Source: Aquimarina spongiae (GTDB lineage: Bacteria; Bacteroidota; Bacteroidia; Flavobacteriales; Flavobacteriaceae). From it: 64,000 nt of DNA. A model generated the notes under the pieces. It did not search any database and had not been told where the DNA came from. It worked only from the letters and a program-made list of their open reading frames with translations. Where the stretch lies: NCBI RefSeq assembly GCF_900141785.1, contig NZ_FQYP01000002.1:62001-126000 (forward strand), given 5' to 3'. How positions within the stretch are numbered: the first letter of the stretch is position 1; each line of letters starts with the position of its first letter. Shown one piece after another: positions 1 through 64,000 of the stretch. The translations under genes and the position numbers were made by a program.

Positions 1-1
1 C

Positions 2-169
2 GTAGCGATGATGGCCGACAAAACTGGAAGGCACTTGGTAATGATGCCGCATATCGAACGTTCTATTTTCCAGTGGAACTGGGCTAATTATCCAGATGGT
101 AGAAACGATGAAGTATCTCCATGGATCGAAGCTTTTGTAAACGCGAGAAAGTGGATAGAAAACCAATAA
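2..169 (+). CDS. purL: Phosphoribosylformylglycinamidine synthase, C-terminal end (partial)
   Basis: The window opens inside this gene and holds its last 55 codons. PurL makes formylglycinamidine ribonucleotide in purine synthesis, using ammonia released by its C-terminal class I glutamine amidotransferase domain. The visible residues include MMPHIERSIFQW, the MPHxER block that carries the His and Glu of the Cys-His-Glu glutaminase triad, followed by the ending SPWIEAFVNARKW. Everything upstream, including the catalytic Cys, lies outside the window. The reading frame is intact to a TAA stop and a terminator hairpin follows about 110 bases later. Confidence 0.9.
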   Translation, partial: VAMMADKTGRHLVMMPHIERSIFQWNWANYPDGRNDEVSPWIEAFVNARKWIENQ

Positions 170-279
170 AAATAAAGCGGTAGGATTAAAGATATCTTAA
201 ACTAGAATGGAGAATACCACCATATCCTCTTAAAAATTACGATATCAAGAATATCGCATCAAAAACAATAAAAAATTAA

Positions 280-308
280 GGAGTTGATAAATTACAGCTC
301 CTTTTTTT
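280..308 (+). terminator. Rho-independent terminator after purL
   Basis: A seven-pair stem (GGAGTTG with CAGCTCC, one G-U pair) closes an eight-base loop and is followed by seven T residues. It separates purL from the fatty-acid locus. Confidence 0.75.
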
Positions 309-344
309 ATATATTAGGGTTGTGTATTATCAGATTTTTTATAA

Positions 345-375
345 TTTGCGAAACTATGCACGCATAGTAATTTAA
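345..375 (+). promoter_or_regulatory. Predicted promoter of the acyl-CoA synthetase gene
   Basis: TTTG at 345-348 is followed after 19 bases by TAATTTAA at 368-375. This fits the Bacteroidota primary-sigma pattern TTTG-N19-TAnnTTTG with a perfect -33 box, perfect spacing and a weak -7 box. The inverted repeat at 353-368 fills the spacer, where a bound repressor would block polymerase. The implied leader is about 130 bases. No other promoter match stands out in the 341 bases between purL and this gene. Confidence 0.45.
353..368. promoter_or_regulatory. Candidate MarR operator (ACTATGC-AC-GCATAGT)
   Basis: A seven-base inverted repeat with a two-base centre. Its core TATGC-N2-GCATA is the same as the core of the 24-bp palindrome in front of the marR gene at 2421-2444. 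Both sit over predicted -33/-7 spacers. Sharing the core between the regulator gene and an acyl-CoA synthetase gene suggests they form one small fatty-acid regulon. Confidence 0.55.
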
Positions 376-510
376 CAAGATCCCTAGAAAGTAAAATGAA
401 GCATTTGTTTTTGGTATATAATCCCTTGGATTTTACTATCTTATAATGCTTTTATGCCATTCTTCTAGGTAAGATTTGTTGAATTCTACAAAAAACATTT
501 AAAACGACTT

Positions 511-2283
511 ATGACGACAATTACTAGATTATTTGATTTTCCACATTATCAATTAGAGAAATTTAATTTAGAAAAGGCTTTAATCACAAAGTATGATGGA
601 GAGTGGATTGCTACTTCTACCCAAGAATACATCAATAAAGCCAACCAGATTAGTAGAGGTTTACTAAGACTGGGGGTAAAACCAAACGATAAAATCGCCA
701 TAATATCTTCAAATAATAGAACTGAATGGAATATTACAGATATTGGTGTGTTACAAATCGGAGCACAAGATGTTCCTATTTATCCTACAATTTCTCAGGA
801 AGATTATGAATATGTATTAAATCACTCAGAGTCGGTATATTGTTTTGTTTCCGATGATGAAGTATTTCAAAAAGTAAAAAATATTCACGGAAACGTACCT
901 TCATTAAAAGGGGTATATTCTTTTAATGATATAGACGGTTGTAAAAGCTGGAATGAAGTTTTAGAATTAGGTAAAGATGACAGCAACCAGGAAGAAGTAG
1001 AAAAGTTAATGGCAGGAGTACATGAAGATGATCTTGCTACCTTAATATATACCTCTGGTACTACAGGTCGTCCAAAAGGAGTAATGCTAAGTCATAAAAA
1101 CGTGGTAAGCAATGCCTTAAGTGCTGCAACCCGATTCCCTATTCCTTCTGGAGAGGCAAAAGCGTTAAGCTTTTTACCAGTATGTCACATTTATGAGCGT
1201 ATGCTGATGTATTTATATCAATATTTGGGTGTAAGTATCTATTTTGCAGAGTCGCTAGAAACGATCAGTGACAACCTAAAAGAAGTGAAACCAGATGTGA
1301 TGACAGCGGTACCTAGACTTCTTGAAAAGGTATACGATAAAATTATTGCAAAAGGAGCTGACCTAACCGGGTTAAAGAAAAAGCTATTTTTCTGGGCAGT
1401 GGAGCTTGGTTTAGAATATGAGCCATACGGAGCCAACGGATGGTGGTACGAAAAGAAACTAGGATTGGCCAGAAAATTAATATTCAGCAAATGGCAAGAA
1501 GCCCTTGGAGGGAATCTAAAAGTAATTGCTTCGGGAAGTGCTGCACTACAACCAAGATTGGCAAGAGTATTTAATGCTGCTGGAATGTCTGTGATGGAAG
1601 GATACGGTCTTACCGAAACCTCTCCTGTAGTATCCGTAAATGATGAAAGAGAGAAAGGTTTCAAAATTGGAACTGTGGGTAAAATGATCCCTAATACCGA
1701 AGTTAAAATTGCAGAAGACGGTGAGATTCTTGTAAAAGGACCACAAGTAATGCAAGGATATTACAAAGATCCAGAAAAAACTGCTGAGGTATTAAAAGAT
1801 GGATACTTCCATACTGGTGATATCGGAGAAATTGATAGCGACGGGTTCTTAAGAATTACAGATCGTAAAAAAGAAATGTTCAAAACTTCTGGTGGAAAAT
1901 ATGTAGCTCCTCAGTTGATCGAAAACGCCATGAAGCAATCCAGATTCATTGAGCAAATTATGGTAATCGGTGAAGGAGAAAAAATGCCAGCTGCTTTCAT
2001 TCAGCCTAACTTCGAATTCTTAAAGGATTGGGCAGAAAGAAAAGGACTACAGATCGGTGGAACAATGGAAGAAATGATTAGCAATCCTACCGTGATAGAA
2101 CGCTATCAAGAAGAAGTAGATGAGCATAACGAAAAATTTGGGAAGTGGGAACGCGTAAAGAAATTCGAATTGACACCAGATGAGTGGAGTATCGATGCAG
2201 GTCACCTTACCCCTACTATGAAACTAAAAAGAAGAGTTATCAAAGAAAAATATAGTGCGTTATACACTAAGATTTATGGCTAA
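511..2283 (+). CDS. Long-chain acyl-CoA synthetase (AMP-forming)
   Basis: This ANL-superfamily ligase (590 aa) activates long-chain fatty acids to acyl-CoA through an acyl-adenylate, the step that feeds beta-oxidation. The P-loop-like A3 motif YTSGTTGRPKG is at residues 180-190, the A5 motif YGLTET at 365-370, the adenylate-binding HTGD at 434-437 and the hinge DRKK at 451-454. Length and motif spacing match bacterial and eukaryotic long-chain synthetases of the FAA type rather than acetyl-CoA synthetase. There is no signal peptide, so it should be cytoplasmic or membrane-peripheral. It stands alone, closed by its own terminator, ahead of the marR-fadNAE operon, and its promoter carries the same palindrome core as marR. 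Confidence 0.92.
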   Translation: MTTITRLFDFPHYQLEKFNLEKALITKYDGEWIATSTQEYINKANQISRGLLRLGVKPNDKIAIISSNNRTEWNITDIGVLQIGAQDVPIYPTISQEDYEYVLNHSESVYCFVSDDEVFQKVKNIHGNVPSLKGVYSFNDIDGCKSWNEVLELGKDDSNQEEVEKLMAGVHEDDLATLIYTSGTTGRPKGVMLSHKNVVSNALSAATRFPIPSGEAKALSFLPVCHIYERMLMYLYQYLGVSIYFAESLETISDNLKEVKPDVMTAVPRLLEKVYDKIIAKGADLTGLKKKLFFWAVELGLEYEPYGANGWWYEKKLGLARKLIFSKWQEALGGNLKVIASGSAALQPRLARVFNAAGMSVMEGYGLTETSPVVSVNDEREKGFKIGTVGKMIPNTEVKIAEDGEILVKGPQVMQGYYKDPEKTAEVLKDGYFHTGDIGEIDSDGFLRITDRKKEMFKTSGGKYVAPQLIENAMKQSRFIEQIMVIGEGEKMPAAFIQPNFEFLKDWAERKGLQIGGTMEEMISNPTVIERYQEEVDEHNEKFGKWERVKKFELTPDEWSIDAGHLTPTMKLKRRVIKEKYSALYTKIYG

Positions 2284-2337
2284 TTCAAACTACTGATTAC
2301 AATTGTAATATATATACAAGCTTAACTGTTAATCAGT

Positions 2338-2366
2338 AAACTCCTCATTTTATGGGGAGTTTTTTT
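2338..2366 (+). terminator. Rho-independent terminator after the acyl-CoA synthetase gene
   Basis: AAACTCCTC pairs with GGGGAGTTT (nine pairs, one G-U) around a seven-base loop, and the stem runs into a T tract. It overlaps the upstream part of the open frame that leads into marR, one reason for starting marR at 2478. Confidence 0.8.
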
Positions 2367-2420
2367 ATTAATTCAATAGAAAAACGTAAATTACTTCAAC
2401 ATTTTCTAAATTTTTACATT

Positions 2421-2444
2421 ATTTATTATGCATGCATAATAAAT
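2421..2444. promoter_or_regulatory. 24-bp perfect palindrome, candidate MarR operator
   Basis: The sequence is self-complementary over 24 bases with the core TTATGCATGCATAA. It lies 33 to 56 bases before the marR ATG. A -7-like TACCTTTA begins at 2451 and the matching -33 position (2428-2430, ATG instead of TTG, 20-base spacer) falls inside the palindrome, so bound protein would block transcription. Autorepression by the adjacent MarR protein is the simplest reading. Confidence 0.65.
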
Positions 2445-2477
2445 TTTTCTTACCTTTACCATCACAATAATAAACGA

Positions 2478-2933
2478 ATGAGGGAAAAAACGATCGACTA
2501 TGCCCTTCGGGCTACATGGATGGCGGTTGCCAAGATGTATAACGAAGAAGCAAGTAAAAAAGGCAGTACTATGGCTACTGGATTTGCACTCCTAAGTATT
2601 GATCCAGAAAGCGGCACTCCATCAACCTCTTTAGGACCCAAAATGGGCATGGAAGCTACAAGCCTGTCACGTACTTTGAAAACCATGGAAGAAAAAGGAT
2701 TAATCTATAGAAAAAAGAACCCTCAGGATGGCCGAGGTGTTTTGATCTATTTAACCCCTTTTGGAGTAGAAATGAGAAATTTCTCTAAAGAAGTGGTTTT
2801 CACTTTTGACAACGCGGTAAAAAAACACATTCCAAAAGAAAAACTAGATGTTTTTCTGGAAGTATTTCAGATCATCAACGATTTAATATCGTCAAAGAAA
2901 ATTTATAAAAAACAGGAATCTATAAAACCTTAA
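2478..2933 (+). CDS. MarR-family transcriptional regulator
   Basis: A 151-residue winged-helix protein, usual for MarR dimers. The helix-turn-helix and wing lie around residues 45-95: MEATSLSRTLKTMEEKGL is the recognition region and KNPQDGRGVLIYLT is the wing with the typical DxRxxxxxLT pattern. The frame is open to 2352, but that stretch overlaps the terminator of the preceding gene and the palindromic operator, so the ATG at 2478 is preferred. It is the first gene of a four-gene operon, 17 bases before fadN. The effector is likely an acyl-CoA or fatty acid by context, but nothing in the sequence proves this. Confidence 0.88.
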   Translation: MREKTIDYALRATWMAVAKMYNEEASKKGSTMATGFALLSIDPESGTPSTSLGPKMGMEATSLSRTLKTMEEKGLIYRKKNPQDGRGVLIYLTPFGVEMRNFSKEVVFTFDNAVKKHIPKEKLDVFLEVFQIINDLISSKKIYKKQESIKP

Positions 2934-2950
2934 CAACCAGAAGTTCAACA

Positions 2951-5356
2951 ATGAAAAGAATCATTAAAAAAGTTGCAGTCGTCGGCTCAGGAATTATGGG
3001 ATCGGGAATTGCATGTCATTTTGCTAATATTGGTGCAGAAGTTCTACTATTAGATATCGTTCCTAGAGAACTAAACGATAAAGAAAAGGCAAAAGGCCTT
3101 ACTTTAGAAGACAAAGCAGTAAGAAATCGATTAGTAAATGATTCGCTTACCGCTGCGCTTAAATCAAAGCCCTCTCCTATTTATCATCAAAAATTTGCAA
3201 ACAGAATTACCACAGGTAATTTGGAAGATGATATTGCAAAAGTTGCAGATGTAGATTGGATTATCGAGGTTGTTGTTGAGAGACTTGATATCAAAAAACA
3301 AGTTTTCGAAAACTTAGAAAAATACAGAACACCAGGAACTTTAATTACTTCAAATACTTCTGGTATTCCTATCAAATTTATGAGTGAAGGTAGAAGCGAA
3401 GATTTCCAGAAACATTTCTGTGGAACACACTTCTTTAACCCTGCTCGTTACTTAAAGTTATTTGAGATTATCCCTGGTCCACAAACTTCTACAGAAGTAT
3501 TGGATTTCTTAAACGGATACGGAGAGCAATTCTTGGGTAAAACTTCTGTTGTAGCCAAAGATACACCAGCATTTATCGGTAACAGAATTGGTATCTTCAG
3601 CATCATGAGTTTATTCCATATGGTAAAAGAAATGGGATTAACTATCGAAGAAGTGGATAAACTTACTGGTCCGGTAATCGGTCGTCCAAAATCAGCTACC
3701 TTCAGAACGGTAGATGTTGTTGGTCTGGATACTTTGGTTCATGTAGCTAATGGTATCGCTGAAAACTGTCCAGATGACGAACGTCATGAATTGTTTAAAC
3801 TTCCTGATTTCATCAATACAATGATGGAAAACAAATGGTTAGGAAGCAAAACAAAACAAGGGTTCTATAAAAAACACGTTTCTCCAGAAGGTAAAAAAGA
3901 TATTCTTTCTTTAGATTTGGATACCTTAGAATATAGAGAAAAGAAAAGAGCTTCTTTTGCAACACTAGAAATGACAAAGACTATCGATAAAGTAATCGAT
4001 CGTTTTAAAGTATTAGTATCCGGAAAAGACAAAGCAGGAGAATTCTATCGTAAGAACCTTGCCGCTTTATTTACATACGTTTCAAACCGAATTCCAGAAA
4101 TCACTGACGATTTATACAAGATTGACGATGCGATGAAAGCTGGTTTTGGCTGGGAGCATGGACCATTCCAAATCTGGGATGCTGTAGGTGTTGAAAAAGG
4201 AATAGAAATGATGAAAGCTGAAGGATATGAGCCAGCAGCTTGGGTAAACGAAATGTTAGCTTCTGGAAGTTCTTCTTTCTATACGGTAAAAGAAGGTGCT
4301 ACGTATTTCTACGAAATTCCAACAAAACAACAGACAAAAGTACCTGGACAAGATGCCTTTATCATTTTAGATAACATTAGAGAATCTTCTCAGGTATTCA
4401 AAAACAGCGGTGTTGTTGTTGAAGATCTTGGAGATGGAATCTTAAATGTAGAATTCCAAAGTAAGATGAACACTATTGGTGGTGATGTTCTTGCTGGTCT
4501 TAATAAAGCTATTGATCTTGCAGAAAAAGATTTCCAGGGATTGGTTGTTGGTAACCAGGGAGCAAATTTCTCTGTGGGTGCAAACATCGGTATGATCTTT
4601 ATGATGGCTGTAGAGCAAGAATATGACGAATTGAACATGGCAATCAAATACTTCCAGGATACCATGATGCGTATGCGCTACTCTTCTATCCCTACGGTTG
4701 TGGCTCCTCACGGAATGTCGCTTGGTGGTGGATGTGAGATCTCACTCCATGCAGACAAGGTTGTTGCAGCTGCAGAAACTTATATGGGATTAGTAGAATT
4801 TGGTGTTGGTGTGATCCCAGGTGGTGGTGGATCCAAAGAAATGGCATTAAGAGCTGCTGATTTGTTTAAGAAGAACGATGTAGAGTTAAATATTCTACAA
4901 GAGCATTTCTTAACCATTGGTATGGCAAAAGTGTCTACTTCGGCTTATGAAGCTTTTGATACTAACCTACTACAAAAAGGTAAAGATATTGTTGTGGTTA
5001 ACAAAGATCGCCAGATCGCTACCGCAAAAGCACATGCAAAATTAATGGCAGAGCAAGGATATACACAACCGCCTCGCCGTAAAGACATAAAAGTACTTGG
5101 AAAACAAGCACTGGGTATGTTCTTGGTAGGAACAGACTCTATGGAAGCAAGTAGATTTATCTCTGAACACGATCACAAAATAGCCAACAAACTAGGTTAT
5201 GTAATGGCTGGAGGAGACCTTTCTGAACCTACTTTGGTTACAGAACAGTATTTACTTGATCTTGAAAGAGAAGCTTTCTTGTCTCTTTGTACAGAACGTA
5301 AAACTCTTGAGCGTATCGAACACATGCTTAAGAAAGGAAAACCTCTTAGAAACTAG
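2951..5356 (+). CDS. fadN: 3-hydroxyacyl-CoA dehydrogenase / enoyl-CoA hydratase, FadN type
   Basis: A bifunctional beta-oxidation enzyme of 801 aa that hydrates 2-enoyl-CoA and oxidises 3-hydroxyacyl-CoA with NAD. The dehydrogenase half comes first: Rossmann motif GSGIMGSG at residues 12-19 and the HFFNP block around 160-164. The crotonase-fold hydratase half lies at roughly 470-700, with an oxyanion-hole region near 538-545, GGGCEISLHAD near 595 and VIPGGGGSKEM near 620. This domain order is the reverse of E. coli FadB and the same as Bacillus FadN, and the order fadN-fadA-fadE also matches the Bacillus fadNAE operon. The regulator here is MarR rather than TetR-type FadR. Confidence 0.92.
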   Translation: MKRIIKKVAVVGSGIMGSGIACHFANIGAEVLLLDIVPRELNDKEKAKGLTLEDKAVRNRLVNDSLTAALKSKPSPIYHQKFANRITTGNLEDDIAKVADVDWIIEVVVERLDIKKQVFENLEKYRTPGTLITSNTSGIPIKFMSEGRSEDFQKHFCGTHFFNPARYLKLFEIIPGPQTSTEVLDFLNGYGEQFLGKTSVVAKDTPAFIGNRIGIFSIMSLFHMVKEMGLTIEEVDKLTGPVIGRPKSATFRTVDVVGLDTLVHVANGIAENCPDDERHELFKLPDFINTMMENKWLGSKTKQGFYKKHVSPEGKKDILSLDLDTLEYREKKRASFATLEMTKTIDKVIDRFKVLVSGKDKAGEFYRKNLAALFTYVSNRIPEITDDLYKIDDAMKAGFGWEHGPFQIWDAVGVEKGIEMMKAEGYEPAAWVNEMLASGSSSFYTVKEGATYFYEIPTKQQTKVPGQDAFIILDNIRESSQVFKNSGVVVEDLGDGILNVEFQSKMNTIGGDVLAGLNKAIDLAEKDFQGLVVGNQGANFSVGANIGMIFMMAVEQEYDELNMAIKYFQDTMMRMRYSSIPTVVAPHGMSLGGGCEISLHADKVVAAAETYMGLVEFGVGVIPGGGGSKEMALRAADLFKKNDVELNILQEHFLTIGMAKVSTSAYEAFDTNLLQKGKDIVVVNKDRQIATAKAHAKLMAEQGYTQPPRRKDIKVLGKQALGMFLVGTDSMEASRFISEHDHKIANKLGYVMAGGDLSEPTLVTEQYLLDLEREAFLSLCTERKTLERIEHMLKKGKPLRN

Positions 5357-5377
5357 AACCTTAGAAAAAGAAAAAAG

Positions 5378-6565
5378 ATGAAAACAGCATATATAGTAAA
5401 AGCTTATAGAACAGCCGTGGGAAAAGCGCCCCGCGGATTGTTCAGATTTAAAAGAACTGATGAATTAGCTGCAGAAACCATCGAGCACATGATGAAAGAG
5501 CTTCCTCAATTGGATAAGTCTCGTATTGATGATGTGATTGTAGGAAATGCAATGCCAGAAGGTGCACAAGGATTAAACATGGCTCGTTTGATTTCATTAA
5601 TGGGATTAGATTCTATAGATGTACCAGGTGTTACTGTAAACCGTTTCTGTTCTTCTGGACTTGAAACTATCGGAATCGCTACTGCAAAAATACAAGCAGG
5701 AATGGCAGATTGTATCATCGCTGGTGGTGCAGAGAGCATGAGTGCAGTACCAATGACTGGTTTCAAAACAGATTTGAACTATGACCTTGCAAAAGATAAC
5801 GCAAGTTATTACTGGGGAATGGGAAATACTGCAGAAGCCGTAGCTGATCAATTTAAAGTATCTCGTGAGGATCAGGATGAGTTTGCTTACAATTCTCATA
5901 TGAAAGCATTGAAAGCACAAGCTGAAAATCGTTTTCAGGATCAAATCGTGCCTATCAACGTAGAACAGACTTATATCGATGCTAGTGGTAAGAAAGCTAC
6001 AAAATCATATACAGTAAACAAAGACGAAGGACCTCGTGCTGGTACTAGTAAAGAGGTATTAGGAAAACTAAGGCCTGTATTTGCTGCAGGTGGTAGTGTT
6101 ACTGCTGGTAACTCTTCTCAAATGAGTGATGGTGCTGCTTTTGTATTGGTAATGAGCGAAGAAATGGTAAAAGAACTTAATCTTGAGCCTATTGCAAGAA
6201 TGGTAAACTATGCAGCTGCTGGAGTTGAACCAAGAATCATGGGTATCGGACCAGTAAAAGCTATTCCAAAGGCGTTGAAACAAGCTGGTTTAAAGCAAGA
6301 TGATGTTGAGTTGATCGAACTTAACGAAGCTTTTGCTTCTCAATCGCTTGCTGTAATCCGGGAACTTGGATTAAATCCAGACATCATTAACGTAAACGGA
6401 GGAGCTATTGCTTTAGGACACCCACTAGGTTGTACGGGAGCAAAGCTATCGGTACAGTTATTTGATGAGATGCGTAAGCGTGAAATGAAAGGAAAATACG
6501 GTATGGTAACTATGTGTGTCGGAACAGGACAAGGTGCCGCTGGTATTTTTGAATTTTTGAATTAA
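5378..6565 (+). CDS. fadA: Acetyl-CoA C-acyltransferase (3-ketoacyl-CoA thiolase)
   Basis: The thiolase (395 aa) cleaves 3-ketoacyl-CoA with CoA in the last step of each beta-oxidation cycle. The nucleophilic cysteine is C91 in [12 protein letters not shown]348 sits in [10 protein letters not shown] and the acid/base C380 in MCVGTGQG, so the full triad is present. Length is standard for a homotetrameric degradative thiolase. It starts 21 bases after fadN and should be co-transcribed with it. Confidence 0.93.
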
Positions 6566-6602
6566 AATAAAAGAGTAAAAGAAGAAATATAATACGAAGA
6601 AG

Positions 6603-8420
6603 ATGAGTACAGAAACTATAAATAAAGATATTTTACGAGGTGGACAATTCCTTGTAAAAGAAACAAAATGTGAAGATGTATTTACTCCAGAAGATTTTTC
6701 TGAAGAGCAAAAAATGATGCGTGATAGCGCAAGAGAGTTTGTTGATCGCGAATTATGGGCGCATTGGGAGAGATTTGAGTCTAAAGACTATGATTATACA
6801 GAACAATGTATGAAAAAAGCTGGTGAGCTTGGTCTTTTGGGTGTTGCTGTTCCTGAAGATTATGATGGACTAGGAATGGGGTTTGTTTCTACAATGCTTG
6901 TATGTGATTATATTTCTGGAGCAACAGGATCATTCAGTACAGCGTTTGGAGCGCACACTGGTATCGGTACTATGCCAATCTCATTATACGGAAATGAAGA
7001 ACAAAAGAAAAAATACGTTTCTAAATTAGCCACTGGTGAGTGGATGGGTGCATATTGTTTGACTGAGCCTGGAGCAGGATCTGATGCTAACTCTGGAAAG
7101 ACCAAAGCTGTTCTTTCTGAAGATGGAAAACACTATTCGATCTCTGGTCAAAAAATGTGGATCTCAAATGCAGGATTTTGTAACCTAATGATTGTTTTTG
7201 CTCGTATCGAAGACGACAAAAACATTACAGGTTTTATCGTAGAATATGATCCGGCAAATCCTAATGGAATTTCTTTAGGAGATGAAGAGAAAAAATTAGG
7301 AATCCACTCCTCTTCTACTCGTCAGGTATTCTTCAGTGATACCAAAGTACCAGTAGAAAACATGTTATCTGAAAGAGGTAACGGTTTCAAAATTGCAATG
7401 AATGCTTTAAATGTTGGTCGTATCAAATTGGCAGCTGCTTGTTTGGACGCGCAACGTAGAGTAATCAATGAGGCTACAAAGTATGCTAACGAGCGTATCC
7501 AGTTTAAAACGCCTATCGTTAATTTTGGAGCTATAAAATCGAAGCTTGCTGAAATGGCTACCAACACGTATGCTGATGAGTCTGCAAGTTATAGAGCTGC
7601 AAAAAATATCGAAGATAGAATCGCTATTCGTCAAGCTGAAGGTAATACTCACCAGGAAGCTGAACTTAAAGGTGTAGAGGAATATGCTATCGAGTGTTCT
7701 ATTCTTAAAGTAGCGGTTTCTGAAGATGTACAAAGTTGTACAGATGAAGGTATCCAAATCTTTGGAGGTATGGGATTCTCTGCTGATACTCCAATGGAAT
7801 CTGCTTGGAGAGATGCTCGTATTTCTCGTATCTATGAAGGTACCAACGAGATCAACAGAATGTTGGCAGTAGGTATGCTAGTAAAAAAGGCGATGAAAGG
7901 TCATGTAGATCTTTTAGGGCCAGCTATGAAAGTTGCTGATGAGCTTACAGGAATTCCTTCATTCGATACTCCGGATTACTCAGTATTGTTTTCTGAAGAA
8001 AAAGAAATCATTGCTAAGTTGAAGAAAGTATTCTTAATGGTGGCTGGATCTGCTGTTCAGAAATTCGGACCAAAATTAGAAGAGCACCAACAGTTATTAA
8101 TGGCTGCTGCTGATATCTTGATCGAGATCTACATGGCAGAATCTGCAATACTACGTACTGAGAAAAACGCTAAACGTTTTGGTGAAGAATCTCAGGATAC
8201 TCAAATTGCAATGAGTCAATTATACTTGTATAATGCAGTAGACATCATTATCAAGAAAGGAAAAGAAGCTATCGTTTCTTTTGCTGAAGGAGATGAGCAA
8301 AGAATGATGTTAATGGGTCTTAAGCGTTTTACTAAATACGCAAACCAACCTAACGTTGTTGAATTAAGAACTAAAATTGCCAACAAAATATCTGAAGAAA
8401 ACGGATATTACCTTGGATAA
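6603..8420 (+). CDS. fadE: Acyl-CoA dehydrogenase, long form
   Basis: An FAD enzyme of 605 aa that introduces the 2,3 double bond of acyl-CoA. The core ACAD fold covers about residues 25-430, with the signature YCLTEPGAGSDA, a W-I-S-N-A flavin-contact block (MWISNAGF), and Y411-E412-G413-T414 followed by NEINR, where E412 is the expected catalytic base. A C-terminal extension of about 170 residues, helical in character, is shared with Bacillus FadE and VLCAD-like enzymes rather than the 380-residue short forms. It is last in the operon and is followed by a strong terminator. Confidence 0.92.
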   Translation: MSTETINKDILRGGQFLVKETKCEDVFTPEDFSEEQKMMRDSAREFVDRELWAHWERFESKDYDYTEQCMKKAGELGLLGVAVPEDYDGLGMGFVSTMLVCDYISGATGSFSTAFGAHTGIGTMPISLYGNEEQKKKYVSKLATGEWMGAYCLTEPGAGSDANSGKTKAVLSEDGKHYSISGQKMWISNAGFCNLMIVFARIEDDKNITGFIVEYDPANPNGISLGDEEKKLGIHSSSTRQVFFSDTKVPVENMLSERGNGFKIAMNALNVGRIKLAAACLDAQRRVINEATKYANERIQFKTPIVNFGAIKSKLAEMATNTYADESASYRAAKNIEDRIAIRQAEGNTHQEAELKGVEEYAIECSILKVAVSEDVQSCTDEGIQIFGGMGFSADTPMESAWRDARISRIYEGTNEINRMLAVGMLVKKAMKGHVDLLGPAMKVADELTGIPSFDTPDYSVLFSEEKEIIAKLKKVFLMVAGSAVQKFGPKLEEHQQLLMAAADILIEIYMAESAILRTEKNAKRFGEESQDTQIAMSQLYLYNAVDIIIKKGKEAIVSFAEGDEQRMMLMGLKRFTKYANQPNVVELRTKIANKISEENGYYLG

Positions 8421-8482
8421 TTAATAATACATATTGCCCCCCTAGGGCTTTAAACTAGGGAGTTGTTTAATTTTGATTTAAG

Positions 8483-8521
8483 AAACCGCCTTTTTAGTAT
8501 TGGGTAAAAGGCGGTTTTTTT
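8483..8521 (+). terminator. Rho-independent terminator after fadE
   Basis: AAACCGCCTTTT pairs perfectly with AAAAGGCGGTTT (12 pairs) around an 11-base loop, and a T tract follows. A second, weaker inverted repeat (CCCTAG...CTAGGG, about 8438-8460) lies just before it. It may also stop the convergent gene ending at 8533. Confidence 0.88.
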
Positions 8522-8532
8522 ATGAGTTATGT

Positions 8533-9327
8533 TTAACCTCTACATCCTCGTATTACTCCAAAAAGGTAATCATCTGCAGCTTGTCCATACTCATCGCCAC
8601 AATTACTATCAAATGGATTGGTACTTCCTCCTAATACTCTACCACACTGATCATGGTCCAAACAGTCCTTTGTCCATGCACTAGCCAAAGTAAAAATTCC
8701 AGGACATCCAGAACCGCAACGCCCCAAACAACGATCACCGTTTACTAATTTTCGCTCTCTGAATTCTCTTCCTCTTGCATCGTCATAAACCGCGGTAACA
8801 TAAGTATTTTTGCGAATACAGGTAATTCCTTCATTAGATCCTTTTATTCCACTAAGTCTATTACTTTTGATACTCAACTTATCATAAGCATAATGGTTAG
8901 GTGATTTGGCCCAATATTCTAACAATCTCAATAATGTAAACTCTGCCAGCGTAAAATCATCCACAGAACCATCTTTAAACAAATATTCGGATAACTCTTG
9001 ACCCAAATCCAAAAACGCTTCTTTTTGACTTTTACTTAAAACTGCCTTGCTTCCATCCAGATCTATATTTTCTGTAGCATAATCAATAACGGCAGTAAGA
9101 GCATGTTGGTCTATATTAATTGTAGCTACATAAAGCACATCGCTTTTAGCGATCACCTTAAAGCGAATTTCATGACCATTCATTCGTTTATGCCCACTGA
9201 GTACATCTGTTCCCTGAATTTCTAATCCTACAGATTGTGCAGTTTGGTTTTCTTCAGATTGCTCGCAAGAAGCTGTTAACAGCAAACAAATCAAGGCAAT
9301 ACCTAATAATCTAAATCGATTTTTCAT
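8533..9327 (-). CDS. Phospholipase A2-like lipoprotein
   Basis: The 264-residue product begins with a lipoprotein signal ending LLTASC, so C21 would be lipidated. Residues 22-165 show no domain I can name. The C-terminal 95 residues are cysteine-rich, with eight cysteines (170, 200, 204, 208, 222, 228, 243, 262) that could form four disulfides. They contain CLGRCGSGCPG, like a PLA2 calcium loop, and C222-L-D-H225-D226-Q-C228, like the CCxxHDxC active-site helix of secreted phospholipases A2, in which His-Asp activates water. Lipase activity is an inference. It ends just after the fadE terminator, so its placement beside the fatty-acid genes is suggestive only. Confidence 0.6.
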   Translation of the reverse strand: MKNRFRLLGIALICLLLTASCEQSEENQTAQSVGLEIQGTDVLSGHKRMNGHEIRFKVIAKSDVLYVATINIDQHALTAVIDYATENIDLDGSKAVLSKSQKEAFLDLGQELSEYLFKDGSVDDFTLAEFTLLRLLEYWAKSPNHYAYDKLSIKSNRLSGIKGSNEGITCIRKNTYVTAVYDDARGREFRERKLVNGDRCLGRCGSGCPGIFTLASAWTKDCLDHDQCGRVLGGSTNPFDSNCGDEYGQAADDYLFGVIRGCRG

Positions 9328-9982
9328 TGTATAAAAAAATTTAAGTTAGTGTTCTAAAGATAGAAAGTGGAAAAAACACAATGAAAACCTAAATATTACC
9401 AAAACATTAAAATAATGGACGAAAGGTTAAAAGGGTAATAACTTTGTAAGATATTACTCAATAAATCAACAATTTATCAACACGAAAACGTTGTAGTACG
9501 GTTAAGACTCAAAGAAATTGAATATTTCGTAATAACTTAGTGAAAATTTAACACAAGAGACACTTTTACAAACAAAAATTTATTAATTATGAAATTAATT
9601 TCTCCAACTACGAAAATTGGAAATTTATTTGAGCTACTTATCACACATCAGAGAAGCCTAGTTTTTTTTGATTAATGCTATAGTTTTTCAAATTCTGAAA
9701 ACTCATCTTCAGGATATTTAAAGTACTTCTAGATTGTTTAGTTATCTGTTTTGATCTTCCTAACCTAACGAGTAAACTACATTACAGATAATTACACCAG
9801 AAAAACATGATCGGTTAGTCATTGATTTACAAGGTTTTTCAGATTTCAATCAAGTCGACATCCAAATACAACCACTCCTTAAGATTTAATGTATTCAACA
9901 AAGCCATGATGTATTCTTATTGGCTTGTATTATTAAAATTTTAAACACTTATCACACTTAACTTAACTCAAAAAATTGAGAA
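9328..9982. other. 655-base intergenic region upstream of amylase and PLA2-like gene
   Basis: This divergent spacer holds no open frame with coding character. It contains the repeated 23-bp element at 9474-9496 and a perfect -7-type octamer TAACTTTG at 9439-9446 on the plus strand without a clear -33 partner. The last 480 bases before the amylase ATG show nothing I can assign, so the amylase either has a long leader or a promoter I do not recognise. Confidence 0.5.
9474..9496. promoter_or_regulatory. Repeated regulatory element, copy 1 (core AACACGAAAACGTTGTAG)
   Basis: These 23 bases recur in inverted orientation at 22388-22410 with one mismatch. Read toward the PLA2-like gene on the minus strand the element ends about 147 bases before its ATG, and the second copy has a similar position and orientation before the M28 peptidase gene. 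The centre AACGTT with partial symmetry around the CG resembles LacI-family operators, but no LacI gene lies in the window. Confidence 0.5.
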
Positions 9983-12277
9983 ATGAAACGAAAAATTTTT
10001 ACCTCACTTTTAGTAACCTTACTTTTATGGATTCCCTTTGTAGGAGTTCAGGCCCAAGATGAAGATGTTATGTTCCAGGCTTTTGACTGGAATGTACAAA
10101 ACCAACCTGCCGGACAGACTTGGTATAACGTTGTAACTCAAAATCGAAACGCTATCAAAGATGCAGGCATCGATTTGATTTGGATGCCGCCACCAAGTAA
10201 TTCTGCTGCTCCACAAGGATACTTACCTAGAGAACTGTATAACTTTGACAGTGCTTATGGTACCGAAGCACAACTACGTAACTTAATCAATCAATATCAC
10301 GCTTTAGATATGCGTGTGATTAGTGATATCGTTATCAATCATAGAGTGGGTACCAATGATGCGGTTACATTTACAAATCCTGCATGGCCCACGTTTTATA
10401 TCACAGCAGACGATGAAGGAAGAAATTTCGTAAACTTCCCGGTTAATTTCAGTATCAACAACGACTTTTTTCCGGGGAATGCACTAAAAGCTGACGGATC
10501 TAATGGTGGATTTGCAGCGGCAAGAGATTTGGACCACGAAAACCCAGAGGTACGACAGGAAATTATCAGATGGATGAATTTCTTGAGAAACGATCTTGGT
10601 TTTGATGGATGGAGATACGACTTTGTACATGGATACAATCCTATTTACAACAAAGAATATAACGATGCAACGAATCCATATTTTGCGGTTGGTGAATTGT
10701 TAGAAAGCAGCAGGGTACAAACCAATAATTTTGTAAACTGGACACAAGGTTCTTCGTCTGCATTTGATTTTAACACCAAGGTAAGTTTGCAAAATGCAAT
10801 CAGAGATAATAACCTATCATACTTACGTGATTTTTCAGGGAATCCTTCGGGGATGATTGGTATCAACCCAACGAAATCAGTTACGTTTTTAGACAATCAT
10901 GACACAGGAGAAGCTCAGCAGTGTTGTGGATCTAATTTTGTATTTCCAGGTGGAGAAACGAACTTAAGAAAAGGATATGCTTACATTCTTACTCACCCAG
11001 GGAATCCAATGGTATTTTGGACACATTTCTTCAATGCAGGAACAGGAGTTCGTGATGCGATCAAAGATTTGATTGCAATCAGAAAAGATGTAAGAGTATT
11101 TGCTGGATCTAATATTAGTATTGCTGAAGCTAGAAATGATCTCTATGCTGCTTATATCGATGGTAGAAATGGTACAATCGCAATGAAATTAGGTAGTGGG
11201 AACTGGTCTCCTAATGGCAGCGGATGGACGTTAAGAACTTCAGGTAACGATTACGCTGTTTGGACACAAGGAGGAAGTAATACCGGAGGTGGAACCACAA
11301 CGGTAGATCCATTTACCGTGAATTTCCAAAAACCAAGCGGATGGAGTAACAACGTTAATGTATACTTCTTTGATGCATCAGCAAATGCTACTCTACCAGG
11401 AACTGCAGGATGGCCAGGTCAATCTATGAGTAATATCTCAGGAACGCAGTGGTATGCATACACTTTATCTCCACAATCGGGAACAGCTGCAGCTAATATT
11501 CGTGTAATTTTTAATGATGGTGGAAGCAACCAAACCGACGATCTCTCAAGAAGTACAACCGGATGGTATACCAATGGGACATGGACAGACACCTGCCCAA
11601 GTGGTTGTAGCGGCGGATCAACACCTTCAAATCAGGTAACCCTTAATTTCTTAAGACCCGGAGGTGGATGGGGCAATACTGCTAACATCTATCTGTATAA
11701 CAATGCTACCAACCAAACCCTATCAGGAACTCCTGGATGGCCGGGACAATCCATGGATAATCTCAGCGGTACATCATGGAGTCGTAGCACTTTTACTATT
11801 CCGAATGGAGTTTCTACGAATAATATTGGTGTTGTTTTCAATAATGGTAACGGACAACAAACTGTAGACTTAACAAGAGGTACTAACGGATGGTTTAGAG
11901 TAACTGGTAGTAGTAGTGGGAAAAGAACAGGAACCTGGACGGCAAATTGTACAACCGGATGTCCAAATAGAGCAGCTAATCTAACAACTGCTATTGATGA
12001 TGACAATGGGTTACTAGCCAAAAATACAGTAACCATCTGGCCAAATCCTGTAACAAGTAATGCTACCATTTCGGTACATACGATTACTGATGGTATTTTG
12101 GAAATTACGGCCTCAAATATTCTAGGTCAAACCAGAACTATTTATAGTCAAAAAACACTGGCAGGAGCACAAAACATTCCCTTAGAAAGCTCTCAAATAG
12201 GAGAAGGAATGCAGTTCTATACCGTAAAATTAAATGGAGAAAGACTTTCGGAACCAATACGGGTCGTAAAACAATAA
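9983..12277 (+). CDS. Secreted GH13 alpha-amylase with two starch-binding modules and a type IX sorting tail
   Basis: A 764-residue endo-acting starch hydrolase. After a signal peptide (about 1-24, ending VQA) comes the GH13 barrel. Region I is SDIVINH (114-120). Region II is GWRYDF with nucleophile D213. Region III is FAVGE with acid/base E238, and region IV is DNHD (304-307), so all catalytic residues are present. Two similar modules follow at about 443-537 and 551-665, both with WPGQSM and a Trp/Cys-rich end. They look like CBM26 starch-binding domains. Residues 683-764 (WPNP... to the C-terminus) are a Por secretion-system sorting domain, implying export by the type IX system and release or surface attachment. 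Confidence 0.93.
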   Translation: MKRKIFTSLLVTLLLWIPFVGVQAQDEDVMFQAFDWNVQNQPAGQTWYNVVTQNRNAIKDAGIDLIWMPPPSNSAAPQGYLPRELYNFDSAYGTEAQLRNLINQYHALDMRVISDIVINHRVGTNDAVTFTNPAWPTFYITADDEGRNFVNFPVNFSINNDFFPGNALKADGSNGGFAAARDLDHENPEVRQEIIRWMNFLRNDLGFDGWRYDFVHGYNPIYNKEYNDATNPYFAVGELLESSRVQTNNFVNWTQGSSSAFDFNTKVSLQNAIRDNNLSYLRDFSGNPSGMIGINPTKSVTFLDNHDTGEAQQCCGSNFVFPGGETNLRKGYAYILTHPGNPMVFWTHFFNAGTGVRDAIKDLIAIRKDVRVFAGSNISIAEARNDLYAAYIDGRNGTIAMKLGSGNWSPNGSGWTLRTSGNDYAVWTQGGSNTGGGTTTVDPFTVNFQKPSGWSNNVNVYFFDASANATLPGTAGWPGQSMSNISGTQWYAYTLSPQSGTAAANIRVIFNDGGSNQTDDLSRSTTGWYTNGTWTDTCPSGCSGGSTPSNQVTLNFLRPGGGWGNTANIYLYNNATNQTLSGTPGWPGQSMDNLSGTSWSRSTFTIPNGVSTNNIGVVFNNGNGQQTVDLTRGTNGWFRVTGSSSGKRTGTWTANCTTGCPNRAANLTTAIDDDNGLLAKNTVTIWPNPVTSNATISVHTITDGILEITASNILGQTRTIYSQKTLAGAQNIPLESSQIGEGMQFYTVKLNGERLSEPIRVVKQ

Positions 12278-12319
12278 TTCGCTAAGTTTATTCAATTTTA
12301 ACATTTTTTTTGTTATACT

Positions 12320-12367
12320 AATAAGCGATTGTGTCTTATATAAGATACAGTCGCTTATTAATTTTTA
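12320..12367 (+). terminator. Terminator after the amylase gene
   Basis: A long hairpin runs from 12320 to 12359. Arms AATAAGCGA and TCGCTTATT continue inward, with two mismatches, to TCTTATATAAGA. A short T-rich tail follows. Confidence 0.65.
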
Positions 12368-12394
12368 GAATAAACTTTTATTAGCAATAGATAT

Positions 12395-13195
12395 ATGAAC
12401 CGATTACTTATTTTATCAGCCTTTACTTTTATCTTTCTTTATTCGTGTGCCAAAGCCCAAAAACAAGACTCAGATAGCTCTGTCTCCTCGGTAGCAGTAG
12501 CACAGACATTGGCTAAACCAGAAAAAAAGGATCACCAAATCATTGAAGTCAAAAAAGCAGTCATCGTACCCGAAATTGATGGACAAATGAATGACCCTAT
12601 ATGGAACGATTTAAAATGGTTACCTATGGATCAGGCCTGGATTGGTAAATATCCTACAGTAGATGATTTTTTTGGCAGATATAAAATTGCCTGGACTCCA
12701 GAAGCCTTATATATTCTTGTAGAAGTTAAAGACGATATATTAATTGATCAATACAAGGATCCCCTAACACAATGGTGGGACGATGACTGCGTCGAAATTT
12801 TTATCGATGCTGATAACTCTGGAGGAGAACACCAATTTAACAACAATGCCTTTGCTTATCACGTAGCTTTAGACGGAAACGTGGTGGATTTGGATTCGAA
12901 AAAAGAACCCATCCTCTACAACAACCATGTGATTTCTAAAAGAACGACTACAGACAATGTTTCTGTTTGGGAGTTTGAAGTAATCGTTCATAACGACACT
13001 TATGAAGAAGGAAAAACCAATGATGCCAAAGTGTTACAAAAAGATCAGAAAATAGGTTTCGCCATTGCCTATAATGACAATGATACCAGTAAAGAACGCG
13101 AAAATTTTATGGGTTCTGTTTTTGTTCCTGGGGAAGATAAAAACCAAGGTTGGATCAATGCTGATATCTTTGGAACCATAGTGCTTCAAGAGTAG
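12395..13195 (+). CDS. Lipoprotein with a CBM9-like carbohydrate-binding domain
   Basis: The product has 266 residues. The leader ending FLYSC places a lipidated cysteine at about residue 18, then a Ser-rich linker runs to about 45. Residues 50-266 have the features of the family 9 carbohydrate-binding-like fold often found in Bacteroidota: EIDGQMNDPIWNDL, an ALYILVEVKDD strand, and DDCVEIFIDADNSGG. Such domains bind sugars or act in glycan-utilisation lipoproteins. It lies downstream of the amylase but behind a terminator, so a shared role in glucan use is possible without being an operon. Confidence 0.7.
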   Translation: MNRLLILSAFTFIFLYSCAKAQKQDSDSSVSSVAVAQTLAKPEKKDHQIIEVKKAVIVPEIDGQMNDPIWNDLKWLPMDQAWIGKYPTVDDFFGRYKIAWTPEALYILVEVKDDILIDQYKDPLTQWWDDDCVEIFIDADNSGGEHQFNNNAFAYHVALDGNVVDLDSKKEPILYNNHVISKRTTTDNVSVWEFEVIVHNDTYEEGKTNDAKVLQKDQKIGFAIAYNDNDTSKERENFMGSVFVPGEDKNQGWINADIFGTIVLQE

Positions 13196-13319
13196 AAATC
13201 CTAAGTTTTAAAAGATATTTATGAAGTAAAAAATCTAGAAACCGATTTTAAATACATATATTTAGTAATAAATATCTAGTCCTCTGAAACCAAAGTTTTA
13301 TATACTTCCTGTAATTATT

Positions 13320-14438
13320 TTGTCACAATTTTTTTGCACCTCCCTTTGGTTTGCAGGAAATGCCGTTATCGATGATTTAGCAACACAGTTTAATGTTGAA
13401 TTTAATTTACTGGGATACTTATTATCTTTTGTTCAGTTTGGATTTATCGTTGGAACCCTCACCTTTGCTTTGTTAACTCTAGCCGATCGCTATTCTCCTT
13501 CCAGAATATTTATGATTTGTGCTTTTTTGGGAGCGATATGCAATTTGTCATTATTAATTCCCAACATTAGTATTTTCAACTTGCTCACTGCACGCTTTGG
13601 AACCGGTTTTTTTCTTGCAGGGATTTACCCTATCGGTATGAAGATCGCTTCAGATTATTACAAAGGTGGATTAGGAAGAGCTTTGGGATACTTGGTTGGC
13701 GCCTTGGTTCTAGGTACTTCTTTCCCCCATTTCATCAACGAATTCTCTTGGAGTAGTGATTACAAAGCAGTAATTATCAGTACTTCCATTTTGGCTAGTA
13801 TTGGAGGCATTAGCATTTGGGGACTTGTACCCGATGGTCCATATCGAAGACCTGTGAGTAAATTGCAACTTGGTGTAGTAACACAACTTTTTAGCATCCA
13901 AAATTTCAGAAAAGCAGCTTTTGGTTATTTTGGACATATGTGGGAGCTTTATGCCTTTTGGGGATTCGTGCCGGTAATTTTAAAAACATATGCAAGATAC
14001 AATGCTATCGAGTTACCTATATCCTTTTGGTCTTTTATTATTATAGGGATAGGAGCTGTTTCTTGTGTATTAGGAGGATTAATCTCCCTACGAACGGGAA
14101 GCAGAAAAGTAGCGTACAATTCTTTACTCGTTTCCGGGATATTTTGTATACTCTCCCCCCTACTATTTAAGCTATCTCCTCAACTATTTATCTCCGCATT
14201 ATGTATTTGGGGAATGGTGGTCATATCAGATTCACCACAATTTTCTACCATGGTGGCAGCGACCTCTCCTCCAGAATTAAGAGGTACTGCCCTAACGATC
14301 ACCAACTCCATTGGTTTTGCCGTGACCATTATAAGTATTCAGCTATTATCTGCGTTGGTTGAAGTTTTTGACGATCGATTGATCTATTTATTCCTTGGAT
14401 TTGGACCTTTGTTTGGATTATATGCCATGCGCAAATAG
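13320..14438 (+). CDS. MFS transporter with no ATG start
   Basis: This is a hydrophobic 12-helix major facilitator protein of at least 372 aa. Motifs include a loop 2-3 segment LADRYSPSRIF and the helix SLWFAGNAV. TTG at 13320 is the first conventional start, but the frame is open back to 13269. Codons 13284-13319 encode LKPKFYILPVII, which looks like the missing beginning of helix 1. There is no ATG in that stretch. The real start may be CTG 13284 or ATA/ATT, or the N-terminus may have been damaged. The substrate cannot be read from the sequence. It is followed 71 bases later by a separate exported protein. Confidence 0.7.
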   Translation: MSQFFCTSLWFAGNAVIDDLATQFNVEFNLLGYLLSFVQFGFIVGTLTFALLTLADRYSPSRIFMICAFLGAICNLSLLIPNISIFNLLTARFGTGFFLAGIYPIGMKIASDYYKGGLGRALGYLVGALVLGTSFPHFINEFSWSSDYKAVIISTSILASIGGISIWGLVPDGPYRRPVSKLQLGVVTQLFSIQNFRKAAFGYFGHMWELYAFWGFVPVILKTYARYNAIELPISFWSFIIIGIGAVSCVLGGLISLRTGSRKVAYNSLLVSGIFCILSPLLFKLSPQLFISALCIWGMVVISDSPQFSTMVAATSPPELRGTALTITNSIGFAVTIISIQLLSALVEVFDDRLIYLFLGFGPLFGLYAMRK

Positions 14439-14509
14439 GCATTCATTATTAACAATTCCTTAGGAAAAAGCCCTTTTTTTCCATGTATTTTAGAAAGCAA
14501 ATATTTTTT

Positions 14510-15691
14510 ATGAAACGTATCGTCTTTCTTGCAATTCAGCTTATCGCTATCACTGTGTGGTCTCAAACCAATACTGAAGTTTTTCTATTTGACCTACAAA
14601 AAGAAGGTAATTCCTTTGTCCTAAACAATCAAAGAAACGTATCTAATAATGAAGGATACGACAATCAACCTTCTTTTTTTGATGAGAATACACTTCTTTT
14701 TGCAGGTACAAGAAATGGACAGACGGATATCGCCGCATACACTATAAAAACAAATACTATCCGTTGGGTAAACTCAACTCCTGAGGGTAGTGAATATTCT
14801 CCTACCAAAATTCCTGATGCGAACAAAATTTCATCAATTAGATTGGATAAAGATGGGAAACAACTTTTGTATGCCTACGATTATAAAACCGGGAAATCCA
14901 AAGCGCTTTTTGAAGATTTAAAAATAGGATATCATACCTGGTATGATGAAAATATTGTGGTTTCTTCAGTACTGGAAGATGGCGGCTTGTCTCTTGTTGT
15001 GTCTAACCTAAAAGACAACACCAACAAAACTATTCAGAAAAAAACAGGAAGGTCATTACATAAAATTCCTAATTCTAATTTGATAAGTTATATCAGCAAA
15101 GAGAATGAAAATTGGGAAATTAAAAGTCTTGATCCGCTTACTGGAGTTACGAAAAAAATTACAAATACTTTCCCAAATGTAGAAGACATGTGTTGGTTGG
15201 CGGATGGTACTATTATTATGGGAAAAGGCAACTCCATTTTTAAATTCAAACCCAAAGAAGACCAATTTTGGAATATATTCCACTCCTTTACAGATAAAGA
15301 AATAGGAAATATTACCCGAATTACCACTAACGCTACCTCTACAATGCTGGCTCTGGTTTCGGATGCTTCTCCAGAACATATTGTTCAAAAACAACTTGAT
15401 GCTTATAATAAAAGAGATATTGAAGAATTTTTGGCTGCATACAGCAAAAACGTAAAAGTGTATGATTTTCCAGAACAACTCCAGTATGAAGGACTTGATA
15501 AAATGAGAACTTCGTATGCTGGTTTCTTCAAAAACACTCCCAATTTGCATTGCGAAATCAAGAATCGTATTGTCTTTGGTAATAAAGTGATCGATGAAGA
15601 ATTGGTAACGGTTAACGGCTCTCAATTTAGTGTGATAGCAATTTACGAAGTTAGTAATGGTAAAATTTCAAAAGTTACTTTTATTAGATAG
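14510..15691 (+). CDS. Exported beta-propeller protein fused to an NTF2/SnoaL-like domain
   Basis: The chosen start at 14510 gives 393 residues with a signal peptide MKRIVFLAIQLIAITVWSQ. An upstream in-frame ATG at 14483 would only add nine residues before it. Residues 25-285 carry repeats like NEGYDNQPSF..LLFAGT and SEYSPTKIPD, the blade pattern of TolB/WD40-like (PD40) propellers. Residues 290-393 (QLDAYNKRDIEEFLAAYS onward) form an NTF2/SnoaL-like cone. I do not know an established function for this pairing. The gene converges on the TonB operon with 25 bases between stops. Confidence 0.7.
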   Translation: MKRIVFLAIQLIAITVWSQTNTEVFLFDLQKEGNSFVLNNQRNVSNNEGYDNQPSFFDENTLLFAGTRNGQTDIAAYTIKTNTIRWVNSTPEGSEYSPTKIPDANKISSIRLDKDGKQLLYAYDYKTGKSKALFEDLKIGYHTWYDENIVVSSVLEDGGLSLVVSNLKDNTNKTIQKKTGRSLHKIPNSNLISYISKENENWEIKSLDPLTGVTKKITNTFPNVEDMCWLADGTIIMGKGNSIFKFKPKEDQFWNIFHSFTDKEIGNITRITTNATSTMLALVSDASPEHIVQKQLDAYNKRDIEEFLAAYSKNVKVYDFPEQLQYEGLDKMRTSYAGFFKNTPNLHCEIKNRIVFGNKVIDEELVTVNGSQFSVIAIYEVSNGKISKVTFIR

Positions 15692-15716
15692 CACTGGATA
15701 CAACAAACCAGGAATA

Positions 15717-17519
15717 CTATTCTACAGTAAATAGCTTTCTTACAGAAATGGGTGTTCCATTGAGAGTAAACCCTTCTAAAGCAATTTCATAGGTCCCTAC
15801 CACATCGGAAGTAAAAAAATGAAGCTCATTTTTACGATCAGGATCTATCTGTATTTTGGGTTCCCAGCATAATTGATACCGATAATCTGGGATGCGGTCA
15901 TACTTTGTAGTAGTATAATTTTGCTTATAGTATTGTTTTTCTCTGGCTGGCCTATGGGTAGTAATTTGTTTGATGTAACTTTTATTGAATTCATCAAAAT
16001 AATTCCCATCTAAGGTTTTGATGCTTATTAACCCATCATATACTTCAGCTCCCAAATAATACCGATCCGGCAAAAAACCTATACTTTTAACCTTTCTGGC
16101 ATCATAATTTAATACCTCTTCTTGCTCTTGTACCAAAATCCCATCTACCAGTACTAGGGGTAAAAAATTATCATCCTTTTTAATTGCATAGTTTCCTTGT
16201 ATAGCAAAGACTTCTCCTTTGGTACCGCTTCTCCTGGTCCAAACTTTATCTACAATCTCTACTAATGTTTCTTTTACCGTAGCGAATCGCGTGTAATCAT
16301 TTAAGTTGTAATTCTCATAAAGTTGCCCATAAAATGGTTTTTCTTTTTTGACTTCACTAATAGTATCCGGTTTTATATTGTAAAAGCTATTATCAACCTG
16401 ATTGTAAATACTTCTTTGTAAAATTTCTTTACGCATAGCAGGAGTAATTGTTAGCTTATGCATATTAAAAGATTGCGGATTTGGAGAAGGAATCTCATCA
16501 AGAATAATGCTGTACTTTTCCTTTTGTGTATCCAAAACCTGAACAAAAGATATTCCTGCTCCCTGTTGGTTGTGTGGTATATTAAAAACAAAATTACCAT
16601 TTGGGTCTGTAGCAACGATACTAATATGATTTTCTCCGTCTACCGTAGAAAGTGCAACTGGTACATTTGACAACTTATACAATGAGTCTCTCGATACTAT
16701 TTTACCATAGATCAGTTCACCTCTCATTTCCGGCAAAAACAAGGATTCTCCAGCACTTTTCTGTTTACTCCGAAGTTGGTTTGGATCTAATTCATCAAAA
16801 TCAATTGTTTTTATAGGAGTAACAGCGTGAATTGTATTAACTTTTCTCACAGACAACGAATACGAAATAGGTGTATCCAATGTATTTTCTATAGCAAGTT
16901 TCACTTTTCTTCTTGTGGCATACTTTTCCTTATCCAGAAAAACAGTCATCACATCTTTTATATTTTCTTTAGGAATTACAATATGCTCTTCTTGATTATT
17001 TAACTCAGAAGATTGTTTTAAATCATTGGCCAATACATTATCTTGATTTCCTTGATAAGGATTAAGGATACTCACATCCCCTTGAAAAAATGGAACTTCC
17101 TCGGCATTGAGCATCCATTGCGTATATGCCAAAAGTTTGTAGTTTCCCGAAGGAAGATCTACCGGTATAAAGAAGTCTCCTTGTGCCAATCCAGAATGCA
17201 ACATTACCTTTTGTTGAAGCACCGTTTCCTTGTTTTGATTGACCAACTTTACATAGGCTATTTTACTGATATCACTTAGTTGTCTGTTTTGGTTGTTAAT
17301 ACAGTACAAACTATAGTACAAATATTCTCCACAAAACAGTAGGGTACTGTTGTAATGCACAAAAATTCGTTCTTGTGGGATTTGACTATATTGAAGTACT
17401 TCTTGATTGGTTCTTAGCTCAGTTAATCTTTGACTATACCCTACCAAACTGCTAAACAGAAAAACACTAAGTACAACGTATGTTTTTAGCACAGTTCTAT
17501 ATTTTACTTTTTTTTGCAT
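15717..17519 (-). CDS. Exported protein with MG2-like N-terminus and TonB-plug-like C-terminus
   Basis: A 600-residue protein with an N-terminal signal (about 1-30, ending VGYSQ). Residues 45-150 (RIFVHYNSTLLFCGEYLYY onward) resemble the macroglobulin MG2 strand pattern of large Bacteroidota surface proteins. Residues 430-510 carry LVLVDGILVQ, VKSIGFLP and YDGLISIKT, the layout of a TonB-receptor plug, but no beta-barrel follows. It is the last gene of the TonB operon, 10 bases after the DUF4249 gene, so it probably works with the receptor in the outer membrane. No catalytic residues are evident. Confidence 0.6.
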   Translation of the reverse strand: MQKKVKYRTVLKTYVVLSVFLFSSLVGYSQRLTELRTNQEVLQYSQIPQERIFVHYNSTLLFCGEYLYYSLYCINNQNRQLSDISKIAYVKLVNQNKETVLQQKVMLHSGLAQGDFFIPVDLPSGNYKLLAYTQWMLNAEEVPFFQGDVSILNPYQGNQDNVLANDLKQSSELNNQEEHIVIPKENIKDVMTVFLDKEKYATRRKVKLAIENTLDTPISYSLSVRKVNTIHAVTPIKTIDFDELDPNQLRSKQKSAGESLFLPEMRGELIYGKIVSRDSLYKLSNVPVALSTVDGENHISIVATDPNGNFVFNIPHNQQGAGISFVQVLDTQKEKYSIILDEIPSPNPQSFNMHKLTITPAMRKEILQRSIYNQVDNSFYNIKPDTISEVKKEKPFYGQLYENYNLNDYTRFATVKETLVEIVDKVWTRRSGTKGEVFAIQGNYAIKKDDNFLPLVLVDGILVQEQEEVLNYDARKVKSIGFLPDRYYLGAEVYDGLISIKTLDGNYFDEFNKSYIKQITTHRPAREKQYYKQNYTTTKYDRIPDYRYQLCWEPKIQIDPDRKNELHFFTSDVVGTYEIALEGFTLNGTPISVRKLFTVE

Positions 17520-17529
17520 AAATCACTAT

Positions 17530-18738
17530 TTAATCTACCCAAAAATCAGGCACTGCACTACTTCCAAAAACAGTACAATCCCCACATGGCCTGGGTACAA
17601 AAACCAAAACACCACTCCCTGGTTCATTTCCTCTAATTTCTTCCAAGAATTTGATACTGCCGGTTCGAATCAATTCTCTTAATCTTCGATCAAAAGATTC
17701 TGGAGTTTCGCCTGTATTGGGCCTGGGTATTATTCTATCACATCCAGGAGAAAATCTAGGCAAATCATTTAAGAATTCTTCTCTATCAAAAAATATACGT
17801 TCCTCCTTTACCGAAGCCACATTAAAAAAACCAAGAACTCTTTCGTTGGGGTTGGTCTGAGAGGTAATGTTTCCACTAATAAAACCAGGTTGTACTTGCG
17901 AAAACAAACTTTCAGATTGAGAGAAATTGGAAAGGGTTTGATAAAACCCATTAGCTTCCTGCGATTGCACGAATTGTCGTACTAAAATGCTGTATCGCTC
18001 TGACACGCGTATATCTTCTGCCTGGATAAAACGTAAGAAAAATCCACTCACCCGATCTTCATTCAATGTATTGGTGTCAGTAATCAAAATATCTTCTGAA
18101 ACTCGATTATTAAAACATATTCTTTGATTTTCTGATCGTTCTACAAACTCTAACGAAGGTGTTAAATCCACCGGAACCCAAAAACGAGCCACAATTTTAT
18201 AAGTTTCTTCAAACTGATATCGGTAAAACTTAGAGCTTCCGGTTTCATCAAAACTATCCACAAAAAGTCCCACTCCCTCTACTCCATCGTTATTTGTCAT
18301 TCGCATTGGAAACACCCGTTCGATATTAGAAGTAACCGGAGGCAATTGCACAATTTTAGACAGGTAAACCCGACCTTCTACAGTCTCTATAGAAAGTTGA
18401 TAGTTCTTGTTGGGAACAACGGTAAAAGGAATAATGGACTCATAACTGCCTGGAAAAATTTCATCAAAAGGAATCGTGGTAGTTTCATCTTCTATGATTT
18501 TTACAATAGCACCTTGTTCGGCCGCTGGTCCGTTCTCTTCAAATCTAAAAGTTCTGGTAAGAAGTACCTCTTGACGTTTTAACTCATTTGTAATTGTAGC
18601 ATTAACCACCAAAATACTCTCAAAATCTTCGGTCTCGACATCAAATTCTTCAACACAACTGGATAGTAATAAACAGCAACTCAATAGATATAAGATCGCT
18701 TTATGATACGTATGATTATGATTGTTTAGCATCTTCAT
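17530..18738 (-). CDS. DUF4249-type lipoprotein
   Basis: A 402-residue lipoprotein; the signal ends LLLSSC, with a second Cys-rich stretch LLSCC just before. The mature part opens with ILVVNATITNELKRQEVLLTR, the hallmark start of DUF4249 proteins. These are encoded next to TonB-dependent receptors in Bacteroidota and are presumed outer-membrane partners. Four bases separate it from the receptor gene. The C-terminus ends CGDCTVFGSSAVPDFWVD, a conserved Cys-rich ending. It plays the part SusD-like proteins play elsewhere, but the ligand is unknown. Confidence 0.8.
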   Translation of the reverse strand: MKMLNNHNHTYHKAILYLLSCCLLLSSCVEEFDVETEDFESILVVNATITNELKRQEVLLTRTFRFEENGPAAEQGAIVKIIEDETTTIPFDEIFPGSYESIIPFTVVPNKNYQLSIETVEGRVYLSKIVQLPPVTSNIERVFPMRMTNNDGVEGVGLFVDSFDETGSSKFYRYQFEETYKIVARFWVPVDLTPSLEFVERSENQRICFNNRVSEDILITDTNTLNEDRVSGFFLRFIQAEDIRVSERYSILVRQFVQSQEANGFYQTLSNFSQSESLFSQVQPGFISGNITSQTNPNERVLGFFNVASVKEERIFFDREEFLNDLPRFSPGCDRIIPRPNTGETPESFDRRLRELIRTGSIKFLEEIRGNEPGSGVLVFVPRPCGDCTVFGSSAVPDFWVD

Positions 18739-18742
18739 CTCC

Positions 18743-21508
18743 TTAAAATTTGAAATTATATGTAATAGAAGGAACAGGTACTGAAAAGACTGAGCTTTGT
18801 AATGCTTTTACTTCTCCTTCTTCAGTAACAAAAAAGACAGAAAGTGGATTGTTACGTCCTAATACATTATATACCGAAATGGTCCAAAATCCATGGGCCA
18901 GCTTATTCTTTTTATGATTCCCTTCTATATTCAACCCAATATCCAATCGGAAAAAATCTGGAATTCTAAACTTGTTACGATCACTGAACACCGTAAATTC
19001 TGCACCATCAAAACTAAAAGTCCCAATGGGGAAAGTCACTGGTCTACCGGTTTGATAGATAAAATTGGTTGCCAAACTAAATCGTTTCGTAAATCGATAG
19101 TTGGTCACCAAACTAAAATCGTGCGGTCTGTCAAAGTTGGACGGGAAAAAATCTCCATTATTGACCCGCTCCTCATCAAAAGGACTATCCAACTGTATAA
19201 AAGATCTCGAATACGTATATCCCAGCCATCCATAAAGTTTTCCTTTCTGTTTTTTGACCAGGAATTCAACTCCATAAGCTTTTCCTTTTCCTTGTAACAC
19301 CTCGGTTTCTATATTTTCGTTCAGTAGAATTTCTGCACCCGTCTTAAAATCCAGTATATTTTTGGAGGTTTTGTAAAACCCCTCTAGACTCATTTCGTAG
19401 GTGTTATCATCAAAATTTTTATACAGGCCAAGCGCATACTGCTGTGAACTTTGCGGTTCGATATTTAAATCAGAGAGTTTCCATGTATCTATAGGAGACA
19501 CCGTTGTATTATTGGATAAGGTATGGATATACTGATAGGTCGAATTATAAGATGCTTTTAACGAAAAGTCTTCGGTAAACAAGTACCTTCCTGACACTCT
19601 TACTTCTGGAGCTGAATAAGTTTCTATTACTTCATTTTCATCAAAAGTGAGCGTCTCTGTAATACTGCTTTCTTCTCTAGGAACTCCCTCCTGAAATACA
19701 TTTTGCGTTCCAGCTCCCAAGGCATTATAGATGGAGTATCTTAGTCCAGCATCCAAAGTAAATTTTTCAAAAAGATCTACTTCTGCAGCAACAAAAACAG
19801 CCGATTCCAAAGCCCTCTCTTTTTCTATGGTTAATGGTTCGACAATGGATTCTACACCTTTGGGTGCAATACTTCCAGGGTTTACCGAATACAGCTTGCT
19901 CGCCACCCCATAGTCAAACTTCAATCGATCACTATATAAGTGTCTAAAATGTAGTTTTAATGCGGTTTCATTGATTCTATATCCCAATTCGAAATCATCA
20001 TCTGAGTCTCCATCAAACTCAATATCAAAGCTATATTCACTGCTTGAAAGTGCTATTTCCCCACTATTCTTATCATTAAATTTCTGATTCCAACGTAGAG
20101 AAAAAGCTTTGTTTCCATACACATACAAGGAATCTGAAGTAATACTAAAATCATCTCTACTCCAATAAGCCATCGCTTCTAGTTTAGCGTTTTTTGAAAT
20201 TTGATGATTGTACTTGGCAATTCCGTCGTAAAATGAAGCCTCACTATCTTGTAGCGATTCTTCATCCAAAGCATCCAAAATCCAATTCGCATATGCCGCT
20301 CTTCCTCCTATTAATAAGCCCGATTTCTCTTTTACAATTGGTGTTTCGAGGGCGATATTTGCGGTTACAGGTCCAATTGCTCCTTCCAAACTGAATTTAT
20401 CTGTAGAAGCATCTTTGGTCTGTAGATCAAAAACCGATGATAACCTTCCCCCATACGATGCCGGAATACTACTTTTGTAAATATTTGCCTCTCCTAGCAC
20501 AAAAGGATTTAAGGCCGAAAAAATCCCGAAAAAATGTTGAGGATTATAAACTACAGCCTCATCTAACAAAATCAAATTTTGATCGGATTTACCTCCTCGT
20601 ACGTTGTAACCTATTGTACCCTCTCCTGCTGTGGTTATTCCTGGTAGGGTAGCGGCAACTTTTAAAACATCTCGTTCTCCCAGGGCCAGCGGTATGTTTT
20701 TGGATTCTTTGATATCAATTTCAGTTTTGGTCACCACATCGGTTACTGCATTATTCACATCAGACTGTAGAATTACAGCTTCGAGCTGTTCAATTTTTTC
20801 TTCTAGTTTGATATTCAGGGTTCCATTATTGTATACAATCAAACGCCTTTTGAAATTCTCCATTCCCAAGTCATTCACTTCAAAAAGATAAGTTCCTCGT
20901 TTAACTTCTATATTGTAATATCCATTATTATCTGTTTTGACTCCAGTATTTCTACCTTCAAGAATGATCAAAGCATTTACCAATGGTTTTTTTGTTTTGG
21001 TATTAGTCACATATCCAGATATGGTAAAGGATTCCTGATTTGTTATTTCTGAAGATTTCCCGATTTTGACGGTAGGAATGATTTGTTGATTTGATTGTCG
21101 ATATGACTTCTCAAAAATTGGAGAATTGATCTTTTTTGATGTATTAGCAACAGTACTATCCCCTATTTCCTGGGCTCCAAAAAAGCCTTTAGGCAAGTAT
21201 CCATAAATACGATTATTATTGGTTAAAATAACCCTATCTTCCAGAAGAAAGTAATTTAGAGAAGTAGTATCCAAAAGGTTTTTTAATATTTCTTTCATCG
21301 TAGCATTCTGAAAACTACCGCTTACACCCTGATATTGATCTACCCAGGGTTCCTGATAAAAAAAAGTACAATCACAAAGCCCTTCTAACTGCAATATGGC
21401 CGATTGTAAATCCACATTTTCAAAAGTAACGGTAATCCTCTTTTCTTCTCCCTGAGACCAACCTATCTGAGCGCATAAAAAAAAGAGTATGATCCAACTA
21501 TTTTTCAT
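18743..21508 (-). CDS. TonB-dependent receptor with STN and carboxypeptidase-like domains
   Basis: This 921-residue outer-membrane receptor has a signal peptide (1-20, ending WSQG) and an STN domain (about 24-98) of the kind that signals to anti-sigma factors in FecA-type receptors. A carboxypeptidase regulatory-like domain (about 160-245) follows, then a plug (about 255-370, with YNVRGGKSDQNLILLDEA) and a 22-strand barrel to the terminal NFKF. An STN domain usually implies a FecI/FecR pair, yet none is adjacent. The two ECF genes in the window are 10 and 35 kb away. Import of a complex ligand rather than simple starch is likely because the partner is DUF4249 and not SusD. Confidence 0.88.
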   Translation of the reverse strand: MKNSWIILFFLCAQIGWSQGEEKRITVTFENVDLQSAILQLEGLCDCTFFYQEPWVDQYQGVSGSFQNATMKEILKNLLDTTSLNYFLLEDRVILTNNNRIYGYLPKGFFGAQEIGDSTVANTSKKINSPIFEKSYRQSNQQIIPTVKIGKSSEITNQESFTISGYVTNTKTKKPLVNALIILEGRNTGVKTDNNGYYNIEVKRGTYLFEVNDLGMENFKRRLIVYNNGTLNIKLEEKIEQLEAVILQSDVNNAVTDVVTKTEIDIKESKNIPLALGERDVLKVAATLPGITTAGEGTIGYNVRGGKSDQNLILLDEAVVYNPQHFFGIFSALNPFVLGEANIYKSSIPASYGGRLSSVFDLQTKDASTDKFSLEGAIGPVTANIALETPIVKEKSGLLIGGRAAYANWILDALDEESLQDSEASFYDGIAKYNHQISKNAKLEAMAYWSRDDFSITSDSLYVYGNKAFSLRWNQKFNDKNSGEIALSSSEYSFDIEFDGDSDDDFELGYRINETALKLHFRHLYSDRLKFDYGVASKLYSVNPGSIAPKGVESIVEPLTIEKERALESAVFVAAEVDLFEKFTLDAGLRYSIYNALGAGTQNVFQEGVPREESSITETLTFDENEVIETYSAPEVRVSGRYLFTEDFSLKASYNSTYQYIHTLSNNTTVSPIDTWKLSDLNIEPQSSQQYALGLYKNFDDNTYEMSLEGFYKTSKNILDFKTGAEILLNENIETEVLQGKGKAYGVEFLVKKQKGKLYGWLGYTYSRSFIQLDSPFDEERVNNGDFFPSNFDRPHDFSLVTNYRFTKRFSLATNFIYQTGRPVTFPIGTFSFDGAEFTVFSDRNKFRIPDFFRLDIGLNIEGNHKKNKLAHGFWTISVYNVLGRNNPLSVFFVTEEGEVKALQSSVFSVPVPSITYNFKF

Positions 21509-21509
21509 A

Positions 21510-22265
21510 CTATATATCGTTACTAGTTGATAAGTTATCGCCTATATATTCAAATAAGTTTTTCATAAAGAGATCCGGATTCGACTTTCGTTCTTGTCTT
21601 TGATCGGTATAGTATTTTTTGACGATGCCTTTCTCTTCGGGAAAAACATCCAGAATATTGCTTTTAGAAATAACATCCCAATAAGAATCTTTATAGAACA
21701 AGACATAGGAGTGATCATCTACAAATTCATAATAAATCTTTGTTTTCCCTAAATCTTCTATACGCTCTTTTCTATTCCTTTTGTTTTTCTTGTACAGCGT
21801 AAAGACCTCATCGTTTACTATGATTTGATAAAATCCTCTTATTTTACTTCCATCAGTAGACATCGTATCCAATCTCTTAAAATTGAAATCTTTAATAGAG
21901 AAATGCTCTATTTTCTCATCAATCAATTGAATTATCGAAGAAGAAGTACCTGATTTTAAGGAAACCAATACATGATCATTTTCTAAATTGTATTTCAATG
22001 GCACCTCATAATAGGTCTGGTTATTATAGGTAATCGTCGCTAACTGTACTTTATCAGACAGAAAAAAAGCATTCCTATCTTCAAAAATTTTATTTACATC
22101 GGTATCTACATATTGTCTTCCATTAAAAAGTCCGGTATGTGTTTTACCAATCATACTATCGAACCAATTGTAGTATTGGGCACTATCACTATTTTTTTGA
22201 CCATAAAAAGCATATGATACCAATAGCAATACAAAAGCGCTCTTTTTTGTGATTATAAAATTCAT
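21510..22265 (-). CDS. Exported protein of unknown function, first gene of the TonB operon
   Basis: I start it at the ATG at 22265 (251 aa) because this gives a clean signal peptide MNFIITKKSAFVLLLVSYAFYGQ; a TTG at 22289 would add eight residues. The mature protein is mixed alpha/beta with no motif I recognise. The stretch KKNKRNRKERIEDLGKTK is basic and resembles nothing catalytic. Its stop is one base from the TonB receptor start, so it belongs to the operon and is probably periplasmic. Confidence 0.65.
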   Translation of the reverse strand: MNFIITKKSAFVLLLVSYAFYGQKNSDSAQYYNWFDSMIGKTHTGLFNGRQYVDTDVNKIFEDRNAFFLSDKVQLATITYNNQTYYEVPLKYNLENDHVLVSLKSGTSSSIIQLIDEKIEHFSIKDFNFKRLDTMSTDGSKIRGFYQIIVNDEVFTLYKKNKRNRKERIEDLGKTKIYYEFVDDHSYVLFYKDSYWDVISKSNILDVFPEEKGIVKKYYTDQRQERKSNPDLFMKNLFEYIGDNLSTSNDI

Positions 22266-22387
22266 GTTCCCCAAAAGATAATTATGCAAAGAATTTATGT
22301 TGGTAGTCCAGTATTTCTGTCCCCCAAAAACACCAACATTACAGAAAGATAGATCGAAATATTGAATTGTATCACTTACTAATTCAG

Positions 22388-22410
22388 CTACAACGTTTTC
22401 GTGTTAATAA
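22388..22410. promoter_or_regulatory. Repeated regulatory element, copy 2
   Basis: The reverse complement matches 9474-9496 at 22 of 23 positions. It lies in the divergent spacer between the TonB operon and the M28 peptidase gene and runs into a perfect -7 octamer, TAAGTTTG at 22408-22415, on the plus strand. This suggests it controls the peptidase gene. Confidence 0.55.
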
Positions 22411-22537
22411 GTTTGTAAAATATGTAACATAAGCCTTAGAAAATCGCATATCTTATTCCAAATCTTCAGATCTCTTATAAATTTGTTAATGAAGCTTCTT
22501 ACACAAGTGCTTTTACTTAAATTAGGCGATCAAAAAA

Positions 22538-23884
22538 TTGAAAATGAAAATAGTTTTTACCACCGCCTTACTTTTATTTACTACCACTTTTGTCGCTCAA
22601 ACCGACCAAAAAATATATGATATTATCAATGCTGTATCCGCAGAAAGAATTGGAACCGATGTCAAAAAGCTTGCAGGGTTTGGTACGCGCCATACCTTAA
22701 GCGATACTGTTTCTAATGCCCGAGGTATTGGAGCGGCAAGAAGATGGATCAAAGGAGAGTTCGAACGTATTTCTAAAAATTGCAATAATTGTTTAGAGGT
22801 ATTCTTTCAAAAGGACTTAGTAAAAAAAGGAGCCAACCAACGTATTGTAAAGGACGTTTGGGTGTATAATGTAGTTGCGATCCAAAGAGGGACTAAGTAT
22901 CCCAACCGTTTTATTGTAATGAGCGGTGATATCGATTCAAGAATTACCGATCCCAATAATTTTACCGATGACGCCCCTGGAGCTAACGACAATGCTACTG
23001 GTATGGCAGGAGCAATAGAAGCAGCCCGGGTACTTTCTAAATACAAATTCGAGAGCAGTATCATCTATGTAGGGTTATCAGGAGAGGAACAAGGTTTGTT
23101 TGGAGGACAAGGCCTGGCGCGATATGCTGCTGAGAAAAAATGGGAAATCATCGGTGTGATGAATAATGATATGATTGGAAATATAAAAGGAGTTGACGGA
23201 GTAATTGACAACCGTACGTTTAGAATATTTTCTGAACCCGTACCTCCTACTGAAACCGAGGAACAACGAAGAGCAAGACGTTTCTATGGTGGCGAGGTTG
23301 ATGGTATCTCCCGGCAGCTTGCAAGATACATCCATAAAACGGTAAAGACCTATATGCCTGAGATGAATCCTATGATGGTATATCGATTAGATCGTTTTGG
23401 AAGAGGAGGACACCACAGACCTTTTAATGATGCAGGTTTTGCTGGTATTCGAATCATGGAAGCTCACGAAAATTACACACAACAACATCAGGATATTAGA
23501 GAAGAAAATGGAATCAAATATGGTGATGTTGTAGAACATGTTAATTTTGAATATACAGCCAAACTAACTGCCGTAAATGCAATCAACCTGGCAAGTATGG
23601 CCTGGGCACCTCCTGCTCCAACAGAGGTAGGAATCGGAGGTATCGTAGAACCTTCTGCAAAGTTTCGATGGAAAAAGAGTAATGACCCCAACATAAAAGG
23701 ATATAAAATATATTGGCGAGATACTACTTCTCCTACCTGGGATTACAGCAGATTTGTAGGAAACGTAGATAATTTTGTATTAGACGGAATTGTCATCGAT
23801 AACTTCTTTTTTGGAGTTAGCGCGGTGAGTAAAGACGGATTCGAAAGTCCTGTTGTATTTCCTACCAAAATCTTTAGAAACTAA
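22538..23884 (+). CDS. Secreted M28-family zinc aminopeptidase with C-terminal Fn3-like domain
   Basis: A 448-residue exported peptidase with a signal peptide of about 20 residues. The M28 zinc site is recognisable: D151 in PGANDNATG, E183/E184 in SGEEQGLFGG, D211 in NNDMIGN, and a His-rich segment H310 ENYTQQH317. Where most family members have a histidine ligand in GHxDS, this protein reads G-D131-I-D133-S, so the first ligand appears to be aspartate. Residues 355-448 look like a fibronectin type III domain. The esterase gene follows after 30 bases, probably in the same operon. Confidence 0.83.
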   Translation: MKMKIVFTTALLLFTTTFVAQTDQKIYDIINAVSAERIGTDVKKLAGFGTRHTLSDTVSNARGIGAARRWIKGEFERISKNCNNCLEVFFQKDLVKKGANQRIVKDVWVYNVVAIQRGTKYPNRFIVMSGDIDSRITDPNNFTDDAPGANDNATGMAGAIEAARVLSKYKFESSIIYVGLSGEEQGLFGGQGLARYAAEKKWEIIGVMNNDMIGNIKGVDGVIDNRTFRIFSEPVPPTETEEQRRARRFYGGEVDGISRQLARYIHKTVKTYMPEMNPMMVYRLDRFGRGGHHRPFNDAGFAGIRIMEAHENYTQQHQDIREENGIKYGDVVEHVNFEYTAKLTAVNAINLASMAWAPPAPTEVGIGGIVEPSAKFRWKKSNDPNIKGYKIYWRDTTSPTWDYSRFVGNVDNFVLDGIVIDNFFFGVSAVSKDGFESPVVFPTKIFRN

Positions 23885-23914
23885 AACAATTCAACACCAC
23901 TAAAAACTTAAATT

Positions 23915-24841
23915 ATGAGAAGATTAACCACCTTTTTAGTTACCATTGTCCTAATAGGATGTAACCAGACTAAAACTCCCTCGACGCAAGCCGTAGCTAC
24001 TTCAGAACCAACCAATGCTTTGAAAGAAAGCAAAGTTGTGATCCACAAAAACGTTGAATCCAAATTCGTAGATGCTCGTAATGTTGAAGTCTATTTACCA
24101 AAGGGATATGATGAAAATAGCACCGAAAAGTACCGGGTACTGTACATGCACGATGGACAAAATGTTTTTAATCCTGAGACCTCCTATACTGGGATCGATT
24201 GGGGAGTAGATGAAACTCTGGATAGCCTGTTGGAAAATGGTAAAATCAAAAAAACCATCATTGTAGCAGCCTGGAACAATGGTCCGAAGCGGTTTGTAGA
24301 ATATATGCCAAAAGCTCCCGCTGAAGCTACAGCCACTCCTGAAGCCAAAAAAGGATTAAAAGACAATACCGGTTTTGATCAACTGTATTCTGACGATTAT
24401 CTTCAATTTTTGGTAGAAGAATTAAAACCATTTATTGACAAAACCTATAATGTATCTACGCTAGTTGAAGATACTTCGGTTATGGGATCATCTATGGGTG
24501 GGCTGATTTCATTGTATGCGATCTGTAAATATCCAAAAGTATTTGGTGCAGCAGGGTGTGTCTCTACCCATTGGCCAGTGCCTGTTTTGGGAGATGCTTT
24601 TATCGGTACATTAGCTACTTCTCTACCTGATCCAGAAACCCATAAGATTTATTTTGATTTTGGGACTGAAGGATTAGATGCCCAATACGAACCTTTTCAA
24701 ATCAAAGTAGACAAGATTATGGCTGACAAGGGGTATACACAAGAAAAAAACTGGATCACCAAAAAATTCGAAGGTGCAGGCCACAACGAAAAGAGTTGGA
24801 AATCCAGAATTCACATCCCTCTAGAGTTCTTATTGAACTAA
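23915..24841 (+). CDS. Lipoprotein esterase, enterochelin-esterase-like alpha/beta hydrolase
   Basis: A 308-residue protein with a lipobox ending LIGC (C16). The alpha/beta hydrolase fold of the esterase D/Fes type is shown by VLYMHDGQNVFN (oxyanion region), the nucleophile elbow G191-S-S193-M-G195 and a C-terminal GAGHNEKSW that supplies His near residue 296. Related enzymes cleave acyl or siderophore esters. The substrate here is unknown. A short Ala/Pro-rich insertion (APAEATATPEAKK, about 144-155) breaks the core. It is co-oriented with the M28 peptidase. Confidence 0.78.
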   Translation: MRRLTTFLVTIVLIGCNQTKTPSTQAVATSEPTNALKESKVVIHKNVESKFVDARNVEVYLPKGYDENSTEKYRVLYMHDGQNVFNPETSYTGIDWGVDETLDSLLENGKIKKTIIVAAWNNGPKRFVEYMPKAPAEATATPEAKKGLKDNTGFDQLYSDDYLQFLVEELKPFIDKTYNVSTLVEDTSVMGSSMGGLISLYAICKYPKVFGAAGCVSTHWPVPVLGDAFIGTLATSLPDPETHKIYFDFGTEGLDAQYEPFQIKVDKIMADKGYTQEKNWITKKFEGAGHNEKSWKSRIHIPLEFLLN

Positions 24842-24892
24842 GTAATCGCAAACATTATTTTGTATTGAAATTTCAGTGCTTTTATTGATTCT

Positions 24893-25627
24893 CTATTTCA
24901 ATATATCTTTTAAAACCGTAAAGTATTTGTTGGCTATAAAAGTGGCACCTGCGGCATTATAATGTACATCGTCAGCCAGAAACGAATCATTAAAACCATC
25001 CTGCATATCAACCGTCATTACTTTTGAAGTGGCGGTGGTTCGCTGCGCTGCAATGCGTGCAATATCTTGTAGGGCTTGGTTATAAAAAGTCAGGAACTCT
25101 TGAGTTTGCTCGCTTGTTAAAGGTGGAGCTGGTAATTCTATAAGAATGGTTACATTTTGATTTGCGGTTTGGATAGCATCGATAATTGCATTGATATTTG
25201 CCAGAGTCTGCGTATAATTATCAATTCCATCATTACCTCCGGGTGAGCTAAACAACACAATATCTGGGATTCCGGCTTCATTTATCCATCCATTAAGTCC
25301 GGCAAGAATTTCTGTAGAATTGATACCTCCTCTCCCTTCGTGATCTATATCAAAAGATAAGCCTTTAAAATCAGGATAAGAGGCCTCATCTTTTGCGGTT
25401 CCTATAAAATCGAAATCATATGCTCCATCTACCAGCAATTTCCATAAATCGTATCGATAACTTTCGTACTCTGGTCGAGCTCCAGCAACTCTGGAAGCAC
25501 CTAACGGCATAATTTTATTAATAGAAGTACTTGGATTGGGCGTGGTGGGAGTTGCATTATCATCCTCACTACAGGATAAAAAAATGAACAAAAACACTAA
25601 AATTGGGTAGAAAAATTGGATTTTCAT
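24893..25627 (-). CDS. SGNH/GDSL-type hydrolase lipoprotein
   Basis: A 244-residue protein with lipobox LSC (C19) and a Thr/Pro linker. Block I reads PLGASRVAG with S45 as likely nucleophile, where the usual GDS is replaced by GAS. Block III is SPGGND (about 148-153) and block V is D219-D-V-H222, giving the Asp-His pair. SGNH hydrolases of this layout deacetylate or de-esterify glycans and lipids. It is the last gene of a minus-strand group, 71 bases after the bicupin gene. Confidence 0.75.
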   Translation of the reverse strand: MKIQFFYPILVFLFIFLSCSEDDNATPTTPNPSTSINKIMPLGASRVAGARPEYESYRYDLWKLLVDGAYDFDFIGTAKDEASYPDFKGLSFDIDHEGRGGINSTEILAGLNGWINEAGIPDIVLFSSPGGNDGIDNYTQTLANINAIIDAIQTANQNVTILIELPAPPLTSEQTQEFLTFYNQALQDIARIAAQRTTATSKVMTVDMQDGFNDSFLADDVHYNAAGATFIANKYFTVLKDILK

Positions 25628-25698
25628 TGTTTTACTTTTATGATTTGCTATAAGAACAGCTCAATCAAAAAACACCCTACCTCTTATTGTTATTTCTT

Positions 25699-26490
25699 TC
25701 AAATTTGTTTTACCCGTAATGTTCTACAAAGATCGTGTCCTTCACTTTTCCAATGTCCCGTAAATCCTTTGGGGAGAACAAAAAAATCTCCTCGATAAAA
25801 AGTTTGAGTGGTTCCTGATTTCGGAGTAATCGTAAGTACTCCTGCGAGTACATGAATAAACTCTTCTTTTGGCTGATCAACAATTTCCATTTCACAGGAT
25901 ATTTCAGACTCTGTAGTTACTTCTAACTCTACCCCATGGTACAGGACATCCTTATATTTTTTCGACCCTAATTGGGTGAGCTGAATTCCGGAAATACGAT
26001 CTTTATTCAATACGAAAGGAATTTTTGCTTTTGATATTGCTGTACTATCCGAACGGGTATTTGATATTACCGAAAGCTCTAAATGGTAAGTATTCCCACC
26101 ATTATTTATCCATTTTCCCGAAAATCCTTTGGGCACAAAAATGTAATCTCCAGCAAAAAAAGAAAACTCTTTATCGTCTTTGGGTTCGATATCGGCGCGT
26201 CCATTCAAAAAATATACAAATTCATCAATCGGGAAATTAGGTATGTCATTAACTGCTGTTTCACTGGAAAGGATAAAAACACTCAACTCACTACCCTGGT
26301 AAATTCTTTTTTGGAAATACTCACGATCTGGATGCGCTTTTAACTTCAGCTTTGGAATATCCATACCAGACAATAACCGATCTTCTATTTTAAAAGGAAC
26401 TATAGCCTCCTTCTCTTGGGCAAATCCAGAACTAATAAAGGCTAAGAAACTTAATACTCCTATTCCTTGTATAATTTGGTTTCGTTTCAT
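25699..26490 (-). CDS. Secreted bicupin protein
   Basis: A 263-residue exported protein (signal about 1-24, ending SSGFAQ) with two tandem cupin domains of the DUF861/cupin_3 type. Each has the paired signature: FVYFLNGRADIEP with GDYIFVPKGFSGKW in the first half, FIHVLAGVLTITP with GDFFVLPKGFTGHW in the second. This arrangement resembles ureidoglycine aminohydrolase-like bicupins, but the export signal and missing His pairs make an enzymatic call unsafe. Signal or ligand binding is equally possible. Confidence 0.7.
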   Translation of the reverse strand: MKRNQIIQGIGVLSFLAFISSGFAQEKEAIVPFKIEDRLLSGMDIPKLKLKAHPDREYFQKRIYQGSELSVFILSSETAVNDIPNFPIDEFVYFLNGRADIEPKDDKEFSFFAGDYIFVPKGFSGKWINNGGNTYHLELSVISNTRSDSTAISKAKIPFVLNKDRISGIQLTQLGSKKYKDVLYHGVELEVTTESEISCEMEIVDQPKEEFIHVLAGVLTITPKSGTTQTFYRGDFFVLPKGFTGHWKSEGHDLCRTLRVKQI

Positions 26491-26519
26491 GTCATTGTTA
26501 GGTTATGAATAGTTTGATT

Positions 26520-27041
26520 TCAAAAACAAGGCGAACTTCCGTAAGGATCAGCGTTGTGATCAATCGTAAAATTGAAAACCTTTGCATCTTTACCTCTGGT
26601 ATACTCCACATAATCCCAATTACCCGAATGTGTTAGCTTGTATACTCCGTTTATCTTTCCTTCGTAAATTTCGTTATAATACCTTGCATACACTGGATAT
26701 GGTCCTCCTGGGTTTAAATTATCCGATTCCTTCACAAAAGTAAGGTCAATTGCAGTCGTCATTCCTTTGTACTTTACCTGCCTGGCTTTACCCTGATCAT
26801 CAAAACTAATCCAAATCACCAAATCAGATTGTTCATCTTCTGTATAGCAGATATAATGATCTATTTTGCCAAGTTCTGACGCATTCTTGTTTTCTTCAGT
26901 TACATCATTTTTACTATGATCTATCCCCTCATCATTCTTGAGCGTATCAATTATTGTAGATTCCTTATCCTTATGATCCGATTTTGTTTGTGAACAAGCA
27001 ATAACAACCACCAAAAGGCAAGAGAGCATTATTTTTTTCAT
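26520..27041 (-). CDS. Small lipoprotein of unknown function
   Basis: From ATG 27041 the product has 173 residues beginning MKKIMLSCLLVVVIACSQ, a clear lipoprotein signal with C16. The frame extends upstream to 27095 inside the preceding VOC gene, but that start would bury the signal. After an acidic, Lys/Asp-rich linker (about 20-50) the rest includes WISFDDQGKARQVKYKGM and ends NADPYGSSPCF. I do not recognise the fold. It begins 10 bases after the VOC gene stop and is probably co-transcribed. Confidence 0.65.
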   Translation of the reverse strand: MKKIMLSCLLVVVIACSQTKSDHKDKESTIIDTLKNDEGIDHSKNDVTEENKNASELGKIDHYICYTEDEQSDLVIWISFDDQGKARQVKYKGMTTAIDLTFVKESDNLNPGGPYPVYARYYNEIYEGKINGVYKLTHSGNWDYVEYTRGKDAKVFNFTIDHNADPYGSSPCF

Positions 27042-27051
27042 GTTACTATTA

Positions 27052-27423
27052 TTAAACATGTTGATCAATAAGAATAGCATTGCCATCTGGATCAAAAACC
27101 GTTATACTACCCGGACCCGTAGTGGTAGTATCTACTTCCTTTTGCAACTCAATCCCTTTTGATTTTAATTCTTCCTGAATGGTTCTTACATCATCAAACG
27201 TATCCAATTGTTCTGCATTTGTATTCCATCCCGGATTGAAAGTAAGAATATTATTCTCAAACATTCCTTGAAATAAACCTATCAAAGAATCCTCGTTTTT
27301 CATAATCAGATAATTGTTTGCGGGATCACCTGCAAAAACGGTAAACCCAAAGGTTTCATAAAATTCTTTGGATGCCTTTATGTCTTTTACACTAAGGCTA
27401 ATAGAAAATGCTCCTAATTTCAT
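27052..27423 (-). CDS. VOC (glyoxalase/dioxygenase) family protein
   Basis: A 123-residue single-module VOC protein with the beta-alpha-beta-beta-beta repeat: FSISLSVKDIKASKEFYETF at the start and GSITVFDPDGNAILIDQ at the end. The E/H metal positions are only partly conserved (ISLSV in place of a starting His; E absent from NAILID). Metal-binding catalysis is therefore doubtful. Stand-alone VOC proteins act as glyoxalases, bleomycin-type binders or thiol transferases. The gene leads directly into a lipoprotein gene. Confidence 0.75.
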   Translation of the reverse strand: MKLGAFSISLSVKDIKASKEFYETFGFTVFAGDPANNYLIMKNEDSLIGLFQGMFENNILTFNPGWNTNAEQLDTFDDVRTIQEELKSKGIELQKEVDTTTTGPGSITVFDPDGNAILIDQHV

Positions 27424-27460
27424 GTTTGTATGTTTTTAAAATTAATTCTTATAACAAATA

Positions 27461-27976
27461 TTACTTATTAATCATTTCAATAGCCTTAGATTCATCTTCA
27501 TTTAGTATTACATTCCTCATAATTCCTCCTCCCGTATCATCCCATAGCATAAAAGCAATTACATAGTAGTTTCCTGGTGGGAGATTGCTAAACTCGAATT
27601 CTCCTTCTTGATTACACATTGTTTTTTTGGTGTCGTGATATGCTTTGGGATCTGGTGTAAATTTTGGAACACCATCTTCTACATATACATATCCAAAATC
27701 TTTATTGTTATATATATGCATTAATCTTTCTTCGGTATATCGACAATTAGGCATTAATTCGATTCTGAAATCTTTTCCAAAACGCAATTCACCATTTTTT
27801 GAAGTGAATTTTGCAATACCCTTTATGGTACCATTGCCTGTATTCTTGAACCATTTCGTCCCTTCTTCATCAAACGCATTTTCAATCTTTATAGGTTTGT
27901 CCTGCTCTACATTTTGTTGGCTATAACCACATAGGCATGTAAATCCAATAAGGAAGAGTATCAATTTGTTTTGCAT
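27461..27976 (-). CDS. Secreted carboxypeptidase-regulatory-like domain protein
   Basis: A 171-residue exported protein (signal about 1-19, ending CGYSQ). Residues 45-160 form a transthyretin-like beta sandwich: GTIKGIAKFTSKNG at the start, and EGEFEFSNLPPGNYYVIAF near the end, the classic F-x-x-L-P-P-G-x-Y signature of carboxypeptidase D regulatory-like and SpaA-type domains. Such domains are structural. No enzyme is attached here. A two-cysteine pair (residues near 77 and 121) may form a disulfide. Confidence 0.65.
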   Translation of the reverse strand: MQNKLILFLIGFTCLCGYSQQNVEQDKPIKIENAFDEEGTKWFKNTGNGTIKGIAKFTSKNGELRFGKDFRIELMPNCRYTEERLMHIYNNKDFGYVYVEDGVPKFTPDPKAYHDTKKTMCNQEGEFEFSNLPPGNYYVIAFMLWDDTGGGIMRNVILNEDESKAIEMINK

Positions 27977-28063
27977 GGTTGATCTGGTTGTAAGTTTCCT
28001 TACGAATATAAGAAACCTTGTAGTTAAAAAGCGTTAAGTATCCGTTATTATGAAATCTACCAT

Positions 28064-29122
28064 TTAATCGAAACAAGGAAGTACATCTTCTTCGAAGTAG
28101 GGTTTTTGATCTACCCAAAACATATAATCTACCTTCAAAAAATCTGAAGCAAAAGCGTATAGCATAGGTACAATATTGTTTCTGTCTATTCCTTTGTCAT
28201 TTTTTTCGTTATAATCTTTGTCTGCTCCAGTTTTGCCAATGTAGTTCCCATCTTGAATTGCGATTCCTACAGGAACCGTCAGTGTATTTTCATGCATTTG
28301 TGCCAACGCGTGATTCAATTGCCCTTTGCGGGTGACCATCAAATCTGGCGCTCCTAAACCTACACCAATTTCCTGACCGTAATTATAAATTCCTTTCAAG
28401 TACCCTTTATCTTCCCAAGGCAACCACTCTCCTGGCATAAAATTGGCGTAAATCATTGTTGTACTTTTTGGAAATGCTTTCTTCAGAGCTAACATATTAT
28501 TTTTTATACCATCGACATACTTCTCTTCGGTAAAGCCATGCTCGTTGTTTTTGAAACTTAAAGATGTTTCTTGAAGATTAATGCCTTCAATTCTGCCGTC
28601 AAACTCCTGCCCCAAAGCCATCAAAAAAAGTGCAAAACGTTCTTGTACTTTTTTGCTCCATCGTTTGGCAACCCATCCAACAGGTTGTTTATTCTCGTGA
28701 TGTAGCACTGCACCCTGATCATACTCTTCCTGCATGAGATATTCTGGGACCGGTTTATTTTTTACGGAAAAAGTAGCATCTTGTAATTGGATAAATAATT
28801 TCTTATCAAATTTTTCCAGATAGTTAAGATCTTGTTCTATTACCGAAAAATCATATGCTCCCTTTCTAGGTTCTAGTTGTTTCCAGGAATACATAATTTG
28901 TGCTCCTGCAAATGCATCATGATCCAACATGGCATGCGATTTAAGCTTTCCTCTATCCCTGGAAAAATAAACAAAATGCTGAATTTGGCTTTTGGGTATT
29001 GGGCAAGAAATTTTGCTGTATTTTTTATATGTATTGAGGTATTTGTTAGCCGGATTATCCCATTGTTGAGCAGAACTCCAGAAACTAATGATCAAAAAAG
29101 TAAGCACAAGAAAAAATCGCAT
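28064..29122 (-). CDS. Exported glycoside-hydrolase-like TIM-barrel protein
   Basis: Starting at ATG 29122 gives 352 residues with signal MRFFLVLTFLIISFWSSAQ. A start at 29155 adds 11 residues with an acidic residue just before the hydrophobic core and seems less likely. The mature part has the look of a clan GH-A barrel: MYSWKQLEPRKGAYDFS (strand-2 motif seen in GH42, GH5 and GH35 relatives), LFIQLQDATFS, and GINLQETSLSF, where E could be the acid/base. The family assignment is uncertain and the substrate unknown. It lies 48 bases after the serine hydrolase gene. Confidence 0.6.
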   Translation of the reverse strand: MRFFLVLTFLIISFWSSAQQWDNPANKYLNTYKKYSKISCPIPKSQIQHFVYFSRDRGKLKSHAMLDHDAFAGAQIMYSWKQLEPRKGAYDFSVIEQDLNYLEKFDKKLFIQLQDATFSVKNKPVPEYLMQEEYDQGAVLHHENKQPVGWVAKRWSKKVQERFALFLMALGQEFDGRIEGINLQETSLSFKNNEHGFTEEKYVDGIKNNMLALKKAFPKSTTMIYANFMPGEWLPWEDKGYLKGIYNYGQEIGVGLGAPDLMVTRKGQLNHALAQMHENTLTVPVGIAIQDGNYIGKTGADKDYNEKNDKGIDRNNIVPMLYAFASDFLKVDYMFWVDQKPYFEEDVLPCFD

Positions 29123-29170
29123 TTCTACAATAAGATTTCCTGTTGGTTTACTCATCTAGTTTATCAATTT

Positions 29171-30247
29171 TTATCCATTATTAACACCAGGTACAATATA
29201 CTCATTTATGATCTCATCGGTATAATTATGAGCATTTCTATTTCCATAATTTGTGGTGGTAATTACTAATACTACATCCAATTCTGGAATGGCTAATACC
29301 TTTTGCCCTCCGTTTCCAGCCATGGCATACGAACGGTATTGTTGTTCCTTCCCAAAGGCTTTTAACCAAAACAAATATCCATATTCTACTCCATCTCGTA
29401 CCTTAGCTTTGGGAGTTGTGGCTTTTTGAATCCACGATTTGTCCATAATTTGTTGCCCGTTCCATGCACCACCATTTAAACACATTTGGATAAGTTTTAA
29501 AAAGTCTCTGCTTTGATATTCACTTCCTCCAGCAGTATTCAGGATTCCTTCTGGATTGTAATGAATTTTGTACTCTTTAATTTCCAGAGGTTCGAACAGG
29601 TGTTGCTTTGCAAATTCTACCACATCCATACCGACTGCCTTCTGCACAATTTCTGCCATTGTTGCCGACCCAGCAGAACAATAGCTAAAGGATCTCCCAT
29701 AAGGCTGATCTTCTGGTTTGGGTTCAAAAGGATAAGATCGGATGGGTAGATCAACAAAAAAACTGGTCCAATCTTCTATAGGGTACATACGTTCTTCATT
29801 CCCCCTCGAAAAACTATTAAAATCATTGCACTCCAACATCGAACTCATTGTGAGCAGATCCTCTATTGTAATTTCTAACTTACGAGGGTCTGGATACTCT
29901 ACAGGAGTCTTATGTTTCAGATAAGTAAATATCTTATCTTTTTCAGATTTTATGTGACCATTTTTTATCGCAATACCGGTAAGCAATGTTGCCATTGTCT
30001 TTGTTGCTGATCTTGTATTATGCTTACTATTTTGATCTGCCCCATTGTAATATTTTTCAAACAACACTCTTCCTTTTTGTGCGATCAAAACACTGGTAAT
30101 TCGTTCGTATTTTCCGGATTGAATGGCACTATCCATATTATCAAAATACTCATTTGGAGTACCGTTTACTTTAGAAAAATCCAGCTGCCCCATAATCATC
30201 TGAAAAGAAAATAAAAAAGTAAGGGGAATTAAAGATGTTTTATACAT
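29171..30247 (-). CDS. Exported serine hydrolase, class C beta-lactamase-like
   Basis: A 358-residue exported protein of the penicillin-binding/beta-lactamase fold. The nucleophile motif is S80-A-T-K83 and the second motif Y189-C-S191. The third motif, normally KTG or HxG, appears as GNGGQ near residue 320, as in many esterase-like members of the family. This set favours a D-aminopeptidase or esterase over true beta-lactamase activity. The signal peptide is about 1-20. Downstream the glycoside-hydrolase-like gene follows closely. Confidence 0.8.
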   Translation of the reverse strand: MYKTSLIPLTFLFSFQMIMGQLDFSKVNGTPNEYFDNMDSAIQSGKYERITSVLIAQKGRVLFEKYYNGADQNSKHNTRSATKTMATLLTGIAIKNGHIKSEKDKIFTYLKHKTPVEYPDPRKLEITIEDLLTMSSMLECNDFNSFSRGNEERMYPIEDWTSFFVDLPIRSYPFEPKPEDQPYGRSFSYCSAGSATMAEIVQKAVGMDVVEFAKQHLFEPLEIKEYKIHYNPEGILNTAGGSEYQSRDFLKLIQMCLNGGAWNGQQIMDKSWIQKATTPKAKVRDGVEYGYLFWLKAFGKEQQYRSYAMAGNGGQKVLAIPELDVVLVITTTNYGNRNAHNYTDEIINEYIVPGVNNG

Positions 30248-30331
30248 AATTTACGTTTTTTGAGATCGCAAAATACTATTCCCTACATTGCAAAAATAGA
30301 ATGAAATTAACATCTACACTGAAACCTCCAC

Positions 30332-31132
30332 TTAAAGTACATTTTTTCTAAATGCACTTGGTGTTCTTTGCAAATAGGTTTTAAAAGTTCTCGTAAAATG
30401 GCTTTGATCCGAAAACCCACATATGTGAGCAATTTCGGTTAAACTAAAGTTCTTATCCATCAAATAAACTAAGGCTTTCTTAATCTTTTGCTGACGAATA
30501 TAATCTCCTAAAGAACTTGCAAAATACTTTGGCACTGCCCTAGAAATATGTCCCGGATGAATGCCTAATTGATCAGAGAGAGATTGAAGTGTTATTTGAT
30601 CAGGAGTGTCATTCAGTATTTGTCTTAGTGATGCTACCCAAGCAGGTTGTTTACTTTTAGAAAGCGCCGCCTCCTGTATATTTTCGCATAATTGAAGTAG
30701 CAATAGTTCTATGGACAATTCTGAATAGACATCTTGAAATCTGAATTCAAAATAAATCTTTGCCAACAGATGATGAGATTTGGGGTGATCAACGATACTA
30801 CTTCCTTCCCAAAGGTTAATATTTAATTTTTTGGTATCAAACCAAGCTCTTGGAAATTCTATATGAAATCCTCTGGCGTATGCAGTCTCTTTAGAGTTAT
30901 AATGTGCTTCTTGCCAATTATGAAAAATTAGACTCCCGGGCTGACACGTTTGTTTCAACTTTTTATTTACGTCAAACAAGTTTCCTTGCAGAACGTACAT
31001 AAAATAAGGGTTTTCATGAAAATGCCAATCCGTACGGGCAGCAGAGTAATCGTATTCAGATAAGATAACCCCGTCAAAATCTACTTCAGATTTTTTTGTT
31101 CCGTAGTATTTCCCTGGGGTAAGTATCTTCAT
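30332..31132 (-). CDS. AraC-family regulator with cupin sensor domain
   Basis: The 266-residue protein has an N-terminal cupin-like ligand domain (about 20-120, with WHFHENPYFMYVLQG) and two helix-turn-helices in the last 100 residues (LQSLSDQLGIHPGHISRAV and LTEIAHICGFSDQSHFTRTF). The second helix has the conserved GFxDQSHFxRxFK pattern of AraC/XylS proteins. It lies between the serine hydrolase gene downstream and the ECF operon. Its target is unknown. Confidence 0.87.
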   Translation of the reverse strand: MKILTPGKYYGTKKSEVDFDGVILSEYDYSAARTDWHFHENPYFMYVLQGNLFDVNKKLKQTCQPGSLIFHNWQEAHYNSKETAYARGFHIEFPRAWFDTKKLNINLWEGSSIVDHPKSHHLLAKIYFEFRFQDVYSELSIELLLLQLCENIQEAALSKSKQPAWVASLRQILNDTPDQITLQSLSDQLGIHPGHISRAVPKYFASSLGDYIRQQKIKKALVYLMDKNFSLTEIAHICGFSDQSHFTRTFKTYLQRTPSAFRKNVL

Positions 31133-31203
31133 ACTTTGTTGCTAGTTAAATTTGACATAAACAATATAAGCAAAAGCTATAATACTAAAAACCATTTATT
31201 CTG

Positions 31204-31791
31204 TTACTCTTGTATTTGATTATTCAATTCTTCAAATTTCTGTAGTAACTCGTCTAATTTGGCATTTTGCTTCTTGATCACTCTAGGTCGTAAGTACCAC
31301 CAATTTATTCCTATCCAAAGTAAGGTGGCGGTATACACCACAATCCCCCAGAACCCTGTCATTTTTGAAACGTACTCAAACAAATACAATGCTATGCCCA
31401 AAGAAAGCATTACAAAATAGATACTCAACATCCACTTTTGCTGAAATATCTGTTTTTGCTTTAGTTGCATCAACTGCCTAAGGTATGTTTTATTATTATC
31501 TCCCTCATTCGTCTTGAGTAGTGAAATCCATCTATTGTAAGGAATCAAAAAAATGATCATGGCAAGAATAGCCAGTACGAGTCCTATTTTTGTTGTAACA
31601 TATTCGGGTTGATATCGATACCAAATGCCCCCTATGATACAAGAAGTAATCAACAATATTGCATTTGCGCCCATAAGTTGATAACGTTTATACCTCTTCA
31701 ACCGATCCGCTTTTTTATAAAGATCTGCAATTTCAAGTTTTTGAACTTCCTGAGTATTCCAGATTTTTTTGAAGTCTATATTAGTATCCAT
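31204..31791 (-). CDS. Four-helix membrane protein, candidate anti-sigma factor
   Basis: A 195-residue protein with a basic N-terminal cytoplasmic helix (about 1-38) and four predicted membrane spans near residues 40-58, 68-86, 120-138 and 146-164. The C-terminus is a coiled coil (NAKLDELLQKFEELNNQ). It overlaps the sigma gene by 11 bases, the translational coupling typical of sigma/anti-sigma pairs. I see no ZAS zinc motif and no FecR domain, so the anti-sigma role rests on position alone. Confidence 0.55.
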   Translation of the reverse strand: MDTNIDFKKIWNTQEVQKLEIADLYKKADRLKRYKRYQLMGANAILLITSCIIGGIWYRYQPEYVTTKIGLVLAILAMIIFLIPYNRWISLLKTNEGDNNKTYLRQLMQLKQKQIFQQKWMLSIYFVMLSLGIALYLFEYVSKMTGFWGIVVYTATLLWIGINWWYLRPRVIKKQNAKLDELLQKFEELNNQIQE

Positions 31792-32266
31792 TTTCTTTAA
31801 ACTTTTTGGTTAGCTTTTCCTTGATTCTATGAATTTTAACTCGAACATTCCCTTCTGAAATTCCTACAATCTTGGCAATCTCTTTCTGATCGATGTCTTC
31901 TAACTCAAGGGATATGATAATACGGTCAATTTCTTTTAGTTCCGAAATACATTGATGTAAAAACTGAATGTGATTTTCGATAGTAACCTCTGAAGTTTCA
32001 AGCTTCATATGAGGTGGTAATTCTGATTTAGGCATCCTCTTTTCTTTTTGAATTTGACGTAGACAAGTATTTGTCGTAATTCTAAATATCCAGGTACCAA
32101 TAGCAGACTCTCCTCTAAAATTGGGGAGTTGTCGCCAAACTTTAACAAACGTTTCTTGAGCCAGATCTTTGGCTTGATCAGTATGGTTAACATACCCCAT
32201 ACAGAGTCTGTACACCTTCTGCCAATAGGTTTTATAAATCTCTTCAAAATCCATTAGTTGATCCAC
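31781..32266 (-). CDS. ECF RNA polymerase sigma factor
   Basis: A 161-residue group IV sigma factor. Region 2 covers about residues 8-75 (YRLCMGYVNHTDQAKDLAQETFVKVW, then FRGESAIGTWIFRI) and region 4 about 105-155 (DIDQKEIAKIVGISEGNVRVKIHRIKEKL). It overlaps the hydrolase gene by 13 bases and the membrane protein gene by 11, so all three are translationally coupled. The operon promoter at 33206-33230 has the ECF pattern described there, so autoregulation is likely. Confidence 0.88.
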   Translation of the reverse strand: MDQLMDFEEIYKTYWQKVYRLCMGYVNHTDQAKDLAQETFVKVWRQLPNFRGESAIGTWIFRITTNTCLRQIQKEKRMPKSELPPHMKLETSEVTIENHIQFLHQCISELKEIDRIIISLELEDIDQKEIAKIVGISEGNVRVKIHRIKEKLTKKFKENGY

Positions 32267-33180
32267 TCTTTTAAGGTATCAATAAATTCCTTTTGACAAT
32301 CGATAAATGGGTTGTGCGATGCATGATCAAACTTTTTAAAATTCGTATTGCCTATCAGGTTTTTGATTTTTTCTATTTGCATTTCAGAAAAAAGACCATC
32401 ATCTTCTCCATATATCCCAAAGATAGAAATACGCTGTGTTTGAATATTCTTTACCATATCCTTGATATCAAGTGTTGTGTATTTTTCATTTTTCCAAAAC
32501 CCCATTGGTGCCTCAAAGGTCATTTGTGAGGCATACTTCAATAATACAGGATCTTTTTTAAAATTTGCATACATCTGTGATGCCTTTGTTGTTGGCTTTT
32601 GGGGATGATAAAATCCATTTTGCATTGCATGACTAAAACAATACGAACTATATTGAATAGAACTTTTGTCTATTTTTTCTAACATCCTAATGTAATTCAG
32701 ATTTACAGTATCCTTGTTTCGCATATAGATTTCTTTAGAAGATTTCACAATCGTAGAAAGGGTTTCCTGCATAGACAAAGGAGTAGACACCAATACAACG
32801 GATTTTATTTTATTTGGATGTTGTTCTGCATAAAGTGTAGCTACGATCCCTCCAAAACTATGTCCCATTAGCGTTGCTGTTTTTAAGTCGAACGTATCGT
32901 AAATAGCATTCAAATCATTAAATGTTTCTTCAAAGGTAAATTTCGTGTTTTTATCTGTTGATCTCCCTTCTCCTCTTCTATCGTAAACAATCACATAAAA
33001 ACCATTTTCTGCAAGAATTTGAGCTGTCGTCCTTTCAAAACCCGCAGCATTATATCCAGGTCCTCCATGAAGAAATATAATTGCTTTGTGATTTGGGTTT
33101 CCAAATGCTTTGGTAAATAATGTTTGTGATCTTACAGAAGCTACCAATAGTATACAAAATAACACCAGTGTTTTTTTCAT
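32254..33180 (-). CDS. Exported alpha/beta hydrolase, first gene of an ECF operon
   Basis: ATG 33180 gives 308 residues with signal MKKTLVLFCILLVASVRSQ. Upstream codons to 33222 would overlap the promoter. The fold is shown by FLHGGPGYN (oxyanion loop of proline iminopeptidase-like enzymes), DRRGEGRS, and the nucleophile elbow MGHSFGG near residue 110. An acid in the GEDDGLF segment and His in FDHASHNPF complete the triad. A hydrolase leading a sigma-factor operon is unusual; it could generate or remove the inducing signal, which is speculation. Confidence 0.8.
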   Translation of the reverse strand: MKKTLVLFCILLVASVRSQTLFTKAFGNPNHKAIIFLHGGPGYNAAGFERTTAQILAENGFYVIVYDRRGEGRSTDKNTKFTFEETFNDLNAIYDTFDLKTATLMGHSFGGIVATLYAEQHPNKIKSVVLVSTPLSMQETLSTIVKSSKEIYMRNKDTVNLNYIRMLEKIDKSSIQYSSYCFSHAMQNGFYHPQKPTTKASQMYANFKKDPVLLKYASQMTFEAPMGFWKNEKYTTLDIKDMVKNIQTQRISIFGIYGEDDGLFSEMQIEKIKNLIGNTNFKKFDHASHNPFIDCQKEFIDTLKEWIN

Positions 33181-33205
33181 CGTTTTTCCTTTAAATTTTC
33201 GTTTA

Positions 33206-33230
33206 GATACAAGGAATCTCAAAATGTTAC
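33206..33230 (-). promoter_or_regulatory. ECF-type promoter, site D (hydrolase-sigma operon)
   Basis: On the minus strand GTAAC (33230-33226) is followed after exactly 15 bases by GTATC (33210-33206), 26 bases before the hydrolase ATG. The same two boxes and spacing occur at three sites around the second ECF gene at 56-57 kb. The flanks differ from those three (GTAACATT and GTATCTAAACG here), which may mark a different sigma specificity. Confidence 0.6.
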
Positions 33231-33327
33231 ACCTACTATTTCAAAAACAGTAAAAAAGTAAGGCAAAAATTTGTTTAGACTCTGTTTGGCTTTGGTTACT
33301 TTTACGATGATAGCAATGCAATCACTC

Positions 33328-33990
33328 ATGAAAGAAAAAAGGAAAAAGCAACCCTGGCCTACTCAAGAGGTAATGAAACAGATTTATGAGATGCAACTTT
33401 GGGGTGCTAATGATGCTGCCTTTTATTCGGGAATCGGGTCTCATCATACCGATATGGTTGATCCCTATCTGGAAGCTGTAAGCTCATTTTTGAGATCTTT
33501 TGAAAGCCCTATTACCGTATGCGATTTGGGGTGTGGAGATTTTAATGTTGGAAAAGAATTGGTCCCCTATACTCAAAAATACATTGGGGTAGATATTGTA
33601 CCAGATTTGATCACTCACCATAGAGAAAAATTCAAGGTTGCACATTTAGAATTTCACTGTTTAGACATTGCAAAAGATGATTTACCTGCAGGAGACTGCG
33701 CCATACTAAGACAAGTATTACAACATTTATCAAATACCGAAATACATGGTGTTCTTGAGAAGTTATATCAATACAAATATATTATTCTAACAGAGCATAT
33801 CCCTGAAGGAGATTTTGAACCCAATAAAGATATCATTACAGGACAAGGTATTCGTTTGAAAAAGCAAAGTGGAGTGCAATTGTTATCTCCTCCCTTCAAT
33901 TTTAAAGTAAAAGAAGAAAAAATGTTGCTATCCACTCGTATCGATGAACATCCAGGTGTAGTGGTAACTACTTTGTATACTGTCTTCTAA
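33328..33990 (+). CDS. SAM-dependent methyltransferase-like protein
   Basis: The preferred ATG at 33328 gives 220 residues (MKEKRKKQPWPTQEV). The frame opens at a TTG at 33271 and has two earlier ATGs at 33307 and 33316, but a -7-like TACTTTTAC at 33297-33305 argues for a late start. Class I methyltransferase motifs are visible: motif I VCDLGCGDFNVGKEL, then YIGVDIVPDLI with the acidic ribose-binding Asp, and an acidic post-I segment FHCLDIAKDDLP. QVLQHLSN takes the place of motif IV. The substrate is unknown. The gene is isolated, divergent from the ECF operon. Confidence 0.75.
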   Translation: MKEKRKKQPWPTQEVMKQIYEMQLWGANDAAFYSGIGSHHTDMVDPYLEAVSSFLRSFESPITVCDLGCGDFNVGKELVPYTQKYIGVDIVPDLITHHREKFKVAHLEFHCLDIAKDDLPAGDCAILRQVLQHLSNTEIHGVLEKLYQYKYIILTEHIPEGDFEPNKDIITGQGIRLKKQSGVQLLSPPFNFKVKEEKMLLSTRIDEHPGVVVTTLYTVF

Positions 33991-34019
33991 ACCCCTAAGT
34001 GGTACAAACAAGATTTTTG

Positions 34020-34541
34020 CTAGGGTTTAATCTTAAGAAGGGCTTCGTAAGGGTTTCCCTGCAAGTCCAATAGTTTGGCAAATGCGGGTTCTGTTTTATA
34101 ACCTTCTTTCTTTAATTGGATAATGTTCTTTTTAAACACTGCATCCTGTTTATTTAATATTTCATGCTCAATGAGCATGTGTCTGTAGGCATTTTGACTT
34201 GTAGTGGTTATATCCTGACCAAAAATTTCAACTCCAAAATGATCAGATTCAAAATTAGCCACAGTTACCAAAAGATGATCCTGAGTATAAGTCCGTATTT
34301 CAAAATCCTCTTCCTCAGAGAAAAACTGCTCAATGGTAGATGAAAATTCAATATGATCGTTGCATTGGCAAATGATGTCTAAATCACTATTTGGGAGATC
34401 AATACCAATAGGTATGGTACCGGCCAAAACTGGGTTGTACTTCTCTAACTTCTCGAATACTTGAAGTTGCGTAAGGTCGATATACGCTTTTTGCTGACGT
34501 TCATTTCCATTCTTCAAATAAGTTATATCCAGGAAATTCAT
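34020..34541 (-). CDS. DUF4269 protein, nucleotidyltransferase-like
   Basis: A 173-residue cytoplasmic protein. LAGTIPIGIDLPNSDLDIIC carries the G-T-x-P-x-x-x-x-x-x-S-D-L-D pattern of a minimal nucleotidyltransferase fold, with the two Asp residues that would bind metal in S-D-L-D. HFGVEIFGQ supplies the third strand with E. The family is known to me as DUF4269, of unknown activity. It begins 15 bases after the membrane protein gene at 34557 and likely shares its transcript. Confidence 0.72.
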   Translation of the reverse strand: MNFLDITYLKNGNERQQKAYIDLTQLQVFEKLEKYNPVLAGTIPIGIDLPNSDLDIICQCNDHIEFSSTIEQFFSEEEDFEIRTYTQDHLLVTVANFESDHFGVEIFGQDITTTSQNAYRHMLIEHEILNKQDAVFKKNIIQLKKEGYKTEPAFAKLLDLQGNPYEALLKIKP

Positions 34542-34556
34542 TTCTCAACTCTTCAA

Positions 34557-35120
34557 TTATTTTTTGACCGCTTCATCCCATATCTTCTTGATACTTTCTA
34601 AATTGGTTTTTGGTCGTATTCCAAGGGGATGCAATGCATTTTTGGTCAATAAAAGTATTACTTCCTGATCTTTACGTAATCTTGGAAAACTAGGTTCATC
34701 TATAAAAGTTACCTTATTTACTTTGTTGTATGCTGGACTAAAATAAAGATCGATTTCTTGCGGTCCTGGGCCCTGTTTATAGTTTACATTTTTGGCTTTA
34801 ACATGAAGTACTACTTTCTTTTTTTCTTCAAGATCTTTTTTCAGCTTCGCATATTTAAACGAGAAATACAAGTACAAAACCAAAGCGCCCGAAATCGAAA
34901 ATATCATAATTAGGGTTGGAAGCACCCCTAAAGATTCAAACATGGTCAAATTAGGGTCAGAAATCTCAACCCTTCTTTTTTTAGGGATTAATCCCATGGG
35001 AATTACCGAAAACACAATTAACAAAACAAAAACACCACCGCCCCACATGGCGATTAGGTTTCCTATTTTTTCATAATGCCTTCTTAATTTACTTTTTTCA
35101 CTTGGGTTTAAATCTTCCAT
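34557..35120 (-). CDS. Two-helix membrane protein of unknown function
   Basis: The first ATG is at 35120 (187 aa); a TTG two codons upstream is the only alternative. Two membrane segments lie near residues 25-45 and 68-90, followed by a Lys/Glu-rich helix (KYAKLKKDLEEKKK) and a soluble beta-rich domain that includes YFSPAYNKVNKVTFID. No family is recognised. It starts nine bases after the monooxygenase gene stop, so the three genes 36263-34020 look like one operon. Confidence 0.65.
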   Translation of the reverse strand: MEDLNPSEKSKLRRHYEKIGNLIAMWGGGVFVLLIVFSVIPMGLIPKKRRVEISDPNLTMFESLGVLPTLIMIFSISGALVLYLYFSFKYAKLKKDLEEKKKVVLHVKAKNVNYKQGPGPQEIDLYFSPAYNKVNKVTFIDEPSFPRLRKDQEVILLLTKNALHPLGIRPKTNLESIKKIWDEAVKK

Positions 35121-35129
35121 ATACAATTT

Positions 35130-36263
35130 TCAAATTTGATACATTTCTATCATCTTCTTCTGCAGTACTTTTTTCGGAACACGTTTCAACACAAAGTTTC
35201 TAAAACCTTGACCATATTTCCAGTGTGCCATCTTTCCAGTACTCCAGGATTGATTAACAATTGTGGTTACTTTCTTCTTTCTTTTCCCTTCAAATATCTT
35301 AAAATTGTGTTTATTACCCTGATCATTTACTATCATTTTGCTCAAATAATAGGCATCTTCTATCGCTTGTGCTCCTCCCTGTCCCATATTAGGAGTAGTG
35401 GCATGGGCTGCATCCCCAATCAAACAAATATTATCATGATGCCAATGATCCAGAAGAGCCAAATCAATAATATCATTACGAACTATTTTCTCTATTGGTG
35501 TAGATAAAATCAACTGAGTTACTATTGGATCAAATTCCTTAAACATCTCTACAAGCTTTTGCTGTAATTGATCACGATTGTCCTTTTGATTAGGACTATC
35601 AAGGGCTACTGCAAACCAATACACCTTGTTTTCTGCTATTTTTGATATTCCAAATCGTATTTGATTCCCCCAAAGCTCCATCCCTCTATGTTGAAATTCG
35701 GATGTCATTTCAAAATTTGCTACGCCTCGCCAACACGTCTGACCAGAATATCTGATTTTACTTTCAGGAAAAAGTTGTTTTCTCACTTTGGAATGTATCC
35801 CATCAGCACCCAATAGATAATTTGTTTCAATGATAGTATCATCTTCAAATTTTACCTTGATGTTTCCATTTGGGTGTTCTTCATAGGATTGAAAGCCTTT
35901 ACCCAAATGTATTTTTTCTTTTGGAATTTTATCAAACAACAGTTGTTGTAATGCTGCTCGATGTATCGCAATTGTGGTAAATCCAAACTCTTCTTCTATA
36001 AAATCCTGATCATTATCCGAAATTGGAGCCAAATCTGCCTGTGCCAGGGTAATTTGGTTGATTGTATTTCCTTTTACTTTTACCTCGTCCAAAACATCCA
36101 AATATTGCAAAACTGACAAGGCATTTGGAGCTAACCAAATTCCAGCTCCCACTTCATCTATTTTTGGTGCCTTTTCAAAAATCTCATAGTCTACTCCAAT
36201 TTTTTCTAAAGCTAGGGCAGTGGTTAGTCCCCCAATACCTGCACCGACAATTGCATATTTCAT
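35130..36263 (-). CDS. FAD-dependent aromatic-type monooxygenase
   Basis: A 377-residue flavoprotein hydroxylase of the PHBH/UbiH group. It has the N-terminal dinucleotide-binding motif GAGIGGLTTALALEKIG (7-23) and the E-K ribose site that follows. The DG-type motif appears as LLGADGIHSKVR (about 148-159) and the second FAD motif as IGDAAHATTPNMGQGG (about 278-293). Related enzymes include zeaxanthin epoxidase-like, kynurenine and salicylate hydroxylases and tetracycline-inactivating TetX-like oxygenases. Nothing here identifies the substrate. It is cytoplasmic with no signal peptide. Confidence 0.85.
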   Translation of the reverse strand: MKYAIVGAGIGGLTTALALEKIGVDYEIFEKAPKIDEVGAGIWLAPNALSVLQYLDVLDEVKVKGNTINQITLAQADLAPISDNDQDFIEEEFGFTTIAIHRAALQQLLFDKIPKEKIHLGKGFQSYEEHPNGNIKVKFEDDTIIETNYLLGADGIHSKVRKQLFPESKIRYSGQTCWRGVANFEMTSEFQHRGMELWGNQIRFGISKIAENKVYWFAVALDSPNQKDNRDQLQQKLVEMFKEFDPIVTQLILSTPIEKIVRNDIIDLALLDHWHHDNICLIGDAAHATTPNMGQGGAQAIEDAYYLSKMIVNDQGNKHNFKIFEGKRKKKVTTIVNQSWSTGKMAHWKYGQGFRNFVLKRVPKKVLQKKMIEMYQI

Positions 36264-36378
36264 TTATTTAAAATTTTTACTTTTCTGGTAATAAAACAAA
36301 CAAAAACTCTCTGCTCAGATCCACCTATCCGTTTTCGCATAAGTTAGTTATATCTCCTGTAACCGAAGCTGAACGAAA

Positions 36379-36813
36379 CTATTCTTCATAAATATCATAT
36401 GCCTCAGAAATTGATTTCACAAGTTCTGGATTTTCAAAATCAGATTCTGAAAGTTGAGATAGTTTCTCTAAATAAAGATCAAATTGACCATTTTTGAAAA
36501 TCGTTAACATCTTCCCACCTTCTTTACAACTTGCTGCATGCCATACGTTAGGCGGTACCATGATCGTATCTCCCGGTTTACCCACAATCGTTTCGTCATC
36601 AAAAACCAAGGTTACTTCTCCTTCCAAAATATAAAAGACCTCTGTCATAATCTTATGATAATGTCTCCCTAGATAAAACCCTGGTTTTAACGTATCTTCT
36701 ACAAAACTAAGCTCTCCATTTGTATGCTTCGAAGAGAGCTTTATAAAACAATGATCCTGAACATAGTTGTAGTTCTCTCCTTCTCCTTTTTTTATAATTT
36801 CCTTTGTTTCCAT
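36379..36813 (-). CDS. Cupin domain protein
   Basis: A 144-residue single-domain cupin with both signature motifs: GRHYHKIMTEVFYILEGEV (G(X)5HXH-type with E) and GDTIMVPPNVWHA. The His/Glu/His set for a metal is present. Such small cupins may be isomerases, dioxygenases or sugar binders. It lies 116 bases before the monooxygenase gene on the same strand, with a probable terminator upstream separating it from the ABM/SnoaL gene. Confidence 0.8.
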   Translation of the reverse strand: METKEIIKKGEGENYNYVQDHCFIKLSSKHTNGELSFVEDTLKPGFYLGRHYHKIMTEVFYILEGEVTLVFDDETIVGKPGDTIMVPPNVWHAASCKEGGKMLTIFKNGQFDLYLEKLSQLSESDFENPELVKSISEAYDIYEE

Positions 36814-36840
36814 TTTAGCTTGTTTTAAATAAAATAGTTT

Positions 36841-36879
36841 GAAAAATTATAAAGGACCATTCCCACAGAACGGCCCTTT
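36841..36879 (-). terminator. Terminator after the ABM/SnoaL lipoprotein gene
   Basis: On the minus strand AAAGGGCCGTTC pairs with GAATGGTCCTTT (12 pairs, two G-U) across a five-base loop, followed by ATAATTTTT. Confidence 0.7.
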
Positions 36880-36904
36880 AAAATTATCATTTGTTTAGTT
36901 AAGA

Positions 36905-38383
36905 TTAAAATTTTCCGTTCTGATTTTTCCATTCGGATTTTGGTGGAATGGTTGCAATCACATCCCAATGTTCTACAATCTGCCCATCCTCTAATCGGAA
37001 CAAATCATAAAAAGCGGTATGTGCTCCTTTACCAAATTTTCCTTCGCTAACGGTAAGCACAAAATTTCCTTCTCCCAATACCATATGCAGCTTATTATAC
37101 TCCATGACCAAGCCATTTTCTGCAAAATATTTCATCGCAGCTCCAAAACCCTCTAAACCGTCTGCTACAGCTGGATTGTGTTGTATATACTTTGTTGGAT
37201 TGATGTAAGTTGTGATTTGATCATTTTGATGATTAAGTAAAACATCGTTCACAAATGATGTTACAATGGTTTTATTACTTTCACGTTTTTCTTTATCAGT
37301 TATATCCGTAGCACCATCAGTTTGTGTGCGATCACTTGGATTAGGTGGTTGTACTTCTACCAGGTTATCCCAATGTTCTACGATCAATCCATCTTCAAAT
37401 CTAAAAATATCAAAGCCGATTTTAGGTCCAAAAAAATCATAAATCGTATGTGTAAACACATAATCTCCATCCTGAAAGGCTCTTACCACATTGGCTTTAA
37501 AACCTTGTGGTGGTGCATGCTGCATAATCTCTCCAAAACCTGCAAGTCCATCTCCTACGCTCAAATTATGCTGAATATACTTTTGAGAATTAATGTAAGA
37601 AATCGGTGTTTTGTCTCCTGTATTAAAACTATTTAATAAGGCAACTACTTTTTCTTTGTTCGTTAGTTCCATATTCAAAAATTTATATCTTCCCATAACC
37701 ATGGTAGATTGATCCATATCTTGCATAAATTCTTTGGCAGTAGGATTGTTCATAAATGCATCTAATGAAGCATCAGAATCTTCCTTATTGGTCCAATACA
37801 CTACAACCACTTGCTTGCCTTCTTCATTTACACCGGTAAATCTTTGTAGAAATCCTTTTCGTTTTCCGGTAAAATCGGTTTCTACTTTTTGATTCAACGA
37901 GTTAAACTGTACGATATCCGTTTCCTGGGCCAAATTAAAAGACATCACTTCAACAAAATGGCTGTTATTCGTATTAAAAATCTTATCCATCCCATACCTA
38001 GACATTTTCATGGTATTTGCATTGATCATTTGTGCATAGTCGGCAACAGATGGATCACTCATAAACTTATTCATGGAAGCATCGGCATTAGGTATACTCT
38101 TCCAGTATACGATGACCACATATTCTCCTTTTTCGTTAACACCGCTTTGGCGTTTGATAAATCCGGGTTGCTTACTGGTAAAATCACTTTCTATTTGCGC
38201 ATCCCTTTTCTCAAAATCGTCAGGATTTACTCCCTCATTAACTTGGAAGGTCGTTACCTCCATAATGGTCTTTCCTTCCATAGTATTCTCAGTGTTCGAT
38301 TGGGAATCCTTCTTTTTGTTGGTAGAGCATTGACTAAAAACTAAAGCCAATACCACCAACATACATTGTGCAGAGTATTTCAT
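36905..38383 (-). CDS. Lipoprotein with two ABM-like and two SnoaL-like domains
   Basis: A 492-residue lipoprotein; the leader ends FSQC (C19). Two ferredoxin-like antibiotic-biosynthesis-monooxygenase-type modules follow (about 39-135 and 140-236), each with the DFTxKxxGFxxRxxGVNExG and VVxVYW patterns. Two SnoaL/NTF2-like modules come next (about 240-350 and 370-490), each with YIQHNxxVxDGLxGFG and the ending DGxIVEHWD. Both pairs look like internal duplications. I know no described protein with this order. The SnoaL pattern is of the type found in polyketide cyclase-like families whose members often lack a proven reaction. Export as a lipoprotein is odd for either fold. Confidence 0.75.
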   Translation of the reverse strand: MKYSAQCMLVVLALVFSQCSTNKKKDSQSNTENTMEGKTIMEVTTFQVNEGVNPDDFEKRDAQIESDFTSKQPGFIKRQSGVNEKGEYVVIVYWKSIPNADASMNKFMSDPSVADYAQMINANTMKMSRYGMDKIFNTNNSHFVEVMSFNLAQETDIVQFNSLNQKVETDFTGKRKGFLQRFTGVNEEGKQVVVVYWTNKEDSDASLDAFMNNPTAKEFMQDMDQSTMVMGRYKFLNMELTNKEKVVALLNSFNTGDKTPISYINSQKYIQHNLSVGDGLAGFGEIMQHAPPQGFKANVVRAFQDGDYVFTHTIYDFFGPKIGFDIFRFEDGLIVEHWDNLVEVQPPNPSDRTQTDGATDITDKEKRESNKTIVTSFVNDVLLNHQNDQITTYINPTKYIQHNPAVADGLEGFGAAMKYFAENGLVMEYNKLHMVLGEGNFVLTVSEGKFGKGAHTAFYDLFRLEDGQIVEHWDVIATIPPKSEWKNQNGKF

Positions 38384-38435
38384 TTTTGATGTGTTTAATG
38401 GTTTGAAATTCTGCAGTAAAATTAATTTTACGCCT

Positions 38436-38461
38436 AAAAAAAAGAATGGTAAAAACCATCC
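38436..38461 (-). terminator. Terminator after the AraC gene at 38486
   Basis: On the minus strand GGATGGT and ACCATTC form a seven-pair stem (one G-U) with a four-base loop, immediately followed by eight T residues. Confidence 0.7.
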
Positions 38462-38485
38462 TTTATAGTGTCAAAATCGGAAAAT

Positions 38486-39364
38486 TTACTGATGCGCCTG
38501 TCGAAACACATCCGGAGAAGCGCCTACATATTTTTTGAAGTATTTGAAGAAATTGGCGGGATCATCAAACCCAGAGGTATACGCAATTTCTTTGATTGGA
38601 GTATTGGTACTAATCAGTAGTCTTTTGATTTGCATTATGGCAATTTCGTTGATAAATGTTTTGGCAGGTTTATTCACCACTGCTTGCACAATATTATTTA
38701 GTGTTTTTGTGGTTACTCGCATACTTTGAGCATAATCCATTACTTTTTTATTTTCAAAACACTGCTCTTCGACCATACGTTGAAACGAAAGAAATTCTTC
38801 CAAGTACTTTTTCTTGCCAGAGAGTTGTCCATTCTGTGATTTTATACGAAATAGCTTGGTAATGATCATATGCAATGCACTTCGGGTTATTCCTATCGAA
38901 TATTCATCTTTACATTGATACTCTAATTCAATTTGCTTAACCAGGGTGGAAAAACTGGAAAATGCTTCTTTGTCTTCCTTTAATTCTATTTTGGGAAAAC
39001 TCAATAACTCATTAAAGAGCTGGAAGGATTTTAAAGCTTCTAATTTATTAAGATGACTAACGATAAAATCTTCTGTAAAAATCAATAAATACCCCTTTAC
39101 ACTCCTACTTTTAAAAAACTTTTGGATTTGATCCTTCCGAATTAATAATACAGTCCCGCTCTGGTATTTATAATCCGTAAAATCAATAGTGTGATAGCCT
39201 TCTCCCTCGAGCACCAAAAAGATATTGTAAAATTTGATGATATGATTCTTGCAGATATCATGATCCAAAGTTCTGTTCAACAGTTCTTCAATTCGAACCA
39301 CCTCAAAATATGATTTAGGATTGGTTTTATTGTCGAATTGTATTTGCTTAATGTCTTCTCTCAT
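38486..39364 (-). CDS. AraC-family regulator
   Basis: This 292-residue regulator has an N-terminal cupin-type sensor (YHTIDFTDYKYQSGTVLLIRK) and a C-terminal pair of helix-turn-helices (MDYAQSMRVTTKTLNNIVQ, IKEIAYTSGFDDPANFFKYFK). It is 53 bases downstream of the LLM oxidoreductase gene on the same strand and may control the oxidoreductase group at 39-42 kb. A terminator follows, just before the ABM/SnoaL gene. Confidence 0.87.
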   Translation of the reverse strand: MREDIKQIQFDNKTNPKSYFEVVRIEELLNRTLDHDICKNHIIKFYNIFLVLEGEGYHTIDFTDYKYQSGTVLLIRKDQIQKFFKSRSVKGYLLIFTEDFIVSHLNKLEALKSFQLFNELLSFPKIELKEDKEAFSSFSTLVKQIELEYQCKDEYSIGITRSALHMIITKLFRIKSQNGQLSGKKKYLEEFLSFQRMVEEQCFENKKVMDYAQSMRVTTKTLNNIVQAVVNKPAKTFINEIAIMQIKRLLISTNTPIKEIAYTSGFDDPANFFKYFKKYVGASPDVFRQAHQ

Positions 39365-39417
39365 GAAAACCTTGAATAGAACATTGGTTATGCTTGTAGC
39401 AATATACTAATATTCTA

Positions 39418-40341
39418 TCAGGAAAAATGAGGCAGTACACTTTCGCCAAGCTCTTCAATTACCTGATCAGCTGGTCTGGAACCATATTTCAAATTCAGAA
39501 TTACATGATTGACTCCATAGGACTCTAAGAGTTTCAAATGAGAGATTGTATATTCCACCCCTGCTTTAAAACCAAGGTGTATTGGGCTTGGGGTAGTTTT
39601 TTCATTCTCTAATAAATCTACATACAGTGATTGCATAAAAGGTTTCCAATCTTGCTGCGCTTTGTCAAGTGCGTCATTCCATTGATGCATTACTCTTTGT
39701 AGGGTAGCAAAATCTCTGGGGTAATACAACCACCCATCGGCATGTTCTGCTATCCAATCTATAGATTGTCCCGAATGCCCGGTTACCAGAAATGGTGTTT
39801 TTGAATTGTATTTGGGTAATATATCTATACCGCCATTTGTGCTACCGTAATATTTGGATTGATACGCCGGAAAGTCTTGTTGTAAAGCTTTGATATAAAA
39901 AAAGCTATCTCTGAAAAGTTCTGCTTTTTGATCTAATTTTTGATGAAAAGCAGGGTACTCAACAGGGCGATCACCAGAAGCTACTCCTGCTACTACTCTA
40001 CCTCCAGACAAAACCTGTAAACTATTTATTGATTTTATCGTATGTACTGGATGACGTAATGGAAGAATGACACTACCTGTAGCCAAAGCAATCTCATTGG
40101 TGTGATTCATTATATGCGTCATGTATACCCAGGGATCAAATAATTGCCCGGCGTCCCCAAACATGGGATCATTAAACGGCACATCCCGAAACCATAAGGC
40201 ACGAAAACCTAGTTCTTCGGCTCTTTTGGCCAAACGCTCTTGATTTTCCATTTTGGCAATTGATCCTTTATAAGATTCTAAAGGAAACACAAGTCCTAAT
40301 GTGAGTTTCTTCTTTTTTGCTATTTTTTGAAATGTTTCCAT
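39418..40341 (-). CDS. LLM-class (luciferase-like) flavin oxidoreductase
   Basis: A 307-residue (beta/alpha)8 flavin-dependent enzyme of the bacterial luciferase superfamily. Markers are LGLVFPLESYKG at the first strand, the flavin-contact run EIALATGSVILPLRHPVHTIKSI (about residues 98-120 in part), GGRVVAGVASGDRPVEYPAF, and HADGWLYYPRDF. These enzymes reduce or oxygenate small organics with FMNH2 or F420. F420 is not expected in this phylum, so FMN is assumed. It starts directly after the SDR gene stop with no spacer, indicating co-transcription. Confidence 0.85.
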   Translation of the reverse strand: METFQKIAKKKKLTLGLVFPLESYKGSIAKMENQERLAKRAEELGFRALWFRDVPFNDPMFGDAGQLFDPWVYMTHIMNHTNEIALATGSVILPLRHPVHTIKSINSLQVLSGGRVVAGVASGDRPVEYPAFHQKLDQKAELFRDSFFYIKALQQDFPAYQSKYYGSTNGGIDILPKYNSKTPFLVTGHSGQSIDWIAEHADGWLYYPRDFATLQRVMHQWNDALDKAQQDWKPFMQSLYVDLLENEKTTPSPIHLGFKAGVEYTISHLKLLESYGVNHVILNLKYGSRPADQVIEELGESVLPHFS

Positions 40342-41139
40342 TTACACAGATAAAATTGATTTGGTGGCTGCAATTAGTTGATGTATTTTGTTGTCATCGT
40401 ATGCATCAGTGTGGGCTTGGGAAAACTTCCCTTTATCATTGTCAAAGTATTTACCCGAGCTATTTGCATACTGATTAGAACTAGCTAAATCATACAAAAT
40501 AGAAGCTCCCTTGTCGGCAGAAGACCAATGTTGCCCATAAGCTTCTTGTACCATTTTGGTATTTAATAAAGAGCCTGGATTTACAGCAATCACATTTGCA
40601 AAATCCCATTGCTTCGCTAAATAAAAACTCCACATCGTTAACGCTAATTTACTTTGAGCGTACGTCTGCTGTGCGGGCACTATTTCCTTACCTATCAAGG
40701 CATTTAACGAAACTGGTGATTGTGCTGCGGAGCTAAGATTAATAACTCTTGGAGAGTTCGATTTTTTAATTAGATCGTGCAACTGATTGGTAAGTAGAAA
40801 TGGAGCCAAATAATTGACTACAAATCGAAGATCCAATTGATCCTCGTTTTGCTGATTTCGACTCTTAAAAACACCCGCATTATTGATCAATATATCAATT
40901 TTTGAAAGCTCTTCTTTAAGCTGATCTGTCATCTTTTGTATGCTTCCAAAACTGGATAAGTCGGCAACGTATCCTTTTATATAATCATTGTTTGTTTTTT
41001 CTTTTAACTCCGTAATAGTAGTATTTAGTTTTTCCTGATTTCTTCCATGCAGTATCACTTCATGCTGATCTTTTGCCAGCTTCAAAGCGGTCAACTTACC
41101 AATACCATCTGTACTTCCTGTAATCAATATCGTTTTCAT
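40342..41139 (-). CDS. Short-chain dehydrogenase/reductase
   Basis: A 265-residue classical SDR. The coenzyme-binding motif is TGSTDGIGKLTALKLA, the NAG motif INNAGVF and the catalytic Ser is in SSAAQS. Tyr-x-x-x-Lys appears as Y-A-Q-S-K near residue 160. The R in the loop after strand 2 (HGRNQEK) favours NADP(H). It abuts the LLM oxidoreductase gene and could hand it a substrate, but no pathway is evident. Confidence 0.87.
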   Translation of the reverse strand: MKTILITGSTDGIGKLTALKLAKDQHEVILHGRNQEKLNTTITELKEKTNNDYIKGYVADLSSFGSIQKMTDQLKEELSKIDILINNAGVFKSRNQQNEDQLDLRFVVNYLAPFLLTNQLHDLIKKSNSPRVINLSSAAQSPVSLNALIGKEIVPAQQTYAQSKLALTMWSFYLAKQWDFANVIAVNPGSLLNTKMVQEAYGQHWSSADKGASILYDLASSNQYANSSGKYFDNDKGKFSQAHTDAYDDNKIHQLIAATKSILSV

Positions 41140-41157
41140 GCCCTAGTGTATATTTTA

Positions 41158-41193
41158 AAGAAAGAGTGCTCTTCCAGAGAGCAACTCTTTCTT
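41158..41193 (-). terminator. Hairpin terminator after the DUF1330 gene
   Basis: AAGAAAGAGT pairs with ACTCTTTCTT and an inner GCTCT/AGAGC continues the stem with one bulge. Loss of transcription here would split the nitroreductase-DUF1330 unit from the SDR-LLM unit. Confidence 0.6.
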
Positions 41194-41200
41194 GTATTAG

Positions 41201-41503
41201 TTATGCCAAATCATCTTTGGCTTCAATTAAATAGTGATGACTTACCGACCCCTTGGTTCTTGCTTCCAAATGTGGTACATATTCCTGATCTTTCATAAAG
41301 TTCAATGCAGCTTCTTTGGATGGCCATTCCAAAATTATCCGTAAAGCAGCAGGTTGATCGTTTCCTTCAATTTGTTCGTGAGAAGCAGTTCTTGCCAGAT
41401 ATTTACCTCCGTGTTTTGCTACTATTTTGCCTGAAACGGCTACATAGTCGGCCACCCATTTGTCGTCTGCGGGTGTTACATCTAATACCGAATAATAACT
41501 CAT
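41201..41503 (-). CDS. DUF1330 family protein
   Basis: A 100-residue dimeric alpha/beta-barrel type protein. The DUF1330 pattern is visible in the run of short segments YYSVLDVTPADD, YVAVSGKIVAKHGGKYLAR and LRIILEWPSKEAALNF, ending in a Y/H-rich tail. Function is unknown for the family; dimers may bind small aromatic ligands. It lies 31 bases after the nitroreductase gene. Confidence 0.75.
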   Translation of the reverse strand: MSYYSVLDVTPADDKWVADYVAVSGKIVAKHGGKYLARTASHEQIEGNDQPAALRIILEWPSKEAALNFMKDQEYVPHLEARTKGSVSHHYLIEAKDDLA

Positions 41504-41534
41504 CGTTTTGCGTTTTAATGGATTGTACTTTTGA

Positions 41535-42188
41535 TTATACTAAGGTTAAAATTTCGTCCTGATCCAATCTGGATTTTGGAAGTTTGGCATTAAAATCGTT
41601 TTCACTACGATATCCCAAAGCCACCAATGTAACTGCTGTAAACCCTTTTTGACGTAAACCAAATTCTTCATCAAAAGCTTTCATATCAAAACCTTCCATA
41701 GGAGCGGCGTCTATACCCATTGCGGCTACACCTAGTAAAAAGTTACCGATGTTTAGGTATACTTGTTTTTCCATCCAATGCTGAAAATCTTTCACATCAT
41801 ATCTATGGATATCTGCAAATAGGTTTCTGGCTCCATATGTTTGTTCTTTGAATTCTGGTTTGGCATATCTACCATCATCGTCTTCTTTATCTACCAAATG
41901 ACGCATATACTCATCAGTAGCACTAGTTCGAGAACAGAAGGCAACTACATGAGATGCGTTGAGCACTTTGGGTTCGTTGAAAATAAAAAAACCTTGCGTG
42001 CTTTTGGTAAAACGTTGTTTCCCTTCTTCGGTACCAGCAATAATGAAATGCCAGGGTTGCAAATTGGTGCTCGAAGGAGACATTTGTAACAAGGATTTAA
42101 CTTGTTCTAAATCCTCTGGAGAGATTTTTTTATTGGGATCAAACGACTTTGTCGTATATCTCCAATTCAATACATCTTTAATATTCAT
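41535..42188 (-). CDS. NAD(P)H-dependent nitroreductase, NfsB-like
   Basis: A 217-residue FMN enzyme of the oxygen-insensitive nitroreductase family, which reduces nitroaromatics and quinones by two electrons. Seen are the N-terminal RYTTKSFDPNKKI block with R/K contacts to FMN phosphate, MSPSSTNLQPWHFI (the PSSxNxQPW flavin loop), and near the C-terminus GFTAVTLVALGYRSE. Length matches NfsB and NfsA-short forms. It is divergent from an HxlR regulator, a known arrangement for quinone- or electrophile-responsive reductases. Its promoter carries a 23-bp element shared with the gene at 58085. Confidence 0.9.
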   Translation of the reverse strand: MNIKDVLNWRYTTKSFDPNKKISPEDLEQVKSLLQMSPSSTNLQPWHFIIAGTEEGKQRFTKSTQGFFIFNEPKVLNASHVVAFCSRTSATDEYMRHLVDKEDDDGRYAKPEFKEQTYGARNLFADIHRYDVKDFQHWMEKQVYLNIGNFLLGVAAMGIDAAPMEGFDMKAFDEEFGLRQKGFTAVTLVALGYRSENDFNAKLPKSRLDQDEILTLV

Positions 42189-42203
42189 GAGTGTAAAACT
42201 TTA

Positions 42204-42222
42204 TACTATATTTTTTATAGTA
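42204..42222. promoter_or_regulatory. Palindrome TACTATA-N5-TATAGTA, candidate HxlR operator
   Basis: A perfect seven-base inverted repeat around five T residues in the divergent spacer. It falls just downstream of the predicted nitroreductase -7 box and over the -33 region of the hxlR promoter (-7 TATCTTTG at 42244-42251). Operators of the DUF24/HxlR relatives YodB and CatR in Bacillus are TACTAT-type palindromes, so this is the best candidate site for the adjacent HxlR protein. Confidence 0.6.
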
Positions 42223-42223
42223 G

Positions 42224-42274
42224 CAAAACTAATTATAGTTTTTTATCTTTGCAATAACGGTCAAAAAGGATAGT
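42224..42274 (-). promoter_or_regulatory. Nitroreductase promoter with shared 23-bp upstream element
   Basis: On the minus strand TTG (42254-42252) and TAGTTTTG (42231-42224) are 20 bases apart, a perfect Bacteroidota -33/-7 pair. The 23 bases 42252-42274 (plus-strand core GGTCAAAAAGGATAGT) recur at 59309-59331 with one mismatch and overlap the -33 box in the same way. Confidence 0.65.
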
Positions 42275-42281
42275 ATAGATT

Positions 42282-42638
42282 ATGGAAGAAGCTACACCAA
42301 AAATGCTAACGTTTAAAGGAAAGGAATATCCTTGCTGCGCAAGTCTTACCATGGGTATTATAGGAGGCAAATGGAAAACGGTAATTTTATTTCATTTAAT
42401 GCACGGAACACTTCGCTATAGTGAGCTCCGTAAACAAATGCCTACGGTAACCGAACGTACCTTAAGTTTACAGCTAAAAACGTTGGAGGAAGATGGAATC
42501 ATCAACAGGAAAGTATATACTTCAAAACCTCCTCTAAAAGTGGAATACTCTTTGACCGACTTTGGAAAAACGCTAATCCCTATTGTGCAATCTATAGCCG
42601 ACTGGGGAGATTTTGTATTAGAAAACTATTCAAACTAA
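42282..42638 (+). CDS. HxlR-family (DUF24) transcriptional regulator
   Basis: A 118-residue winged-helix protein of the MarR/DUF24 group. The N-terminal signature is C18-C19-ASLTMGIIGGKWKTVI; in this family a Cys just before the GGKW block is the redox switch that senses quinones, diamide or aldehydes. The recognition helix lies in TVTERTLSLQLKTLEEDG and the wing near VEYSLTDFGKTL. It is divergent from a nitroreductase, the expected target. Confidence 0.9.
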   Translation: MEEATPKMLTFKGKEYPCCASLTMGIIGGKWKTVILFHLMHGTLRYSELRKQMPTVTERTLSLQLKTLEEDGIINRKVYTSKPPLKVEYSLTDFGKTLIPIVQSIADWGDFVLENYSN

Positions 42639-42684
42639 GGCTAACAGTTTTTAGAGAAGATTTGCAATCTCCTTAAAAAAACAA

Positions 42685-42710
42685 AAGCGCAAACCCGAGA
42701 GTTTGCGCTT
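42685..42710. terminator. Bidirectional terminator between hxlR and PEBP genes
   Basis: Ten perfect pairs (AAGCGCAAAC with GTTTGCGCTT) around a six-base loop between convergent genes. The flanking A/T stretches are short. Confidence 0.75.
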
Positions 42711-42733
42711 ATCATACCATTTAACCAGATGTA

Positions 42734-43291
42734 TTATTTTGTTGTTCTTTGGTAATATGTTACCAAACTAGCTTTAGCCAACGTATTGTTCCATAAATAA
42801 TAGCCTACTACTGCGGGATTGGTATTGGCTTTTAGCCCCAATTTATCCGTTTTTAAGGCATGTACAGTGATAATGTACTGGTGCAATCCATGTCCTTCTG
42901 GTGGACAAGGACCTCCATATCCATTGGCTCCATAATCGGTAATACTTTGAATAGCTTCTTTTGGGGCTAAATTTAATGATACATTTCCTGCATTGGATAC
43001 CAATTCATTAACATTCGCCGGAATATCAAATACCACCCAATGCCACCATCCACTGCCTGTGGGAGCATCCGGATCATACATGGTAATAGCAAAACTCTTG
43101 GTACCTTCGGGAGCATTTTTCCATGATAATTGAGGAGATTGGTTCTTACCTACACACCCAAAACCATTAAATTCTTCATTGATTGTCGCTTCTCCTCCCA
43201 AATCCGTACTGGATAAGGTAAAGGTACTTTGTGCAAAAACCGTAGTTGAAAATGCAAGTATAATTCCTAAAATAAAATTCGTCTTATTCAT
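42734..43291 (-). CDS. Exported PEBP family protein (YbhB/YbcL-like)
   Basis: A 185-residue protein with a signal peptide (about 1-20, ending FAQ). The phosphatidylethanolamine-binding protein fold is shown by SPQLSWKNAPEGTKSFAI, the CR1 block DPDAPTGSGWWHWVV, and the CR2-like GPCPPEGHGLHQYIITV, which together form the anion-binding pocket. Bacterial members are of unclear function. Two Cys residues (near 47 and 130) suit a periplasmic disulfide. Confidence 0.85.
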   Translation of the reverse strand: MNKTNFILGIILAFSTTVFAQSTFTLSSTDLGGEATINEEFNGFGCVGKNQSPQLSWKNAPEGTKSFAITMYDPDAPTGSGWWHWVVFDIPANVNELVSNAGNVSLNLAPKEAIQSITDYGANGYGGPCPPEGHGLHQYIITVHALKTDKLGLKANTNPAVVGYYLWNNTLAKASLVTYYQRTTK

Positions 43292-43373
43292 CAGTTGTAC
43301 TTTTAAAATTATAGGTACAAATGTATTGACGACCTTTAGAAAAGAGGTGTTTCCTTTAGCTCAAAAAGTAGTG

Positions 43374-44222
43374 CTAAAAGTTCATTTTTGATTGGTACTG
43401 TTTGGGTGTAATTCCGAACTTCACCTTAAATGCATGAATAAAATTAGACAAGTTTTCATAGCCTATTTCTTCAAAAATATCTGAAGGTCTATTGGATTTA
43501 TTTTTCAGGAGAAATGCAGAATGCTCTAATCGTTGATCCTGAAACCATTTGCTAGGTGAGCTATCAAAGTGTTTTTCAAATTCTCTTTTGAAAGTAGACA
43601 CGCTCATATTAGACAAAAATGAAAGTTCTTTGATCGTCAATTTATTCAAGCGATTACTCTCAATAGTCTGAATAAATTTTTGGCTCTCATTATCAGTATC
43701 ATGCAATAGGGCGTACAGAAATGCTATTCCTTTAACTTGAATCAGATACAGCATTATTTCTTCAAATTTAACTTCGAGTATATTCTTTTGAGTATCCTTG
43801 GGGAGTTTGGAAACATCAAGAATACTTTCTACAAACCTACTGATAAACCCATCATAGCTAAATGAGTAGGTAGAATGATACTCTAAACTTTTGGGAGTAT
43901 CGAAGTCATATTTCCGGATAAACTTAAGTACGGATTCATTAGAGAAGAAGAATAATACACTACGATAATAATTTTTGACATTAGACAATTTTTCGGTCAT
44001 CAAACAATGGCCAGATTTCATCAAAAGAAACTGATGATTATCAATTGCAAAAGATGAATTATCAAAAAATACTTCCTTATTCCCTTCCTGCAGAAAACTA
44101 AAAGTATTTTTGGTTAGAACCACCTGTTGTTTTGAGATTTCCTGGGTGCTCTCATAATCGTAAACCTCGATAGCAATCGACGAGTCCTGATACAATTCGT
44201 CTGGTAAAGTAATTGTTTTCAT
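43374..44222 (-). CDS. AraC-family regulator
   Basis: A 282-residue regulator of the same type as the one at 51707. The N-terminal half is a cupin-like sensor, then comes a helical linker, and the C-terminal pair of helix-turn-helices reads IKELSFLSNMSVSTFKREFE and DIFEEIGYENLSNFIHAFK. The final KVKFGITPKQYQ is the AraC signature end. It sits between the PEBP gene and the NTF2-tautomerase-DoxX operon without overlapping either. Target unknown. Confidence 0.87.
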   Translation of the reverse strand: MKTITLPDELYQDSSIAIEVYDYESTQEISKQQVVLTKNTFSFLQEGNKEVFFDNSSFAIDNHQFLLMKSGHCLMTEKLSNVKNYYRSVLFFFSNESVLKFIRKYDFDTPKSLEYHSTYSFSYDGFISRFVESILDVSKLPKDTQKNILEVKFEEIMLYLIQVKGIAFLYALLHDTDNESQKFIQTIESNRLNKLTIKELSFLSNMSVSTFKREFEKHFDSSPSKWFQDQRLEHSAFLLKNKSNRPSDIFEEIGYENLSNFIHAFKVKFGITPKQYQSKMNF

Positions 44223-44288
44223 TATCGTTTAATTAAAAACAGTCTAATACTTCATAAAAGTACAATTTACTAGGTATTCCATAAAATA

Positions 44289-44309
44289 ATAAGGGCAGTT
44301 TGCCCTTAT
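44289..44309 (-). terminator. Terminator of the DoxX-tautomerase-NTF2 operon
   Basis: ATAAGGGCA pairs with TGCCCTTAT (nine pairs, three-base loop) and on the minus strand is followed by a T-rich ATTATTTTAT. Confidence 0.65.
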
Positions 44310-44343
44310 CATTATCTCCAAAACTCGATTTACCTTATGGTTT

Positions 44344-44712
44344 TTAATTCACATGTGTATATAACTTATTAACGATTTTCCATCCCTCTTTACCTTTATA
44401 CAGTGATAAATAATCATAATAATTATATTCTAACATTGGCACATGCAATTTTACCATTGCAGTTTTTCCTAAGATATCTACACCTATAATTTTCATTCTC
44501 AATGATTCACCCAAATCATTAGGGCTTTGTCTCTTTCCTACTGCTTCGAGATAGACCTCCATATTTTGAATACGATCTATTCCTTCAATATCTCCGTAAA
44601 GAATCGCATTCTGATGAAAACAATTTTTTAATTTGACAATATCACCATAAAAGATTCCTTCAAAATAATTGTGGATGAGCTTTTCGATTGCTTTGTGGTT
44701 TGAAGTAAACAT
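44344..44712 (-). CDS. NTF2-like protein, putative lumazine-binding type
   Basis: A 122-residue NTF2-fold protein that starts with AIEKLIHNYFEGIFYGD and has LKNCFHQNAILYG, the pattern of the PF12893-type group. The C-terminus WKIVNKLYTHVN forms the last strand. Members are usually annotated as nuclear transport factor 2 family proteins without a known ligand. It starts three bases after the tautomerase stop, as the third gene of the operon. Confidence 0.75.
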   Translation of the reverse strand: MFTSNHKAIEKLIHNYFEGIFYGDIVKLKNCFHQNAILYGDIEGIDRIQNMEVYLEAVGKRQSPNDLGESLRMKIIGVDILGKTAMVKLHVPMLEYNYYDYLSLYKGKEGWKIVNKLYTHVN

Positions 44713-44715
44713 GAG

Positions 44716-44910
44716 CTACTTCTTTGTTCCTTCATACTGTCTACCATCATATCCCCAATTGTCTATGGGTACTTCGTCGATAACAATATGAGTAGTTTTT
44801 GGGTTTTTCTGAAGTACATCTACCAGTACCTTAGTGGTGCCCTCGATTAATAAGCGCTTTTGTTCTTTGGTAACTTGCTCGTCTGTGATTTTGATATTTA
44901 CGTATGGCAT
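44716..44910 (-). CDS. 4-oxalocrotonate tautomerase family protein
   Basis: A 64-residue protein starting M-P-Y-V-N-I. Removal of Met exposes Pro as the N-terminal catalytic base, the defining feature of the tautomerase superfamily. The rest (TDEQVTKEQKRLLIEGTTKVL) fits the 62-residue 4-OT class, although Arg39 is not clearly present and the segment IDEVPIDNWGYDG is typical of the related group. Eighteen bases after the DoxX gene. Confidence 0.85.
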   Translation of the reverse strand: MPYVNIKITDEQVTKEQKRLLIEGTTKVLVDVLQKNPKTTHIVIDEVPIDNWGYDGRQYEGTKK

Positions 44911-44928
44911 AATTTTTATTTTTATTGA

Positions 44929-45345
44929 TTAATCCCATTTTGAAGTTGTAGATACTGCATATTTCCCTGCTCCAAGAAAAAATATGGATACTGATCCTAA
45001 TAAATAAAGTGCCTGAAGCTCTATTCCCCATCCGCCAAACTGATTTAGCGAAAAAATATCTGCTCCATGAGCTAATAAAATGGCTATTAAGAAATTGAAG
45101 GCTACCACCAAACTGCTTAGTTTAGCTTTATATCCAATAATCATAAGAATTGGAGCTACTATTTCTCCTACAAAAACTCCGTATGCCAAAAGGCTAGGAA
45201 TTCCGCATCCATCAAGTACTTCTTTGATAAAGGCATAACCCGAATTCATGTTTGCGATCCCATGAAATAGAATTAGCACTCCGATCGTAATTCGAAGCAA
45301 TAAAAATCCTTTGTTATTGCTTTCTTCTTTTTGTAATGCATTCAT
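44929..45345 (-). CDS. DoxX-family membrane protein
   Basis: A 138-residue, four-helix integral membrane protein with the DoxX layout: LLLRITIGVLILFHGIANM at helix 1, GIPSLLAYGVFVGEIVAPILMIIG at helix 2, then two more helices. DoxX proteins are linked to quinone and thiol redox but their activity is unsettled. First gene of the operon that ends at 44344. A CRP-type palindrome lies about 90 bases upstream. Confidence 0.83.
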   Translation of the reverse strand: MNALQKEESNNKGFLLLRITIGVLILFHGIANMNSGYAFIKEVLDGCGIPSLLAYGVFVGEIVAPILMIIGYKAKLSSLVVAFNFLIAILLAHGADIFSLNQFGGWGIELQALYLLGSVSIFFLGAGKYAVSTTSKWD

Positions 45346-45426
45346 ATCTATTTTTTTAGGTTAAAATTATTTATGAAGCAAAGTTGTGAGATATTAGAAT
45401 GAATGAACAGGACCTAGATCACCTTT

Positions 45427-45450
45427 TTGAAGTGATCTACATCACATTGT
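45427..45450. promoter_or_regulatory. CRP-type operator upstream of the DoxX operon
   Basis: AGTGATCTACATCACA at 45431-45446 matches the E. coli CRP palindrome (TGTGA-N6-TCACA) with one half perfect and the other short of its first T. Further 5-prime, GATCAC at 45417-45422 gives a second weak inverted repeat. A -7-like CAACTTTG at 45386-45379 on the minus strand would put the site about 65 bases upstream of the start, an activator position. Confidence 0.55.
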
Positions 45451-45478
45451 GGAAGAAAATAACCGGAAAAATATTGGA

Positions 45479-46042
45479 TTAAGAATCTAATCTACTTAGG
45501 GTCTCTCGGGAAACACCCAAATAGGCCGCAATCATTTTTTTGGGTACTCGTTGAAAAAGTGCCGGGTATTGTTCTAGTAGCATTTCATATTGTTCTTTGG
45601 TAGAACTTTTTAATAGTGCCAAAACTCGATTCTGAAGAGCAATACGTCCCATTTTACTTTTTTTTGCCCAAAAACGTTCCATTTTATGCATCTCGGCGGT
45701 AAGTTTCTCTCTATTTTCATAAGTAATGTAGAGTAGTTCGCTATCTTCAATACAATCGATATATGTTTTGGATTTTACTCGTTTCACAAAGGATTCGTAA
45801 TCAGTAATCCACCAATTTTCCATACCAAACTGTAAGATATGCTCTTTCCCCTGATCATCTACAAAATAGCTTTTTAAACACCCTTTGATAATCCAATATT
45901 CTTTATCTACATAGTCTCCTTCCTGCACAATATATTGATGCTTTTTCTTTATGGTGGGAGTAAAATGACTGAGTACAAAATCAAATTCCTCATCAGTAAG
46001 GGTAATAATTTCTTCAATATGTTGCCTAAGAGGATGTTTCAT
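45479..46042 (-). CDS. Crp/Fnr-family regulator with a CRP-like recognition helix
   Basis: A 187-residue protein with an N-terminal cyclic-nucleotide-binding-type beta roll (about 20-120) and C-terminal helix-turn-helix. The recognition helix is S178-R179-E180-T181-L-S-R184, the same R-E-T...R pattern that E. coli CRP uses to read TGTGA. The cyclic-AMP phosphate cassette is not recognisable, so the ligand is unlikely to be cAMP. It lies just upstream of, and on the same strand as, the CRP-type site and DoxX operon. Confidence 0.87.
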   Translation of the reverse strand: MKHPLRQHIEEIITLTDEEFDFVLSHFTPTIKKKHQYIVQEGDYVDKEYWIIKGCLKSYFVDDQGKEHILQFGMENWWITDYESFVKRVKSKTYIDCIEDSELLYITYENREKLTAEMHKMERFWAKKSKMGRIALQNRVLALLKSSTKEQYEMLLEQYPALFQRVPKKMIAAYLGVSRETLSRLDS

Positions 46043-46080
46043 AAGAAGTTATTTCTACAAAAAGATAACACGGGACGATC

Positions 46081-47145
46081 CTATTTCGTTTTTTTCTGAA
46101 TCCATTTGAGCATAATCTCCATAGCCTTTGGAGAGAATGTTTGTTCAATAGATGCATATTCATTTGGCAAACCCGTTTCGCTCTCCTGAAATAAATGATT
46201 TAAATTATCTAATACCATGGTTTCCACATCTACATTACCGCCTTCTTTAAGATTCTTTTCGATACTTTCGAGGTTTTCTGTTGCTGGCACTTGTAGATCA
46301 TTACTACCATTAAGTGCAAGTACTGGGCATTTGGTTTTACTAAGCGCTATTGCAGGGTCAAATTTGATAAAATCTACCAACCAAGGAATTGCTAATTGTT
46401 CTGAAAGTAAATTGAGCTGATTTTCTGGTAGCGCCGCTCCAAAAACTTTGGTAAAATAGCTTTTTAAATCCACCTCCAGTTGTGTTCTATCTGATGATAC
46501 CAAAATGATGTCATAGGCGCCTTTCATGTTTTGTTGCCCAAGCGTAATCATAGATTCCGGAACCAACATCTTTCTTTCAATTTTTTCTTTTTGCAATAAC
46601 ATTAATTGATCTCCACGCAAAGCAGAACCAGAAAGTAAAAGGACAAAAGAAACATCGTTTGATTGACTGGCAACCATGGGAGCGATCACACCTCCTAAAC
46701 TATGCCCTATCAAACCAATCTTATCTGTATCAATTTCTTTTCGAGACTTCAAATATGCAATTGCACTTTGAGTATCCCTGGCAAATCCTTCTAAACCTGT
46801 ATCATTATGACTTCCTTCAGATTTTCCGGCACCTCGATCATCTACTCTTAATACAGCAATGCCGTTCTTTGTTAAATAATCAGCGATAACCAGAAAAGGT
46901 TTATGATTCATCAATTCTGAATCCCTATTTTGAGCCCCACTCCCACTGATTAAAATTACCGAAGCAAAATCAGAACCCGTTTTCGGATATGTAAATGTAC
47001 CTGCAAGAGCAATACTATCCGTTTCGTTCTTAAAAACTACTTCTTCGACATGATAATCAAATGGTTCTTTAGGTTCTTGTGGTCTATTTTGTCCGTATAT
47101 ACATGATACTGTAATGAAAAGAAAAAACGAAAGAGTTTTATTCAT
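46081..47145 (-). CDS. Exported alpha/beta hydrolase (dienelactone-hydrolase-like)
   Basis: A 354-residue exported hydrolase (signal about 1-18, ending CIYGQ). The nucleophile elbow GHSLGG is at about residues 146-151, the acid in LALNGSNDLQVP near 273-284 and His in LDNLNHLF near 312-318. SGSGAQNRDSE is the oxyanion-loop motif of the YdeN/BD-FAE-like group, which acts on small esters or peptides. It is 39 bases upstream of the Crp/Fnr gene on the same strand. Confidence 0.83.
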   Translation of the reverse strand: MNKTLSFFLFITVSCIYGQNRPQEPKEPFDYHVEEVVFKNETDSIALAGTFTYPKTGSDFASVILISGSGAQNRDSELMNHKPFLVIADYLTKNGIAVLRVDDRGAGKSEGSHNDTGLEGFARDTQSAIAYLKSRKEIDTDKIGLIGHSLGGVIAPMVASQSNDVSFVLLLSGSALRGDQLMLLQKEKIERKMLVPESMITLGQQNMKGAYDIILVSSDRTQLEVDLKSYFTKVFGAALPENQLNLLSEQLAIPWLVDFIKFDPAIALSKTKCPVLALNGSNDLQVPATENLESIEKNLKEGGNVDVETMVLDNLNHLFQESETGLPNEYASIEQTFSPKAMEIMLKWIQKKTK

Positions 47146-47266
47146 AGGGTTAGTCGTTTCTTAAGGATATGAAATTATGTAGGCAACTTTTACTTCCAAT
47201 CTCGTATTGATGAATTATTGCCATGAGTAAAGGTAGGCAATACGGATGAATTCTTAAACATCCTTA

Positions 47267-48178
47267 CTACCAGTCATGCATTATTTTCAGGAAATAAGGA
47301 TCTACTTCGGTAGACAATCTATTTCCGAAATCCTCTTCGCTCATTTTTCCTTTCCAGGAATCATCATATTTGATCAAAAAATCATTTAAAGGTTTTAAAA
47401 TATCATTCCCTAAAGAGTCAATTAATTGTTTTGCTGTTTGTGTAAATCTCATTTGATACTGTCCATAATTTGCAGGATTCATTTCATAGTAATGCCTATC
47501 AAAATCCAATAGACTTGTATAGGACAAATCTGGTGGAGGATTCTTTAAACTAAAATCTACCAACTCCATAACATACTTCAGTTCTTTTGGTTTTTTGGTC
47601 TTATAAAAAGCATATAAACCCATATTAGCATGTATTTCTTCTAGCCATCTACTCATAGAATAGTTTTCCTGATTTTCAGGATCCTGAAAACTATGCGTTA
47701 ATTCGTGTATTACTAACTTATCAAAGAAAAGACGCATGTCTAGTTGGCCATTAGCATTGGTATAGGTACTTACCAAATCCTGTGTCATATCCTTGGGGAA
47801 ACTTTGAATCATTTCTTGGTATCCAGAAGCCATATGATTTTGTCCCGCCCCAACAATAAGGTTGCCTCGATAATACTCTGGCATCCCCACTACAGGAGAG
47901 TATGCGTTTCTAGTCCAATCTTGAGGAGCAACCACCAGCACGCAAAAATTATCTTTAGGTCCCATTATTTCAGATAAGAACTGATAGGCTTCATTTACCA
48001 AAATGGACTGTTTTTCGGCATGATTTATTTCTCCTTCGCTATATAAAGTTTGAAATACATAGTTGGTTTCCAATTGCATAAGCCCTTCATGCTTAGCAAT
48101 GTCCAAAACCGGTTGCTGCTTAGATTTACCACATGAGATGAATGTAAAAACGAACAAGAGAAGATAGGCTGATTTCAT
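47267..48178 (-). CDS. Lipoprotein zinc metallopeptidase-like protein
   Basis: A 303-residue lipoprotein (lipobox ISC, C16). A gluzincin motif H158-E159-L-T-H162 is followed 18-19 residues later by E180/E181 in WLEEIHANMG, giving the third zinc ligand. No other recognised peptidase domain. The N-terminal half contains a basic-aromatic segment without homology I can name. It is isolated, with spacers of about 120 bases either side. Confidence 0.65.
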   Translation of the reverse strand: MKSAYLLLFVFTFISCGKSKQQPVLDIAKHEGLMQLETNYVFQTLYSEGEINHAEKQSILVNEAYQFLSEIMGPKDNFCVLVVAPQDWTRNAYSPVVGMPEYYRGNLIVGAGQNHMASGYQEMIQSFPKDMTQDLVSTYTNANGQLDMRLFFDKLVIHELTHSFQDPENQENYSMSRWLEEIHANMGLYAFYKTKKPKELKYVMELVDFSLKNPPPDLSYTSLLDFDRHYYEMNPANYGQYQMRFTQTAKQLIDSLGNDILKPLNDFLIKYDDSWKGKMSEEDFGNRLSTEVDPYFLKIMHDW

Positions 48179-48298
48179 AACTATGAATTCTAGATGATAT
48201 TGAAATAGGCCTGTATTTGGTAGAAGAGCACTCTAAGATAACAAAAATCCACATAACACACTCAATAACAAACTCTTGCCCTCTGCCACGACATACTT

Positions 48299-48871
48299 TT
48301 AAAGGTTGTTTTCAGTGTTATTTTTTAATGCTCTGTTTAAACTTCGAATCGTAATCCCGAGGTAATCGGCTATATCTTGTTTCGAAACATTTAATTGTTG
48401 GTTGGCTATCAAAGCCATAAACTTTTTCAAATTATAGTCAATAGGGTGTAATTGTTGTTGAGAAGCTCTCATCGCGGTGTTACGCAATTTCACAGCTATT
48501 GCTCTTATTACAATTTGATTTAAGGCATGATGCTCATCCAACAATTTGTAGAAGTCACTTTTATACACTTTGAAAGCAGTAATCTCTGTTATAGCCTGTA
48601 CATTACTAAAACTTAACGTATCTGTAAATACTTCAATTTCACCCAGTATTTCTCCCTCGCCTACAAATTCCTGGATAAAATCTCTACCATTATCCTCATT
48701 TACAAAGCACTTGGCAATCCCTCTTTCAATGATAAAAATAGTATTACCTTTTTTGTGCTGATGAATTAAGAAATCTCCAGGATAAAAAACTTCTTTGTGT
48801 ATGCAATCCACAGTGTTCGAAGTTTTTAAATCCTTGAAATAGTCTACTAACTCTTTATTAATTCTAATCAT
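48299..48871 (-). CDS. Crp/Fnr-family regulator
   Basis: A 190-residue regulator: cyclic-nucleotide-type sensor with GNTIFIIERGIAKCF and FVGEGEILGEIEVF, then a C-terminal helix-turn-helix KQDIADYLGITIRSLNRALKNN. The recognition helix lacks the R-E-T of the other Crp/Fnr protein here and should bind a different site. It is divergent from the nucleoside hydrolase gene; the 79-base spacer holds a GGACA-AA-TGTCC inverted repeat. Confidence 0.85.
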   Translation of the reverse strand: MIRINKELVDYFKDLKTSNTVDCIHKEVFYPGDFLIHQHKKGNTIFIIERGIAKCFVNEDNGRDFIQEFVGEGEILGEIEVFTDTLSFSNVQAITEITAFKVYKSDFYKLLDEHHALNQIVIRAIAVKLRNTAMRASQQQLHPIDYNLKKFMALIANQQLNVSKQDIADYLGITIRSLNRALKNNTENNL

Positions 48872-48950
48872 GACATAGCCGGGACAAATGTCCTTTTAAT
48901 TCTCGATACAGCATGCTTACTTTGCTTCTCGTTAAAGGTACACAACTACA

Positions 48951-49907
48951 ATGAAAAAAATAATTATTGATACAGATCCTGGTATAGACGACGGAATGGC
49001 GATACAGTTAGCCTTGCATAGTCCGGAATTAGACATATTAGGTTTAACCACCATTTTTGGAAACGCATCGGTTAACATAACTACGGATAATGCCATGCGA
49101 CTTTTAGAAATTGCAGATCGAACCAATATTCCTGTTTGTAAAGGTACTGACAAACCTCTTAAAAGACCATTTGCTGGAGGTGTCCCTCAAGTACATGGAG
49201 AAGATGGTAAAGGAAACATCGAACACCCTGAAAGTAAATTAAAACCAGATCCAAGATCGGCTCACGAGTTTATGGCAGAACAGATCAAATCCCATCCGGG
49301 TCGAGTTACTATTCTTGCCATTGGTCCGCTAACGAACCTTGCACTATTGCTACAAGAATACCCAGGGATTGAAGAACTAGTAGAAGAAATTGTTATTATG
49401 GGAGGTAATGCTTTTTGTCCAGGAAATGCTACTCCTGCAGCAGAAGCAAACATCCTTTCTGATCCAGAGGCGGCGGATATTGTTTTGGGAGCTAACTGGA
49501 AAGTGCATATGATAGGGTTAGATGTTACTCACAAAGTTTTGATGACCAGCGAGCAACTTGATCGAATTGCCAATACCGAAAGTCCTTTGAACCAGTATGT
49601 CTCTACTACCTTTCATTTTTATAGAGACTTCTTTAAAAAAGTAGATCAAATTGATGGTATATATGTTCATGATTCTACTGCAGTGGTATATGTTTTGAAA
49701 AGAGCACTTTTTGAAACCAAAGATTTCCCTGTAAAAGTGGAAACTACTAATTCTATTAGTCTTGGTAAAACATGGCCTTCGATGGGTGAATCGGATCATG
49801 AGGATGGAAATGAACTCTTACCCTGGAAAAATCGCCCTAAAGTAACTATCTCTGTAGATGTGGATGCCAATACTGTTTTACAGCTTATTGAGGAGCGACT
49901 CCATTAA
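48951..49907 (+). CDS. Nucleoside hydrolase (IunH type)
   Basis: A 318-residue ribonucleoside hydrolase that splits nucleosides to base and ribose. The calcium/ribose site motif D7-T-D-P-G-I-D-D14 opens the protein, and the usual blocks follow: GLTTIFGNASV, LAIGPLTNLALLL, VIMGGNA, and VHDSTAVVYVL with the D that completes the metal site. The substrate range cannot be read off. Alone on the plus strand in a minus-strand region; the divergent Crp/Fnr gene may regulate it. Confidence 0.92.
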   Translation: MKKIIIDTDPGIDDGMAIQLALHSPELDILGLTTIFGNASVNITTDNAMRLLEIADRTNIPVCKGTDKPLKRPFAGGVPQVHGEDGKGNIEHPESKLKPDPRSAHEFMAEQIKSHPGRVTILAIGPLTNLALLLQEYPGIEELVEEIVIMGGNAFCPGNATPAAEANILSDPEAADIVLGANWKVHMIGLDVTHKVLMTSEQLDRIANTESPLNQYVSTTFHFYRDFFKKVDQIDGIYVHDSTAVVYVLKRALFETKDFPVKVETTNSISLGKTWPSMGESDHEDGNELLPWKNRPKVTISVDVDANTVLQLIEERLH

Positions 49908-49914
49908 ATCTAGT

Positions 49915-49961
49915 AATAAAAAAAGCAGAAAAGAATATGCTAGATTCTTTTCTGCTTTTTT
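49915..49961. terminator. Strong bidirectional terminator
   Basis: AAAAGCAGAAAAGAAT pairs perfectly over 16 bases with ATTCTTTTCTGCTTTT around a seven-base loop, flanked by A and T runs. It serves the convergent genes either side. Confidence 0.88.
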
Positions 49962-49988
49962 CAACGTACAACTACAAATTCCTTGTGG

Positions 49989-50762
49989 TTATAAAGAAGC
50001 TTCACCTATAAAGAAATATAAATTCTGAAGGGCTTCATCTCTTTTAGGAAATAGTGCCTGCATTCTTTCATCAGTTCCCATTTGTTGTAATCCATCCATG
50101 GAGTCAAAGTAAAATCGGTGGATCTCATCTGGCATTTCTACACTTCCTTTGGATTGAAAAGGCGCTATAAAACGTTCGAAATGGGTTCCAAATTCTGGCA
50201 TGATTTTACAAACATCATCGTGATACTCTTCAAACTGCTTTACATAACGTTCACCCTCCTTAAAATAGATCAAAGCAACACCATAGGTTTTGGTATGATC
50301 ACCGGTTTCTCTTTCAAATTTAAAATTGGTATTCTTACTGGTAAAAATAGAAATGTCCTTTATTGCAGGCATTGCATATTCATTTCGAATTTTTATAAAT
50401 TCTGGATCTTCATTAAATTTATTGAATACCTCAATACTTGGATAGGTCGCAAAATGAATCTCATCGGGCAATGCTATTTCTCCTTTTGCCAACATTTTGG
50501 GCGCAATAATACGTTCTATTTTTCCTCCATATTTTTCTAATATGGTTCCTCCTTTTTGTTTATACTCTTCAAAACGTGCTTCTTCTCCTTCTTTAAGATA
50601 TACCAAAGCTACATTTACTATTTCTTCATTTTTAACTATCATTGGGTCTACTGTTTGTACATTAGTATTAGCCTGTTCTAGCTCTTGTGTGGTAGACGTT
50701 TTACATGAGATCATCAAAAAACATATAAAAGCTACACCTACCTGTTTTATCATCGTTTTCAT
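49989..50762 (-). CDS. Lipoprotein with two DUF1330/NIPSNAP-like modules
   Basis: A 257-residue lipoprotein (lipobox ISC, C20). Two similar ferredoxin-like modules follow: one at about 45-150 (NVALVYLKEGEEARFEEYK, FATYPSIEVFNKF) and one at about 160-255 (GVALIYFKEGERYVKQFEEY, FYFDSMDGLQQM). They share a Y-x-K-E-G-E start and a PDEIH segment. I place them near DUF1330, but the family call is tentative. No active site is apparent. Confidence 0.65.
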   Translation of the reverse strand: MKTMIKQVGVAFICFLMISCKTSTTQELEQANTNVQTVDPMIVKNEEIVNVALVYLKEGEEARFEEYKQKGGTILEKYGGKIERIIAPKMLAKGEIALPDEIHFATYPSIEVFNKFNEDPEFIKIRNEYAMPAIKDISIFTSKNTNFKFERETGDHTKTYGVALIYFKEGERYVKQFEEYHDDVCKIMPEFGTHFERFIAPFQSKGSVEMPDEIHRFYFDSMDGLQQMGTDERMQALFPKRDEALQNLYFFIGEASL

Positions 50763-50769
50763 TTGTTGT

Positions 50770-51639
50770 CTAGATTAAATGCTCCATTTGTAATGTTTCC
50801 TTAATCAAGCTTTCCTGAATTGGACCCGTTTTGGTATTCAGCTCGTTCGTATTGTAATCTATGCCAACCGCTTCTCGTATAGGCCGGGTTCCTTTTTCCA
50901 TCTGAATCACATTTAAAATAGCATCCGCGATCTCTTCAGAATTTGGAGCATCTTCACTTTTAAAAAACTCTCCAAAATTTTGAAGCATCGCTGCCGGAAC
51001 GTCGCGCATTTCTCCATAGCTTTTCAGCACCTCATCATCATCTTCTTTAGGGCCACTATACAATAACCCAGAAGGATAAGGTCCTGGTTCAATAATCGTT
51101 ACATCAACGTTTAATGGTTTTAATTCATATTTCAATGATTCTGAATAGGCTTCCAGAGCGAACTTACTAGCGCAATACACACCAAAATATGGGAATACTA
51201 ATCTCCCGGCCAATGATGAAATGTTTATAATCAATCCGTCTGAAGATTTTTTAAGCAAAGGAAGGAAAGCTTTTGATGTTCGGATTACTCCAAAGAAGTT
51301 AGTATTAAACTGCTCTTCTACTTGTTGTAAACTATACGCCTCGGTAATACCTACGTACATTACTCCGGCATTGTTTACCAAAACATCTATCCCACCATCT
51401 TCTTTGGTAATTTGTTCTACTACCGCATTTACAGAGGCATCACTAGTCACATCCAAATCTGCTACTGTAATAGCAATATTTTCACTTTTTGCGATATATG
51501 CTAATGCTTCCTTTTTTTCTTTGTTTTTGCCACTTGAGTCGCGCATCGTAGCCCAAACTTTATACCCATTTCGAGCTAAGGTAAGTGCTGTTAAATAACC
51601 AAACCCGTTACTTGCTCCCGTAATCAATACATTTTTCAT
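50770..51639 (-). CDS. Short-chain dehydrogenase/reductase
   Basis: A 289-residue classical SDR with TGASNGFGYLTALTLA at the start, a V-N-N-A-G motif, catalytic Ser in NISSLAG, and Y-C-A-S-K carrying the Tyr-x-x-x-Lys pair. The acidic residue after strand 2 is replaced by MRDSSGKNK, favouring NADP(H). It lies seven bases upstream of the ABM-like lipoprotein gene and 67 bases downstream of the AraC start region, so an AraC-controlled pair is plausible. Confidence 0.88.
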   Translation of the reverse strand: MKNVLITGASNGFGYLTALTLARNGYKVWATMRDSSGKNKEKKEALAYIAKSENIAITVADLDVTSDASVNAVVEQITKEDGGIDVLVNNAGVMYVGITEAYSLQQVEEQFNTNFFGVIRTSKAFLPLLKKSSDGLIINISSLAGRLVFPYFGVYCASKFALEAYSESLKYELKPLNVDVTIIEPGPYPSGLLYSGPKEDDDEVLKSYGEMRDVPAAMLQNFGEFFKSEDAPNSEEIADAILNVIQMEKGTRPIREAVGIDYNTNELNTKTGPIQESLIKETLQMEHLI

Positions 51640-51706
51640 TAGTAATTTATTTTTCGATTAATAATGAAACAAAGATCGAAACCGGAGAGGTGGAATCGTT
51701 TTACGA

Positions 51707-52564
51707 TTAGTTCAATGATTTGCCCAAATAGGTCAATTTATATGTCGTAGGAGAAGTTCCATATCGAAGCTTAAAGGTTTTAGAAAAATGAGAAACGCTT
51801 GTAAAACCACATTCGTAGGCAATATCGGTGGTTCTTAGATCTGTAGAAATCAGCAGCTCTTTGGATTTTTCTAGTTTTTTATCTCTTAAATAGGTTGCTG
51901 GTGAAGTATTGTATATCCTTTTGAATTCCCTTTTGAATGTTGATAAACTTTGATTATTTAATATCGCTAGTTCCTCTAAAGTAATATTAGAATAGTGGTG
52001 AGCTTGTATAATTTCTCTAAAGGAATAGGTATTGGGTTCAAATAAATTTGAAAGGATGGATTGTATATCGGGTGCATTTTGTGTTTGATTTAATAACAAT
52101 ACAATTTCCTTCAATTTTAAAATTAAAATTTCTTCGTTGACCAAAGTCGGGTTTTCAAAATAAAACAAAATACCTTCGATATATTTTCGAATTAAAATGT
52201 CACTTTTAAGTTTGGACATCCCTGTATCCAAAGCCATCTTTTTTGTGAGAAACTCTGGTAGTTTATTTTCGTAGATCTTCAATAAGATTTCAGGATAAAA
52301 ATGCACCGCCAATGCTTGATAAGTATCAGATTCTCCCGAGGGTAACATATTACAGGTATAATTCCCACATTTCATCAACAGGGATTCTTCTGCCTCGATG
52401 GTGACACGTTGTGTTTCCGAAATGGAATTATATTCTCCTTGCAAAATATACAGGAAACAAGCCTCGTTGGGCATCAAAGTAGGCTTTTTGTAAGGAGGTT
52501 TCAGAATAATGGTCTCAAAAAGCAATTTACCAAATAAGTCTATGGTTTTATAATCCTGTATCAT
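51707..52564 (-). CDS. AraC-family regulator
   Basis: A 285-residue regulator close in design to the one at 43374: N-terminal cupin-like sensor with CNMLPSGESDTYQALAVHF, linker, then helix-turn-helices LEELAILNNQSLSTFKREFK and TTDIAYECGFTSVSHFSKTFK. The SDR and lipoprotein genes follow on the same strand after 67 bases and are likely targets. Confidence 0.87.
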   Translation of the reverse strand: MIQDYKTIDLFGKLLFETIILKPPYKKPTLMPNEACFLYILQGEYNSISETQRVTIEAEESLLMKCGNYTCNMLPSGESDTYQALAVHFYPEILLKIYENKLPEFLTKKMALDTGMSKLKSDILIRKYIEGILFYFENPTLVNEEILILKLKEIVLLLNQTQNAPDIQSILSNLFEPNTYSFREIIQAHHYSNITLEELAILNNQSLSTFKREFKRIYNTSPATYLRDKKLEKSKELLISTDLRTTDIAYECGFTSVSHFSKTFKLRYGTSPTTYKLTYLGKSLN

Positions 52565-52687
52565 CCTTCATTTTCTATCAAAAATACATGTTATCCCTGT
52601 ATTTTTCTTTTAAAATTAGTCCAAGCATTTGTCAATTCGGGTCAAACCAGGTTAAAATGTTCATTGATCTAAAAATCAAACACTAAG

Positions 52688-53185
52688 TCAACTCTCCTGA
52701 TATGTTTTCCTTCTTAATTCAAAAACGAAACAGCTAGTGGCATCAAAATCTCGCTCTTCAACAAATTCGAAACCGAGTCTTTTGTAAAAGCGATGTGCTT
52801 TGGTATTTGTTTTCAAAGGGTCGATTAGTATTCCATCTACGTCTGGCACTGCAAAACATCTTTGTATGGCAAGTTTCATCATTTGAGTACCATATCCTTT
52901 ATTAAGATCTGTTTCTTCTCCTATCCAAATATCGATGGCCCTTTTATTGGGCGCAACCTTTCCCCAATACTGAGTTTCTTCTAGATATGGATCAATGATT
53001 TGAATAAACCCTATTGGTCTACCTTCTAATTCGGCAACGAGCTGTTCTCTCCAAACAGGAGTATATTGTAATTCGGTTTCCCAATTCCAATCCTCATCGG
53101 GATCACAATCGATTACATGTTGCTTGGTGTCCCAATATTGCAATAGTTCGAGATCATGTATTGTAGCGGCACGAAGTGAAATCAT
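52688..53185 (-). CDS. GNAT-family N-acetyltransferase
   Basis: A 165-residue GNAT enzyme of the AAC(6')-type layout: RAATIHDLELLQYWD at the start, IGFIQIIDP strand 4, the acetyl-CoA loop GYGTQMMKLAI (about 102-112, R/Q-x-x-G-x-G/A type), and NTKAHRFYKRLGFEF near the end. The acceptor is unknown; protection from aminoglycosides is possible but not shown. It is 33 bases after the VOC gene stop on the same strand. Confidence 0.8.
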   Translation of the reverse strand: MISLRAATIHDLELLQYWDTKQHVIDCDPDEDWNWETELQYTPVWREQLVAELEGRPIGFIQIIDPYLEETQYWGKVAPNKRAIDIWIGEETDLNKGYGTQMMKLAIQRCFAVPDVDGILIDPLKTNTKAHRFYKRLGFEFVEERDFDATSCFVFELRRKTYQES

Positions 53186-53218
53186 GATAAAAACAATAGT
53201 CGAGTTTTCTTTTTTTTA

Positions 53219-53566
53219 CTATTGATCAGACCAAATGGCCAATTCATTTCCTGCTGGATCCAAAAAGTGAAATCTGCGCCCTCCAGGAAACGAAAAAATT
53301 TCTTGCGCAAGTTTTCCTCCGGACTGCAATACGGTTTCTTGTATTTCTTCCAAATTTGCGTGATACAATACCACCAAAACACCATTAACTATAGGGTCAT
53401 CCGATTTTTCAAAGCCGCCTTCCAGTCCACTATCTGCAAATGCAGTATAACCTGGCCCATAGTCTGTAAACTTCCATCCAAAGGCTTTTATGTAAAAGGC
53501 TTTTACAGCTTCCAGGTCTTTTGCTTTAAACTCTATGTAATTGATATGATTATCTTGTTGCTTCAT
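53219..53566 (-). CDS. VOC (glyoxalase/dioxygenase) family protein
   Basis: A 115-residue single-module VOC protein: INYIEFKAKDLEAVKAFYIKAF at the beginning and FHFLDPAGNELAIWS at the end, with the E of NELAIW as probable metal ligand. ETVLQSGGKLAQEIFSFPGG is the middle beta-strand block. It precedes the GNAT gene and follows the DUF1905 gene, forming a compact three-gene group. Confidence 0.8.
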   Translation of the reverse strand: MKQQDNHINYIEFKAKDLEAVKAFYIKAFGWKFTDYGPGYTAFADSGLEGGFEKSDDPIVNGVLVVLYHANLEEIQETVLQSGGKLAQEIFSFPGGRRFHFLDPAGNELAIWSDQ

Positions 53567-53581
53567 TGTTGAAAGGTATGC

Positions 53582-53878
53582 TTATAATAAAATATGTACT
53601 TTGATCTCTTCATCGATCTGGATATAAGTCTTTTTCCTAATTGCAGCTTTTACCGGTAGGATGTAGCTCTCATTCTTCGTATCATACCAAATAGCAGTAT
53701 CCCATTGGATCTCCTTAATAATAGCAGAAGCTTTCATCCTTCCCCAACCTTCTTCCTGCCACTGTAGATGTTCTCTAATTTCTTTTGACATTTCTTTGGG
53801 AACAGAAACAAAAAACCATCCTCCTGGAACATCGTGCTTCCATAATTTGGCTGAAAAAGTATATTCAATTTTTGGCAT
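53582..53878 (-). CDS. DUF1905 protein
   Basis: A 98-residue protein with the DUF1905 pattern: EYTFSAKLWKHDVPGGWFFVSVP, then GWGRMKASAIIKEIQWDTAIW and SYILPVKAAIRKK. The domain is often fused to YdeI-type proteins; here it stands alone. Function unknown. Fifteen bases before the VOC gene. Confidence 0.75.
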   Translation of the reverse strand: MPKIEYTFSAKLWKHDVPGGWFFVSVPKEMSKEIREHLQWQEEGWGRMKASAIIKEIQWDTAIWYDTKNESYILPVKAAIRKKTYIQIDEEIKVHILL

Positions 53879-53904
53879 CCGTTTTTTGCTATTGAACTAT
53901 AAAA

Positions 53905-53941
53905 ATATTAAAAAAAGCATAGGCCTTTACGCCTATGCTTT
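53905..53941 (-). terminator. Terminator of the SRPBCC operon
   Basis: AAAGCATAGGC pairs with GCCTATGCTTT (11 pairs, six-base loop); on the minus strand a seven-T run follows. Confidence 0.85.
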
Positions 53942-53971
53942 ATTAGTTATCACCAATGTATGGATTACAGA

Positions 53972-54478
53972 TTATTTGATGAATCCTACCATATTTTCTA
54001 CCATTTCGGTTACAGCTCTTTGTAAAAAGGCTCTAAATTGAATCTCGGTCATATTCGGGTTTTTCAGGAATTCATAATTAGACGTCCATACAATCATCGA
54101 TTTATTTAATCCCATATCTACGACCCGAAAACTATTCTCTACCTTCTTTGCCGGAACTCCTTCTACCACTTGCCACGTATAGGTTCGGTCACTATCATCA
54201 AACTTCATGATTTTTTCTTTAAACTTTCCCTTTCCATCGGGTGCAGTACACACTCTGGTCCCACCTATTCCTTTTGGGCCTATCCATTCTACCTTACCTA
54301 CAAAAGAGGATATCTTATCAATATTATCCATTTTTCGTATTTGCTCCCAGACCTTATCTGCAGAAAAATCTACATGTGATACATAACTCAAATCTGATTT
54401 GTGATTTTGTGCTTGTACCTGAAACGTTCCTACTACAGTAACTATTATTATTACAACTTGTTTAATCTTTTTTTTCAT
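53972..54478 (-). CDS. Exported SRPBCC (START-like) protein
   Basis: A 168-residue exported helix-grip protein (signal about 1-23). The START-like pattern is HVDFSADKVWEQIRKMDNIDKISSF at the beginning and RTYTWQVVEGVPAKKVENSFRV in the central strands. IVWTSNYEF and the long C-terminal helix close the cavity. Fourth gene of the SRPBCC operon, 18 bases after the NTF2-like gene. Confidence 0.75.
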   Translation of the reverse strand: MKKKIKQVVIIIVTVVGTFQVQAQNHKSDLSYVSHVDFSADKVWEQIRKMDNIDKISSFVGKVEWIGPKGIGGTRVCTAPDGKGKFKEKIMKFDDSDRTYTWQVVEGVPAKKVENSFRVVDMGLNKSMIVWTSNYEFLKNPNMTEIQFRAFLQRAVTEMVENMVGFIK

Positions 54479-54496
54479 TTTGTTATGTGTATATTG

Positions 54497-54853
54497 TTAA
54501 TAAAAGAATTGTTCAAGAATGATTTTACCTTCTTCAACTTGATAAATAATAAGTTCATCAAGCGCCCTTTCATCTCCATTTTTGAGCGTTAAAGAAATTT
54601 TATACGGAATAGCGATGAAGTTCTTGCTGGTCACATAATCTCCAATTTCTAAGGACGTTACTTCCTCAATATTTCCGGTCATAACTGTATCCTTTTCTTT
54701 GATAGCTTTTACTCCTACTAATTCTGGAAAATGAAGAGATTGTGGTTCGATGTGTTTTACCTTCTCTTGATGAAAAAGGGTGTTATAAATGTCTTCGAAC
54801 TTCCCTTCTTCCAGCAGTGTTTTTAGCTCTTTGGCTATAGCTTCGGTTGTCAT
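54497..54853 (-). CDS. SnoaL/NTF2-like protein
   Basis: A 118-residue cytoplasmic NTF2-fold protein: LKTLLEEGKFEDIYNTLFHQE at the start, LVGVKAIKEK and the long strand NFIAIPYKISLTLKNGDERAL, ending VEEGKIILEQFFY. Unlike the neighbours it has no signal peptide. It sits between two exported SRPBCC genes with spacers of eight and 18 bases, so it is co-transcribed. Confidence 0.7.
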   Translation of the reverse strand: MTTEAIAKELKTLLEEGKFEDIYNTLFHQEKVKHIEPQSLHFPELVGVKAIKEKDTVMTGNIEEVTSLEIGDYVTSKNFIAIPYKISLTLKNGDERALDELIIYQVEEGKIILEQFFY

Positions 54854-54861
54854 ATTATACG

Positions 54862-55476
54862 TTATTTTAATACAGTATAGTTATAAGTATTTTTAATGTC
54901 TTTGAATTTGTTGTTAGAAGCATTTACTACTTCTCCAGTTTCTACATAATGTTTTAATCCCACTAATGTCTCGCCCAATAACTTTTTGAATTTACCTTTG
55001 GCCAATCCAGCCATAAAAGCGGGTTTGGTTCTAAACTGAAACTTATAGCCTGCTGTTGCAGTCCCATCTCCATTATCTTTTACATAGTAAATGGCCTGAG
55101 AATTGTTTTTGTCCAAAGGAAATTTAGCTGCATCTTTAATGATATTGATCATACGCATATTTTGCGCATCAATGTCAAGAATAGTCTCGTGTGCCCATCT
55201 CTTTTTATTTTCACTGAAATAACACTTTCTTTCTGCTCCAACTTCTCCTTTTAAGGAACCACTTTCATAATGAGAAGAATAGATAAAGGGAGAAAAGTTT
55301 CCCACTTTGCCATAGTCCAATACCATGGTTTCCCAAACTTTTTCTGCTGAAGCGTTTATTACAATTTCGGTATTAAGGGTTTTGAACTTTTTTGTCATCC
55401 GTTCTTGCCCCAGGATCGAATGACTTGCTAAACCAAAAGCCAAAACAATCATTACTGTACGCATTACATTTTTCAT
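54862..55476 (-). CDS. Exported SRPBCC (START-like) protein with its own ECF-type promoter
   Basis: From ATG 55476 the product has 204 residues and a signal MKNVMRTVMIVLAFGLASHS. Codons up to 55518 would overlap the promoter. The helix-grip fold shows in TEIVINASAEKVWETMVLDYGKVGNFSPF, then GSLKGEVGAERKCYFSE and the C-terminal helix. It is the second SRPBCC gene. A GTAAC-N15-GTATC pair sits 37-57 bases upstream, its -35 box overlapping the stop codon of the preceding gene. Confidence 0.77.
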   Translation of the reverse strand: MKNVMRTVMIVLAFGLASHSILGQERMTKKFKTLNTEIVINASAEKVWETMVLDYGKVGNFSPFIYSSHYESGSLKGEVGAERKCYFSENKKRWAHETILDIDAQNMRMINIIKDAAKFPLDKNNSQAIYYVKDNGDGTATAGYKFQFRTKPAFMAGLAKGKFKKLLGETLVGLKHYVETGEVVNASNNKFKDIKNTYNYTVLK

Positions 55477-55507
55477 ATGTTCTAAGATTTTTAAAGATTT
55501 ATTGTTT

Positions 55508-55533
55508 GGATACATCAATTCAAGTGGTGTTAC
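55508..55533 (-). promoter_or_regulatory. ECF-type promoter, site B
   Basis: Minus strand GTAACACC (55533-55526) then, 12 bases later, GTATCCAAA. GTAAC and GTATC are 15 bases apart as in sites A, C and D. The flanks TTTTGTAACACC and ATAAATC match site A. Confidence 0.65.
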
Positions 55534-56042
55534 AAAACTGAAGCTACCTTCTTTGATAATTTTTGTAATTCTTTTGTTTTATGAGGGCTAGGTTGTCCTG
55601 TTTCTACAAAGTGTTTTAAGTCATTGGGAATACTTGCAATCTGTTTGGCTAATTGTATTTTCATCATAGGAGCCATTATGCGTCCAATAAAACCTTTGGT
55701 AGTCACTATCAGATGCATATTTACTCTGGTCTTATCGCTTCCTATTTCGTTCAACTGCCAATTATTAATCGCGGTGTCAACAAAAAATGGAAAACCTTCA
55801 ATGACTTCGTACTCTAACTCGTATTTCTGCGGATCAAAAGTTCGTATTACCTCTTTGACCTTTCCTGATGGTAATTCGCAAGCTCTGTTATTAGATGGAG
55901 CTTCGATGATAGTTGGTGCACCATACCCTCTGGAATGATTGAGTCCTGAAGCCCATTTGTAGGCATCCCCAAATTGATTCCCCAAGATATCCCACACGGT
56001 TGCAATCTTCCGGTTAATAATAATTTCTTTCTTAAATTCCAT
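55530..56042 (-). CDS. SRPBCC (START-like) protein
   Basis: A 170-residue cytoplasmic helix-grip protein without signal peptide; INRKIATVWDILGNQFGDAYKWASG and YELEYEVIEGFPFFVDTAIN are the START-type blocks. First gene of the operon that continues to 53972 (three SRPBCC proteins plus one NTF2-fold protein). The four genes follow each other within 53 bases or fewer. Confidence 0.76.
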   Translation of the reverse strand: MEFKKEIIINRKIATVWDILGNQFGDAYKWASGLNHSRGYGAPTIIEAPSNNRACELPSGKVKEVIRTFDPQKYELEYEVIEGFPFFVDTAINNWQLNEIGSDKTRVNMHLIVTTKGFIGRIMAPMMKIQLAKQIASIPNDLKHFVETGQPSPHKTKELQKLSKKVASVL

Positions 56043-56079
56043 ATCGATAAAAATTAAATGAATTAATGATTTATCATTT

Positions 56080-56105
56080 GGATACGAGAAAGTTAGAGGT
56101 GTTAC
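56080..56105 (-). promoter_or_regulatory. ECF-type promoter, site A (SRPBCC operon)
   Basis: Minus strand GTAACACC (56105-56098), 12 bases, then GTATCC (56085-56080) followed by AAATGATAAATC. It begins just below the terminator of the sigma gene and ends about 38 bases before the SRPBCC ATG. Confidence 0.7.
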
Positions 56106-56110
56106 AAAAT

Positions 56111-56143
56111 CAAAAAAGGCTACTTTTCGTTGAAGTAGCCTTT
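56111..56143 (-). terminator. Terminator after the ECF sigma gene
   Basis: On the minus strand AAAGGCTACTT pairs with AAGTAGCCTTT (11 pairs, seven-base loop) and TTT follows. It separates the sigma gene from the SRPBCC operon. Confidence 0.8.
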
Positions 56144-56167
56144 GATATACAATCGAAAAAAGGGGGA

Positions 56168-57040
56168 TTACAGACGGAAATAGTCAGTAAGCTTGTCATT
56201 ATTAATCAACTCATTTACAATGGTATCTTTGTCAAAATCGTCTTTTACCGGATGTTCTTGAAACAGTTTTGTATACGTATCGGTAAAATCATCTAATGCA
56301 GCAGCATGATTTTGCTCTACAAAGTCTTTTACTTTGGTCTGCGTTTTGATATTAAATACCATCTTTTCTTCGTCCAAGACTCCCATTTGTTTTAAGGTCT
56401 TTGCCTTTTTGGGACAACGACAAGGATTGTTTGTATTGACCAAACCACATTTGTTATTCATATAATTAAACAGGTCCTTACGAGCTCTATGCAATTTGAT
56501 TCTAAAATTTTGTGCACTGATATTGAATATTTCTGCACCCAAATTATGATCAATTCCAAAACTTGCACCCAAAATAAAAATAAGACGCTGTTCCCTATTC
56601 AAACACATAATCATCCCACTCATACATTGAATTTGCATTTCTTTAGAAAGCTCTTGATAGGCAATATCTTCCTCGATAGTCAATTCGGCATTGGGTACCT
56701 GATCCAGACGTTCGGCATAATCAGTAAAGTCCGAAAATTTCTCTTCTCCTTTTCTACGCTTGGTCTGCAAAAATTCATTAACCACAATTCGATACAACCA
56801 GGTACGAAATTTACTTTTGAAACCAAACTGCGCTAATTTGGTTATCACTTTTATTAATACCTCTTGTGTAAGATCCTGAGCATCGTTTGGATCATGACAT
56901 AATTTCCAGGCCAGGTTGTAAATAAAAGGTTGGTGATATCCGATAAGATCGTTGAGCGCTTTTCGATCACCTTGGATAGCTTGTTTTACTAATTCTTGTT
57001 GTTCACTATCAGAATACGTTTTACTAAATGGAAAATTCAT
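56168..57040 (-). CDS. ECF sigma factor with a Cys-rich C-terminal extension
   Basis: A 290-residue group IV sigma factor. Region 2 spans about 18-95 (LAWKLCHDPNDAQDLTQEVLIKV, FKSKFRTWLYRIVV) and region 4 about 128-195 (LNREQRLIFILGASFGIDHNLGAEIF, ISAQNFRIKLHRARKDL). Beyond it a roughly 95-residue extension begins with C198, C207 and C209, a possible metal or redox site. Sigma factors of this size usually carry a regulatory C-terminal domain. No anti-sigma gene is adjacent. Its own promoter (site C) and that of the next operon share the same boxes. Confidence 0.87.
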   Translation of the reverse strand: MNFPFSKTYSDSEQQELVKQAIQGDRKALNDLIGYHQPFIYNLAWKLCHDPNDAQDLTQEVLIKVITKLAQFGFKSKFRTWLYRIVVNEFLQTKRRKGEEKFSDFTDYAERLDQVPNAELTIEEDIAYQELSKEMQIQCMSGMIMCLNREQRLIFILGASFGIDHNLGAEIFNISAQNFRIKLHRARKDLFNYMNNKCGLVNTNNPCRCPKKAKTLKQMGVLDEEKMVFNIKTQTKVKDFVEQNHAAALDDFTDTYTKLFQEHPVKDDFDKDTIVNELINNDKLTDYFRL

Positions 57041-57066
57041 AATTAAACCGTTTTATCATTCTGATG

Positions 57067-57087
57067 CAGAATCTGTACAAGTGTTAC
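57067..57087 (-). promoter_or_regulatory. ECF-type promoter, site C (sigma gene)
   Basis: Minus strand GTAACACT at 57087-57080, then GCATCAGAATGATAAA starting at 57067. Spacing between GTAAC and GCATC is 15 bases as at the other sites, and the -10 flank AATGATAAA equals site A. This predicts autoregulation of the sigma gene, about 27 bases before its ATG. Confidence 0.65.
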
Positions 57088-57163
57088 AACTTTATAGAGT
57101 TTTACGCATTCAATATTACGAAATACCTATTACTTTTATCATTTTTCACCTATTCGAAAGGCT

Positions 57164-58024
57164 TTAGTATTTTACTTTAATATCACCATTAGTTCTAATA
57201 TACAATATACTATCGTCATTAGTTTCGTTGACTACTCTATGAATTGCCTCATCTGTAGCTGTAAAATAGCTACCTGGGTCTAAGATTTTTACATCTCGGT
57301 TTTGAGGCAAAGTGTAATGCAACTCTCCTTGTACAAGAATCGCATGAAAAATTTCTCCATCACTAACAATTTCACCAGTAAATTGTTTCGGTAGTTTTAC
57401 AAAAAAGCCTTGTAGACCATCATTATTATTACTTTTCCATAGAAAACTTATCTGGGCATTACTTTCTACACTAATCCAATTGGTAGCTTCGCTAGTTACC
57501 CAAACTACGTTTGAGGCATCTATGTTAACAGGACGTTCCCCATTTTCAAAAGCTTTATCAATGGGTTTTACCAAATATGGTCCGCTATCAATTTCTACAT
57601 AAGCTATATTTTCTTTTCCTTTTGCAGAAGTGATATGTGATTCTCCGGCTGGTTGTGTCCAAAAAGAACCTTGTGGCATCCACATAGCCGCAGCATTCGG
57701 ATCATCATTATGGATCAACCCCTTGATTACAACAGCCCGGTAGGTAACATTATGAATGTGCGGAGGTGAAGAGAAACCATCTACAAATTTTGCCAAAAAA
57801 CCAGTAGCCACAGTATCTTTTCTATCGCCCCAAACTGTTCCCGCTAGTGGGCTTTTATCTCCTCTAGCCGGATTTAATTTTTGCCATTCAATTTCAGAAC
57901 TTAACACCACTTTATTTGTAGATATTACCTTTTTAGGATTGGACACTTTTTGCACAGGTTTTTTTTCCTCGGTACAAGAAATTGCTATACTAACTGCAAT
58001 AACTACGTATAAGATCTTCTTCAT
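57164..58024 (-). CDS. DUF4437 cupin lipoprotein
   Basis: ATG 58024 gives 286 residues with lipobox SIAISC (C17). Two cupin-like halves follow; the first includes [19 protein letters not shown] and [20 protein letters not shown], the second [17 protein letters not shown]-type and [15 protein letters not shown], the layout of DUF4437. The metal His pair H-I-H is present only in the first. It lies between the royal-jelly-type and sigma genes. Confidence 0.75.
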
Positions 58025-58084
58025 TGTATCCTGATTATATTGTTTACTGAATATACCCAACACGAATGGGATTCCAGATATGTG

Positions 58085-59179
58085 TTATAACTTTACTTTT
58101 TTGATAAAATAAGGAGGCTTTCCTAAATCTTCTGCTCCGGTAAATGCTGGTGCTTTGTGCAATTGGTTTACTACCACATATAACCATCCATCATTACCCA
58201 CTGCTACATTGTCTGGCCAATCGATAGACTTATCTCTTATCACAGGTTGTAATTCTCCCGATGCATTCAATACATCTAAACCATACTCCTGAAGGTTGGT
58301 AAAGTAATGATTGCCATTTCTATCCGTAGCAACACCGTCTGAAATCGGCTTTGCTCCTACTACCTGTATCGCCTTAGCTATCTCGCTGTCTTCTTTTCCT
58401 TCTCTAAATACACTTGCTGGCACACTATACCATTTCGTTCCATTCATAGCTCCAAAGAACAAGGTACTTCTATCATAACTTAAGGTAATTGGATTTACTG
58501 CTACTCGTGCCGGAGCACCTCCAAAATGGATCACTTTACCATCGATGACCATATCGATGTCCTCGGCCTCAACTACCTTGTCTGCGAATCTTCGTACCGT
58601 TTTGTTATTGATATCAACTGCTAAGATTCCTGGATTTGCAATATCAGCAAGATAGACCCAACCATTTTTCTCATCTACCGCCAAGTCTTGAATAAAACTT
58701 CCTTTGGGTGCTACATCCTGGGGAAACTCGAATCGAAACACCTCTTTTTTGGTACCAATATCAAAACCAAACAAACGAGTTTTTCCTAGATTTTGTCCCA
58801 TATCAATGATCCATAGCACATTGTTTTTGGCAACACGTATTCCCAATGGAGTATCGAGTTTATCATCACTTGCAGTAGCTCCATTCTTTTGGTAATCGGT
58901 GCTTGGAAAAGGTTCTACATTACCATTTTTTACCTCTACCAACTGAAAGTTAGAAGCATCCAAAGGATGCATCGTAGCAAACACACGCCCGTCTTTGGAT
59001 ACCGCAACATTACCCGGACGGGTATCAAACTCAGCAACATTTTGCAGTACCTTTTCTTCTTCTTTCTCCTCAGTAACTTCAGTAGCATTCGTGTTTTCCT
59101 CTTTCTTTTCTGGAGATTTACACATGGTACAAACACTTAAAATCACAGTAAAGGCAAATGCCATAGTTATTTTTTTCAT
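58085..59179 (-). CDS. Major-royal-jelly/yellow-type lipoprotein
   Basis: A 364-residue lipoprotein (leader ends CTMC, C20) with an acidic KEE/EEK linker (about 23-45) and a six-bladed propeller. Blades carry RPGNVAVSKDGRVFAT, LGIRVAKNNVLWIIDMG, IQDLAVDEKNGWVYLAD, PARVAVNPITLSYDRSTLFFG and PDNVAVGNDGWLYVV, the pattern of the yellow/MRJP (L-dopachrome tautomerase-related) group rather than SMP-30. Residues of an active site are not clear. The promoter carries the 23-bp element also found in front of the nitroreductase gene. Confidence 0.82.
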   Translation of the reverse strand: MKKITMAFAFTVILSVCTMCKSPEKKEENTNATEVTEEKEEEKVLQNVAEFDTRPGNVAVSKDGRVFATMHPLDASNFQLVEVKNGNVEPFPSTDYQKNGATASDDKLDTPLGIRVAKNNVLWIIDMGQNLGKTRLFGFDIGTKKEVFRFEFPQDVAPKGSFIQDLAVDEKNGWVYLADIANPGILAVDINNKTVRRFADKVVEAEDIDMVIDGKVIHFGGAPARVAVNPITLSYDRSTLFFGAMNGTKWYSVPASVFREGKEDSEIAKAIQVVGAKPISDGVATDRNGNHYFTNLQEYGLDVLNASGELQPVIRDKSIDWPDNVAVGNDGWLYVVVNQLHKAPAFTGAEDLGKPPYFIKKVKL

Positions 59180-59280
59180 AGTAAGCAGTTTTATGATTTG
59201 TTGACTATTTATTGAATTCGATTCTTAGCATGACAAACAAATCTTGTTAATCTATTCTCATCCTATAATTCCTATGCATG

Positions 59281-59331
59281 CAAAGGTACATAGGGGTTGC
59301 TTACCATACAATACCGGTCAAAAAGGATAGT
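59281..59331 (-). promoter_or_regulatory. Royal-jelly-type gene promoter with shared 23-bp element
   Basis: On the minus strand TTG (59311-59309), a 20-base spacer and TACCTTTG (59288-59281) form a perfect -33/-7 pair. The element 59309-59331 matches 42252-42274 at 22 of 23 positions and overlaps the -33 box exactly as there. Confidence 0.7.
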
Positions 59332-59400
59332 CTTAGTTTTTAGGTTAAACCTTCGTTAAAATTCACTTCACAATGAATGACAGCAACTTCTCTATGTCCA

Positions 59401-59871
59401 TTAATCCCATATCAAAGGTCTCTCTATCCCAATGGTTCTGAGATAGTCCAGCATTTGCCCAGTATGCACAGCTTCATGATATGCCATACGATTTAAGTAA
59501 TCTCCCAAGGTTTTGCTTTGTCCTACTTCCGTTCTCTCTATGCGTATACTATTGAGACTTGAAGGATCCATATCTTGTATCATCTTTAAAAAGGATGTTC
59601 GATACGGTTTGCAAAACTCAAGTTCGTATTGGAGGTTCGAGTAGGGTAGTTCCTGCCATGGAGATGGATAATCGCCAAGGTTTCCTCTATTTTTAATAAT
59701 GGTATGAAAGAGATGTTCTGTTTCCAAAACATGTCTGACCATTTCGAGGCATGTAAATGCTTTTTGATCTGGTTTCCAATTGAGATATTCATAGGGGATA
59801 CCCTCCCAGAGTTTGATACTTCGTCTTCTGATTTCAGAAAAATTTAATAGGATGACTTCAATAGCGTTCAT
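59401..59871 (-). CDS. DinB-family protein
   Basis: A 156-residue four-helix DinB-like protein: ALKLWEGI-like start with IPYEYLNWKPDQKAFTCLEMVRHVLETEHLF, then MAYHEAVHTGQMLDYLRTIG. H of RHVLETE, and HxxH in YHEAVHTGQ, match the three-His metal site of the family. Activity is unknown; some members are thiol transferases. 29 bases downstream of the OsmC gene. Confidence 0.83.
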   Translation of the reverse strand: MNAIEVILLNFSEIRRRSIKLWEGIPYEYLNWKPDQKAFTCLEMVRHVLETEHLFHTIIKNRGNLGDYPSPWQELPYSNLQYELEFCKPYRTSFLKMIQDMDPSSLNSIRIERTEVGQSKTLGDYLNRMAYHEAVHTGQMLDYLRTIGIERPLIWD

Positions 59872-59900
59872 TTCACATTTGTTATTGGTTATTGATATTT

Positions 59901-60377
59901 CTAGCCTTCCTCAGAAAAACATTGAGGATGATGTGTCACTTTAAAATTCATAGAATTTGCGATAAAACAATATGCATTGGCTTTTTCATGTATTTCTATT
60001 GCTTTTTCTATCATTTTATCTTCTGTTACGGTTACTACCGGATGTAAACTTACTTCGGAAAAATATCCACTTCCATCCTGCTTTTCGATCATTATACCTT
60101 TTGCCTGATCTTTATAACTGGTCACTACAACTTTTGCGGTAGCGCACAAATGCAAATACCAAAGCATATGACAGGAAGATAAGGACGCCAGCAATAACTC
60201 CTCTGGATTATGTTTGGTAGGATCTCCTCGAAATGAAGGATCCGAAGATCCCAAAATTTCCGGTTTGTTGATAACCGTAATGCTATGGCTACGCTCAAAA
60301 GTGCTATACGCTGCGGTACCTTTTCCTGTATTGCCTGTCCAGGTTATGGTAGCCTGGTATTGATGTTCTTTTTTCAT
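59901..60377 (-). CDS. OsmC-family peroxiredoxin-like protein
   Basis: A 158-residue OsmC/Ohr-type hydroperoxide reductase. ERSHSITVINKPEILGSSDP and NPEELLLASLSSCHMLWYLH, with catalytic Cys in SSCHM, are the first signature; the second Cys is C147 in NAYCFIANSMNFKVTH. It detoxifies organic hydroperoxides with thiols. Nine bases after the ACT gene. Confidence 0.87.
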   Translation of the reverse strand: MKKEHQYQATITWTGNTGKGTAAYSTFERSHSITVINKPEILGSSDPSFRGDPTKHNPEELLLASLSSCHMLWYLHLCATAKVVVTSYKDQAKGIMIEKQDGSGYFSEVSLHPVVTVTEDKMIEKAIEIHEKANAYCFIANSMNFKVTHHPQCFSEEG

Positions 60378-60386
60378 ATTATTTAT

Positions 60387-60785
60387 TTAATTACTCCACC
60401 ATTTTTTCATCCAAGTATTGGATATTACTTTTGCCTTATCATAATCATCTACAACTACGATCAACTGATTGTCGTGATCACTGTATTGCGTGATAATATT
60501 GACATGGGCCTCGGCTAATGCTCTGCAAAACATTCCTAATTGACCAGGTACGTCCTGTCTAAGTTTTTGAATCAACACCTCATTAATTTGGGTAACCTTT
60601 ATCCCTTCTTGCTCTAACACAATTTTGGCTTTATCGGCTTCGGCGACCAAAAAATGAGCAATAGCATGTGTGCCATTATAAAAAACGCCTCCGCCCTCGA
60701 GACTAATATTGTTCTTTCCTAAAGTTTCGCCCATTAAAGCCAATTGCCCGGGCTTGTTTTCGAATATAATTTCTATGTCTTTCAT
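60387..60785 (-). CDS. ACT-domain protein
   Basis: ATG 60785 gives 132 residues (MKDIEIIFENKPGQLALMGE). Two tandem ACT modules: IEIIFENKPGQLALMGETLG and VLIQKLRQDVPGQLGMFCRALAEAHVNI. ACT pairs bind amino acids. Divergent from the ArsR gene and next to a LysE exporter gene, so an amino-acid-sensing role is likely. Confidence 0.78.
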   Translation of the reverse strand: MKDIEIIFENKPGQLALMGETLGKNNISLEGGGVFYNGTHAIAHFLVAEADKAKIVLEQEGIKVTQINEVLIQKLRQDVPGQLGMFCRALAEAHVNIITQYSDHDNQLIVVVDDYDKAKVISNTWMKKWWSN

Positions 60786-60854
60786 TTTATGTGGTTTTAA
60801 TTTATGACGAAGTAAATTCAATTATTACATTTACATTTCATTTGACAGTGAACT

Positions 60855-61538
60855 ATGGAAGAAACTAATTTTGTCTCGGTGACCTCTTTGCTTTGTGAGC
60901 CTTCCAGGGCAAAAATTCTATGGAATTTATTGGATGGAAGAGCCTACACCGCAGGAGAATTAGCACTTGCTGCTGATTTATCAACTACTTCGGTAAGTAA
61001 CCACTTATCCAAACTACTCAAAGGCAACCTACTAAAAGTAGATGTGCAGGGTAGACATCGATACTACTCTTTTGCTTCTAGTGAAGTTGCCTATGCTGTA
61101 GAATCTATGGCCTATTTGGCGAATAAAAAATTACCAAATACAGAAAATCAGCGTACTCAAAAAATTGGGGTCAAATATTGCCGAACCTGCTATGATCATA
61201 TGGCGGGGTACCTAGGCGTAACCATAACCGAAGCCATGGAAAAGAAGGGATACCTTCAAAAAAGTGAAAACCATTATCTAGTTACCCAAAAGGGATGGAC
61301 ATGGTTTTCTCAACTTGGTATTTCTCAAGATGATTTTTCAAAAAGCCGTCGCCCCCTGACCCGTCAATGTCTGGACTGGTCCGAACGTCGCCCCCACCTG
61401 GCTGGGCACTTGGGCGCCATATTATTAAACAAAATGTTGGAACAACACTGGTTTAAAAAAGTAGAATTCTCCAGAGAGCTTGTAGTTACTTCCAAAGGAA
61501 ATCAATCTTTATACGATCATTTGGGAATCAAACTTTAA
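60855..61538 (+). CDS. ArsR-family transcriptional regulator
   Basis: A 227-residue protein: a winged helix at about 10-90 (AKILWNLLDGRAYTAGELALAADLSTTSVSNHLSKLLKGNLLK, recognition helix in TTSVSNHLSKL) followed by a long C-terminal domain that contains KYCRTCYDHMAGYLGV and RRPHLAGHLGA. This extended type is distinct from the 100-residue metal sensors. Divergent from the ACT-OsmC-DinB genes, 69 bases away. Confidence 0.88.
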   Translation: MEETNFVSVTSLLCEPSRAKILWNLLDGRAYTAGELALAADLSTTSVSNHLSKLLKGNLLKVDVQGRHRYYSFASSEVAYAVESMAYLANKKLPNTENQRTQKIGVKYCRTCYDHMAGYLGVTITEAMEKKGYLQKSENHYLVTQKGWTWFSQLGISQDDFSKSRRPLTRQCLDWSERRPHLAGHLGAILLNKMLEQHWFKKVEFSRELVVTSKGNQSLYDHLGIKL

Positions 61539-61559
61539 ACCCTCTCAGTCTCACCTAAA

Positions 61560-62192
61560 CTATTTTACTTTAGCAAATGCCATTTTTACTGCCAATCCTG
61601 TGAGTACTGATGCCATAAACCATTTCTGAACTCGTAACCAAATCGGTTTTTTTGAAAACCAGCTGGCCATTTTGGCAGCAGATAACACGATCAAAAGGTT
61701 AACAATAAAACTGATGATCACCTGTACTATACCCAACTGAAAACTCTGACTTAAAATCGAACCATATTCTGGCTTGATAAACTGCGGAAAAAAGGAAAGG
61801 TAAAAAACCGCCATTTTGGGGTTCAAGACATTCGTCATTAATCCAATATTAAACAGTTTGAAGGGTTTATCCTTTTTAAGGGTTTGATCCGCATCAAAAA
61901 TCTTGTTTTTCGATCTTACCGAATTGTATGCCAGAAATAACAAATATCCTACTCCAAGAAACTTTACCACAACAAATGCATAAGGTACTGCAAAGAATAT
62001 TGCTGTAAGTCCAAATGAAACCATGAGAATATGAAATAAAAACCCACACATTACTCCAAATAGAGAAATGATTCCCGCATTTTTTCCTTGAGATAGGGAA
62101 CGAGAGATTAAATAAATCATATTTGGTCCTGGTGACAGTACCATAAGTAAAGCTGCTAATGCAAATACTAGTATATCAGTTATAGGTATCAT
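61560..62192 (-). CDS. LysE-family amino-acid exporter
   Basis: A 210-residue, six-helix inner-membrane protein. LSPGPNMIYLISRSLSQGKNAGIISLFGVMCGF is the LysE/RhtB signature at helix 1-2, and FNIGLMTNVLNPKMAVFYLSFFPQF the second conserved block. It exports amino acids or homoserine lactones. It converges with the ArsR gene. Confidence 0.9.
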   Translation of the reverse strand: MIPITDILVFALAALLMVLSPGPNMIYLISRSLSQGKNAGIISLFGVMCGFLFHILMVSFGLTAIFFAVPYAFVVVKFLGVGYLLFLAYNSVRSKNKIFDADQTLKKDKPFKLFNIGLMTNVLNPKMAVFYLSFFPQFIKPEYGSILSQSFQLGIVQVIISFIVNLLIVLSAAKMASWFSKKPIWLRVQKWFMASVLTGLAVKMAFAKVK

Positions 62193-62555
62193 AGTTTATG
62201 TATTATCATTTAAATTAAAGTGATCATCCTGTTTTGGATTTCAGTATTCATGGCTTTCCCTTAAGAATCATTCTTTCTTCGTAAAAATACGATAATCTAG
62301 TATTATCTTGTTGTTATAAATCAGAGTATCTATACTTAAAGATCAACTGATTTCATAGAATTAAAAATAAACTCAAATAATAAGCGATAAGTTATAATAA
62401 TACCTTATCTATGCATATGCGTTTGTGATTCATCAATCGCAGTACTACAAAATCTTTAAGAGGATAATATAGCTTGTTTTAATTGATGCTTAAATAAGAT
62501 CGAAAAAATCGAGATCATTACGAACTTTTAGGTGATAACAATTAAAACTAAAACT
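62193..62555. other. 363-base spacer between LysE and bS21 genes
   Basis: AT-rich, with no open frame of coding character. GATAAG (62386-62391) and CTTATC (62404-62409) form a weak inverted repeat. I see no convincing -33/-7 pair, although the bS21 gene must have a promoter here. Confidence 0.4.
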
Positions 62556-62756
62556 ATGCTAATAATCCAGGTTAAAAAAGGAGAAAGTATTGATAGAGCT
62601 CTTAAAAGATATAAGAGAAAGTGCAAAAACGTTAAGCTTGTAAAAGAAATAAGGTCACGCAAAGAATATGTAAAAAAGTCTGTTAAAATGCGTGAACAAA
62701 TGAAAAAAGCTCAACATAAAGCAAAATATCTTCGCGAACATAGTGACGAATTTTAG
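62556..62756 (+). CDS. rpsU: 30S ribosomal protein bS21, divergent paralogue
   Basis: ATG 62556 gives 66 residues; a GTG at 62532 would add eight. MLIIQVKKGESIDRALKRYKRK is the bS21 N-terminus, and the rest is a Lys/Arg-rich helix (LVKEIRSRKEYVKKSVKMREQMKK). Compared with what I know of the usual flavobacterial bS21, the middle contains KCKNVKLVKEIR and has lost several residues near the centre, so it is probably a second copy. bS21 influences initiation at the 30S platform. A cold-shock gene follows. Confidence 0.82.
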   Translation: MLIIQVKKGESIDRALKRYKRKCKNVKLVKEIRSRKEYVKKSVKMREQMKKAQHKAKYLREHSDEF

Positions 62757-63073
62757 CTAAGAGCATAAAACACAAGCACTTCATTTACTGTGTATTAATT
62801 TAATGTTATCAAAATAATTTTTCATTTGATCATGGTTATTTTGCGAATAAATATGCTATTTTTGCAGCGTTCAAATAGAACTGCTTTTTGATTTTAAGGT
62901 ATTATTTAGTAATTAGTTTTTTGAGTTTATTCTCTTCTTGCCTTTTTTATTTCATTATTACTTTATTTTTTTAAGTGTTTAGGATGATATTATAACTATT
63001 ATAATGAGCTCTAAATTTTATTAAGAAGAACTGTTTGAACACGATAACATTTAATAATTTAAAATTTAGTAAG
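62757..63073 (+). promoter_or_regulatory. Long leader of the cold-shock gene
   Basis: A -7 octamer TATTTTTG lies at 62857-62864, giving a leader of about 200 bases before the csp ATG if used. No -33 box at the usual distance is clear. Long structured leaders are normal for cspA-type mRNAs. Confidence 0.45.
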
Positions 63074-63265
63074 ATGCAAGAAGGCACAGTAAAATTTTTT
63101 AACGACTCAAAAGGATTTGGGTTCATTTCATCAGAATCAGGACAAGATATTTTTGTACATGTAACTGGTTTAATAGATGAAATAAGAGAGAATGACAAAG
63201 TTGAATTCGAAACCGAACAAGGAAAAAAAGGATTAAACGCTGTTAATGTTAAAGTGATTTCATAA
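63074..63265 (+). CDS. Cold-shock domain protein
   Basis: ATG 63074 gives 63 residues, the standard CspA-type length. MQEGTVKFFNDSKGFGFISSE carries RNP1 (KGFGFI), QDIFVHV is RNP2, and the OB-fold ends in GLNAVNVKVIS. It binds single-stranded RNA and acts as an RNA chaperone. Upstream codons to 63035 would add only 13 residues. Confidence 0.92.
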   Translation: MQEGTVKFFNDSKGFGFISSESGQDIFVHVTGLIDEIRENDKVEFETEQGKKGLNAVNVKVIS

Positions 63266-63303
63266 TTCAAATTATCTGATCATTTTAAAAAGTGAAAAAT
63301 ATT

Positions 63304-63340
63304 ACAAAGATTGTCTCGCAAAGACAATCTTTGTTGTTTA
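63304..63340 (+). terminator. Terminator after the cold-shock gene
   Basis: ACAAAGATTGTCT pairs with AGACAATCTTTGT (13 pairs, five-base loop) and a short T-rich tail. Confidence 0.82.
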
Positions 63341-63389
63341 TATTGCTGTCTTTATTTTATACTATTAAAAGGTAAAGATTCAATATTTC

Positions 63390-63899
63390 TTATTCTCTTA
63401 TTGGCAGCATGTCCGAAGTATCTACAGGAAAACTGTCGTATTTGTTATATAATTTCAAATACTTTTTGGGATTGATAGGAACTTCGTTTAAGGTTTCGTA
63501 CAATCCTCTAAAAAACCCTTCACGTTTTTGCGATGGATTAAATACCAGGCTTAGTTTCACCGTCTCATTAGTATCATTTTTAAATCCATGTGGTGTAAAT
63601 CTTGGAATGTAAGCCACTGTGCCCGGATGGGCTTGCATTTCTTTATCTCCAACTTGCATCGTTAAAACTCCTTCGTTTACGATAAAGGTTTCGTCCATAA
63701 ATCGATGATAGTGTAGCTTTGCACCAATGGCCATTGGAGGTAAGGTAATTTCATAAATCCCTAATTGATCATTTGATATTTCGCTGGTCACTTTGAAGGT
63801 TATCGAAATGGTTTCCAATTCTAGTTTTTCTCCTTGTTCTGGAGCTACAATCACTGCTTCACTTTCCAGTTGATCATTAAAATAATCTGTCTTTTTCAT
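63390..63899 (-). CDS. Cupin domain protein
   Basis: A 169-residue cupin with AKLHYHRFMDETFIVNEGVLTM (H-x-H and E) and GTVAYIPRFTPHGFKN (second motif). A metal could bind the three His and Glu. It abuts the partial gene upstream with no spacer, implying an operon. Confidence 0.8.
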   Translation of the reverse strand: MKKTDYFNDQLESEAVIVAPEQGEKLELETISITFKVTSEISNDQLGIYEITLPPMAIGAKLHYHRFMDETFIVNEGVLTMQVGDKEMQAHPGTVAYIPRFTPHGFKNDTNETVKLSLVFNPSQKREGFFRGLYETLNEVPINPKKYLKLYNKYDSFPVDTSDMLPIRE

Positions 63900-63998
63900 T
63901 TATCGTGTTTTTAGTATTTCTAGTATTTGTTCTTTTTGACGGTTTAGATTTTCCTGAAGAATGTTTGGATGCGCCGTCCCTTCTAGCGAGAAAATGGC
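63900..63998 (-). CDS. Unidentified protein, C-terminal end (partial)
   Basis: The minus-strand frame runs from the window edge to a TAA at 63902-63900 and reads AIFSLEGTAHPN... to ...EILKTR, 32 residues. The stop is directly before the cupin ATG. Too little is visible to name a family. Confidence 0.5.
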   Translation of the reverse strand, partial: AIFSLEGTAHPNILQENLNRQKEQILEILKTR

Positions 63999-64000
63999 CT

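Follow-up and report, generated by a model that had tools for sequence, protein, structure and literature searches.

Among the described ECF sigma factors, CorE and CorE2 of Myxococcus xanthus (ECF238, formerly ECF44) work without a partner anti-sigma factor and depend on cysteines located close to sigma4 and within an extension at the C-terminus (PMC8999054, PMC9023288). OrbS of Burkholderia cenocepacia (ECF243) carries cysteines after region 4.2 that serve as an on-board iron sensor (PMC9023288). From CorE, CorE2, and OrbS it is known that cysteines of this kind can act as metal sensors, with either an activating or an inhibiting effect (PMC8999054, PMC9023288). The ECF41 factors Ecf41Bli and SigJ also have no anti-sigma factor and contain a fused C-terminal regulator, which is SnoaL-like (PMC3426412). 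SigW of B. subtilis and sigmaE of E. coli recognize AAC-type -35 boxes, and in crystal structures sigmaE F175 and SigW H174 make contact with the opposite-strand T at -33, and sigmaE R171 with the base paired to -31 (PMC6713349). SigW and sigmaE are controlled by membrane anti-sigma factors and have large regulons. The GTAAC -35 box is also known from SigD of C. glutamicum (PMC11588781). A literature search for GTAAC combined with Flavobacterium ECF factors found no paper.

We analyzed two ECF sigma genes, 56168 and 31781, and four candidate promoter sites (A–D) in a 64-kb stretch of the Aquimarina spongiae genome (G000), hereafter the window. As judged from the sequence, sites A–C are very probably read by the 56168 sigma factor, in a positive autoregulation with a very small dedicated regulon and with the C-terminal extension as the likely control, and site D by the sigma factor of its own operon. 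An autoregulatory ECF circuit is of a known kind; the sigma family to which this one belongs has a cysteine extension that is apparently undescribed and displays a clear natural change of promoter specificity.

The cysteine-tailed sigma factor and its neighbors

The genes of the two loci, all on the minus strand, are as follows.

56168–57040, minus: ECF sigma factor of 290 amino acids with a C-terminal extension of about 90 amino acids (Pfam Sigma70_r2, 1.9e-16; NCBIfam sigma70-ECF)
55530–56042, minus: SRPBCC gene 1 (Polyketide_cyc2; Pfam, 3.9e-07), predicted target, at the same place in relatives
54862–55476, minus: SRPBCC gene 2 (Pfam, 7.3e-10), predicted target
54497–54853, minus: SnoaL_5 gene (Pfam, 2.1e-19), probable operon member
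53972–54478, minus: SRPBCC gene 3 (Pfam, 1.8e-16), probable operon member
53582–53878, minus: DUF1905 gene (Pfam, 2.1e-21), possible operon member
53219–53566, minus: glyoxalase-family gene (Pfam, 3e-08), possible operon member
32254–33180, minus: alpha/beta hydrolase (Pfam, 2.3e-30), first gene of the second operon
31781–32254, minus: second ECF sigma factor, 157 amino acids, without an extension (Pfam Sigma70_r2, 2.1e-17; Sigma70_r4_2, 1.3e-13)
31204–31791, minus: membrane protein, about four hydrophobic segments by hydropathy, presumed anti-sigma factor

Both sigma proteins contain the sigma2 and sigma4 domains of ECF factors. For the 56168 protein, sigma4 scored 20.9 bits, below the Pfam cut-off of 25.7 bits, whereas the NCBIfam ECF model scored above its own cut-off, and the best match of the sigma part was SigW. 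The AlphaFold model was helical throughout with a mean pLDDT of 82.9. Cysteines occur at residues 48, 139, 146, 198, 207, and 209. C139 and C146 (C139-x6-C146) are located where sigma4 begins, and the extension holds the pattern C198-x8-C207-x-C209. The five cysteines from 139 onward (139, 146, 198, 207, and 209) were invariant in 40 aligned relatives and nearly always kept across the family, which covers Bacteroidota, Chloroflexi, Spirochaetes, Firmicutes, Proteobacteria, and other phyla. No Pfam match was obtained after residue 190, and no anti-sigma gene was recognized beside the sigma gene.

The cysteines of the 56168 sigma factor are placed similarly to those of CorE and CorE2. In contrast, CorE-like proteins have a C-x4-C-x2-C-x-C pattern at the C-terminus, where the 56168 protein has C-x8-C-x-C, and a CXC in the sigma2-sigma4 linker, which is absent here. 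The targets also differ: metal-resistance genes for CorE and, as predicted, SRPBCC genes for the 56168 sigma factor. OrbS has another cysteine spacing, a short tail, and an iron-starvation regulon. The likeness to CorE, CorE2, and OrbS would be one of working and not of membership, because the cysteine spacing differs. In regard to ECF41, the SnoaL-like extension has no counterpart among the Pfam matches of the 56168 protein, and the TGTCACA/CGTC promoter contrasts with TGTAACA/GYATC at the 56168 sites. The cysteine extension of this family is apparently undescribed, since no description was found in the literature searched. It would most likely replace the anti-sigma factor, gating the sigma factor in response to a metal or other ligand that it binds, or to redox state; in this widespread family, the conserved cysteine extension may sense a signal directly. 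What the sequence shows is the sites, how they are conserved, how they go with the sigma loci, and how helix and box match; that these promoters are transcribed, how far the operon reaches, that the extension senses a signal, and that no anti-sigma gene lies elsewhere in the genome are inferred.

Two further sigma genes of the same genome encode cysteine-bearing tails. One is a second, divergent member of the family with a different helix (CGVYNPKNGCRC; G000:C11:87728-88435; L041, L177), and the other is a 299-amino-acid sigma factor with another tail (CTLIHKTGACWKC; G000:C11:49399; L156).

Downstream of the 56168 sigma gene, the same-strand order is SRPBCC, SRPBCC, SnoaL_5, SRPBCC, DUF1905, glyoxalase, and GNAT. 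The SnoaL_5 gene is a probable operon member on the basis of spacing and strand. Our guess from the fold family is that the SRPBCC proteins bind a hydrophobic ligand. Directly upstream of the sigma gene, a DUF4437 cupin-like gene (57164–58063) and a gene of the major royal jelly protein family (58085–59179) lie on the same strand. In sister-group genomes, a TetR-type regulator was observed inside the SRPBCC cluster (L104, 5273–5854, minus).

With its presumed membrane anti-sigma factor, the second operon would be akin to the SigW and sigmaE systems, unlike the 56168 circuit. Its membrane protein gene overlaps the end of the sigma gene and gave neither a Pfam match nor an anti-sigma domain match; an open reading frame of similar length comes after the sigma gene in relatives.

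Candidate promoter sites and their conservation

The four sites in the window, each read as a putative promoter, are as follows; the distance given is that between the -10 box and the start codon ATG.

57063–57087, minus: site C, GTAAC-N15-GCATC, promoter of the 56168 sigma gene, distance 23 bases
56081–56105, minus: site A, GTAAC-N15-GYATC, promoter of SRPBCC gene 1, distance 39 bases
55509–55533, minus: site B, GTAAC-N15-GYATC, internal promoter before SRPBCC gene 2, distance 33 bases
33206–33230, minus: site D, GTAAC-N15-GYATC, promoter of the second sigma operon, distance 26 bases

Site B overlaps the end of SRPBCC gene 1 (55530–56042). An earlier note on this DNA had described the four sites: its coordinates for D were confirmed, whereas the ends of A and B were off by one and the lower end of C moved from 57067 to 57063. 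Its placement of C before the 56168 sigma gene, of A and B within the adjoining SRPBCC operon, and of D before the second ECF operon was correct. The stretches that it reported as shared, AATGATAAA in A and C and TTTTGTAACACC/ATAAATC in A and B, were all present, and the TTTTGTAACAC part was kept in relatives. We do not count the AATGATAAA and ATAAATC tails, at first thought to belong to the promoters, among their parts, since relatives lack both.

The pattern GTAAC-N15-G(T/C)ATC gave exactly 4 matches in the window against 0.14 expected, and none of 100 shuffles of the window gave 4 matches. Over the whole genome, the enrichment of the loose GTAAC-N15-GYATC pattern that the earlier note had proposed as a check did not appear (14 matches versus 12 for the reversed pattern), because the regulon is tiny and confined to three loci. 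This near equality is what chance matches in AT-rich DNA would give; however, the count in the window and the conservation in other species refute that explanation, to which we assign a negligible probability.

The longer pattern TGTAACA-N14-GYATC gave 5 matches in the genome and 0 for the reversed control, namely the four sites of the window and a fifth one, E, and all of them stand before genes of three sigma loci. The remaining 9 loose matches seemed intragenic, as judged from their flanks. Allowing one mismatch in the TGTAACA pattern gave 48 matches against 34 for the control and no clear additional targets in the genome. Site E (TGTAACA-N14-GCATC, G000:C16:181361) lies outside the window before a third sigma operon (G000:C16:181361-182720; L009, L066) that encodes a 31781-sigma paralogue with 41% identity (G000:C16:182268). 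The -35-reading helix common to the 56168 and 31781 sigma factors is R-[IV]-K-[LI]-H-R. When all 43 sigma70-region-2 matches in the genome were examined, the signature R-[IV]-[KR]-[LIM]-H-R was found in only 3: 56168, 31781, and the paralogue whose operon follows site E. All 5 exact sites lie at the loci of these genes.

We then compared the sites among relatives. In eight genomes with close relatives of the 56168 sigma factor, TGTAACAC-N13-GYATC preceded the sigma gene and was found again at one or two places downstream. Orthologues with 83–53% identity (G006, G009, G013, G022, G272, G368, and G431) accounted for 20 sites in seven genomes. In those of the genomes that were scanned by target-gene families, the first genes behind the downstream sites were SRPBCC genes. 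Among relatives belonging to the subgroup of the 56168 sigma factor, the equivalent of site C preceded the start of the sigma gene by 41–66 bases. The strict pattern of this site class (class I) was found three times each in G000, G006, G009, and G022, and twice at the locus plus once elsewhere in G013; the remainder of the 56 genomes had 0–2 matches each (other members of the genus, 0–1), and the reversed control gave 2 matches over all 56 genomes. The sister group has a clade II sigma factor (44–48% identical) whose recognition helix differs, and there the -35 box was TGTCACAC. The clade II pattern TTGTCACAC-N13-GYATC gave 8 matches in the 56 genomes (control, 0), all at the clade II sigma locus and covering 6 of the 6 genomes having that sigma factor. 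That the sites keep their places in relatives, go together with the sigma loci, and change with the helix argues that they are promoters of those sigma factors.

In most relatives that have the 31781 sigma factor or its paralogue, the hydrolase-sigma-membrane protein operon stood behind TGTAACA[A/T]TT-N11-GYATC. Three relatives without this strict site D pattern had near versions (L045, L058, and L067). Two paralogue operons (L044 and L069) had TGTAATA in front, and the helix residue equivalent to sigmaE R171 was Gly and not Arg in these two cases only.

Assignment of sites to sigma factors

Site models for class I and class II were trained on relatives with G000 left out. The class I/class II scores were 39.8/5.0 for A, 34.2/-4.0 for B, 21.2/16.1 for C, 13.4/31.8 for D, and 6.5/40.5 for E. 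The helix common to both sigma factors accounts for the shared -35 box. The bases separating the two site sets are TGTAACAC versus TGTAACAATT/TTT beside the -35 box, together with bases after the -10 box. These scores support the assignment of A, B, and C to the 56168 sigma factor, C being the least certain because of its small margin, and of D to the 31781 type, in front of whose operon the site is kept; both assignments had been made in the earlier note.

A less likely arrangement is cross-talk or a hierarchy, in which the 31781 sigma factor or the G000:C16:182268 paralogue also reads A–C or drives the 56168 sigma gene through C in a cascade. The core boxes are identical and the helix is nearly so, the class II score of C (16.1) is near that of the weakest class II member, and the two operons are adjacent in G013. 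However, A and B scored poorly in class II, the class I sigma factor is missing from most genomes having class II sites, and G022 has three class I sites and no P0002 relative. We consider cross-talk unlikely on this balance, recognition of C by the 31781 sigma factor being its most plausible form.

Under the preferred reading, in which A–C belong to the 56168 sigma factor, this factor would transcribe its own gene from site C, whereas transcription of the adjacent SRPBCC operon would start at A and, within the operon, at B. The separate canonical operon of hydrolase, ECF sigma factor, and membrane protein would be transcribed from D by its own sigma factor. Both ECF sigma factors have a bipartite promoter that is predicted to be autoregulatory, and the suggestion of autoregulated circuits gains support from sites that occupy the same places, are present with the sigma factor, and change with the -35 helix. 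Circuits with only two or three promoters allow every site to be followed.

Residue 184 and base -33

We searched 107 distinct family members for TGTNAC-N13-18-(TGTCT or GYATC) within 1300 bases upstream; base -33 was left open and the other -35 bases were fixed, so that the search informs on base -33 only. A site was found for 56 of the 107 members, and about half had no recognizable site within the 1300 bases. A at -33 occurred with His184 in 21 members and with Tyr184 in one, and C at -33 occurred with Ser or Ala184 in 34, with no exception; the 56 members are related and the tree has only two switches, so that they are not 56 independent trials and an independent-pairs test cannot reach significance; a Fisher value of 1.6e-14 assumes independence of the members and is to be disregarded. 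Among the 5 matches of the opposite-strand control, A at -33 did not occur. When the helix columns were left out of the tree, base -33 and residue 184 changed twice each, at the same places. Residue 184 aligns with sigmaE F175 and SigW H174, and SigW has His at this position. The case is compact and checkable, as a regulator and its DNA sites vary jointly at a contact that crystal structures have established.

An operator of an ordinary transcription factor can also be a conserved sequence at a fixed place. Sites A–D, however, consist of two separated boxes with fixed spacing, are non-palindromic, and stand 23–39 bases ahead of the starts; moreover, which base the -35 box has at the contacted position depends on the sigma residue that contacts it. 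We regard the operator explanation as very improbable and retain that of sigma promoters.

Many relatives of the 56168 sigma factor have TGTCACA with TGTCT, and TGTCACA, the -35 box of most family members outside the two H184 groups, is also that of ECF41 (PMC3426412), which differs in its CGTC -10 box. The SigD promoters of C. glutamicum share GTAAC with the 56168 sites and differ in the N18–20 spacer, the GAT -10 box, and an unrelated regulon. For family members of other subgroups, no motif was found directly upstream; a wider search of one subgroup revealed TGTAACA/TGTCT approximately 530–620 bases upstream. The combination of TGTAAC and TGTCT in a His184 subgroup indicates that the -35 and -10 boxes changed separately. 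We lean toward a history in which the cysteine-tailed family started from TGTCACA/TGTCT and gained His184 at least twice, the -35 box changing from GTCAC to GTAAC each time and the -10 box changing separately to GYATC.

In the His184 subgroup comprising L108 (Tyr), L109, L145, L147–L150, and L267, sites of the TGTAAC/TGTCT type were observed approximately 530–920 bases upstream of the sigma gene.
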